A DNA stretch of 39,344 nt, taken from contig JAFXCR010000038.1 of the NCBI GenBank assembly GCA_017516465.1, positions 1 through 39,344 of the forward strand, written 5' to 3'. The position numbers and the translations under genes are program-made. Below are positions 1 through 39,344 of the stretch, one piece after another (position 1 is the first letter of the stretch; each line of letters begins with the position of its first letter). The stretch is from Ruminococcus sp. Its GTDB lineage: Bacteria; Bacillota; Clostridia; Oscillospirales; Ruminococcaceae. The notes under the pieces were generated by a model. That model saw only the letters and a program-made list of their open reading frames with translations. It searched no databases and was not told the DNA's origin.

Positions 1-1140
1 GGCATTCGGATTATCCTGTTTAATAGCACGGGACATTCCCTTTGCGACGATATGGTTAGGCAGACATCCGAAAGGCTGGGCGCAGATGATATTTTCAACT
101 CCGGATTTTGCCAGAGCCGCCATTTCAGCCGGAATAAGCCATCCTTCGCCCATAACAACACCCTGATTGATATACTTGTCCGCCAGTGCACGAAGATGCT
201 CGAAATCGTGTGGAGCCTCAAATACGCCGTGCTCCTTCATGACTTTGATAAGTTCCTTCTGCTTTGCGTACACAAACTTATATGCAAGTCTGAATATGCG
301 TGAGCGTGTAGTCTTGCTGTCGTATAACTCTGCGTTATTGAACGAAGCTGACGCCGTATACATAACGAATTCCAGCAGCGACGGCACAACAGGCTCGCAG
401 CCCTCTGAAATGAGGAAATCCTCCAGATGATTATTTGCAAGCGGAGAATATTTTACATAGATTTCACCGACGATACCCACGCGGATTTTCTTTTCATCGC
501 TGAGATTTATTTCTGCGAAATCGTTGAGGATATCAGTATATATCTTCTTTGTTTTAAGGTAAAGATTGCTGTTCTTGTAGAAGATATTTCCAAGGCGGTT
601 CTGCCATTTTGCAAGCATTTTTGCCGCCTCGCCCTTGTTGATCTCGTATGCTCTGCACTTATTGTAGCAGGTCATGAGGAGATCTCCGTAAAGTATCGCA
701 TGAAGAAGCTTCACAAAAACCTTCGGAGAAATACGGAATGCACTTTCCTTTTCAAGACCGCTGAAATTAAGTGATACAACGGGAACCTGCGGAAAATTCT
801 TATCCACAGCCTTTCTCAGCAGGTGAATGTAGTTGGAAGCACGACAGCCGCCGCCAGTCTGTGTGATAAGAAGTGCTGATTTGTCGGGATCGTACTTTCC
901 GCTTTTGAGAGCATCCATAAACTGTCCGATAACAAGCAGTGCCGGATAGCAAGCGTCATTGTGGACATTTTTCAGTCCCTCATCAACAACGGAACGTGAA
1001 TCGTTCTGGAGAAGCTCCATTTTATATCCCTCTGCCTTGAACGCTGCGATAAACAGCTTGAAATGTATGGGCAGCATATCGGGGACGAGGATGGTATGAG
1101 TTTTTTTCATTTCCTCGGTAAAAACTGTATATTCAGGCAA
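1..1140 (-). CDS. C-terminal part of the acyl-CoA dehydratase activator family, separate ORF (3' end beyond window)
   Basis: The minus strand is open for exactly 380 codons to the window edge, so the C-terminus is missing. Translation shows hallmarks of the C-terminal region of the large (about 1,400-residue) CoA-substrate-specific enzyme activases: LVPDMLPIHFKL near the start, then NDACYPALLVIGQ, TQTGGGCRASNYI, GLEKESAF and, near the edge, AQPFGCLPNHI. These cysteine-containing motifs are shared with HgdB-like 2-hydroxyacyl-CoA dehydratase subunits and probably bind an iron-sulfur cluster. The start is taken as TTG at 1140 because a perfect AGGAGG (minus strand, 1154-1149) lies 8 nt upstream. 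It is in the same frame as the preceding gene but separated by two in-frame TGA codons (1182-1180 and 1176-1174), so it is translated separately. Its partner is the adjacent activase ORF. Family assignment is firm; the physiological substrate is unknown. Confidence 0.85.
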   Translation of the reverse strand, partial: MPEYTVFTEEMKKTHTILVPDMLPIHFKLFIAAFKAEGYKMELLQNDSRSVVDEGLKNVHNDACYPALLVIGQFMDALKSGKYDPDKSALLITQTGGGCRASNYIHLLRKAVDKNFPQVPVVSLNFSGLEKESAFRISPKVFVKLLHAILYGDLLMTCYNKCRAYEINKGEAAKMLAKWQNRLGNIFYKNSNLYLKTKKIYTDILNDFAEINLSDEKKIRVGIVGEIYVKYSPLANNHLEDFLISEGCEPVVPSLLEFVMYTASASFNNAELYDSKTTRSRIFRLAYKFVYAKQKELIKVMKEHGVFEAPHDFEHLRALADKYINQGVVMGEGWLIPAEMAALAKSGVENIICAQPFGCLPNHIVAKGMSRAIKQDNPNA

Positions 1141-1179
1141 TTCAGATACCTCCTGTATCCTGATCATGCAGATTCAGGA

Positions 1180-4101
1180 TCATTTCATTGCAGCAACAAG
1201 ACTTCTGAGTCTTATTCTTGCCGCACCAAGATTATTTATTTCGTCAATTTTAAGCTGTGTGTAGAGCTTTCCACGGCTTTCGAGGATGTTTCTCACCTCG
1301 TCGCCGGTAACAGCATCTATTCCGCAGCCGAAGGATACAAGCTGTACAAGCTGCATATCCGGCTGTGTTGTAACATATTTTGCCGCACGATAAAGACGTG
1401 AATGGTATGTCCACTGATTAAGAACGCTGAGCTTAGGTGTATGTGCAAGAGCCGCAATGCTGTCCTCAGTGATAACTGCCATTCCAAGACTTGTTATAAG
1501 CTTGTGGATACCATGGTTGATTTCCTTGTCGATGTGATAAGGACGTCCGGCAAGAACTATTATCTTGCGGTTTTCAGCACGGGCACGGTCGATGATCTCC
1601 CTTGCCTTGCTTGCGACATCTGTGTGATAAAGCTCCAGCGACTTGTATGCAGCGTCAACTGCGACAGGAATCTTTCCCTTGATGTTGTAGCTGCGGAGCA
1701 TCTGCGACAGAACCCTGACTACATTTTTTCTCACATTAAGATCCATATACGGATGCTTGAAATTCTCGCTGTTAAGGCGAGGATTATTCGCGAGCAGAAG
1801 CTCAGGATAGTATGCAACAACAGGACAGTTGAAGTGGTTGTCGCTTTCGCCCTCGTCGATATTATAGCTCATGCAGGGATAGAAGATGAAATCAACGCCC
1901 TTGTCAAGAAGATTTTCAATATGTCCGTGGGCAAGCTTTGCCGGATAGCATACGGTATCGGACGGAATTGTGTGCTGTCCGAGATAGTACATTCCACGGG
2001 AGCTTTCATCGGAAACTACTGTTCTGAATCCGAGCGTTGTGAACAGTGTATGCCAGAAAGGAAGCTGCTCGTAGAAGCCGAGTGTAAGAGGAAATCCTAC
2101 TGTTCCGCGGTATTTTCTCGGCTGGTGAGTCTTTACGGTATTTATGATGCTGTCATACTTGTATTCATAGAGATTAGGAACGGTATTCTTCTGGACTGTA
2201 CCACTTCCCTTTTCGCAGCGATTGCCGGATATGAATCTCCTGCCCTTGCCGAAGCTGATGATATTCAGCTGACAGTGAGCCGTACATCCTCCGCAGTTTG
2301 CTGAACGTGATGTATAATCAAATCCGGCAAGCTCATCTTCTGAGATAAGAACAGAGCCGTTATCGCCTACATTCTCCATTGCGTAGAGAGCACAGCCGAA
2401 TGCACCCATAAGTCCTGATATCGCCGGACGTATGACATTTCTGCCAAGCTCCTTCTCGAATGAACGCAGTACGGCGTCATTGAGGAAGGTTCCGCCCTGA
2501 ACAACGATATTCTTTCCGAGTTCATCAGGAGATTTTGCACGGATAACCTTGTAAATAGCGTTCTTTATGATAGAGGATGACAAGCCTGCCGAGATATCCT
2601 CAACAGTAGCACCGTCCTTCTGAGCCTGTTTTACGGAGCTGTTCATAAATACGGTACATCTTGAGCCGAGATCAACGGGATTCTTTGCGAAAAGTCCGAG
2701 CTGTGAGAATTCTGCGATATCATATCCGAGAGCCATCGCAAATGTCTGGATAAACGATCCGCAGCCGGAGGAGCAAGCCTCGTTAAGCATAATGCTGTCG
2801 ATGCTCTTGTTCTTTATCTTGAAGCACTTGATATCCTGACCGCCGATGTCGATGATGAAATCAACATCCGGACAGAAATACGCAGCTGCCGTGAAGTGAG
2901 CGACAGTTTCTACTATACCGTGATCTACTGAAAGTCCTGCCTTGATGAGATCCTCTCCGTAGCCGGTGACTGCTGATCCCCTTATGGTTATATCAGGATT
3001 TATTTCGCTGTAAATGCACCTGAGCTGTTCAACAATCTTGTCGAGTGGCTGTCCCTGATTTGATGAATAGTGATGATACAGGATTCTTCCGTCACCAGTG
3101 ATAAGCACGAGCTTTGTCGTGGTTGAGCCTGCGTCTATTCCGAGGTATGCGTCACCCTTGTATGTACGGATATCAGCGTAACCGAGATCAAATTTCTTAT
3201 GTCGGTCGATGAATTCATCGTATTCTGCCTGAGAATTGAAAAGCGGATCGCCGGTTACTATATCATCAGAAGCCTTTGCTTCCGTAATTTTTCTTATCAG
3301 CTCTTCTGTTTTACAGGAATCCTCAGCCGTTGCAGCATAGAGGGAGCATCCATAAGCCACAAAAACAGGAGCTTCATCCGGAAATACAGCGTGCTTGCTG
3401 TCAAGCCCGAGAGTATTTACAAAAGCCTTGCGAAGTCCCTTGAGGAAGAAAAGCGGTCCTCCGAGGAAAAGTACTTTTCCTTCGATAGAGCGTCCCTGTG
3501 CAAGACCTGAAACAGTCTGATCAACTACTGCCTGAAAGATACTTGCCGCAATATCCTCACGGCGTGCACCCTGATTGAGAAGCGGCTGTATATCCGATTT
3601 TGCGAAAACTCCGCAGCGTGAAGCTATCGGATATGTTTTCTGAGAATTAAGCGAAAGATTGTCAAGCTCGTCGGCGGTAATTCCGAGAAGAGTAGCCATC
3701 TGGTCTATAAATGCGCCTGTACCGCCTGCACATGAGCCGTTCATACGCTGTTCAACGCCTCCGGTCAGGAAGATTATCTTTGCGTCCTCGCCTCCGAGTT
3801 CAATAACGGCGTCAGCGTCGGGCTGTTTTTTCTTTACTGCAAGAAATGCCGCATGAACCTCCTGTACGAAGGGGATTCCAGCAGAATTTGCAAGACCAAG
3901 ACCTGCTGATCCGGTAATACATACCGTAAAGCTTTCGTCGGGGTAATCCGCCTGAATCAGCTTGAGCTGATCAATAACAGTTTCCTTCACCTTTGAAAGA
4001 TGACGCTGATATTTTGAATATATGATATTATCATCTGTATCAGTGATAACTGTCTTTACGGTCGTGGAGCCGACATCTATTCCGAGAGAATATTTTTTCA
4101 T
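1180..4101 (-). CDS. Acyl-CoA dehydratase activase, double ASKHA ATPase (BadF/BadG/BcrA/BcrD/HgdC family)
   Basis: A 973-residue protein with two ASKHA ATPase modules. The first begins GIDVGSTTVKT (about residue 7) and carries the HgdC-type [4Fe-4S] cysteines C124 (NGSCAGGTGAF) and C163 (SRCGVFAKSD). The second begins GIDAGSTTTKL (about 321) with C443 (NEACSSGCGSF) and C482 (SRCTVF). From about residue 660 a DUF2229-type domain follows. Family members use ATP to drive low-potential electron transfer that activates 2-hydroxyacyl-CoA dehydratases or benzoyl-CoA reductases; many fused gut-bacterial homologues have no assigned substrate. The ATG at 4101 is preferred over one five codons upstream because GAGGTG sits 7 nt before it. 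The C-terminal segment normally fused here is the next ORF downstream, 39 nt after the stop codon. No dehydratase or fermentation genes are visible nearby, so the role is not established. Confidence 0.85.
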   Translation of the reverse strand: MKKYSLGIDVGSTTVKTVITDTDDNIIYSKYQRHLSKVKETVIDQLKLIQADYPDESFTVCITGSAGLGLANSAGIPFVQEVHAAFLAVKKKQPDADAVIELGGEDAKIIFLTGGVEQRMNGSCAGGTGAFIDQMATLLGITADELDNLSLNSQKTYPIASRCGVFAKSDIQPLLNQGARREDIAASIFQAVVDQTVSGLAQGRSIEGKVLFLGGPLFFLKGLRKAFVNTLGLDSKHAVFPDEAPVFVAYGCSLYAATAEDSCKTEELIRKITEAKASDDIVTGDPLFNSQAEYDEFIDRHKKFDLGYADIRTYKGDAYLGIDAGSTTTKLVLITGDGRILYHHYSSNQGQPLDKIVEQLRCIYSEINPDITIRGSAVTGYGEDLIKAGLSVDHGIVETVAHFTAAAYFCPDVDFIIDIGGQDIKCFKIKNKSIDSIMLNEACSSGCGSFIQTFAMALGYDIAEFSQLGLFAKNPVDLGSRCTVFMNSSVKQAQKDGATVEDISAGLSSSIIKNAIYKVIRAKSPDELGKNIVVQGGTFLNDAVLRSFEKELGRNVIRPAISGLMGAFGCALYAMENVGDNGSVLISEDELAGFDYTSRSANCGGCTAHCQLNIISFGKGRRFISGNRCEKGSGTVQKNTVPNLYEYKYDSIINTVKTHQPRKYRGTVGFPLTLGFYEQLPFWHTLFTTLGFRTVVSDESSRGMYYLGQHTIPSDTVCYPAKLAHGHIENLLDKGVDFIFYPCMSYNIDEGESDNHFNCPVVAYYPELLLANNPRLNSENFKHPYMDLNVRKNVVRVLSQMLRSYNIKGKIPVAVDAAYKSLELYHTDVASKAREIIDRARAENRKIIVLAGRPYHIDKEINHGIHKLITSLGMAVITEDSIAALAHTPKLSVLNQWTYHSRLYRAAKYVTTQPDMQLVQLVSFGCGIDAVTGDEVRNILESRGKLYTQLKIDEINNLGAARIRLRSLVAAMK

Positions 4102-4220
4102 TGCTGTACACCTCATAATCCTTATGTTCGATTATATAACCGATACATTAATTATTATACATCATTTTCTGTGAAAAATAAAGCGGTAAATGACGGTTTT
4201 TGCGGAAAACTGTGGAAAAC

Positions 4221-4251
4221 AATAAAAAACAGCCCTTTTCAGAGCTGTTTT
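4221..4251 (-). terminator. Rho-independent terminator downstream of the beta-CASP nuclease gene
   Basis: On the minus strand AACAGCTC pairs with GGGCTGTT (8 bp including one G-T) around the loop TGAAAA and is followed by TTTTATT. It lies about 100 bp after the stop of the 4347-5945 gene and before the activase gene, so the two minus-strand genes are probably separate transcripts. Confidence 0.7.
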
Positions 4252-4346
4252 AAAGCAAGTTTGACATAACAAGAGTGTTTTGTTAAATTTTTATTTAAAT
4301 TTATATAATCTTCCTGCTGAAATATCATCTGCCTTCACAGAATTCT

Positions 4347-5945
4347 TTACAGCTGCCAGTCGTCACAGAGTGCATTGATAGCGTCGGTAAGCTTACGCAT
4401 ATCAGAATTTGTTCTGCCGTCGGAAATTCTTATAAGCTCTGCAAGACGCTGTGAAGCGTCTAAAAGTCGTGAATAATTCTCGTTAAGGTTGGAGGTGTTG
4501 CGTTTCTTCTTCGGAATGAGAACAGGCTGTGCGTCAACAGTCACAACACCCTCTGCGATATCGAATTCCGCACCGCTGTATGGAACGTAAACATCTGCAC
4601 CGAGTTCCTCACGAAGTCTTTCAGCAAGACCGTCAGCGGCAGCGTCCTCGCCGTGATTAACAAAGAATTTCTTTACGCCCTTGATAGCTCCTGCCCATCT
4701 GATAAGACCGTCAGAATCAGCATGACCGCTTACACCGGGAAGCTGTAAAATTTCTGCGGCAACATTGATAGGCTCGCCGAAAAGACGTACTTTCTTAGCA
4801 CCCTCGATAAGGCTTCGTCCGAGAGTATTTCCTGCCTGATAGCCAACGAAAAGGATAGTACATTCACGTCTCCAGAGATTGTGCTTGAGGTGATGCTTTA
4901 CACGGCCGGCTTCGCACATACCGCTGGCGGAAATGATAACCTTCGGGCGGTTGTCGTTATTGATAGCTTTTGAGTCGTCGCTGCTTACAGCTCTCACAAG
5001 ATTCTCAAAGGTAATGGGATTGATTCCCTGTCTTACATAGGATATAGCTTCCTCGTCATAGCAGCTTTCACGGTTGCTGATGAAGATATCCGTAGCCTCA
5101 ATTGCAAGAGGACTATCCACATAAACAGGGAAATTATCATGTCCCTTAATAAGCTTCTGATCCTTGATTTTTCTGATGAAATAGAGCATTTCCTGAGTTC
5201 TTCCGACAGCAAATGACGGAATTATAACATTTCCGCCGCGATCGAAGGTTTTCTGAAGAACATCAGCAAGAGCAGTTACATAATCAGCAGGCTTGTTGTG
5301 ATTTCTGCTGCCGTATGTAGATTCGATGAGAACATAGTCAGCGGAGTCTATAAGCTGAGGATCACGGATAAGCGGCTGTTCTGTATTTCCGAGGTCACCG
5401 GAGAATACAAGCTTTTTTGTAATTCCGTTTTCTGTGATTGTCATGATAATGCTGGAGGAACCGAGAAGATGTCCGGCATCACGGAAGGAAACAGTAACAC
5501 CCTCGCAGATTTCGGCAGGAGTGTCGTATTTGTGCGGATGAAAGAGTGAAATTGCAGTAAGGGCGTCCTCCATAGTGTACAGCGGAATATACTCCTCGCT
5601 GCCCTTTCTTTTGCCCTTTCTGTTTCTCCATTCTGCTTCAAATTCCTGAATATGAGCGCTGTCACGGAGCATTACATTGCACAGATTTGTTGTCGCTTCG
5701 GTGGCATGGATTTCCCCCTTGAAGCCACCTGCGGCAAGAAGCGGCAGAAGTCCGGAGTGGTCGATATGAGCGTGTGTAAGAAGTACGAAGTCAATATTTC
5801 CGGGAGCAGTCGGAATCTTCACATTTTCGTAAATATCCTCTCCCTGCTGCATACCGAAATCAACAAGAAATTTCTTTCCACAGGCTTCGATATATGTACA
5901 GCTTCCTGTAACCTCATGAGTTGCGCCGATAAACATCATTTTCAT
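4347..5945 (-). CDS. Metallo-beta-lactamase-fold beta-CASP ribonuclease-like hydrolase
   Basis: A 532-residue protein of the RNA-specificity-domain (CPSF/Ysh1-like) metallo-beta-lactamase group. The zinc-binding HxHxDH motif appears as THAHIDH near residue 60, followed by SGDLGN, ESTYGSRNH, PSFAVGRTQE and the beta-CASP motifs ASGMCEAGRVKHH and VSGHADSDG. These residues are expected to hold two zinc ions and cleave RNA phosphodiester bonds; members are cytoplasmic exo- or endoribonucleases. The start ATG at 5945 follows AGAGG at normal spacing. A minus-strand promoter lies just upstream (6001-6029) and a terminator at 4221-4251, so the gene appears monocistronic. The beta-CASP motifs exclude an antibiotic-hydrolysing beta-lactamase. 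The precise RNA target cannot be read from sequence. Confidence 0.88.
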   Translation of the reverse strand: MKMMFIGATHEVTGSCTYIEACGKKFLVDFGMQQGEDIYENVKIPTAPGNIDFVLLTHAHIDHSGLLPLLAAGGFKGEIHATEATTNLCNVMLRDSAHIQEFEAEWRNRKGKRKGSEEYIPLYTMEDALTAISLFHPHKYDTPAEICEGVTVSFRDAGHLLGSSSIIMTITENGITKKLVFSGDLGNTEQPLIRDPQLIDSADYVLIESTYGSRNHNKPADYVTALADVLQKTFDRGGNVIIPSFAVGRTQEMLYFIRKIKDQKLIKGHDNFPVYVDSPLAIEATDIFISNRESCYDEEAISYVRQGINPITFENLVRAVSSDDSKAINNDNRPKVIISASGMCEAGRVKHHLKHNLWRRECTILFVGYQAGNTLGRSLIEGAKKVRLFGEPINVAAEILQLPGVSGHADSDGLIRWAGAIKGVKKFFVNHGEDAAADGLAERLREELGADVYVPYSGAEFDIAEGVVTVDAQPVLIPKKKRNTSNLNENYSRLLDASQRLAELIRISDGRTNSDMRKLTDAINALCDDWQL

Positions 5946-6000
5946 AATAAAAAACCTCTGCTTTCATGGGAATACCTTCTCCCGATAAATTTCTATTGAT

Positions 6001-6029
6001 ATTATATCATAAAAAATTTTATCTGTCTA
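6001..6029 (-). promoter_or_regulatory. Sigma-A promoter for the beta-CASP nuclease gene
   Basis: On the minus strand TAGACA (6029-6024) and TATAAT (6006-6001) are separated by 17 bp, about 55 bp upstream of the start codon at 5945. It is divergent from the glmM promoter, with about 40 bp between the two -35 boxes. Confidence 0.75.
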
Positions 6030-6069
6030 TAATTTTATGCAAATTTCCGGAAGTAATTTCAAAAAAACA

Positions 6070-6098
6070 TTGACTATTGATGTCAGAAATGATATAAT
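6070..6098 (+). promoter_or_regulatory. Sigma-A promoter for glmM
   Basis: TTGACT (6070-6075) and TATAAT (6093-6098) have exactly 17 bp spacing, 59 bp before the glmM start. The leader is short and shows no glmS-like ribozyme or other structured element. Confidence 0.85.
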
Positions 6099-6157
6099 TT
6101 AAATGTCCGGAGTTATTCCGGTGGAAACAGACTACATAATGTAAGGAGTATAACGAT

Positions 6158-7543
6158 TTGGGCAAGTATTTTGGAACAGACGGATTCAGAGGAACTGCAA
6201 ATGAAAATCTGACAGCAGATCATGCTTTTAAGGTAGGACGTTTTTTAGGATGGTACTACAAGGAAATAAAGAAACAGAACGGAGATAATACAGCTCCCCG
6301 TATACTTATCGGAAAGGATACAAGACTTTCAAGCTATATGTTTGAGTACAGTCTGGTGGGCGGACTTACGGCTTCCGGAGCAGACGCATATCTGCTTCAC
6401 GTTACAACAACGCCCTCGGTAGCATATATCTCCCGTGTTGACGGCTTCGACTGTGCAATCATGATTTCTGCGAGCCATAATCCCTATCACGATAACGGAC
6501 TCAAGCTAATCAACGGCAAGGGCGAAAAAATGGAGGACGAGATAATTGAGCTTGTTGAAGCTTATCTTGACGGAAATCTCAATGTATTCGGTCAGGATTG
6601 GAAGGAACTTCCCTTCGCCCGTGACGCAGAAATAGGCAGGACGATTGACTATGTTGCCGGCAGAAACCGCTATATAGGATATCTTATCTCGCTTGGAGTC
6701 TATTCCTTCCGTGGAAAGAAAATTGGTCTTGACTGTGCAAACGGAGCTGCATGGAATATCGCAAAGGCTGTCTTTGATGCTCTCGGAGCTGAAACATACG
6801 TTATCAACGCACAGCCGGACGGAACGAATATCAACATGAACGCAGGCTCTACGCATATTGAGGGACTTCAGAAATTCGTTGTCGAAAACGGTCTTGACGC
6901 TGGCTTTGCATACGACGGAGACGCTGATCGCTGCCTCTGTGTTGACGAAAAGGGAAATCTGATCTCAGGTGACCATATCCTCTACATCTATGGAAGATAC
7001 ATGAAGGAAAGAGGAAAGCTTCTTGCAAATACTGTTGTTACAACAGTTATGTCAAATTTCGGACTTTACAAGGCATTCGATGAAATCGGAATCGGCTATG
7101 CCAAAACAGCAGTAGGCGACAAGTACGTTTATGAATACATGAAGGAAAACGGCTGCCGTCTCGGCGGCGAACAGTCCGGTCATATAATCTTCTCGAAATA
7201 TGCGTCAACAGGCGACGGTATCCTCACAAGCCTGAAAATCATGGAAGTAATCATGGCAAGAGAAAAGTCCCTCAGCGAGCTTGCCGCACCGTTTACGGTA
7301 TATCCGCAGGTGCTTGAAAACGTAAAAGTCAAGGACAAGAGTGCAGCTCAGAATGATCCCGATGTAAAGGCAGCTGTTGCAGAAGCGGCAGAGGCTCTCG
7401 GCACATCCGGAAGAATACTTGTCCGTGAAAGCGGTACAGAACCACTCGTCCGTGTTATGGTTGAAGCGGAAAACGAAGAAATATGTCACAAATATGTAAA
7501 CAAGGTCCTTGATGTTATGAAAAGCAAGGGTCACACAATCTGA
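6158..7543 (+). CDS. glmM: Phosphoglucosamine mutase
   Basis: A 461-residue member of the alpha-D-phosphohexomutase superfamily. It begins GKYFGTDGFRGTANE, the GlmM-type N-terminus, and has the active-site phosphoserine loop ISASHNP (S106), the metal-binding DGDADRC loop and the phosphate-binding loop VRESGTEPLVRVM near the C-terminus. GlmM interconverts glucosamine-6-phosphate and glucosamine-1-phosphate on the route to UDP-GlcNAc and peptidoglycan. The start is TTG at 6158, preceded by AAGGAG at 9-nt spacing; no ATG fits. It is first in a transcript with the GH43 gene, which follows after 11 bp. A phosphoglucomutase or phosphomannomutase specificity is less likely because of the N-terminal signature, but cannot be excluded by eye. 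Confidence 0.88.
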   Translation: MGKYFGTDGFRGTANENLTADHAFKVGRFLGWYYKEIKKQNGDNTAPRILIGKDTRLSSYMFEYSLVGGLTASGADAYLLHVTTTPSVAYISRVDGFDCAIMISASHNPYHDNGLKLINGKGEKMEDEIIELVEAYLDGNLNVFGQDWKELPFARDAEIGRTIDYVAGRNRYIGYLISLGVYSFRGKKIGLDCANGAAWNIAKAVFDALGAETYVINAQPDGTNINMNAGSTHIEGLQKFVVENGLDAGFAYDGDADRCLCVDEKGNLISGDHILYIYGRYMKERGKLLANTVVTTVMSNFGLYKAFDEIGIGYAKTAVGDKYVYEYMKENGCRLGGEQSGHIIFSKYASTGDGILTSLKIMEVIMAREKSLSELAAPFTVYPQVLENVKVKDKSAAQNDPDVKAAVAEAAEALGTSGRILVRESGTEPLVRVMVEAENEEICHKYVNKVLDVMKSKGHTI

Positions 7544-7554
7544 AGGAGTTTCTT

Positions 7555-9024
7555 ATGAAAAAACAGGTTTATAATCCTTTCCTTCCTCTTGATGAGTATA
7601 TCCCCGATGGCGAGCCGCATATCTTCGGGGACAGGGTTTATCTTTACGGTTCCCATGATACTGAAGGCGGCGAAACGTTCTGTATGGGCGATTATACCGT
7701 ATATTCCGCACCGGTTGACGATCTTTCCGACTGGCGGTGCGAGGGTGTTATCTACTGTGCAAAGCAGGATCCAGACTACAACGAGCGTCCCTATATGTAC
7801 GCTCCCGATGTAGTGCAGGGCAACGATGGAAAATTCTACCTCTACTACTGTATGTCCGGAAACTGGGGCTTCGGAGGATATTATGGTCCTATATCCGTGG
7901 CTGTATGCGATACTCCGGCTGGAAAATACGAATATCTGGGATATGTCCGCTATCCGGACGGAACTCCCATGAAAAAATATGTATGCTTTGATCCGTGTGC
8001 CTTCAATGACAACGGAACAATCCGTATTTACTACGGAACGCAGTACATGGATGAGCCGAATGACGTTCTTGCAGCCGACAGTGAAAAGCTTGCGGAAGTC
8101 CAGAAGCGTTACAACAAGACGGCAGAGGAAATCCTCGGCACACCGGACAATGTAAACGGTGCCTGCATGGTCATTCTGGAGGACGATATGCTTACTGTAA
8201 AGGGCGAGCCGCAGCATATTATCCCTTATGACGCTGATTTTGGCGGTCATGAATTCTTTGAGGCAAGTTCCATGAGAAAGGTCGGAGACAAGTATTACTT
8301 TGTATTCTCCTCCCAGAAGAATCACGAACTCTGCTATGCTGTCAGCGATTATCCCGACCGTGACTTTGTTTTCGGCGGAACCTTAGTCTCCAACGGTGAT
8401 GTGGGTGTAAACGGCGTTACCGATGAAACCCGCATGAATATGACCGGAACAACTCACGGAAGCATCATTGAAATAAACGGTCAGTGGTATGTGTTCTATC
8501 ACAGACTCACACATAAATCCGATTACAGCCGTCAGGCGTGTGCTGAGAAGATATTCATTGAAAAAGACGGAACAATAAAACAGGCTGAAATTACCTCCTG
8601 CGGACTCAACGACGGTCCTCTTTCCGGAAAGGGAACGTATCCTGCACCTATTGCCTGCTATATAACAAACGGAAAAATGCCGCATGGCTCAAACAGTATC
8701 TTTACAGACTGCTATCCGAATGTAAATCATTCTGATGACGAACGCTTTATTGCTGAAATATGTGATAACACTCTCATCGGATACAAGTATTTTTACTTCT
8801 CCGGCAATAAGGGCATAACTCTTACTGTCCGTGGATCCGGCTCCGGAACAATCGGCATATATACGGAGAAAGACGGGGAAAAACTCGGAGAGATTGCAGT
8901 TTCCTCGTCTGAACAGTGGTATGAGATCACAGCTGATACCGGAATTCCGGACGGAATTCATCCGCTGTATCTGGTGTATCACGGCAGCGGCAAAATCTCC
9001 CTGAGAGATATAACACTTATATAA
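7555..9024 (+). CDS. Glycoside hydrolase family 43 enzyme (beta-xylosidase or alpha-L-arabinofuranosidase type)
   Basis: A 489-residue five-bladed beta-propeller glycosidase. Likely catalytic residues are D18 in PDGEPH, D85 in YAPDVV (pKa modulator) and the general acid E236 in HEFFEASSM. Residues from about 370 to the end look like a beta-sandwich CBM6-like module (GSGTIGIYTEKDG, YLVYHGSGKI). There is no signal peptide, so it should act in the cytoplasm on imported xylo- or arabino-oligosaccharides from plant cell walls. AGGAG lies 6 nt before the ATG, within the end of glmM, so the two genes are probably co-transcribed. The substrate cannot be chosen between xylose and arabinose linkages from the motifs visible here. 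No strong terminator follows. Confidence 0.85.
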   Translation: MKKQVYNPFLPLDEYIPDGEPHIFGDRVYLYGSHDTEGGETFCMGDYTVYSAPVDDLSDWRCEGVIYCAKQDPDYNERPYMYAPDVVQGNDGKFYLYYCMSGNWGFGGYYGPISVAVCDTPAGKYEYLGYVRYPDGTPMKKYVCFDPCAFNDNGTIRIYYGTQYMDEPNDVLAADSEKLAEVQKRYNKTAEEILGTPDNVNGACMVILEDDMLTVKGEPQHIIPYDADFGGHEFFEASSMRKVGDKYYFVFSSQKNHELCYAVSDYPDRDFVFGGTLVSNGDVGVNGVTDETRMNMTGTTHGSIIEINGQWYVFYHRLTHKSDYSRQACAEKIFIEKDGTIKQAEITSCGLNDGPLSGKGTYPAPIACYITNGKMPHGSNSIFTDCYPNVNHSDDERFIAEICDNTLIGYKYFYFSGNKGITLTVRGSGSGTIGIYTEKDGEKLGEIAVSSSEQWYEITADTGIPDGIHPLYLVYHGSGKISLRDITLI

Positions 9025-9150
9025 AAATTATCAGAGGCGGCGGCTTGAATAATCAATCCGCTGTCTTTGTTGATTCTGGCAAATCGTCAACTCTGCTATT
9101 ACAAATATTTGGCTAAATACTGGAAAATATTGCGATAATTAAAAAAAATA

Positions 9151-9179
9151 TTGACGTTGTGATTCAATAATGTTATAAT
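9151..9179 (+). promoter_or_regulatory. Sigma-A promoter upstream of the Wzz-like gene
   Basis: TTGACG (9151-9156) and TATAAT (9174-9179) with 17 bp spacing. The 307-bp gap 9025-9331 otherwise holds only weak inverted repeats near 9040-9085 and the inverted-repeat element at 9223-9308, which would lie inside the transcript. Confidence 0.85.
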
Positions 9180-9222
9180 ATCATGTGGAAAAATGAATTT
9201 TCTGTCACATTCATGATGAATC

Positions 9223-9308
9223 AAGGCAATACCGCACAAAGCCTGTGTAAAAAATACACAGGCAGCTTAGTGCAAAGCCGTCTGGCGGGCTTTGTTCGGT
9301 ATTGCCTT
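9223..9308 (+). repeat. Inverted-repeat element, MITE-like, copy 1 (86 bp)
   Basis: The left end AAGGCAATACCGCACAAAGC (9223-9242) is matched by an inverted right end (9289-9308) at 19 of 20 positions. Inside is a 9-bp hairpin GCCTGTGTA/TACACAGGC (9241-9263), and CAAAGCC near 9273 can pair with GGCTTTG near 9288, competing with the outer stem. The same ends, and a shared right subterminal block GTGCAAAGCCGTC, recur in the same orientation at 22018-22192. It lies between a promoter and a start codon and encodes no protein, so it is either a non-autonomous mobile element or a structured leader RNA. Confidence 0.8.
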
Positions 9309-9331
9309 AAAAAAAGAAAATGGAGGATAAA

Positions 9332-10948
9332 ATGTCTAATAACGAAGAACGTAACCTTAATGTTACAATAAGAAACAACGCCGATGACAATGATAATGTA
9401 GTACTCACATTGTCAAGCTTCGGAAAAGGAATGAAAAAATACTTTCTTCCATGGCTGATAGCTGCCGCTATTGCTCTTCTCAGCGTTGCAGGTATCAATA
9501 CGATAAAGGTTGTAAGAGATAAGGCTCCGCTTAAGGCTCTCATCTGTTTCAACTACAATGGTATCGAAAGCGGTCTTGATCCTTCAGGACACACCTTTGA
9601 TATCAACACTGTCAAGAATGTTCAGGTTATTTCTGACGCTCTCGTGGAAAATAATATAGACATCGAGGAAGCTGACTCCGTTAGAAACGCTATCACCTTT
9701 GAAGGCGTTATCCCCTCGGATATTATCGACAGAATCACAACATATCAGAGCGTTTACCAGAATGCACAGAGCGGTAACCTTTCAGCTGCACAGGCGATGC
9801 TTGATGTTACCTATTACCCCACACAGTTCAAGGTAAGCTTTGATTATGGTGCAACAGAAATTTCAAGAAAAGAAGCTGTTCAGGTATTCAACACTATCCT
9901 CAACAACTACCGTGATTATTTCTTCGATCAGTACGGCTACAACCATTCTCTCGGTGAATCTCTCTCCGCTGTAAGCTACGAAAGCTACGATTACAGCGAG
10001 GCTGTTGATCTTTTCAGAGTCAACCTCAATTCACTTTCCGATTATGTAAATACAATCTCACGCACAGATTCAAGCCACTTCCGTTCAAAGGATACAGGTG
10101 CTGAGGGCGAAGAAGGTCTTACAGGTTATACCTTCGACGATATCTCACAGTCTATCGACGCTATAAAGAGAATTGACCTTGCAAGAATCTCTTCCTACGT
10201 TACAGTAAACAACGTAACAAGAGACAAGGTTGCTACTATTGCATACTATCAGTACAATATCGACGAGCTTACACGTCAGAGAGACGCTTACTCCGAACGT
10301 CTTTCAAACCTCAAGGCTGCTATTGACTCCTACAAGAAGGATACCGTTCTTATAACGAACAGCCTTGACGGTTCAACAAGTCAGGAGCTTACACAGAGTT
10401 CAGAGCAGTACGACAGACTTATCGAACGCTATGACGACGTTGCTACAAGCCTTGCTAACGTAAAGCAGGATATCAAAATGTATACCCAGCGTAAGGAAGG
10501 TCTTGAAAAGGGCAAGGAAGGCACTAAGGAAATGGAAGACTACGTCAGCGGCGAACTCGTGAAGCTTGACGAAAAGCTTAACCGCCTTATTGATATCACA
10601 AGAATCGCTTCTGAACAGTACTACGAAACTGAAGAATTTGCTAACGCATACAAAGTTCTTGTTCCTGCTGTTAATTCCAGGACTGACGTTATCAAAACTG
10701 TTGTCAAGGGAACAATCTTACCCGCAATCATTGTTGAGGCATTCGTCTTTGCAATCTACATCGCAGCTGCATTTGTTTTTGCTATCAGAAACGACAACAA
10801 AAAGGCGGCTGAAAAGGCATCCGGAAACGACGATGATGATGACGATGACGACGATGACAACAACGCAAAAGCAGCCGAAGAAAAAAAGGCGGAAGAAAAA
10901 TCCGGTGACAAGATAAATTCCGGAAAGGCAAAGAACAATAACAAATAA
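9332..10948 (+). CDS. Wzz/chain-length-determinant-like membrane protein with poly-Asp C-terminal tail
   Basis: A 538-residue protein with a short cytoplasmic N-terminus, a membrane segment at about 39-57 (FLPWLIAAAIALLSVAGI), a long extracytoplasmic region predicted to be rich in coiled coil, and a second membrane segment at about 463-488 (ending YIAAAFVFAI). This topology is that of polysaccharide co-polymerases (Wzz, CapA, GumC N-terminal half). The cytoplasmic tail has ten consecutive Asp at about 500-509 followed by a Lys/Glu-rich stretch; no tyrosine-kinase domain is present. ATG at 9332 is chosen over 9320 because GGAGG lies 5 nt before it. No glycosyltransferase or polymerase genes are adjacent, so a role in surface polysaccharide assembly is only inferred from topology. 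Confidence 0.6.
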   Translation: MSNNEERNLNVTIRNNADDNDNVVLTLSSFGKGMKKYFLPWLIAAAIALLSVAGINTIKVVRDKAPLKALICFNYNGIESGLDPSGHTFDINTVKNVQVISDALVENNIDIEEADSVRNAITFEGVIPSDIIDRITTYQSVYQNAQSGNLSAAQAMLDVTYYPTQFKVSFDYGATEISRKEAVQVFNTILNNYRDYFFDQYGYNHSLGESLSAVSYESYDYSEAVDLFRVNLNSLSDYVNTISRTDSSHFRSKDTGAEGEEGLTGYTFDDISQSIDAIKRIDLARISSYVTVNNVTRDKVATIAYYQYNIDELTRQRDAYSERLSNLKAAIDSYKKDTVLITNSLDGSTSQELTQSSEQYDRLIERYDDVATSLANVKQDIKMYTQRKEGLEKGKEGTKEMEDYVSGELVKLDEKLNRLIDITRIASEQYYETEEFANAYKVLVPAVNSRTDVIKTVVKGTILPAIIVEAFVFAIYIAAAFVFAIRNDNKKAAEKASGNDDDDDDDDDDNNAKAAEEKKAEEKSGDKINSGKAKNNNK

Positions 10949-10951
10949 TCG

Positions 10952-10980
10952 AAATGGGCGTCCGTAAAAAATGGGCGTCC
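10952..10980 (+). repeat. 12-bp direct repeat of a palindrome arm
   Basis: AAATGGGCGTCC occurs at 10952-10963 and again at 10969-10980, 5 bp apart, immediately after the stop codon of the Wzz-like gene. GGGCGTCC is the same arm used in the inverted palindrome at 25866-25884, but here both copies point the same way, so no terminator hairpin forms. Confidence 0.7.
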
Positions 10981-11009
10981 TTTGATTTAAAAATTTAGAA
11001 AGGTTTATT

Positions 11010-12263
11010 ATGGATAATTCTGACTTAGGAAAAATTATACTCGTTGTAGTGATGATGGTTTTCTCTGCACTGTTTTCAAGTACGGAAACAGCGTATTCAA
11101 GCGTAAACAAGCTGAGACTGAAAAATTATGCTTCTCAGGGAAATAAGAAGGCTGCACGGGCACTTAAACTTGCAAACAAGTTCGATGATGTGCTTACAGC
11201 CGTTCTTATCGGAAATAATATCGTTAATATTGCAACATCATCAGTCAGCACGGTTATATTTATAAATATTATCGGCAGCAACGGTGCAGCTGTATCTACG
11301 GTCGTTGTAACTGTTCTGGTACTTGTATTCTGCGAAGTTCTGCCGAAATCCTATGCAAAACGAAACGCTGAGAAGCTTGCACTGCTGTTTGCCGGTCCGC
11401 TTTCTGTTCTTGTAATGATATTCAAACCGTTTGTCATAATGCTTAACGGACTCTCCTCACTTCTGTCAAAGGGAAGCGAGGAAGCTCCGAGCGTTACTGA
11501 GGACGAACTTAAATACATGATTGACGAGATCGAGGAACAAGGCGTTATTGAGGAACAGGAAAGCGAGCTTGTAAAAAGTGCACTGGAATTCGATGAAATC
11601 ACTGTCAATGAGATACTTATACCCAGAGTAAAAATTGTCGGCGTGGAAATTGGTATGAGCCTTGATGAAATACAGGAGCTTTTTATCACCGAAATGTATT
11701 CACGTCTGCCGGTTTACGAAAAAAGTCTTGATGATATAATCGGTATTATCACAAACAAGGCATTTTTCAAAATGCGTATCGAGGGCGGAAACGATATCAG
11801 AAATATTATTCAGGATGTCACCCACATCACCGATACAAAACTTATCAGCGAGACAATGCGTGATATGCAACGTTCAAAGGTGCATCTTGCTGTCGTTACC
11901 GATCAGTACGGAGGAACAAAGGGTATCGTTACACTGGAGGATATAATCGAGGAGCTTGTCGGCGATATCTACGATGAGGACGATGAAATAATCAGTCTTA
12001 TCAAAATGATTGAGCCTGATAAATATGAGGTTGACGGCGATATGAGCATCAGCCGTCTCCTTGAAAAGCTTGATCTTGATGATGATCTCATCCAGACTGA
12101 TTATACTTCTGTCGGCGGTTGGGTAACAGATGTCATGGAACACATTCCGGAAGCCGGAGAAGTGGCTGAAACAGGTATCTTCCGTATAACTGCCGCTGCT
12201 GTCAATGAACTGACCGTTGAAAAAATTATACTCGAAATAAAAAATCCTCAGGATGAGGATTGA
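11010..12263 (+). CDS. CNNM/CorC-HlyC family membrane transporter (DUF21, CBS pair, CorC_HlyC domains)
   Basis: A 417-residue protein with the standard order of the family: an N-terminal DUF21 domain of about four hydrophobic segments (residues 1-150, with FSSTETAYSSVNK and GNNIVNIATS), a tandem CBS pair at about 195-325 (EILIPRVKIVGVE, GIVTLEDIIEELVGDIYDE) and a C-terminal CorC_HlyC domain. Homologues bind adenine nucleotides through the CBS pair and are linked to magnesium or cobalt efflux; the name hemolysin is historical. The ATG follows AAAGG at normal spacing. It is 61 bp from the upstream gene and may share its promoter. Ion specificity is not readable from the sequence. Confidence 0.88.
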   Translation: MDNSDLGKIILVVVMMVFSALFSSTETAYSSVNKLRLKNYASQGNKKAARALKLANKFDDVLTAVLIGNNIVNIATSSVSTVIFINIIGSNGAAVSTVVVTVLVLVFCEVLPKSYAKRNAEKLALLFAGPLSVLVMIFKPFVIMLNGLSSLLSKGSEEAPSVTEDELKYMIDEIEEQGVIEEQESELVKSALEFDEITVNEILIPRVKIVGVEIGMSLDEIQELFITEMYSRLPVYEKSLDDIIGIITNKAFFKMRIEGGNDIRNIIQDVTHITDTKLISETMRDMQRSKVHLAVVTDQYGGTKGIVTLEDIIEELVGDIYDEDDEIISLIKMIEPDKYEVDGDMSISRLLEKLDLDDDLIQTDYTSVGGWVTDVMEHIPEAGEVAETGIFRITAAAVNELTVEKIILEIKNPQDED

Positions 12264-12278
12264 TCAGCATAAAGAAAG

Positions 12279-12296
12279 GCAGTCCATGAGGACTGC
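12279..12296 (+). terminator. Hairpin after the CorC-like gene, without T-run
   Basis: GCAGTCC (12279-12285) pairs with GGACTGC (12290-12296) around ATGA, 15 bp after the stop codon. It is almost the same hairpin as the complete terminator at 12462-12487 but is followed by TTGAG rather than a T-run, so it looks like a duplicated and degraded terminator. Confidence 0.5.
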
Positions 12297-12460
12297 TTGA
12301 GACTGTCCGAAAACATGAATTTCGTTTTGAAATTGCGGGCGGATAATATCCTCCCCTGCACAGAACAACGATATATAGCCAATTCGTAGGGGCTGATGCC
12401 TACATCAGCCCGGGACGATGTGGGCATCGTCCCCTACAATATACTTTTTCTACACGCTGA
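12297..12460 (+). repeat. Intergenic repeat block with two tandem hairpins inside an outer stem
   Basis: Between the two copies of the terminator hairpin lies a GC-rich block. It contains GCGGATAATATC (12339-12350, also at 31106-31117), then GTAGGG (12386-12391) pairing with CCCTAC (12432-12437). Inside are two adjacent 9-bp hairpins: GGGCTGATG/CATCAGCCC (12390-12411) and GGGACGATG/CATCGTCCC (12412-12433). Single-stranded nucleic acid here could fold as a cruciform. No ORF is credible. Confidence 0.75.
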
Positions 12461-12461
12461 G

Positions 12462-12487
12462 GCAGTCCATGAATGGACTGCTTTTTT
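12462..12487 (+). terminator. Rho-independent terminator of the CorC-like transcript
   Basis: GCAGTCCA (12462-12469) pairs with TGGACTGC (12474-12481) around a TGAA loop and is followed by six T residues. It is immediately upstream of the purB promoter. Confidence 0.85.
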
Positions 12488-12503
12488 GTCGGCAACAGAA
12501 ATA

Positions 12504-12532
12504 TTGACATATATTTCAAAAAATGATATAAT
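12504..12532 (+). promoter_or_regulatory. Sigma-A promoter for purB
   Basis: Consensus TTGACA (12504-12509) and TATAAT (12527-12532) with 17 bp spacing, 57 bp before the purB start codon. No purine riboswitch is apparent in the short leader. Confidence 0.88.
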
Positions 12533-12589
12533 TGACTTGCAATGCTCCGCATAGAACGGAGAAAAATAATCCTTAAGGAGAACACTATC

Positions 12590-14029
12590 ATGAGCAGTAA
12601 TATCAACAGCTATGAAAGCCCATTCTGCACACGTTATGCCAGCGAGGAAATGCAGTACATTTTCTCTGCCGATAAAAAATTCACTACCTGGAGAAAGCTC
12701 TGGGTTGCTCTTGCAAGAGCTGAAATGAAGCTCGGACTTCCTGTTACAGAAGCACAGGTAAAACAGCTTGAAGAACACATCAGCGATATTGACTACGCTG
12801 CTGCTGCAGAACGTGAAAAGATCACCCGCCATGACGTAATGGCTCACGTTTTCACATACGGACAGGCCTGCCCTGATGCTGCTGGTATCATCCATCTCGG
12901 CGCAACTTCATGCTATGTCGGCGACAATACCGATGTTATCATCATGCGTGACGCTCTCGGTGTTGTACGCAGAAAGCTCATCAACGTTATGAGCAATCTT
13001 GCAAAATTCGCAGATGAATACAAGAATCTCCCCTGTCTCGGATATACGCATCTCCAGCCTGCACAGCTCACAACAGTCGGAAAGAGAGCTACTCTCTGGC
13101 TCAATGAGCTTCTTATGGACTTCAACGATCTCGAATACAGAATCTCAACACTCAGCCTTCTCGGCTCCAAGGGAACTACCGGTACTCAGGCTTCATTCGT
13201 GGAGCTTTTCGACGGTGATTCAGACAAGGTAAGACAGCTTGAAAAAATGATTGCGGAAGAAATGGGCTTCAACAGTGTTGTTCCTGTTTCCGGTCAGACT
13301 TATTCAAGAAAGATTGACGCTCAGATACTTTCCGTTCTCAGCGGAATCGCACAGACAGCAAGCAAATTCTCCTACGATATGCGTCTCCTCCAGAGCTTCA
13401 AGGAAATGGAAGAACCCCGTGAAAAGAAGCAAATCGGCTCATCCGCTATGGCTTACAAGAGAAATCCCATGCGCTGCGAGCGTATCACTGCTCTTGCAAG
13501 ATACGTCATGATCGACAGCCTTAACCCTGCATTCACTTCCGGAACACAGTGGTTCGAGAGAACTCTTGACGACTCCGCTAACAAGAGAATCAGTGTGGCT
13601 GAGGCATTCCTCGGTGTTGACGCTATCCTCAATATCATGATGAACGTTACTAACGGTCTTGTGGTATATCCTGAGATCATCCGCAGACGTGTTATGGCTG
13701 AGCTTCCTTTCATGGCAAGCGAAAATATCATGATGAACGCTGTAAAGAAGGGCGGAAACCGTCAGGAACTCCACGACAGAATCATGGATTATTCAATGAT
13801 GGCAGGAGAACAGGTCAAAGTTTACGGCAAGGACAACAATCTCTGCGAGCTTATCCTCAATGACCCCCTGTTCAAGATTACACGCAACGAGCTTGAAGCT
13901 GTTCTCAAGCCGGAAAATTATACCGGAAGAAGCTCTCAGCAGGTTGACGAATTCCTCAGCGAATACATCAATCCTATCCTCGAAGCTAACAAGGATGTTC
14001 TCGGCGAAAACTTTGAAATGAAGAACTGA
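12590..14029 (+). CDS. purB: Adenylosuccinate lyase
   Basis: A 479-residue protein of the fumarase/aspartase superfamily. The signature loop SSAMAYKRNPMRCERI lies at about residues 283-298 and contains the catalytic serine. Other superfamily motifs are TSCYVGDNTD, GYTHLQPAQLTT and KGTTGTQASF, the latter two with active-site His and Thr positions. PurB acts twice in purine synthesis: it splits SAICAR to AICAR and adenylosuccinate to AMP, releasing fumarate. The ATG at 12590 is preferred over the upstream frame extension because AAGGAG precedes it by 9 nt and the protein then starts like its homologues. It has its own promoter and terminator context and no other pur genes are adjacent. Confidence 0.9.
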   Translation: MSSNINSYESPFCTRYASEEMQYIFSADKKFTTWRKLWVALARAEMKLGLPVTEAQVKQLEEHISDIDYAAAAEREKITRHDVMAHVFTYGQACPDAAGIIHLGATSCYVGDNTDVIIMRDALGVVRRKLINVMSNLAKFADEYKNLPCLGYTHLQPAQLTTVGKRATLWLNELLMDFNDLEYRISTLSLLGSKGTTGTQASFVELFDGDSDKVRQLEKMIAEEMGFNSVVPVSGQTYSRKIDAQILSVLSGIAQTASKFSYDMRLLQSFKEMEEPREKKQIGSSAMAYKRNPMRCERITALARYVMIDSLNPAFTSGTQWFERTLDDSANKRISVAEAFLGVDAILNIMMNVTNGLVVYPEIIRRRVMAELPFMASENIMMNAVKKGGNRQELHDRIMDYSMMAGEQVKVYGKDNNLCELILNDPLFKITRNELEAVLKPENYTGRSSQQVDEFLSEYINPILEANKDVLGENFEMKN

Positions 14030-14070
14030 TTTTTCCTGAAATCCTCTGTTTTCACGCATAAAACCTCACT

Positions 14071-14117
14071 CCACGAATCGTAGAATTGCCTGTATATCGT
14101 GATTCTACGGTTTGTGG
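14071..14117 (+). promoter_or_regulatory. 16-bp inverted repeat upstream of the XRE regulator
   Basis: Arms 14071-14086 and 14102-14117 pair over all 16 positions with two G-T pairs, around a 15-nt loop. A T-rich run (TACTTTTTCCC) starts 4 nt later. It could terminate purB transcription, or be an operator for the XRE-family regulator that starts 55 bp downstream; the sequence does not decide. Confidence 0.6.
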
Positions 14118-14172
14118 GTGTACTTTTTCCCGTTTCCGGTCTATACTTTTTCTTGAAAGGAGGGCGATCAGA

Positions 14173-14766
14173 ATGAACCAGATCAAAACAGGTAAATTCA
14201 TCGCACAGATAAGAAAAGAAAAGGGAATGACTCAGAGACAGCTCGCTGACGAGCTCCTCATAAGCGACAAGACCGTTTCCAAATGGGAGACAGGCAAGGG
14301 TATGCCTGAGGTGTCGCTCATGATGCCTCTCTGCGAAGTTCTCGGCATAAACGTAAACGAGCTACTCACGGGCGAGCGTATCCCCGATGAGAGCTACAAG
14401 GAGAAAGCTGAGGAAACTATGATGGATTTAATGAGAAACAAAAAAGGCAGAGGAAAAATTATCGCATTGACGATTCTGATATTACTGCTTATGCTTGCAC
14501 CTATGATTATCGTAGCCGTACTTATAGAAAAGTACGACCTTCCCGAAAAGTTGGAAATCATTACGCTGATTCCGGCAATTATAGGTGCTGTGGCAATAAT
14601 TTTCGTAGATTGCAGCGTCGGTTATTATCAGTGCGAGGAATGCAATGAGAAATTTGTACCGAAATTCAGTGCGAACTACTTATTTGCGAACCACAAGCCT
14701 GATTCACGAAAAATACGCTGCCCGAAATGCGGTAAGAACTGTTGGTGCAAGCATAATCTTTATTGA
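14173..14766 (+). CDS. XRE-family regulator with two membrane segments and a C-terminal zinc ribbon
   Basis: A 197-residue protein in three parts. Residues 8-63 are a helix-turn-helix of the XRE/Cro type (MTQRQLADELLISDKTVSKWE). Residues 95-117 and 127-148 are hydrophobic membrane segments. Residues 154-192 carry CxxC pairs (C154/C157 and C183/C186), a likely zinc ribbon. Membrane-tethered HTH proteins of this kind are common in Firmicutes but their targets are mostly unknown. The ATG at 14173 is chosen because GAAAGGAGG precedes it; the open frame extends 29 codons further upstream without a ribosome binding site. A 16-bp inverted repeat just upstream is a candidate operator. No target gene can be named. 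Confidence 0.75.
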   Translation: MNQIKTGKFIAQIRKEKGMTQRQLADELLISDKTVSKWETGKGMPEVSLMMPLCEVLGINVNELLTGERIPDESYKEKAEETMMDLMRNKKGRGKIIALTILILLLMLAPMIIVAVLIEKYDLPEKLEIITLIPAIIGAVAIIFVDCSVGYYQCEECNEKFVPKFSANYLFANHKPDSRKIRCPKCGKNCWCKHNLY

Positions 14767-14775
14767 ACCACTTCA

Positions 14776-14853
14776 GGGGACTCCCAGTGGGCGTCCCTGC
14801 ATTATAATACGCAGAATAGCCGTTTGTATGGGACGACGTCTCGACGTCCCATA
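14776..14853 (+). repeat. GGGACG/CGTCCC palindromic repeats between XRE gene and esterase gene
   Basis: Two inverted repeats: GGGAC (14777-14781) with GTCCC (14793-14797), and TATGGGACG (14827-14835) with CGTCCCATA (14845-14853). They belong to the same short-palindrome family seen at 12412, 25866, 28274, 29218 and 31077. The rest of the 14767-14901 gap shows no convincing promoter. Confidence 0.7.
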
Positions 14854-14901
14854 AAACAATCCCTGATTTTTGACAGGATTACAGTTTGAAAGGTTAATTT
14901 T

Positions 14902-15423
14902 ATGAAAATTCTTACAATTCATGGCTATGGCGGAAATGCCGAAAATTTCGCCTGTACTTCTATGCGTAACTTAGGTTTTGAAACCATTTCACCGCAGATT
15001 TTCTACGATGACCATGCTCCCAAAGAATTTCTGGAGCAAATGAGGGTAAAAATCAGAGAATATGACTGTAAAATGGTGGTGGGTACAAGCCTTGGCGGAT
15101 TTTTCGCTCTTGCTCTCGGAATTGAGTTCAATCTCCCCACATTCCTTGTAAATCCCTGTCTAATGCCCTTTCTGCACCTTCCCCGTCTTGGCTATAAGGG
15201 TGATATTCACGGATTTATGCGTATTTTTTCCACTTTTACTGACGTTAACCCCGATAATGCTTTTGCTGTCATCGGAGGCGAAGATGAAATAATCGATACC
15301 CATGATTTCACAAAAAAAATCATTCCAAATCATGTCATTGTTCCTGATGGAAAACATTCGGGCGGTACATTGAATCTCCCCGAACATTTCAGAAATGAAC
15401 TGAAAAGAAGAGGTATTATATGA
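14902..15423 (+). CDS. YqiA/YcfP-like small alpha/beta-hydrolase (esterase)
   Basis: A 173-residue protein starting KILTIHGYGGNAENF, typical of the short UPF0227/YqiA alpha/beta-hydrolases. The nucleophile is S63 in GTSLGG; the acid is probably in IGGEDEIID and the base is H in DGKHSGG near the C-terminus. Homologues hydrolyse short acyl esters in the cytoplasm, with no well-defined physiological substrate. AAAGG precedes the ATG. The stop overlaps the rimM start as ATGA, so the two are translationally coupled and this gene may head the rimM-trmD transcript. Confidence 0.75.
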   Translation: MKILTIHGYGGNAENFACTSMRNLGFETISPQIFYDDHAPKEFLEQMRVKIREYDCKMVVGTSLGGFFALALGIEFNLPTFLVNPCLMPFLHLPRLGYKGDIHGFMRIFSTFTDVNPDNAFAVIGGEDEIIDTHDFTKKIIPNHVIVPDGKHSGGTLNLPEHFRNELKRRGII

Positions 15424-15923
15424 AAAAACAATATCTTGAAGCCGGAAAAATCGTTACAACTCACGGCATAAAGGGCGAAGTGAAAATTATGCCCTACACC
15501 GACGTGCCGGAGCTTCTGTGCGAATTTGACAGGCTTTTTCTCGGAAAAAACCATGAAGAAATTTTCGTTGAACGCTCCCGTGTATTCAAGGGAATGGTCA
15601 TCGCAAAGCTGGAGGGAATAAGTACCGTCGAGGACGCTGAAAAGCTCCGGAACAAAATCCTTTATATGCACCGTGACGACCTTGAACTTGATGAGGATAC
15701 ATACTTCATTCAGGACCTTATCGGTATGGAAGTAAAAGACGCTGATACAGGCTTTATGTACGGAAAAATCGTCGATGTAATGCAGACGGGAGCAAACGAT
15801 GTCTATGTGATAAAGGGCGAGGACAGGGAATATCTCGTTCCGGCTATCGCTGACGTTGTTGTTTCTACGGATATCGACGGAAATATTATGACTATTCGTC
15901 CGCTGGACGGTCTTTTCGATTGA
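15420..15923 (+). CDS. rimM: 16S rRNA processing protein RimM
   Basis: A 167-residue protein with an N-terminal RimM domain (GKIVTTHGIKGEVKIMPYTD) and a C-terminal PRC-barrel (YFIQDLIGMEVKDADTG, ending VSTDIDGNIMTIRPLDGLFD). RimM binds ribosomal protein S19 and assists maturation of the 30S head. The ATG overlaps the end of the upstream esterase gene by 4 nt. In most bacteria rimM is followed directly by trmD; here a lipoprotein gene lies between them, and neither rpsP nor rplS flanks the pair. Confidence 0.92.
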   Translation: MKKQYLEAGKIVTTHGIKGEVKIMPYTDVPELLCEFDRLFLGKNHEEIFVERSRVFKGMVIAKLEGISTVEDAEKLRNKILYMHRDDLELDEDTYFIQDLIGMEVKDADTGFMYGKIVDVMQTGANDVYVIKGEDREYLVPAIADVVVSTDIDGNIMTIRPLDGLFD

Positions 15924-15937
15924 TAAAGGAGAAAATT

Positions 15938-16534
15938 ATGAGAAAAAACAGATTTTTAAGCGTTTTTCTTGCGGCTGGTATTGCATTCACAATGACTGGC
16001 TGCGGCAGCAAAAGCTCTGATTCCTCTGCGAAATCTGATTCCGCTGTGAAATCTGAGTCCGCTGTGAAAGAGGAAAGCTCCTCCGCTTATACTACGGCAG
16101 CGCTTGCAGAAAAGATTTCTATATGCGGAAAACAGCTGAAAAGTCCGCTTACTTTTGCGGATTTCGGCGAAGGCTTCAAGCTTGATTCCTACGCTCAGGA
16201 AAGCACCACAGGAGCTATGATAGACCTTTTCTACAACAACGAGCTTGTATGTACACTTGATTATCACTGCACCCCCGACGAGATAAACGATAATCAGAAA
16301 ATCGCAGGTATCTACTTTACACCAAACGATTTCAACAGGGATAAAATATCCGTAAACGGCTTTACCGCAAACGATAAAATTGAAGTTCTTGAGGAAAAGC
16401 TCGGAACTCCGACCGCTTCAAACAAGACCGTTTACACATACGATACAAGCGATAACGGCAAGCTTGAAGTTATTGATATGCCTGACGGTTCCATACATTC
16501 CATCGTTTTCATAATGGAGCCTATCGAAAAATAA
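15938..16534 (+). CDS. Predicted lipoprotein with Ser/Lys-rich linker
   Basis: A 198-residue protein with a lipoprotein signal: positively charged MRKNR, a hydrophobic core and a cleavage site TMTGC with C22 as the expected lipidated residue. Residues 23-50 are a low-complexity Ser/Lys/Glu linker with an internal repeat (KSDSAVKSESAVKEE). The remaining domain has no motif I recognise. AAAGGAG precedes the ATG at 15938. It lies 14 bp after rimM and 20 bp before trmD, on the same strand, so it should be co-transcribed with RNA-modification genes although it would be attached to the outer face of the membrane. Function unknown. Confidence 0.75.
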   Translation: MRKNRFLSVFLAAGIAFTMTGCGSKSSDSSAKSDSAVKSESAVKEESSSAYTTAALAEKISICGKQLKSPLTFADFGEGFKLDSYAQESTTGAMIDLFYNNELVCTLDYHCTPDEINDNQKIAGIYFTPNDFNRDKISVNGFTANDKIEVLEEKLGTPTASNKTVYTYDTSDNGKLEVIDMPDGSIHSIVFIMEPIEK

Positions 16535-16554
16535 CATCTGATACAGGAGTTACT

Positions 16555-17277
16555 ATGAACATTACAATTGCAACTCTTTTTCCTGAAATGTGCGAGGCTG
16601 TCCTCGGCGAGAGCATCGTGGGACGTGCCAGAAAAGCCGGAAAAATAGAGGTGAACTTCCGCCAGATACGGGAATACACTCAGGATAAGCACCGCCGTGT
16701 TGATGATACGCCCTACGGTGGCGGAATGGGTATGGTCATGCAGTGCGAGCCTATCTACAACTGCTACAAGGCGGTCTGCGAGGATCTCGGCACAAAACCG
16801 CACACTATATATATGTCCCCGAAAGGAAAAATTCTCGACCAGAAAAGAGCTGTTGAGCTTTCAAAAATGGATAATATCCTCATTATCTGCGGTCACTATG
16901 AGGGCGTGGATCAGCGTGTTATAGACAAAATCGTTGACGAGGAAATTTCTATCGGTGACTATGTTCTTACCGGCGGCGAGCTTCCGGCAATGGTGCTTGC
17001 TGACGCTGTTGCAAGAATGTGTCCCGGAGTTCTCTCTGACGATGTATGCTTCACGGACGAAAGTATTTACAGCGGTCTGCTGGAATATCCGCAGTACACA
17101 CGTCCGGAGGTCTGGGAGGATATGCCTGTTCCGCCGGTACTGCTAACGGGACATCACGCCAATATCAACAAATGGAGACACGAGCAGAGCCTTGAAATCA
17201 CAGCAGAAAGACGTCCTGACCTTCTGGAAAAATATCTGATAGATAATCCTCCGCCGAAGAAAAAGAAGAAGTCTTGA
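16555..17277 (+). CDS. trmD: tRNA (guanine-37-N1)-methyltransferase
   Basis: A 240-residue SPOUT methyltransferase. Typical TrmD motifs are TLFPEM near the N-terminus, DDTPYGGGMGMVMQCEPI, the knot region ICGHYEGVDQRV and GDYVLTGGELPAM, and the C-terminal LLTGHHANINKWR. It methylates N1 of G37 next to the anticodon using S-adenosylmethionine, preventing frameshifts. The protein ends in a run of lysines (PPPKKKKKS). The ribosome binding site is CAGGAG before the ATG. No terminator hairpin is evident after it. Confidence 0.93.
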   Translation: MNITIATLFPEMCEAVLGESIVGRARKAGKIEVNFRQIREYTQDKHRRVDDTPYGGGMGMVMQCEPIYNCYKAVCEDLGTKPHTIYMSPKGKILDQKRAVELSKMDNILIICGHYEGVDQRVIDKIVDEEISIGDYVLTGGELPAMVLADAVARMCPGVLSDDVCFTDESIYSGLLEYPQYTRPEVWEDMPVPPVLLTGHHANINKWRHEQSLEITAERRPDLLEKYLIDNPPPKKKKKS

Positions 17278-17477
17278 TCTACAATCCGTATATACTGAAC
17301 AATAATTTCCGTTTAGAAGAAATATATATATTTTTTTGTGGAATATTATGTAACATTACCAACAACAATCAACAATTCTATGTGGTGATAATCAACAAGC
17401 AACCATTATAAATCCAGCCGCGATTTAATCTAAATGTAGAATTTATTGAAATATGCTCATTTATGAAAAAAAATCCG

Positions 17478-17506
17478 TTGACTATAATAAATTTTGAATG
17501 TATAAT
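17478..17506 (+). promoter_or_regulatory. Sigma-A promoter for ptsH
   Basis: TTGACT (17478-17483) and TATAAT (17501-17506) with 17 bp spacing. The preceding 200 bp (17278-17477) is AT-rich and shows no gene, hairpin terminator or repeat. Confidence 0.85.
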
Positions 17507-17536
17507 GATATCAGCAAAGGAAAGCAAAAGCGATCC

Positions 17537-17592
17537 GCCCTCAATGTAAGTGCGGCGCTGTCTGTACTTGCATATTCAGCGTTTGAGAGGGC
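17537..17592 (+). promoter_or_regulatory. Rod-like hairpin in the ptsH leader
   Basis: GCCCTC (17537-17542) pairs with GAGGGC (17587-17592), and inside it TGTAAGT (17545-17551) pairs with ACTTGCA (17566-17572). The structure ends 15 nt before the AGGAG of ptsH. It lacks a T-run, so it is not a terminator; it may stabilise the mRNA or be a binding site. Not a riboswitch class I recognise. Confidence 0.5.
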
Positions 17593-17620
17593 TGAAATTA
17601 AGTGAATAGGAGAGTTGTAT

Positions 17621-17893
17621 ATGTTTGTAAAGGAAGTAATGGTTAAGAATCAGGTTGGCCTTCACGCAAGACCTGCAACCTTCTTCATCCAGAAGGCTAA
17701 TGAATTCAAGTCATCTATCTGGATCGAAAAGGAAGAGCGCAGAGTCAACGCTAAGAGCCTCCTCGGAATTCTTTCTCTTGGTATCGTAGGCGGAACCAGC
17801 ATCAAGGTTATAGCTGATGGTGCTGACGAAAAGACTGCTGTTGATTCACTTGTTGAACTCGTAGACAGCGGTTTCAGCGAGGAAAACAGATAA
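17621..17893 (+). CDS. ptsH: Phosphocarrier protein HPr (PTS)
   Basis: A 90-residue protein. The phosphorylated histidine is exactly H15 in GLHARPA, and the regulatory serine is S46 in NAKSLLGILSLG, the site used by HPr kinase/phosphorylase in Firmicutes for carbon catabolite control. H15 shows it is HPr and not the histidine-less paralogue Crh. ATG at 17621 follows AGGAG by 8 nt; the TTG two codons upstream is less suitable. The gene stands alone with its own promoter and terminator; ptsI is not adjacent as it is in many bacteria. Confidence 0.92.
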   Translation: MFVKEVMVKNQVGLHARPATFFIQKANEFKSSIWIEKEERRVNAKSLLGILSLGIVGGTSIKVIADGADEKTAVDSLVELVDSGFSEENR

Positions 17894-17925
17894 TTATTTC
17901 CACCCTTAATGATTTCCGATAATTT

Positions 17926-17953
17926 CCGGCCGTTACATTTTTGTAACGACCGG
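17926..17953 (+). terminator. Terminator between ptsH and spoIVB
   Basis: CCGGCCGTTAC (17926-17936) pairs with GTAACGACCGG (17943-17953) with one mismatch around a short T-rich loop, followed by TTTTATTTT. It lies between converging genes and is oriented best for ptsH. Confidence 0.75.
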
Positions 17954-17960
17954 TTTTATT

Positions 17961-19184
17961 TTAGCTGTTAAGATATTCAACCATATTATCGGCAAAAACT
18001 GCATATCCTCTTGTCGGATCAGCTACAAAAACATGAGTTACTGCTCCTATGAGACGTCCGTTCTGTATTATCGGACTGCCGCTCATCCCCTGAATTATAC
18101 CGCCTGATTTCTTCAAAAGACGCTTATCGGTTATCCTTACAACCATGTTCTTTGTTCCTTCTCCGCTGAGATCTATGCTCTCGATTTCTACCTTGTACTT
18201 ATCGGGAGTATTTCCACTGACGGTTGTGAGAATTTCCGCTTCACCGGTCGTTATATCCTGACGATATCCCATGACGTATTCACAGGAATTACCGCAAAGT
18301 TCTTCAATGCCTTTTTCATTAAGACAGCCATATACTCCGCAGCTGCTGTTGCGTTCAAGAACACCATAGCTTCCGCTTGAAAAACTTCCGCGAAGTTCGC
18401 CGGGAATTCCCTTTTCACCCTTGCGTGCCTCTGTTATCTCAACGGGAACGGCTTCTCCGCTGTATACAGGCACAAACCCTCCAGTATCGGAATCACAGAT
18501 GGGATGTCCGAGTCCGGCAAATTCGCCGGTTTCCTTGTTGATAAAGGTCATCGTACCTATTCCGGCTATGCTGTCACGAACCCACATTCCTCCACGCCAC
18601 ATATTGTTCTTTTCAGAAAATACGGGACGAAGCTGTACGGTAAATTCATCGTCATTACGGCTGACTTGCAAGTTGATTTTTCTTCCGCCGCTTTGCGAAA
18701 TTATCTCCTGTAAGCGGCTGTTGGATACAAGAGCTTCTCCGTCTGCCGATTTAATAATATCTCCGGTCATAATTCCGGCATCCTCCGCAGGACAGCTCGT
18801 TTTGCCGCTAATATCCGTAACTGCTCCAAGCTCAGTGACCATAACTCCGTCCATAAGAAGCTTTATTCCGAAGGGATATCCGCACGGAATCAACACAGGA
18901 GCTTCTTTTTCCGTCACACTGACGCTCTTTACAGGAATCGCACCAAAAAGCGATAGCGTTACCTGCTTTGTTTCCGGAAATCCGCCGGATGTCTGCATGA
19001 CGGACGCCGGACTTACTGAACAGCTTATTTCCGGATATTCTGCGATTTTAAGCTCTGAAGCCGGCTCGATAGTCACCGCCGACGGAAGCTTCGACGAATA
19101 ATATCCGGCTGTTCCGAAAAGACAGAGAAATGCCGCCGAAAGCATTGTTCCAACCGACCTGATTATTTTTCTTTTTAGCTGCAT
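17961..19184 (-). CDS. spoIVB: SpoIVB-type sporulation serine peptidase (family S55)
   Basis: A 407-residue protein with an N-terminal membrane anchor (about 10-27), a PDZ domain (about 110-195, GIMTGDIIKSADGEAL) and an S55 peptidase domain. The domain shows GLGHPICDSDTG with the likely catalytic His, and GIIQGMSGSPIIQNG with the catalytic Ser near residue 370. SpoIVB is secreted into the intermembrane space of the forespore and triggers pro-sigma-K processing by cleaving SpoIVFA. AAGGA precedes the ATG. Spo0A, the usual neighbour, is not here. No clear sigma-F or sigma-G promoter was found in the 126-bp divergent gap. It is the strongest sign in the window that the organism carries sporulation genes. 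Confidence 0.88.
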   Translation of the reverse strand: MQLKRKIIRSVGTMLSAAFLCLFGTAGYYSSKLPSAVTIEPASELKIAEYPEISCSVSPASVMQTSGGFPETKQVTLSLFGAIPVKSVSVTEKEAPVLIPCGYPFGIKLLMDGVMVTELGAVTDISGKTSCPAEDAGIMTGDIIKSADGEALVSNSRLQEIISQSGGRKINLQVSRNDDEFTVQLRPVFSEKNNMWRGGMWVRDSIAGIGTMTFINKETGEFAGLGHPICDSDTGGFVPVYSGEAVPVEITEARKGEKGIPGELRGSFSSGSYGVLERNSSCGVYGCLNEKGIEELCGNSCEYVMGYRQDITTGEAEILTTVSGNTPDKYKVEIESIDLSGEGTKNMVVRITDKRLLKKSGGIIQGMSGSPIIQNGRLIGAVTHVFVADPTRGYAVFADNMVEYLNS

Positions 19185-19310
19185 TCTTAGATTCCTTTCC
19201 TCTTAATAAGACAGAAATCCGAAAGGTATCCGGATCCTGTCGAAGATTATTATATTTCATTTGCACCGGATTACTATTGCAAATCTTTTCAATAAAATGG
19301 AGATTTCACC

Positions 19311-19826
19311 ATGAAAAAAATTCACAGAAAACAAAAACCAATCATGACAGCAGCAAAGCTTCTGCTTATCATGCTTACCGCTGTCTATCCCTTTTTTATG
19401 ACTATGATGACCGGTATCGGAATCCTCAGCAAAAGCGAAAGCTATGGCAGTAAAATCACATTCTGCGGTGCGGCTTTTGTGATATCAGGAGCAGCCATGA
19501 CAACAGCGGCGATACTCTGTCTTTTCAGAAAAAGCCGGACAAATCTGCTGTCAATGATTATCGCTCTGCCGGCATTCGCTGTCTGCATGACGACACTTCA
19601 CAAGCTTGTGTCTCATGCAGAATCTGCCGGCTGGATGGGACATGGTATGTACTCTGCCATTCCGGTAGCAGATATGTACAGACAACGTATTTTCCCCGTT
19701 ATACTGCCGTTTCTGCTGACTCTTACTATCGCTGCAATACAGTATTTTTCCTACTCCGCCGCAGAAGAACGTCGTGAAAAAAAATGCAGCAAAAGTGCTC
19801 CTGCACCGAAAATTATTGATTCATGA
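19311..19826 (+). CDS. Small membrane protein of unknown function
   Basis: A 171-residue protein with four probable membrane segments: about 14-36, 48-68, 77-97 and 127-149. Both termini are basic, the C-terminal tail containing RREKKCSKS. GGAGA lies 7 nt before the ATG. I recognise no family motif. It is divergent from spoIVB across 126 bp and separated from the leuA leader by a promoter of its own, so it is probably monocistronic. Co-expression with sporulation genes is possible but nothing in the sequence shows it. Confidence 0.6.
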   Translation: MKKIHRKQKPIMTAAKLLLIMLTAVYPFFMTMMTGIGILSKSESYGSKITFCGAAFVISGAAMTTAAILCLFRKSRTNLLSMIIALPAFAVCMTTLHKLVSHAESAGWMGHGMYSAIPVADMYRQRIFPVILPFLLTLTIAAIQYFSYSAAEERREKKCSKSAPAPKIIDS

Positions 19827-19892
19827 TTTATTGTTGACGAATTTCCGGAATTTATTCAGCTGTAAATTTTATGAAATATTTTCAAAAAACTC

Positions 19893-19921
19893 TTGACAAA
19901 TCAAAAATCGACTGCTATAAT
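19893..19921 (+). promoter_or_regulatory. Sigma-A promoter for the leuA T-box transcript
   Basis: Consensus TTGACA (19893-19898) and TATAAT (19916-19921) with 17 bp spacing, about 20 bp before the first stem of the T-box leader. Confidence 0.9.
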
Positions 19922-19939
19922 AATGTCAATATTGAAAAT

Positions 19940-20209
19940 GCGATGAAGGGAAATAAAGCCTGTATAATTTTCACAGAGAGCTGTCGGTGGTGAAAGACAG
20001 TAAAACAAAACAGGTCATAGCTCCTCCCTGAGCATCCGGCTGAAAACCGCTTTGCGGAAATTAGGTTTGGACGGCTTCTCCCGTTACAGAGATATGCGTT
20101 AATCCGACGCAGATGAGTGGGTGCAATGCACCAAGAAGAGTGGTACCACGGAGTATCTCAGTTTGCAGCTTCGTCTCTTCCATACCTTGTGTATGGAGGA
20201 GGCTTTTTT
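19940..20209 (+). promoter_or_regulatory. T-box riboswitch, leucine specifier, upstream of leuA
   Basis: The leader starts with the usual purine-rich GATGAAGGGAAATAAAGCC, has a long stem I with the pattern GGTGGTGAAAGACAGTA, and ends stem I with CTGAGC. The specifier is read as CTC (20021-20023), five nucleotides before TGAGC, the normal distance, which codes for leucine. The T-box sequence GAGTGGTACCACG is at 20138-20150. The terminator is CTCTTCCATAC (20175-20185) pairing with GTATGGAGGAG (20191-20201), followed by TTTTTT. Uncharged tRNA-Leu would bind the specifier and the T-box and stabilise the antiterminator, turning leuA on during leucine shortage. Confidence 0.92.
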
Positions 20210-20248
20210 ATTATCTGATCGGATTAAAAATGATTGGAGGAAAATTTT

Positions 20249-21910
20249 ATGAAAAACATAAACAAGTACACCCGCCAGTTCTTTGAAGCTCCGGCAACTC
20301 AGATGAAATGGACTAAAAAATCATGTATCGAAAAAGCTCCCATCTGGTGCAGCGTCGATCTGCGTGACGGCAATCAGGCTCTTATAATCCCCATGAGTCT
20401 CGGTGAAAAACTTGAATTCTTCAGCAAGCTCGTTGAACTTGGCTTCAAGGAAATTGAAATCGGTTTTCCTGCCGCCTCCGAAACAGAATACGACTTCTGC
20501 CGTACACTTATCGAACAGAATATGATTCCCGATGACGTTACTATTCAGGTACTTACTCAGTCAAGAAAACACATCATCCACAAGACCTTTGAGGCTCTCA
20601 AGGGATGCAAAAATGCTATCGTTCATCTCTATAATTCGACCTCTCTCGCTCAGCGTGAACAGGTTTTCCGCAAGAGCAAGGAGGAAATCATTGAAATCGC
20701 TGTGACAGGTGCAAGGCTCTGCAAGGAATACCGTGAAAAATATGAGGGTAACTTCCGTTTTGAGTATTCCCCCGAAAGCTTTACCGGTACTGAACCGGAA
20801 TTCGCACTGGAGGTCTGCAATGCCGTACTCGATATATGGCAGCCGACTCCCGATGACAAGGCGATAATCAATCTGCCGGTAACTGTGCAGCTCTCAATGC
20901 CGCACGTCTACGCAAATCAAGTTGAATATATGTGCGACAACCTCAGATACAGGGAAAACGTTATCGTTTCGCTCCACCCCCACAACGACAGAGGATGTGC
21001 TGTCGCCGATACCGAAATGGGACTCCTCGCCGGTGCTGACCGTGTTGAGGGAACTCTTTTCGGAAACGGCGAAAGAACAGGCAACGTTGATATCATCACC
21101 CTTGCCATGAATATGTACTCTCAGGGCGTTGATCCGGAGCTTGATTTCTCTGATATCCCGTCAATTACGGAGCTTTACACCAAGGTCACAAGAATGGAAG
21201 TCCATGAGCGCTCACCCTATTCCGGAAAGCTCGTTTTTGCGGCATTCAGCGGCTCTCATCAGGACGCTATCGCAAAGGGCATGAAGTGGCGTGAGGACGG
21301 TAATTCCGAGCACTGGACAGTTCCCTATCTTCCCATTGATCCGGAAGATGTCGGCAGAGAATATTCCGCTGATGTTATCAGAATCAACAGTCAGTCAGGC
21401 AAAGGCGGCATTGGTTACATCCTTGAAACACGCTTCGGATATAATCTTCCCAAGAAAATGCGTGAGGCTCTCGGATACATGGTCAAGAGTGTTTCCGACC
21501 ACAAGCACAAGGAGCTTCTTCCCGACGAGATCTACCAGATATTCAAGACGAATTTCGTGGATATCACCGAGCCGCTTAAAATCACGAAAACAAGCTACGA
21601 CCGCAGCTACGGCATTGAAGCGACTGTAAGTCTTGAATTCAACGGCAGAGTTGCTTCTGCCACAAACAATGGTAATGGTCGTCTTGACGCCGTGAGCAAC
21701 GCTATCCGTTCCTATACCGGAATTGATTACAGCATCAACACCTATACGGAGCACGCTCTTGAGGTCGGCTCGGCTTCAAAGGCTGTTTCTTATGTGGAAA
21801 TTATCGGCGAAAACGGAAGCAGCTTCTGGGGAACAGGTATTGATACCGATATCGTGGAATCTTCCATTAAAGCTCTCGTAAGTGCTGTAAACAATATGCT
21901 TAAAGGCTGA
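20249..21910 (+). CDS. leuA: 2-isopropylmalate synthase (long-form LeuA)
   Basis: A 553-residue protein of the DRE-TIM metallolyase family, matching the longer LeuA type (about 550 residues) found in yeast and many Gram-positives. It has the HMGL-like signature DLRDGNQAL, the metal-site motif SLHPHNDRGCA and GTLFGNGERTGNVD, and a C-terminal LeuA dimer regulatory domain (about 430-553) that normally senses leucine. It condenses acetyl-CoA with 2-oxoisovalerate, committing carbon to leucine. ATG at 20249 follows TTGGAGG; the TTG five codons upstream is part of that ribosome binding site. Expression is controlled by the T-box leader. The remaining leu genes (leuC, leuD, leuB) are about 7 kb downstream. 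Confidence 0.93.
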   Translation: MKNINKYTRQFFEAPATQMKWTKKSCIEKAPIWCSVDLRDGNQALIIPMSLGEKLEFFSKLVELGFKEIEIGFPAASETEYDFCRTLIEQNMIPDDVTIQVLTQSRKHIIHKTFEALKGCKNAIVHLYNSTSLAQREQVFRKSKEEIIEIAVTGARLCKEYREKYEGNFRFEYSPESFTGTEPEFALEVCNAVLDIWQPTPDDKAIINLPVTVQLSMPHVYANQVEYMCDNLRYRENVIVSLHPHNDRGCAVADTEMGLLAGADRVEGTLFGNGERTGNVDIITLAMNMYSQGVDPELDFSDIPSITELYTKVTRMEVHERSPYSGKLVFAAFSGSHQDAIAKGMKWREDGNSEHWTVPYLPIDPEDVGREYSADVIRINSQSGKGGIGYILETRFGYNLPKKMREALGYMVKSVSDHKHKELLPDEIYQIFKTNFVDITEPLKITKTSYDRSYGIEATVSLEFNGRVASATNNGNGRLDAVSNAIRSYTGIDYSINTYTEHALEVGSASKAVSYVEIIGENGSSFWGTGIDTDIVESSIKALVSAVNNMLKG

Positions 21911-21972
21911 TAAAAAAACTGGCTCAAAACTGTAAAAACTCACCAAAATATTTCTGGATACAATCATTTGTA

Positions 21973-22001
21973 TTGATTTTATTAACCGAAGGTGTTATAA
22001 T
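21973..22001 (+). promoter_or_regulatory. Sigma-A promoter for the ilv leader transcript
   Basis: TTGATT (21973-21978) and TATAAT (21996-22001) with 17 bp spacing, 63 bp after leuA. The expected transcription start is about 10 nt before the inverted-repeat element at 22018. Confidence 0.8.
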
Positions 22002-22017
22002 TTAAATAAGAATATTC

Positions 22018-22192
22018 AAGGCAATACCGCACAAAGCTTGTGCGAAAGATGTGCAGACAGATTTTTCGTCAGATTGTATAGAAATATCGAAGGCATACTG
22101 ACGTATGTCAAGAGATTTCTGTGCAAAATGACGGAAAATATACAAACAGATTTCGTGCAAAGCCGTCAGGCGTGCTTTGTGCGGCATTGCCT
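22018..22192 (+). repeat. Inverted-repeat element, MITE-like, copy 2 (about 175 bp)
   Basis: The left end AAGGCAATACCGCACAAAGC (22018-22037) is identical to copy 1 at 9223-9242. The right end (22174-22192) matches it inverted at 18 of 19 positions. The right subterminal block GTGCAAAGCCGTC is also shared with copy 1. The longer interior contains nested pairings: TTTTCGTCA with TGACGGAAAA, AGAAAT with ATTTCT, and a terminal hairpin GGCATAC/GTATGTC. The whole element could fold into one long rod in the ilv leader RNA. No protein is encoded. Confidence 0.8.
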
Positions 22193-22219
22193 CAAAGTCT
22201 GAGCAAAGGAGCATTAATA

Positions 22220-22324
22220 ATGAAATCGGTCGTTATTCTTTCCGGTATAGTCATTATTAAGAGCGCAGTCATTACCATTTCCGACTGCCGCTTATCTTCA
22301 TTCTGCCCGCAGGACTTTGAGTAA
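22220..22324 (+). CDS. ilv leader peptide (34 residues, Val/Ile-rich)
   Basis: A small ORF with a good ribosome binding site (AAAGGAG, 7 nt before ATG) encodes MKSVVILSGIVIIKSAVITI followed by 14 ordinary residues. Of residues 4-20, four are Val, six Ile and one Leu. This is the composition of leader peptides such as E. coli ilvL, where ribosome stalling on scarce Val/Ile-tRNA decides whether downstream transcription continues. The ORF ends about 50 nt before a rho-independent terminator. It sits between a sigma-A promoter and ilvB. The function as an attenuator is supported by the RNA pairings described in the next entry. Confidence 0.85.
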   Translation: MKSVVILSGIVIIKSAVITISDCRLSSFCPQDFE

Positions 22325-22399
22325 TATTTGCCGGTACACTTTGCTGTACCCGTGCAGTGTCGCTTGAACAAAACCTCCGGCAGTCTGTCGGAGGTTTTT
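22265..22399 (+). promoter_or_regulatory. Transcription attenuator of ilvB (segments 1-4)
   Basis: Four segments can be read. Segment 1 is GCAGTC (22265-22270), inside the Ala16-Val17 codons. Segment 2 is GACTGCCG (22283-22290), just after the last Ile codon. Segment 3 contains CGGCAGTC (22378-22385). Segment 4 is CGGAGGTT (22389-22396). 1:2 pairs over 6 bp, 2:3 over 8 bp as an antiterminator, and 3:4 forms the terminator AACCTCCG/CGGAGGTT followed by TTTTTATATT. A ribosome stalled in the early Val/Ile codons would free segment 2 for pairing with 3 and allow ilvB expression; a ribosome reaching the stop codon would cover 2 and permit termination. Confidence 0.82.
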
Positions 22400-22454
22400 A
22401 TATTATAAATCAGGATGCACCGCCATCCTGAAACGTAAAGGATGAAACTTTATC

Positions 22455-24191
22455 ATGTTTATCTCAGGTGCAAAAATTATTGTAGAAACTCTCATTGAAC
22501 AGGGCTGCGATACCGTTTTCGGTTATCCGGGAGGTCAGGTTCTCAATATCTTCGATGAGCTTTACCTCAACAGCGATCGTATTAATCACGTCCTCGCTGC
22601 CCATGAACAGGGAGCCGCCCATGCTGCCGACGGATACGCAAGAGCTACCGGAAAGGTCGGAGTTGTTATTGCAACATCGGGTCCCGGTGCAACTAATCTC
22701 GTTACCGGAATCGCTACCGCTTATCTTGATTCTGTCCCTATGGTCGCTATTACCGGAAATGTTCCGTGCGACCTCATCGGCAGAGACAGTTTTCAGGAAG
22801 TTGATATTGTAGGTGTTACTATGCCTATCACAAAGCACAACTTCATCGTAAAGGATATAAACGAACTTGCTGATACTATCCGCATGGCTTTCAAAATCGC
22901 TAAATCAGGACGTCCCGGCCCCGTTGTCGTGGATATTCCCAAGGATGTCCAGATCGGAAAATGTGAGTTCGAGGCGCAGGCTCAGCCTGTAATTCCCTAT
23001 CCCGTTCTTTTCGCTGACGACGATCAGCTTAAAGAAGCTGCTGAAATGATAATGGCTGCTGAAAGACCTTACATCTACTTCGGCGGAGGTATCATCAGCG
23101 GCAGAGCTTCCGCAGAGGTTATGGCTCTTGCTGAAAAAATTGACGCTCCTATGGGATGCACTCTTATGGGACTTTCAGCTGTTCCGTATGACAACCCACG
23201 TTTCCTCGGAATGCAGGGTATGCACGGCCACTATGCCTCATCAATGGCACAGGATGAATCCGACCTCGTTATAGCTCTCGGTGCAAGATTCAGTGACAGA
23301 GCTACCGGCAACAAAAAACGATACAACAAGAATTTCAGAATAATACACATAGATATTGACGGTGCCGAGCTTCACAAAAATATTCCGGCTGAGCTTTCGA
23401 TCAACGCTGATATAAAGGACGCCGTTGAAAGACTCTGCTCTCTCGTGAATGAACAGAAACGTCCTCAGTGGAGCACCCGTATTTCTGAGCTTAAAGCTGA
23501 GGAAGAATGCCGCATAGAAAGTGCAAGAGAATGCTCCTTCCAGAAGGACTGCTCACAATGCACGAATCCCTGCCACAATACCGGAATTCCGGCAGAAAAC
23601 AGGCTTAATCCCTACGATATCATTGATATTGTAAGCTCCTATGCCAGAGACGCAATCGTTGCAACCGATGTCGGTCAGCATCAGATGTGGGCCGCACAGC
23701 GTTATCCCCTTAAAACACCAAGAACCTTCCTTACAAGCGGTGGTCTTGGTACTATGGGGTACGGTCTCGGTGCTGCTATCGGTGCCGCTGCCGCTTCCGG
23801 AAAATATTCCCTCCTCTTTACAGGCGACGGAAGCTTTGGCATGAATCTCAACGAGCTTGCAACTTCCGTTTCTCAGGGACTTCCTGTCGTTATCGTTATC
23901 ATGAACAACGGCGTTCTCGGAATGGTTCGTCAGTGGCAGACGCTTTTCTACGGAAAGCATTACTCCAATACCACTCTTAACCGTCAGACAGATTTCGTTA
24001 AGCTTGCAGAAGCATTCGGTGCAAAGGGCGTGAGGGTTTCCACAAAGGATGAACTCGAAAAGGCAGCAGAGGAGGCATTCTCATACGGAGGAACCTTCCT
24101 TATCGACTGTCTCGTGGACTGCAATGAATTCGTTCTTCCCATGCTTCCTCCCGGCGGTTCTATCGACGATATTATAACAGAAATCAAGTGA
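22455..24191 (+). CDS. ilvB: Acetolactate synthase large (catalytic) subunit
   Basis: A 578-residue thiamine-diphosphate enzyme. It has the catalytic glutamate E51 ([16 protein letters not shown]), a central FAD-binding domain ([13 protein letters not shown]) and the TPP/Mg motif [12 protein letters not shown]. It makes 2-acetolactate from two pyruvates and 2-aceto-2-hydroxybutyrate from pyruvate and 2-oxobutyrate, starting valine/leucine and isoleucine synthesis. An unusual cysteine cluster (C360, C366, C369, C373, with C352 nearby) lies in the linker before the TPP domain. AAAGGA lies about 12 nt before the ATG, a rather long spacing. Transcription is controlled by the leader-peptide attenuator upstream; ilvN follows directly. 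Confidence 0.93.
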
Positions 24192-24201
24192 GGTGTGTGA
24201 T

Positions 24202-24705
24202 ATGGAACAGTATGTAATCGGCGTTATCGTTTCAAACGTTTCAGGTGTACTCTCCCGTGTTTCGGGAATGTTCACACGGCGAGGCTTCAATATCGACAGT
24301 CTTACCGTGGGTGAAACGGAATCAAGCAGCTTTTCGCGAATTACCATTGCCTTTCACGGTGATGAGTACCTGAAGGATCGCATCCTCCTTCAGCTCCGCA
24401 AGCTTCACGATGTCAAGGAAGTAGAAGTCCTCCGGAGCAGCGAAACTGTTGTCCGCGAGCTTCTTCTCATAAAGGTAAGAAATACTCCGCAGTCAAGACA
24501 GGATATCATGACAGCTGTTGAGATATTCCGATCAAAGATCGTTGATTATTCCACAACGGCTCTTGTGTGCGAGCTTACCGGCGAAACCTCGAAGATCGAC
24601 GCTTTTATTGATCTTCTCAAGCCCTACGGCATTATGGAAATGTGCCGCACAGGTCTTGTTGCTATCGAAAGAGGCGAAAACTGCCTTAAAACCAAACGAT
24701 TATAA
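24202..24705 (+). CDS. ilvN: Acetolactate synthase small (regulatory) subunit
   Basis: A 167-residue protein with an N-terminal ACT domain (VIGVIVSNVSGVLSRVSGMF and RRGFNIDSLTVG) and the C-terminal ALS_ss domain (EIFRSKIVDYS, GLVAIERGE). It binds the catalytic subunit, raises its activity and confers valine feedback inhibition. The ATG at 24202 follows GAGGTG, which overlaps the ilvB stop codon, giving a 10-bp gap and probable coupling. The GTG three codons upstream lies within that ribosome binding site and is less likely. Confidence 0.93.
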   Translation: MEQYVIGVIVSNVSGVLSRVSGMFTRRGFNIDSLTVGETESSSFSRITIAFHGDEYLKDRILLQLRKLHDVKEVEVLRSSETVVRELLLIKVRNTPQSRQDIMTAVEIFRSKIVDYSTTALVCELTGETSKIDAFIDLLKPYGIMEMCRTGLVAIERGENCLKTKRL

Positions 24706-24743
24706 TTGCCTGACAGCAATTACATATATTACTATTATAATAA

Positions 24744-25796
<1,053 letters not shown>

Positions 25797-25818
25797 GAAT
25801 TTTACTGTACCGGCAGAC

Positions 25819-25884
25819 GGGCGGCTTCAAGAGCCGCCCATGCTGGTCGGTCATACTATGAAACAGGACGCCCATCGGGCGTCC
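25819..25884 (+). repeat. Two GC-rich palindromes after ilvC
   Basis: GGGCGGCT (25819-25826) pairs with AGCCGCCC (25832-25839) around TCAAG; GGACGCCC (25866-25873) pairs with GGGCGTCC (25877-25884) around ATC. Neither has a T-run. The second belongs to the GGACG/CGTCC family found in other gaps of this window. They separate ilvC from an unrelated membrane protein gene. Confidence 0.75.
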
Positions 25885-25936
25885 GCATAGAATATGGGGT
25901 TATTTTAAGCAATACAGGGAAAATAAGGGGTATAAA

Positions 25937-26575
25937 GTGACAAGTTCATATATAAAAAAATTCAGACCGGATAAGCTTCATCTGATTTCGGCTGCATTGC
26001 TGCTCATCGCAATAATTCTTTTTATCAGCGGTGCTTACAGGGCGTTCCGCATAATGGGATGTGCAGATCAGTCAGAGCTTTTCAATGAAAGCGATGTCCG
26101 GAAAAACAGAAGTCTTACCTTCAGTGCAAAGCCTGTGGCGGGAGCGCTTGAAGGAACTGAAAATCATAATGCTATCGTTTTTGAACAGGTTTCCAAGGGG
26201 ATAATGTCAGATTATGAAATCATGATCGTAAATGTCGCCGGAAAATACAGGTATGTTGCCGTAGAAAAGGATTCCGAAGAACACCGCAGACTTATGAACG
26301 GTGAGGAAGTTACAGGATATTTTTCTGACAAATACAGCAGCGATTTTCTGGAATATATCTCTAAAATGGATGATTTTTACGACGAAAACAGCGTTATCGC
26401 CGAAAAGGAATGTTCTGATTCAGGAATTATAATCGTTGACCGTAACAAGGAAACAATGAGTTTTGCATGGGGATTCCCATTTCTTGCAGCAGGACTTCTT
26501 CTGCTGTATAAAGCCGGCAGTCCGTTTTTCTTTATGCCGGAGGATACTCCCGACAACAAGACAGAAAACAAATAA
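25937..26575 (+). CDS. Bitopic membrane protein of unknown function
   Basis: A 212-residue protein with a membrane segment near each end (about 15-36, [16 protein letters not shown]; and about 176-196, [17 protein letters not shown]) and a polar extracytoplasmic region of about 140 residues between them. I recognise no motif. The start is GTG at 25937, preceded by AAGGGG at 6-nt spacing. It lies between ilvC and ilvD on the same strand, 19 bp before the ilvD start, so it is probably co-transcribed with ilvD, although no reason for a membrane protein in this pathway is visible. Confidence 0.65.
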
Positions 26576-26594
26576 ATTTTTTGAGGTGAAAAAA

Positions 26595-28256
26595 ATGAGC
26601 GGAAATTATTTTTGCGAGGGTGTTGAAAAGGCATCGCAGCGTTCCCTTTTCAATGCGCTCGGACATACAAAGGAAGAAATGAAGCGTCCTCTCGTAGGTA
26701 TCGTTTCATCATACAATGAGATTGTTCCCGGTCACATGAATATTGACAAGATTGTTGAAGCCGTGAAGCTCGGCGTGGCTATGGGCGGCGGAACTCCGGT
26801 GGTATTCCCTGCAATTGCTGTCTGCGACGGTATCGCTATGGGACACACCGGAATGAAGTATTCCCTTGTAACCCGTGATCTTATTGCCGATTCCACAGAA
26901 TGTATGGCTCTTGCTCATCATTTCGACGCTCTCGTAATGGTGCCCAACTGCGACAAGAATGTTCCCGGACTTCTCATGGCAGCGGCACGTCTCAACATCC
27001 CCACTATCTTCGTAAGCGGCGGCCCGATGCTTGCAGGTCACGTAAAGGGAAAGAAAACAAGCCTTTCTTCCATGTTCGAGGCTGTCGGAGCCTATACTGC
27101 CGGAAAAATGTCCCTTGAAGACGTTGAGGAATACGAAAACAATGCCTGTCCGACCTGCGGCTCATGCTCTGGTATGTATACTGCAAATTCCATGAACTGT
27201 CTTACTGAGGTTCTCGGTATGGGACTTCGTGGAAACGGCACGATTCCGGCTGTATACTCAGACCGTATCCGCCTTGCAAAAATGGCTGGTATGCAGGTTA
27301 TGGAGCTTTACAGACAGAATATCCGCCCGCTTGACATCATGACCGAAAAGGCTTTTATGAACGCTCTTACAGCCGATATGGCTCTTGGCTGCTCAACAAA
27401 CAGTATGCTCCACCTTCCGGCTATCGCCAACGAGTGCGGAGTAAATATAAATCTCGATATCGCAAACGATATCAGTGCAAGAACTCCTAACCTCTGTCAC
27501 CTTGCTCCGGCTGGTCACACTTATATGGAAGACCTCAACGAGGCTGGCGGCGTTTATGCCGTACTCAACGAGCTTTCCAAGAAGAATCTCATCAGCCTCG
27601 ACTGCATGACCGTTACCGGAAAGACTGTCGGCGAGAATATCTCCGGCTGTATAAACAAGGATCCCGAAACTATCCGTCCTGTTGAAAATCCATACAGCGA
27701 GACCGGAGGAATTGCAGTTCTTCGCGGAAATCTTGCTCCCGACGGCTGCGTTGTAAAAAGAAGTGCCGTTGCTCCCGAAATGCTTGCTCACAAGGGAACT
27801 GCAAGAGTTTTCGACAGCGAGGAAGAAGCTATAAAGGTTATCTACGAAGGAGGAATCAAAGCCGGAGATGTCGTTGTTATCCGCTATGAAGGCCCTGCCG
27901 GCGGTCCCGGAATGAGAGAAATGCTCTCGCCCACATCAGCAATTCAGGGTGCCGGTCTTGGTTCATCCGTTGCACTCATCACTGACGGACGCTTCTCAGG
28001 AGCTACCCGTGGTGCGGCTATTGGTCACGTTTCTCCCGAAGCTGTAAACGGCGGTACTATCGCTTACGTCAAAGACGGCGATATCATTTCTATCGACATT
28101 CCCAATTACTCCATTAATCTTGAAATCTCCGACGAGGAGCTTGCAGAACGCAGAAAAACTATGCCTATAAAGAAAAAGGAAAATATCACAGGCTATCTCA
28201 AACGCTATGCGGCACAGGTTTCCTCTGCTGATAAGGGAGCTATCATCAATAAATAA
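26595..28256 (+). CDS. ilvD: Dihydroxy-acid dehydratase
   Basis: A 553-residue IlvD/Edd family protein. Iron-sulfur ligands are expected in [11 protein letters not shown] and [18 protein letters not shown]; the C-terminal domain has the conserved [12 protein letters not shown] and [11 protein letters not shown]. It dehydrates 2,3-dihydroxy-isovalerate and 2,3-dihydroxy-3-methylvalerate to the 2-oxo acids, and is oxygen-sensitive. ATG at 26595 is chosen because GAGGTG lies just upstream and the protein then starts like homologues; the open frame continues 44 codons further back into the preceding gene, without meaning. Confidence 0.94.
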
Positions 28257-28273
28257 TGCGTAATTATTTGCAG

Positions 28274-28292
28274 GGACGACCATTGGTCGTCC
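28274..28292 (+). repeat. GGACGACC/GGTCGTCC palindrome
   Basis: An 8-bp perfect inverted repeat with an ATT loop, in the gap between ilvD and the alpha/beta-hydrolase gene. No T-run follows. One of the short GGGACG-type palindromes. Confidence 0.75.
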
Positions 28293-28342
28293 GACTGTAA
28301 ATATTTTTGAATTCCAAACAAAGCAACACAAAGGAGGTCTTT

Positions 28343-29209
28343 ATGAATTACGGAAAAAAGTTTATAGTAAACGATACACAGATAAACGTCTATACCGAGG
28401 GAAAAGGCGATATAACTATTGTTTTCATGTCAGGCGGAGCAGTTACGGCTCCCGTCCTTGAATACAAATGCCTTTACTCAAAAATGTCACACAAATACAG
28501 AATTGCTGTCGTTGAAAAAGCCGGATACGGATTCAGCGGCTCCGCAAAGACAGAAAGAACAGTCGAAAATCTTGTGGAAGAATCAAGACAGGCTCTCCGA
28601 CTTGCCGGAATTGAACCTCCTTATGTTCTTGCTCCTCATTCATATTCAGGATTTGAGGCCGTATGGTGGGCAAACAACTATCCCGACGAGATAAAAGCTA
28701 TTCTTAGCATAGACATGGGAATCCCCGATATGGCAATTGCTCAGGAAAAGGAATTCCCTAAGGAAAAACGCATAAAAACTCTCGAAAAGCAGAAAAAGCT
28801 ATTTTCTGCGATTGCTAAACAAGGATTCCTTGCAAAACTTGTAAAAAACAAAACAGTGAACGTTTCAGGCATGATGTCAGGAAATCACCTTACAGATGAG
28901 GAAAAAGCTCTTTACAGCAAGCTTTTCTACAAAAATCTCTGCAACAGCGAATTCACTCAGGAATCTATCCTTATGACGGAAAACGCTCAGAAGGCTATGG
29001 AAAAGGGTAAGCCTTCATGTCCGTGCTGTTTCTTTATCAGCGATATGAAGGGATTTACAAAAAATACCACATGGCGTGAGGAGGGTATCCGCTATGCAAA
29101 AGCTTGCAAGGGCGAATATCACCTTACCGACAAGGGTCATATGTTTTATTCAGTTATCCCACAGGAAACTGCGGATACATTTTTAAATTTTCTTGAAAAA
29201 ATCGAATAA
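28343..29209 (+). CDS. Alpha/beta-hydrolase of unknown substrate
   Basis: A 288-residue alpha/beta-hydrolase-fold protein. The nucleophile elbow is APHSYSGFEAVW with S100, differing from the usual GxSxG by Pro and Ser at the flanking glycine positions. The oxyanion region is VFMSGGAV, and a candidate base is His in DKGHMFYS near the C-terminus. There is no signal peptide. AAAGGAGG gives an excellent ribosome binding site 5 nt before the ATG at 28343. It lies between ilvD and leuC, flanked on both sides by GGGACG-type palindromes, with no evident link to branched-chain amino acids. Confidence 0.75.
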   Translation: MNYGKKFIVNDTQINVYTEGKGDITIVFMSGGAVTAPVLEYKCLYSKMSHKYRIAVVEKAGYGFSGSAKTERTVENLVEESRQALRLAGIEPPYVLAPHSYSGFEAVWWANNYPDEIKAILSIDMGIPDMAIAQEKEFPKEKRIKTLEKQKKLFSAIAKQGFLAKLVKNKTVNVSGMMSGNHLTDEEKALYSKLFYKNLCNSEFTQESILMTENAQKAMEKGKPSCPCCFFISDMKGFTKNTTWREEGIRYAKACKGEYHLTDKGHMFYSVIPQETADTFLNFLEKIE

Positions 29210-29217
29210 ATAACACT

Positions 29218-29236
29218 TATGGGACGCCGTCCCATA
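29218..29236 (+). repeat. TATGGGACG/CGTCCCATA palindrome
   Basis: Nine-bp perfect arms around a single C, directly after the alpha/beta-hydrolase stop codon. A second small hairpin GGACAT/ATGTCC follows near 29260. No T-run. The same arm sequence occurs at 14827-14853. Confidence 0.8.
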
Positions 29237-29305
29237 CAAAATGACTTTTTCGGACATACCATGTCCAATATATGACCTATTCCCCAAGAAAAGAGGTTTT
29301 TTAAA

Positions 29306-30571
29306 ATGGGAATGACAATGACTCAGAAAATTCTTGCGGCTCATGCCGGACTTGACTCCGTTCAGGCAGGACAGCTTATTCTTGCCAACCTTGATCTGGT
29401 TCTCGGAAACGATATAACCTCTCCGGTGGCTATAAAGGAATTCGCAAAGCTCAACAAACCAGAAGTTTTCGACAAGGACAAGGTAACTATGGTCATGGAC
29501 CACTTCGCTCCAAACAAGGATATCAAGGCGGCGGAACAGTGCAGGATGTGCCGTAATTTCTGCAGCGAGCACAATGTTACTCACTTCTATGACGTTGGCA
29601 AAATGGGTATTGAACACGCTCTGCTCCCCGAAAAAGGTCTTGTTTCCGCCGGATTCTGCGTTATAGGTGCAGATTCCCACACCTGTACTTACGGTGCTCT
29701 CGGAGCATTTTCGACAGGTGTAGGCTCAACAGACATGGCATGCGGCATGGCTGTCGGAAAAGCATGGTTCAAGGTTCCCTCTGCAATAAAGTTCAACCTT
29801 ACAGGAAAGCTTCCAAGATATGTTTCCGGCAAGGATGTCATTCTCCACATTATCGGAATGATCGGTGTTGATGGTGCTCTCTACCGTTCAATGGAATTCA
29901 CAGGCGAGGGACTTTCCTCACTCAGCATGGCTGACCGTCTTTGTATCGCTAATATGGCTATCGAAGCCGGTGCAAAGAACGGCATCTTCGAGGTTGACGA
30001 TATCACCCTTGACTACATTAAGGAACACGGCGGTGCAGAGCCTGTTATCTACAAGGCTGACGATGACGCTGAGTATGATGAAGTTATAAATATTGACCTT
30101 TCCGCTATTGAACCAACTGTCGCTTTTCCGCATCTCCCCGAAAATGCAAGAACATTCGGTCAGATTGGCAATATTAAAATAGATCAGGTAGTTATCGGCT
30201 CATGCACCAACGGCAGACTTGAAGATCTTCAGGCTGCTGCTGAGATCATGAAGGGCAGAAAATGTGCTGAAAATGTCCGTGTTATCGTTATTCCGGCAAC
30301 ACAGCAAATATACCTTGACGCTATGGAACAGGGACTTCTGAAAATATTCATTGAAAGCGGTGCAGTAGTTTCGACTCCTACCTGCGGTCCGTGTCTCGGC
30401 GGATATATGGGAATCCTTGCTGCCGGTGAACGTGCTGTTACTACCACAAACCGCAATTTCGTCGGACGTATGGGACACGTTGAATCTGAAGTATACCTTG
30501 CAAGTCCTGCCGTTGCTGCGGCAAGTGCTCTTACAGGAAAAATTACAAGTCCGCTGGAGGTAATGGAATAA
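29306..30571 (+). CDS. leuC: 3-isopropylmalate dehydratase large subunit
   Basis: A 421-residue aconitase-family protein of the shorter type that works with a separate small subunit. Three cluster ligands are expected in [12 protein letters not shown] and PTCGPCLGG; the substrate region [19 protein letters not shown] is typical. With LeuD it isomerises 2-isopropylmalate to 3-isopropylmalate using a [4Fe-4S] cluster. AGAGG precedes the ATG by 9 nt. No T-box or leader peptide is visible in the 96-bp upstream gap. The stop overlaps the leuD start (TAATG). Confidence 0.92.
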
Positions 30572-31065
30572 TGAAATATACAGGGAATGCTATAAAGTAC
30601 GGCGACAACGTTGATACAGACGTTATCATTCCGGCAAGATATCTCAATACAAGCGACCATGCCGAGCTTGCTTCTCACTGCATGGAGGATATCGACAAGA
30701 CTTTCGTTAATCGTGTAAAAGCCGGTGATATCATGGCTGCCGGACAGAATTTCGGCTGCGGTTCATCCCGTGAACACGCTCCTATCGCTATCAAGGCAAG
30801 CGGAATTTCCCTTGTAATCGCAAAAAGCTTTGCAAGAATCTTCTACCGCAACGCTATAAATATCGGTCTTGCTATCGTTGAGTGTCCCGAAGCGGCAGAG
30901 GGAATCTCTGAGGGAGATATCGTTGAAGCTGACCTTGACAACGGAATTATCCGAAACATCACCACAGGCATGGAATACAGAACGGCTCCTTTCCCGGAAT
31001 TCATCCAGAAAATCATCGCAAACGGCGGTCTTATGGACTCTATTGCCAAGGGGATTATAGAATAA
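30571..31065 (+). CDS. leuD: 3-isopropylmalate dehydratase small subunit
   Basis: A 164-residue swivelling-domain protein. It has [16 protein letters not shown] near the N-terminus and the conserved [16 protein letters not shown] loop, which closes over the LeuC active site. The start ATG shares one base with the leuC stop, so the two subunits are translationally coupled. The C-terminus [15 protein letters not shown] is typical of the archaeal-like LeuD group. Confidence 0.93.
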
Positions 31066-31076
31066 CTGAATCAATG

Positions 31077-31126
31077 GGACGCCGTTCCCTGCATTACATA
31101 CAAAGGCGGATAATATCTGCCCCTAC
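31077..31126 (+). repeat. Palindromic repeat remnant between leuD and leuB
   Basis: GGGACGCCGTTCCC is an imperfect palindrome of the GGGACG family; GCGGATAATATC (31106-31117) repeats a 12-mer from 12339-12350 and lies inside GGCGGATA/TATCTGCC. The gap of 86 bp holds no promoter or terminator that I can see. Confidence 0.6.
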
Positions 31127-31151
31127 ACTTCCATAAAATGAGGGATAACAC

Positions 31152-32225
31152 ATGGAATTAAATATAGCTTTACTCAAAGGCGACGGAATCGGTCCCGAAA
31201 TCGTGGACGGTGCTGTTGCTGTACTTGAAAAAATCGCCGATAAATTCGGTCATACATTCAATTTTACTCCGTATCTCATAGGCGGATGTGCTATTGACGC
31301 AGTAGGTATGCCGCTTCCTCAGGAAACTGTTGATGGATGTCTTGCTTCCGACAGCGTACTTCTCGGAGCAGTAGGCGGTCCGAAGTGGGATGAGCTTCCC
31401 GGCGACAAGCGTCCGGAAAAGGCTCTGCTCGGAATACGCTCTGTTCTCGGACTTTACACAAATCTCCGTCCGGCGTCTTTGTATCCGGCTCTCCGAAACG
31501 CTTCTCCGCTTAAGGATGAAATCGTAGGCGACGGCTTCGATATCATGATAGTCCGTGAGCTTACAGGAGGAATTTACTTCGGCGACAGGGGATACCGTGA
31601 AGGAAAATACGGTCAGGAGGCTTATGATACAGAAGCATACAGCGTTACCGAAATTGAGCGTATCGGCAGAACTGCTTTCGATATCGCAATGAAACGCAGC
31701 AAAAGACTTTGCAGTATCGACAAGGCAAATGTGCTTGAATCCTCACGTCTCTGGAGAAAGACCATGCACCGCCTTGCTGAAGAATATCCTGAGGTTGAAT
31801 ACAGCGATATGTTCGTTGACAATGCAGCTATGCAGCTTGTGAGAAATCCCAGACAGTTCGATGTTATCGTAACTTCAAATATGTTCGGAGACATCCTCTC
31901 CGACGAAGCTTCACAGATAACAGGCTCTATCGGTATGCTTGCCTCCGCTTCACTCGGAGCTTCAAAAAGAGGTATGTACGAGCCTATTCACGGAAGTGCT
32001 CCCGATATCGCCGGACAGAACAAGGCTAATCCTATCGCAACTATACTTTCAGCTGCAATGATGCTCCGCTATTCGTTCGATCTTGCCGAGGAAGCAGACT
32101 GCATAGAAAAGGCAGTAGACAAGGTTCTTAACGACGGCTGGCGTACTGCCGATCTTATGGGCTGTTCGGAGGGCACTCCTCTTTCCTGCACCGGAATGAC
32201 CGAAAAGATCTTAGAGGTTTTATAA
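31152..32225 (+). CDS. leuB: 3-isopropylmalate dehydrogenase
   Basis: A 357-residue beta-decarboxylating dehydrogenase. Motifs are [15 protein letters not shown] at the N-terminus, GAVGGPKWD, the substrate-binding [26 protein letters not shown], and the NAD-binding [18 protein letters not shown]. It oxidises and decarboxylates 3-isopropylmalate to 2-oxoisocaproate, the leucine precursor. The stop codon overlaps the start of the next gene (TAATG), so the DUF815 ATPase is translationally coupled to it. Confidence 0.94.
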
Positions 32226-33427
32226 TGGCTGATATGCGTGAAAGGCTCGACAACCTTTGCTGCGGAATGGATACTCTTGCAGTTTTCCGCAGTCTCCATG
32301 AGGATAAGGCTCTGAGGATTCTTATGGATCTTCTTCGTGAATCCGCAGAGGATAATCACTTTAATATAGGAAGATATTCGGAGTTTGTATCATACCTCTA
32401 TTCCTGCGATACTGATTTTAGCCGGTATCTTCTCAGGGCTGTTCTGGAGGATGAAAACTTCTATATAAAAGGCATGGCTGAGGGCAGGGAATTCGATTCC
32501 TGCATTGAAGAAACCGTCTGCAATGAACTCAGCTTCCTTCAGGAGCTGTCAAGGCTCACACCGGCAGAGGCTTCCTATGGATATTATAGAATATATCCTC
32601 TGCCACAGTGGAAGAATTCCGAAATCGACTTCATAAGCGAATACAAAAACCGCATCGAAAATATTGCACGCTTCGGCTACGGAAAATATGCACGTCACAA
32701 AATGTTCATTGTGCGTGACGGAATTATCGTTCCCGTAAAGCATCCAGATAAACAGCGTCTTTCTGAGCTTTACGGCTACGAAACAGAACGCAGTGCCGTT
32801 ATAAGCAACACTCTTGCACTTCTTGAGGGAAAGCCGGCTCAGAACGTTCTCCTTTACGGTGACGCCGGAACAGGAAAATCCTCGACCGTCAAGGCTGTTG
32901 TAAATGAATTCGCTGACCGTGGTCTGCGTCTTATCGAGATTACAAAGGAACAGCTCCGTGATATTCCGGAAATTATCGAAAGCATAGGCAGAAATCCGCT
33001 GAAATTCATCATATTTATCGACGACCTCAGCTTTACGTCCGGAGAAGACTGCTTCGGTGCACTGAAAGCTACCCTTGAAGGCTCTGTTTCCGCAAGAAAC
33101 AGCAATACGGCGATATATGCCACAAGCAACCGCCGTCATCTCGTGAAGGAAAGCTTCTCCGACCGCAACGGTGATGATATCCACCGGAATGATTCCATGC
33201 AGGAAACTCTTTCGCTCTCTGCACGCTTCGGTCTGAGAGTGAATTTCAGCCGTCCTGACAAAAACAGCTACATTGCTATCGCAAAAGAAATAGCTGACAG
33301 CTGCGGAATATATATCCCCGACAGCGAACTCGCTCTCAGAGCTGAACAGTTCGCAATTCAGGGCAGCGGAAGATCGCCCCGTACTGCAAAACAATTTGTA
33401 AATCAGCTGAAAATAGAAAGTCTATAA
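32225..33427 (+). CDS. DUF815 family AAA ATPase
   Basis: A 400-residue protein. The C-terminal half is an AAA-type ATPase with Walker A YGDAGTGKSSTVK (about 212-224), Walker B FIIFIDDLSF (about 262), sensor-like IYATSNRRHLVKE and SARFGLRVNFSRPD. This is the DUF815 pattern; the N-terminal 200 residues are helical and not recognised. DUF815 proteins are widespread in Clostridia with no established function. It starts one base inside the leuB stop codon and is 19 bp before ilvA, so it is embedded in the amino acid operon. A role as a remodelling or quality-control factor is speculation. Confidence 0.85.
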   Translation: MADMRERLDNLCCGMDTLAVFRSLHEDKALRILMDLLRESAEDNHFNIGRYSEFVSYLYSCDTDFSRYLLRAVLEDENFYIKGMAEGREFDSCIEETVCNELSFLQELSRLTPAEASYGYYRIYPLPQWKNSEIDFISEYKNRIENIARFGYGKYARHKMFIVRDGIIVPVKHPDKQRLSELYGYETERSAVISNTLALLEGKPAQNVLLYGDAGTGKSSTVKAVVNEFADRGLRLIEITKEQLRDIPEIIESIGRNPLKFIIFIDDLSFTSGEDCFGALKATLEGSVSARNSNTAIYATSNRRHLVKESFSDRNGDDIHRNDSMQETLSLSARFGLRVNFSRPDKNSYIAIAKEIADSCGIYIPDSELALRAEQFAIQGSGRSPRTAKQFVNQLKIESL

Positions 33428-33446
33428 TAAAAAGAGGTCTTGAAAA

Positions 33447-34649
33447 ATGCTTACCCTTGATAAAATTTATAGTGCAAAATACGTTCCTAAACAGATTATC
33501 AGAGAAACCGATATTATCCGTGCACCGAAAATCAATCCCGACGCTGATATTTACCTTAAAACCGAAAATCTTCAGATCACCGGTTCATTCAAGGTCAGGG
33601 GAGCTTACTTCCGTATGTCACGCCTCTCCGCTGAGGAAAAGGCTAAGGGAGTTATCGCCTGCTCCGCTGGAAATCACGCTCAGGGAGTTGCTCTCGCTGC
33701 CGCAAAGAACGGTATAAAGTCGATAATCTGTCTTCCTGACAGTGCTCCTATATCCAAAATTGAAGCTACAAAAAGCTACGGTGCTGAAATTTGTCTCGTG
33801 AAAGGTGTTTACGACGACGCTTATGCTGAGGCTCTCAGACAGCGTGACGAATACGGCTATACCTTCATTCATCCCTTCGATGACGAGGATGTTATCGCCG
33901 GTCAGGGAACTATCGGTCTGGAGCTTTTAGAGCAGATTCCCGATATGGAAGCTGTTATTATCCCTATCGGCGGAGGCGGACTTATCTCCGGTGTTGCATT
34001 CGCAATCAAGAAGCTCAACCCCGATATCAAAGTGTACGGCGTTCAGGCTTCCGGTGCGCCGAGTATGTTCAATTCTATCCGTGACAACAAGATAGAACGT
34101 CTTGAAAGCGTTTCCACTATCGCTGACGGTATTGCTGTGAAGGAACCCGGCGAAAATACCTACAACCTTATCTCAGAATACGTTGACGATATCGTTACCG
34201 TTACAGACGACGAAATCTCTGCCGCTATCCTCGCTCTTATGGAACAGCAGAAGCTCGTCACAGAGGGTGCAGGAGCTGTCTCCGTTGCCGCCGCAATGTT
34301 CAATAAGGTTCCCGTAAAGGGCAAAAAAACGGTTTGTCTCCTCTCCGGCGGAAATATCGACGTTACTATCCTTTCAAGAGTTATCAAGCGTGGTCTGCTT
34401 ATGTCGGGAAGATCCTGCTCCATGAACATCGAGCTTATCGACAAGCCCGGTCAGCTTATGGATGTTTCAAGAATCATCGCTGAACTCGGCGGAAATGTTA
34501 CCTCTATCCACCATGAACGTGCTAATGAGGGTTCAGCTGTCAACGGCTGCTATCTGCGTATCGTTCTTGAAACAAGAAATTACGACCACATCGAGCAGAT
34601 AAGACAGGCTCTCACTGATTCCGGATTCAAGATACTTAATATCAACTGA
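33447..34649 (+). CDS. ilvA: Threonine dehydratase with ACT domain
   Basis: A 400-residue PLP enzyme with the lysine K49 in ITGSFKVRGA, the PLP phosphate loop IPIGGGGLISG and CSAGNHAQGVA. The last 75 residues are a single ACT domain (MNIELIDKPGQLMDVSRII), the arrangement of the shorter IlvA/TdcB type, not the two-domain long biosynthetic form. It deaminates threonine to 2-oxobutyrate for isoleucine synthesis. AAGAGG precedes the ATG. The neighbouring ridA, which removes the reactive enamine released by this enzyme, supports the assignment. Confidence 0.92.
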   Translation: MLTLDKIYSAKYVPKQIIRETDIIRAPKINPDADIYLKTENLQITGSFKVRGAYFRMSRLSAEEKAKGVIACSAGNHAQGVALAAAKNGIKSIICLPDSAPISKIEATKSYGAEICLVKGVYDDAYAEALRQRDEYGYTFIHPFDDEDVIAGQGTIGLELLEQIPDMEAVIIPIGGGGLISGVAFAIKKLNPDIKVYGVQASGAPSMFNSIRDNKIERLESVSTIADGIAVKEPGENTYNLISEYVDDIVTVTDDEISAAILALMEQQKLVTEGAGAVSVAAAMFNKVPVKGKKTVCLLSGGNIDVTILSRVIKRGLLMSGRSCSMNIELIDKPGQLMDVSRIIAELGGNVTSIHHERANEGSAVNGCYLRIVLETRNYDHIEQIRQALTDSGFKILNIN

Positions 34650-34663
34650 TAAGGAGAATTACC

Positions 34664-35041
34664 ATGATTAAGATTCATACAGAAAAGGCTCCCGCAGCAG
34701 TGGGACCATATTCACAGGCTATCATCTCAAACGGACTCGTTTACACAAGCGGTCAGATAGCTATAAATCCCGCAACAAACACTGTCGAGGCTGATACTAT
34801 CGAGGCTCAGACAGAACAGGTTATGAAAAATCTCGGAGAAGTCCTGAAAACTGCCGGTTCTTCCTTTGAAAAGGCTGTCAAGACTACCTGCTTCCTTGCA
34901 GATATGGACGACTTTGCCGCATTCAACGAAATCTATGGCAGATATTTCACTTCACTTCCGGCAAGAAGCTGTATTGCTGTAAAGACGCTTCCAAAGAACG
35001 TCCTCGTTGAAGTTGAAGTTATCGCCGAAAGCAGCCTTTGA
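34664..35041 (+). CDS. ridA: 2-iminobutanoate/2-iminopropanoate deaminase RidA
   Basis: A 125-residue YjgF/YER057c/UK114 protein. It has the family signature APAAVGPYSQAI, VYTSGQIAINP and PARSCIAVKTLPKNVLVEVE with the substrate-binding arginine. RidA hydrolyses the 2-aminoacrylate and 2-aminocrotonate tautomers released by PLP dehydratases, protecting other PLP enzymes. It follows ilvA by 14 bp with AAGGAG before the ATG, a functional pairing known in many bacteria. Confidence 0.94.
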   Translation: MIKIHTEKAPAAVGPYSQAIISNGLVYTSGQIAINPATNTVEADTIEAQTEQVMKNLGEVLKTAGSSFEKAVKTTCFLADMDDFAAFNEIYGRYFTSLPARSCIAVKTLPKNVLVEVEVIAESSL

Positions 35042-35064
35042 TTCTGACGAAAGCAGGTGTTATT

Positions 35065-35997
35065 ATGAATATCCATGAAATGCAGGAGGCCATCCTTAAA
35101 CTGAAAAAAGAAACCGGAACCGCTATTCTTGCACACAGCTATCAGGCAAGAGAAATTACTGAAATCGCTGATTATACCGGCGACAGCTACAAGCTCAGCG
35201 TTGACGCAAAGGGTATCGACAACGAAAATATCCTTTTCTGCGGCGTTCACTTCATGGCTGAAACGGCTAAGATACTTTCCCCTCAGAAGCGTGTATATCT
35301 CGCTAATCCTCACGCCGGATGTCCTATGGCAGAGCAGATGGACAAGGAAATGATCGCTGCAATAAAGGCAGAAGATCCCGACAGAACCGTCGTTGCCTAC
35401 ATCAATACAACGGCTTCTCTGAAAACTGTCTGCGATGTCTGCGTAACTTCATCAAGTGCACTGAAAATCGTCAAGGCTATCGAAAATGATAAGATACTTT
35501 TCATCCCTGACTGCAATCTCGGCGACTTCGTCAAGAAAAACTGTCCCGACAAGGATGTAAAGCTTCTTAACGGCGGATGTCCTACTCATGCTGCTGTTTC
35601 CGCAAATGATGTCCTTGCCGCTAAGGCAGAGCATCCGGACGCTCTTTTCCTCGTTCATCCCGAATGCAGACCACAGGTAGTGGAGCTTGCTGATTATGCC
35701 GGTTCTACCGCCGGAATTATCGACTTTGCAATGAAATCTGACGCAAAGGAATTCATTATCGGAACTGAAACTTCTATCGCTGAGCATCTCCAGTATGACT
35801 GCCCTGACAAGAAGTTCTATCCCCTTACAAAAAATCTCGTCTGCAATAACATGAAGCTTACTACACTTCCGGACGTGTACAGATCACTTCTCGGTATCGC
35901 AAACGGCGACGGAAGTGCGGCTGAAATCATAATGGACGACGAAATGATAGCGGCTTCAAGAAAGTGCATCGACGAAATGATAAGGCTGGGCGGCTGA
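35065..35997 (+). CDS. nadA: Quinolinate synthase A
   Basis: A 310-residue NadA. The likely [4Fe-4S] ligands are C86 (AGCPMAEQM), C172 (NGGCPTHAAV) and C260 (LVCNNMKLTTL). Other motifs are AHSYQ near the N-terminus, CGVHFMAETAKIL, VTSSSA and HPEC. It condenses iminoaspartate with dihydroxyacetone phosphate to quinolinate for NAD synthesis. ATG at 35065 follows CAGGTG; the open frame extends nine codons upstream into ridA. nadB and nadC, its usual partners, are not in the window; hydE follows after 2 bp. Confidence 0.92.
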   Translation: MNIHEMQEAILKLKKETGTAILAHSYQAREITEIADYTGDSYKLSVDAKGIDNENILFCGVHFMAETAKILSPQKRVYLANPHAGCPMAEQMDKEMIAAIKAEDPDRTVVAYINTTASLKTVCDVCVTSSSALKIVKAIENDKILFIPDCNLGDFVKKNCPDKDVKLLNGGCPTHAAVSANDVLAAKAEHPDALFLVHPECRPQVVELADYAGSTAGIIDFAMKSDAKEFIIGTETSIAEHLQYDCPDKKFYPLTKNLVCNNMKLTTLPDVYRSLLGIANGDGSAAEIIMDDEMIAASRKCIDEMIRLGG

Positions 35998-35999
35998 GC

Positions 36000-37046
36000 A
36001 TGACCGGTCTTATTGAAAAGCTTTATCAGACCGGCAATCTGTCTGACGAGGAGCTTCTTGAAGTTATCGCCATGAATGACGATGAAGCTTCTGCTCTGCT
36101 GAGAAAATACGCCGACGAGGTCAGACAGCGTATCTACGGGAAAAAAGTCTTTCTGAGAGGACTTATCGAAATTTCAAGCTACTGCAAAAACAACTGCCTT
36201 TACTGCGGCATAAGGTGCGGAAATAAAAATGCACAGCGTTACCGTCTTGACCGTGAGGATATCATGAGCTGCTGCGAAAACGGCTATGAGCTTGGTTTCC
36301 GTACATTCGTGCTTCAGGGCGGCGAGGACCCCTTCTTTACCGATGATTTTCTCGTTCCGGTGATAAGCGGTATCCGTGAGAAATATCCCGACTGTGCTAT
36401 CACGCTTTCATTGGGTGAACGTTCCCGTGAGAGCTACAAAAAGCTGAAAAATGCCGGTGCTGACCGCTATCTTCTCCGGCACGAAACAGCTTCTCCGGAG
36501 CTTTACTCAAGACTTCATCCATCAGGAATGAGTCTCAGCAACCGCCTTGAATGTCTTTACAATCTCCGTGATCTCGGCTATCAGGTCGGTGCCGGATTCA
36601 TGGTAGGAGCACCTTTTCAGACGCTCTGCAATATCGTTGAAGATCTCCGCTTTTTACAGGAGCTTAAACCGCATATGATCGGCATCGGACCTTTCATTCC
36701 GCACCACGATACGCCTTTTTCAGCGGCTGAGGGAGGTTCATTACAGCTTACGCTCAGGCTTCTCGGAATCATCAGGCTGATGTTTCCGGAAGTTCTTCTG
36801 CCTGCTACAACAGCTCTCGGAACTATCGCTCCCGACGGCAGAGAGCGTGGTCTACAAACGGGCTGCAACGTCGTTATGCCAAATCTTTCGCCTGTCATGG
36901 TAAGAAAAAAATATGATCTCTACGACAACAAGATAAGCTCCGGCGAAGAAGCCGCCGAATGCCGTGACAGTCTTGAAAAGAAAATAATTTCCGCCGGTTA
37001 TTTCGTTTCCGACGAAAGAGGCGACCATATATCCATCAATAATTAA
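36000..37046 (+). CDS. hydE: Radical SAM protein, [FeFe]-hydrogenase maturase HydE type
   Basis: A 348-residue radical SAM enzyme. The cluster motif CxxxCxxC is C62-C66-C69 (SSYCKNNCLYCG), followed by GIRCGNKNAQRYRL, VLQGGEDPFF, SLGERS and GFMVGAPFQT, and the HydE-like GIGPFIPHHDTPF. HydE helps assemble the diiron subcluster of the H-cluster in [FeFe]-hydrogenase. The start ATG at 36000 lies 2 bp after the nadA stop with only a weak ribosome binding site, so translation is probably coupled. hydF, hydG and hydrogenase genes are absent from the window. Related radical SAM enzymes such as PylB share the motif, but the middle region fits HydE better. Confidence 0.82.
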   Translation: MTGLIEKLYQTGNLSDEELLEVIAMNDDEASALLRKYADEVRQRIYGKKVFLRGLIEISSYCKNNCLYCGIRCGNKNAQRYRLDREDIMSCCENGYELGFRTFVLQGGEDPFFTDDFLVPVISGIREKYPDCAITLSLGERSRESYKKLKNAGADRYLLRHETASPELYSRLHPSGMSLSNRLECLYNLRDLGYQVGAGFMVGAPFQTLCNIVEDLRFLQELKPHMIGIGPFIPHHDTPFSAAEGGSLQLTLRLLGIIRLMFPEVLLPATTALGTIAPDGRERGLQTGCNVVMPNLSPVMVRKKYDLYDNKISSGEEAAECRDSLEKKIISAGYFVSDERGDHISINN

Positions 37047-37064
37047 CTTTACAAGGAGATAAAA

Positions 37065-38003
37065 ATGAGAGTACGTTTTCACCTTCCTGATTTTTCGGGA
37101 AACTTCAAGCTGAATTTTATGTTCGCCGAGATGCTGGCACATCGTCCCGAATTCTTTCGGGAAGGCGTTGAAATAGCCTCTTTCTACGGTGTTTTTCCGC
37201 CCTCTATATGGAACGGCGGCAGAACTCAGGGCGGCGTTGTGGACAAGAACTTTGTCAAGAACGTTATCAAGGTTTTCAATGATAAGGGAATTCCGCTCCG
37301 CTTTACTTTTACAAATCCCGCACTTGAAAAGAAGCACCTCAGCGATCCGTTCTGTAATATGGTAATGAATCTTGCCAACAACGGCTTGAACGAAGCTATC
37401 GTTATGTCGCCGCTTCTTGAGGATTACATCCGCCGCAATTATCCCGATTACAAGCTGACAAGCTCGACCTGCAAGAGAATTACTGATCCGGAAAAGCTTG
37501 AGGAAGAACTCGGTAAGGATTACAGCATCGTCGTTGTTGACTACGATTTCAACAATAATTTTGAAGTTCTTGAAAAGCTTCCTCGCAAGGCAGACTGCGA
37601 ACTTCTCGTAAATGCCTGCTGCGAGCCGGGATGTCCCAGAAGATCAGCACATTATCACTGCATCGGCGTTCAGCAGATTGCCTACAATGAGCATATCAAG
37701 AAATATCCTAATCTGCCTTTCGACGCTTCAAAATTTGATACTCAGAATTTCAAGGACTGCCCCTACTCTCACAGAGGTATCTTTGAGATACGCAATCTCA
37801 GAACTCATATTTCTCCCGACGATATCTGGGAAAAATACGTTCCTATGGGATTCGAGCAATTCAAGATCGAGGGAAGAACAGCAAGTCCTCTCAATGTCCT
37901 CGAAACTTATATGTACTACATGGCTAAGCCGGAATGTCGTGATGAAGCACGTTTCACTCTGCTTAAAAGCCTTGAAAATTCACGTTCACTGATATTCAAT
38001 TAA
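37065..38003 (+). CDS. U32-peptidase-like cysteine-rich protein, paralogue 1
   Basis: A 312-residue protein, not recognised with certainty. Features suggesting a TIM barrel related to peptidase family U32 are GLNEAIVMSPLLEDYIR, KLTSSTCKRITD, LVNACCEPGCPRRSAHY and, near the C-terminus, FEQFKIEGRT, which resembles the U32 KIEGR motif. Cysteines at 97, 136, 178, 185, 186, 190 and 232 could hold an iron-sulfur cluster, as in U32 proteins such as UbiU/V and RlhA. AAGGAG precedes the ATG. It starts 18 bp after hydE and is followed after 10 bp by a paralogue. No signal peptide, so probably cytoplasmic. Activity unknown; true proteolysis is doubtful. Confidence 0.6.
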   Translation: MRVRFHLPDFSGNFKLNFMFAEMLAHRPEFFREGVEIASFYGVFPPSIWNGGRTQGGVVDKNFVKNVIKVFNDKGIPLRFTFTNPALEKKHLSDPFCNMVMNLANNGLNEAIVMSPLLEDYIRRNYPDYKLTSSTCKRITDPEKLEEELGKDYSIVVVDYDFNNNFEVLEKLPRKADCELLVNACCEPGCPRRSAHYHCIGVQQIAYNEHIKKYPNLPFDASKFDTQNFKDCPYSHRGIFEIRNLRTHISPDDIWEKYVPMGFEQFKIEGRTASPLNVLETYMYYMAKPECRDEARFTLLKSLENSRSLIFN

Positions 38004-38013
38004 GGAGAAAACT

Positions 38014-38955
38014 ATGAGAGTAAGATTTCATCTCCCAGGTCTTGCTACGAATTACGGACTTAATATGGTATTTATCTCCATGCTGAAAAACTGCCCCCAC
38101 TATTTCCGTGAGGGCGTTGAGATAGCTTCTGTTTTCGGTGCTTTTCCGCAGTCTCTGTGGAACGGCGGCAGAACTAATATGGGACTATGCAACATGGATT
38201 TCGTTTCCCGTGCACTAAAAGCTTTCAATAGCCAGGGAATTCCGCTGAGATTTACATTCACTAACCCCGTACTTGAAGAAAAACATCTGTCAGATAAGTT
38301 CTGCAACGATGTTATGAAGCTTGCAGACAACGGTCTTAACGAGGTTATTATAAATTCTCCTCTGCTGGAAGATTATATCCGCAAAAATTACCCCAATTAC
38401 AAGCTGACAAGCTCGACCTGCAAACGTATTACCGATCCGGAAGAACTTCGTGAAGAACTCGAAAAGGATTACCACATCGTTGTGCTTGACTACGATCTCA
38501 ATAATAAATTCGATATCCTTGAAGCTCTGCCGCATAAGGAAAAATGTGAGATTCTCGTAAATGCGTGCTGTAATCCCGGCTGTAAACTGCGTAAGGAACA
38601 TTACAGACGTCTTGGCTTGCAGCAGATTCAGTTCTGCGAGCATATCCGCAAGAATCCCGGTAAGCCTATGAAATTCAGCAAGGATGATAAAAACAGCGTC
38701 GATATGAACTGCGGCTGCGAAGAACGTACTATTTTCGATAACAGAAAACTCAGTACGAATATCTCTCCCGACGATATCTGGGAAAAATATGTCCCTATGG
38801 GCTTCGAACACTTCAAAATAGAGGGACGTACACTCTCTAAACTTAATCTCGTCGAAACTTACGTCTACTATATGATTAAACCGGAATACCGTGACGAGGC
38901 TCGCTATGCTTTCCTCTATAACCTCCATAACGCCGGTATTATCAATATCGCTTAA
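38014..38955 (+). CDS. U32-peptidase-like cysteine-rich protein, paralogue 2
   Basis: A 313-residue protein that aligns with the preceding gene along its entire length, from MRVRFHLP to FKIEGRT. The cysteines at 97, 136, 178, 185, 186 and 190 are at identical positions; the later one (C232 in paralogue 1) is replaced by CGC at 233-235. AAGGAG precedes the ATG 10 bp after paralogue 1. Divergence is moderate, so the duplication is not recent, and the retained cysteines suggest both are functional, perhaps as a heterodimer like UbiU-UbiV. This last idea is inference. It is the last gene in the window; no T-run terminator follows closely. Confidence 0.6.
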   Translation: MRVRFHLPGLATNYGLNMVFISMLKNCPHYFREGVEIASVFGAFPQSLWNGGRTNMGLCNMDFVSRALKAFNSQGIPLRFTFTNPVLEEKHLSDKFCNDVMKLADNGLNEVIINSPLLEDYIRKNYPNYKLTSSTCKRITDPEELREELEKDYHIVVLDYDLNNKFDILEALPHKEKCEILVNACCNPGCKLRKEHYRRLGLQQIQFCEHIRKNPGKPMKFSKDDKNSVDMNCGCEERTIFDNRKLSTNISPDDIWEKYVPMGFEHFKIEGRTLSKLNLVETYVYYMIKPEYRDEARYAFLYNLHNAGIINIA

Positions 38956-39008
38956 TAAGCCGGAATTTTTACTGTTGTACTTTTACAGGGCTTTTTACAG
39001 CTATTATT

Positions 39009-39336
39009 GAGGAAAACCCTTTTGAAAAAGGGTTCTCCCAACGGGAGCCTGTCCCCTCTGGCAGCATAGCTGCCATCTCCCCACTCAGTGGGGAGTAATC
39101 CTCAAACTCCTTTCCTAAAACTTTCGGTATTAAATTTCCGCCTGACATATCATACTCAAAGTGAAAACTCGAAATTTCTCATTTGTTTTCTAAGTATGAT
39201 ATGTCAGGCGGAAATTTTAGTATTAAAAGTCTTTGGAAGGGGGTTCGGGGGTGACTCCCCGCAGTGCGGGGAGATGTCCGAAGGACAGAGGGGACCGCCG
39301 CTGTTGGCGGAACCTTTCCTCAGAAAGGTTTCCCCC
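39009..39336. repeat. 328-bp nested inverted-repeat element
   Basis: Its two halves are imperfect inverted copies. The outer ends are GAGGAAAACCCTTTTGAAAA on the left and its counterpart GGGGGAAACCTTTCTGAGGA read on the minus strand from the right. Next come GTCCCCTCTG / CAGAGGGGAC (39051-39060 and 39285-39294) and the small palindromes CTCCCCACTCAGTGGGGAG and CTCCCCGCAGTGCGGGGAG. At the centre are 25-bp perfect arms (39132-39156 and 39193-39217) around a 36-nt loop. There is no ORF of note. It looks like a non-autonomous MITE or a composite of several. The short stretch 38956-39008 holds only a weak CTGT/ACAG hairpin followed by GGCTTTTT. Confidence 0.75.
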
Positions 39337-39344
39337 GATAAATA

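Follow-up and report, generated by a model that had tools for sequence, protein, structure and literature searches.

The question raised by this locus is how a Ruminococcus genome controls its ilvB operon. Leader-peptide control of the ilv genes is established in enteric bacteria, and its mechanism is well known from E. coli. An earlier note, made from the sequence alone, had proposed a complete attenuator of this kind directly ahead of ilvB. The window analyzed here is the whole 39,344-nt stretch, from an assembly of 1.99 Mb in 55 contigs that is ≈95% complete. On its forward strand, leuA (20234–21910, assigned by domain search) is the upstream neighbor of the ilvB leader, which is followed by ilvB (22455–24191), encoding the large subunit of acetolactate synthase with TPP enzyme domains, ilvN (24193–24705; small subunit, ALS_ss_C and ACT), ilvC (24759–25796; ketol-acid reductoisomerase, KARI_N and KARI_C) and ilvD (26463–28256; dihydroxy-acid dehydratase, ILVD_EDD). 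The actual start of ilvD may lie further in, and its co-transcription with ilvB is presumed. The ilvB promoter, TTGATT and TATAAT separated by 17 nt, with a TG ahead of the −10, is located at 21973–22001 on the same strand, as are all features described below unless stated. Our analysis indicates that the region between this promoter and ilvB is very probably a ribosome-mediated transcription attenuator, tying expression of the ilvB operon to the supply of charged tRNA-Val and tRNA-Ile.

The leader ORF (22220–22324) runs from an ATG at 22220 to a TAA at 22322–22324 and has 34 codons plus stop (MKSVVILSGIVIIKSAVITISDCRLSSFCPQDFE). It is preceded by a Shine–Dalgarno (SD) sequence, AAAGGAG, at 22205–22211, conserved in an alignment of 57 leaders. 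Val is specified by codons 4, 5, 11 and 17, and Ile by codons 6, 10, 12, 13, 18 and 20, making 10 of the 17 codons between 4 and 20 (binomial P ≈ 2 × 10−5 at an assumed 14% Ile + Val, for a stretch that was picked after inspection). Segment 1, GCAGTC, lies at 22265–22270 and segment 2, GACTGCCG, at 22283–22290; the partner of segment 2 is segment 1 or, in the window's clade, segment 3. Segment 2′, ATTCTGCC, at 22300–22307, is an antiterminator strand conserved in the genus. A hairpin is predicted to span the stop codon (22316–22368), nested within the antiterminator, and the intrinsic terminator 3:4, with 13 pairs, occupies 22370–22398, segment 3 being CGGCAGTC at 22378–22385. The ORF with its own ribosome binding site and its ten Val/Ile codons, the three pairings named in the earlier note and the T-run terminator ahead of ilvB were thus all present where that note had placed them. 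Folding of 22180–22420 gave −83.7 kcal/mol (z = −6.9), and none of 200 shuffles folded equally well. A short ORF with start, stop and SD, presumably translated, lies upstream of a structural gene; its codons are enriched for end products of the pathway, an intrinsic terminator stands between it and the first gene, and, judged by sequence and folding, the antiterminator and the terminator are mutually exclusive.

A conserved Val/Ile-rich ORF in related genomes had been suggested as a check on the proposal. A match to ilvB was found in 96 of 100 genomes of the genus, and the upstream region was examined in 90 of these; two genomes (G005 and G055) were left out because the ilvB start was missing from the match, and four (G046, G053, G056 and G060) because their matches were in pieces, others of the same sort being kept. 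Using a profile built from nine leader peptides of these loci, the window's included, we found a homologous leader ORF in 58 of the 90 regions (E < 0.05 within the set; the nine seeds are among the 58), which is the strongest evidence against a chance arrangement. All 58 had a hairpin and T-run ahead of ilvB, and ahead of each ORF the best match to the TTGATT-17-TATAAT promoter was 11 or 12 of 12. The leader was present with 44 of the 50 best ilvB matches and with 14 of the other 40. The remaining 32 loci had no recognizable leader, showing that the system is dispensable, and one leader (L166) had a shortened frame and no predicted antiterminator. At another locus (L048), inspection by eye showed that the promoter and terminator were kept, the leader ORF was missing and another inverted repeat was inserted; it is possible that this attenuator was lost through insertion. 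When the profile was run against 197 genomes from 125 genera of the family, there were three matches, all in the window's genus and including its own genome (E ≤ 1e-4), and none in the 194 genomes from the 124 other genera, where diverged leaders would escape the search.

Three alignments were made from the 58 leaders: one of 57 (A1), omitting a near-duplicate (L030), a peptide alignment (A2) without 10 near-duplicates or peptides with odd starts or frames, and a third (A3), which served for the −35 region, without seven leaders belonging to the window clade, carrying inserts or duplicated. Among the 57 leaders, Ile and Val account for 38.0% of codons 2–23 and 4.5% of those that follow, while Leu accounts for 2.6% and 9.4%, respectively. 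The most constant ungapped positions are Ile12 (52/57), Ile13 (51/57) and Val17 (52/57), and the invariant columns fall in the start codon, the Val/Ile codons and the antiterminator strand. A peptide consensus, MRxVxIxSGIVIIxGAVxxxSDCxLxSFCP, is recognizable over the genus. However, in 62 pairs of leaders, 540 non-synonymous codon differences were counted against 186 synonymous ones, and the differences at codon positions 1–3 (285, 313 and 407) showed a weak position bias, suggesting that the peptide itself is not strongly kept.

The aligned leaders changed our view of which strands form the antiterminator. Throughout the genus, it is segment 2′, ATTCTGCC, that is complementary to the terminator's GGCAGAAT. 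Of the 57 leaders, only 4, all from the window's clade, can form the whole of the 2:3 pairing put forward originally, GACTGCCG:CGGCAGTC, so that it holds for this clade and does not describe the genus. The terminator loop is GTC or GTT in the window's clade and mostly GAA in the other leaders, a difference that weakens 2′:3 and completes 2:3. Taken together, the 57 aligned leaders suggest that the antiterminator strand was exchanged, from 2′ to 2, in one clade, which would offer a snapshot of attenuator evolution. The geometry of the ORF also differs from that first supposed. In the window, 31 nt separate segment 2 from the stop codon, and a ribosome at the stop would leave segment 2 uncovered; the claim that it is masked there was wrong. 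Segment 2′ is the strand within reach: it ends 14 nt ahead of the stop in the window, the commonest distance in the genus is 17 nt (27/57), and in 33 of 57 leaders the antiterminator strand lies within the ORF at one or other of these distances. A ribosome at the stop would abut or cover 2′, not segment 2.

Compensatory changes had been expected in all three stems. Helices 1:2 and 3:4 bear this out: 86.4% of cells are paired in the 57 leaders, with 35 double-changed cells versus 12.3 in shuffles (0/500 as high) and nine pairs having double changes versus 5.6 (5/500). As a genus-wide element, 2:3 was rejected, with 63.3% of cells paired, no better than shuffles (312/500 as high). In the 2′:3 core (columns 142–148), 94.6% of cells are paired, and C–G is replaced by U–A in six leaders and by G–C in two; to judge by their peptides, the six belong to one clade. 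The 2′:3 and stop-hairpin pairs together have 18 double-changed cells versus 6.7 in shuffles (0/500), although one slid version has 20, and pairs carrying double changes (7 vs. 4.7; 48/500) and further pair types (18 vs. 17.2; 206/500) are hardly more numerous than in the shuffles. These shuffles ignore the relatedness of the leaders, and independent events are few.

To relate the pairings to the position of the ribosome, the window RNA ahead of a ribosome placed at several points along the ORF was folded. Segment 3 was predicted to pair with segment 2 when codon 13, 17 or 18 occupied the A-site. At the earlier positions tested, at codons 20–25 or with no ribosome, it was predicted to pair with the 2′ region, and from codon 27 on, 2′ became unavailable and the terminator remained. 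When upstream RNA was also allowed to pair, excluding the repeat described below, the predicted antiterminator probability in the window was 0.97–0.99 at codons 12, 13, 17 and 18 and 0.00 with the ribosome at the stop. The same tests were applied to 27 representatives of the 57 leaders, less than 80% alike. Folding only the RNA ahead, 26 of 27 reached ≥0.9 averaged over the Val/Ile codons and ≤0.1 at the last codons, a result that shows little beyond the need for a free 2′. With upstream RNA included, 15 of 27 reached an antiterminator probability of ≥0.9 at stall codons, and with the ribosome at the stop, 17 of 27 gave ≤0.2 and seven gave ≥0.8. The window thus shows a clean switch in this model, which not every relative does. 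Without a ribosome, the probability ranged inconsistently from 0.0 to 1.0 across representatives. As a folding model, the mechanism thus has good support in the window, and its modelling elsewhere is incomplete.

We propose that the switch would work as follows. Transcription would start a few nucleotides past TATAAT and continue across the inserted repeat, with translation of the leader ORF following behind the RNA polymerase. A shortage of Val or Ile would stall the ribosome within codons 4–20. A ribosome with codon 13, 17 or 18 in its A-site would cover segment 1 and free segment 2 for segment 3, preventing the terminator and allowing read-through; at earlier stalls, 1:2 could form and the downstream 2′ region would take up segment 3. 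If both amino acids are plentiful, the ribosome would continue past about codon 27 to the stop and mask segment 2′, 1:2 would close behind it, and the terminator 3:4 would form.

The leader may also be able to close upon itself. A long-range stem, P0, is predicted between CTCAAAGTC at 22191–22199 and GACTTTGAG at 22313–22321, in the last codons of the ORF. Across the 27 representatives, the pairing of the SD region with a leader's own ORF end was stronger than with swapped ends (−12.8 vs. −10.8 kcal/mol; 0/5000 permutations as good), and the own end beat its row's median in 19 of 27. Once the ORF has been translated a first time, such pairing may keep the leader shut. In many relatives, the SD arm of the leader (ATCAGTAAGGAGCG type) finds its complement in a strand of CGCTCCTTATTGAT type that overlaps the −35 and extends just upstream of it, and a similar strand is found at the end of the leader ORF in relatives with this −35 arm. 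Among 26 representatives, the own −35 strand paired with the SD arm at −13.25 versus −10.39 when swapped (0/5000) and beat the row's median in 21, while a control pair showed nothing. In the columns of this helix, 72.0% of cells are paired versus 69.0% in shuffles (2/500 as high) and at most 55.3% in slid versions, whereas pairs changed on both sides are fewer than in the shuffles (6 vs. 7.8), making the column support mixed. The window's clade lacks the −35 arm (−3.3 to −5.5 kcal/mol).

The −35 arm could act in read-through RNA, as a hairpin, or in the DNA, as an operator. In the former case, the −35 strand would be absent from RNA made from the ilvB promoter and present in RNA running in from leuA, where it would hide the leader SD, prevent translation and lead to termination; the hairpin would tell the attenuator where its transcript began. 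We consider it rather doubtful that the arm insulates a Leu-controlled leuA from Val/Ile-controlled ilv genes in this way. A dependence of the complementarity on an upstream leuA was not clear, strong arms being present also at three loci (L028, L038 and L039) where no leuA was found. Nor was a second promoter ahead of the arm general: 15 sites were found in 13 of 44 spacers versus 7.8 in mononucleotide shuffles (1/200).

Several other explanations for the region were weighed against the attenuator. In one, ilvB is controlled by a metabolite riboswitch, a T-box or a protein-binding leader, and the small ORF has no role in this. In its favor, folding predicts a compact, multi-branched structure for the leader, much as in aptamers, and control of Firmicutes ilv genes by ppGpp riboswitches and T-boxes has been described (PMC10272879, PMC5794164). 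However, no Rfam family matched the ilvB leader at gathering score, and the best sub-threshold match, RF00514 (His_leader; 30.4 bits vs. a cut-off of 49), is itself a leader-peptide attenuator; identity with that family was rejected on its score and on the lack of a His codon in the leader ORF. Invariant columns of the alignment fall, as noted, within the start codon, the Val/Ile codons and the strand of the antiterminator, and we regard this explanation as very unlikely. Within the window, the T-box family (RF00230) matched only at leuA (19934–20181; 101.5 bits, cut-off 93), where alignment makes CUC (Leu) the most likely specifier; leuA and ilvB thus appear to be under different RNA sensors. 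The genome has seven T-box matches, five of them above the cut-off. A T-box replacing the leader in leaderless loci was also rejected on a scan of 20 of these 32 loci, none of which matched an Rfam family at gathering score. CodY had no match in the ≈95% complete genome, while a control search recovered it from both B. subtilis and L. lactis, and control of the ilvB operon by CodY was rejected.

It might also be supposed that the hairpin is merely the terminator of leuA and the Val/Ile-rich ORF a chance frame. A leuA terminator is needed somewhere, and a simple strict scan found none between leuA and the ilvB promoter in the 44 loci with leuA upstream, the window included. Yet the promoter precedes both ORF and terminator, homologues of the ORF stand at 58 of 90 loci, Ile and Val content collapses past codon 23, and the terminator loop is complementary to the ORF; in addition, leuA was not found at 14 of the 58 leader loci (upstream sequence to ≈1 kb, some of it ending at a contig end). 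These observations make a leuA terminator with a chance frame highly improbable. A function of the peptide, whether as an arrest peptide under regulation or as a small protein, would fit the consensus recognizable over the genus, but the Cys and Phe codons that are conserved fall on the RNA strands GACTGC and TTCTGCC, non-synonymous differences outnumber synonymous ones, and one locus (L190) bears a different Ile/Val-rich ORF that the profile does not match. An active peptide is therefore extremely unlikely. The leader-peptide attenuator proposed for ilvB is the reading best matched by the conserved Val/Ile ORF and antiterminator strand, the covariation of 1:2 and 3:4, and a genome in which ilvB has no T-box and CodY is not detected.

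In layout, the Ruminococcus leader resembles the enteric ilvL/ivbL leaders: a Val/Ile-rich ORF that has an SD of its own precedes acetolactate synthase genes, and an antiterminator is opposed to an intrinsic terminator. The two differ in that the control codons here are Ile and Val with little Leu, and in that the Ruminococcus antiterminator strand sits inside the ORF.

To regard leader-peptide control as foreign to Firmicutes would be too strong, since branched-chain amino acid (BCAA) leaders in S. aureus and His leaders in Bacillus and Eubacteriales have been published (PMC5794164, PMC2965389, PMC9413887). The S. aureus ilvD leader also provides leader-peptide attenuation of ilv genes in a Firmicute; its peptide is Leu-rich, 26 aa long and combined with CodY, unlike the Ile/Val leader of a Ruminococcus genome in which no CodY was found (PMC5794164). 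The same source cites leader peptides of Corynebacterium and predicted BCAA leader peptides of Lactococcus and Streptococcus. BCAA-rich uORFs ahead of ilvB are likewise described for the ilvB-II motif, confined to Corynebacterium, where attenuation has been shown, and for ilvB-OMG, from various phyla, where it has been proposed (PMC10272879); we compared these with the Ruminococcus leader by description, the leader having no Rfam match. His leaders have been reported or predicted in Bacillus and Eubacteriales (PMC2965389, PMC9413887), and those of Eubacteriales and Erysipelotrichales place leader-peptide attenuation inside Clostridia and relatives, there with histidine genes and His codons (PMC9413887). 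The T-box, as noted, is present at the neighboring leuA and not at ilvB. The ilv motifs of Corynebacterium, Veillonella and Leptospira are described in PMC11109978 and PMC8632094, in which a term search returned no mention of Ruminococcus by name. Leader-peptide control of ilv genes is already known, Firmicutes included; as far as we found, no ilv leader from Ruminococcus or Clostridia is described among the papers listed by our searches, in a literature from which subscription papers are mostly absent. What the locus adds is a probable ribosome-based sensor in Ruminococcus that is specific for Val/Ile. It stands next to leuA with its Leu T-box, in a genome without detectable CodY, and the branched-chain pathway would be divided between two RNA sensors of different kinds. 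The set of leaders also provides ready natural variants for reporter tests.

We also searched another set of 79 ilvB upstream regions for SD-preceded ORFs with at least nine Ile, Val or Leu in 12 codons. Four of them (L056, L072, L073 and L114) had such an ORF, versus 1 of 1580 shuffles, none of the four resembling the genus leader in peptide sequence. With a strict scan, a terminator was flagged in L073 alone; by eye, the folds of L056 and L072 have a hairpin followed by a T-rich stretch, and that of L114 has none. The BCAA-rich leader ORFs of L056, L072 and L073, with probable terminators, come from other Clostridia, Oribacterium sinus among them. On the sequences, such unrelated leader peptides in other Clostridia suggest a repeated origin. 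Two further regions of the 79 (L051 and L054) carry the genus leader and may duplicate genomes in the set of 100.

Between the promoter and the leader ORF, the window carries a 172-bp repeat (22020–22191), which the earlier note had overlooked, flanked by copies of TCAA at 22016–22019 and 22192–22195, identified as a target-site duplication by comparison with the empty site in L022, the nearest relative (IlvB 96% identical), where the sequence TATTCAAAGTC is uninterrupted. Its inverted arms, 22019–22037 and 22174–22192, are 95% complementary. There were at least 36 matches to 22005–22210 in the same genome, this copy included and the pieces of one copy counted separately (40 of 62 candidates scored). 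The repeat was found in 12 of 24 genomes of the genus, its own included, and in none of 16 outside it (E ≤ 1e-6 for both). Being short, non-coding and multicopy, with terminal inverted repeats and a target-site duplication, it is MITE-like. The insertion adds ≈176 nt to the 5′ end of the RNA and leaves the promoter, SD, ORF and P0 intact. In the full transcript, the repeat is predicted to fold on itself, and the part of the 22180–22420 fold that reached into its end was dropped. Near this place, shorter stretches of different extra sequence are present in two relatives (L023 and L024). A short copy of the repeat, of which only the two ends matched, was observed at 9221–9311, directly ahead of an ORF at 9320 with no Pfam match. 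Within the repeat at 22111–22083, on the minus strand, there is a promoter-like TTGACA-17-GATATT directed away from ilvB.
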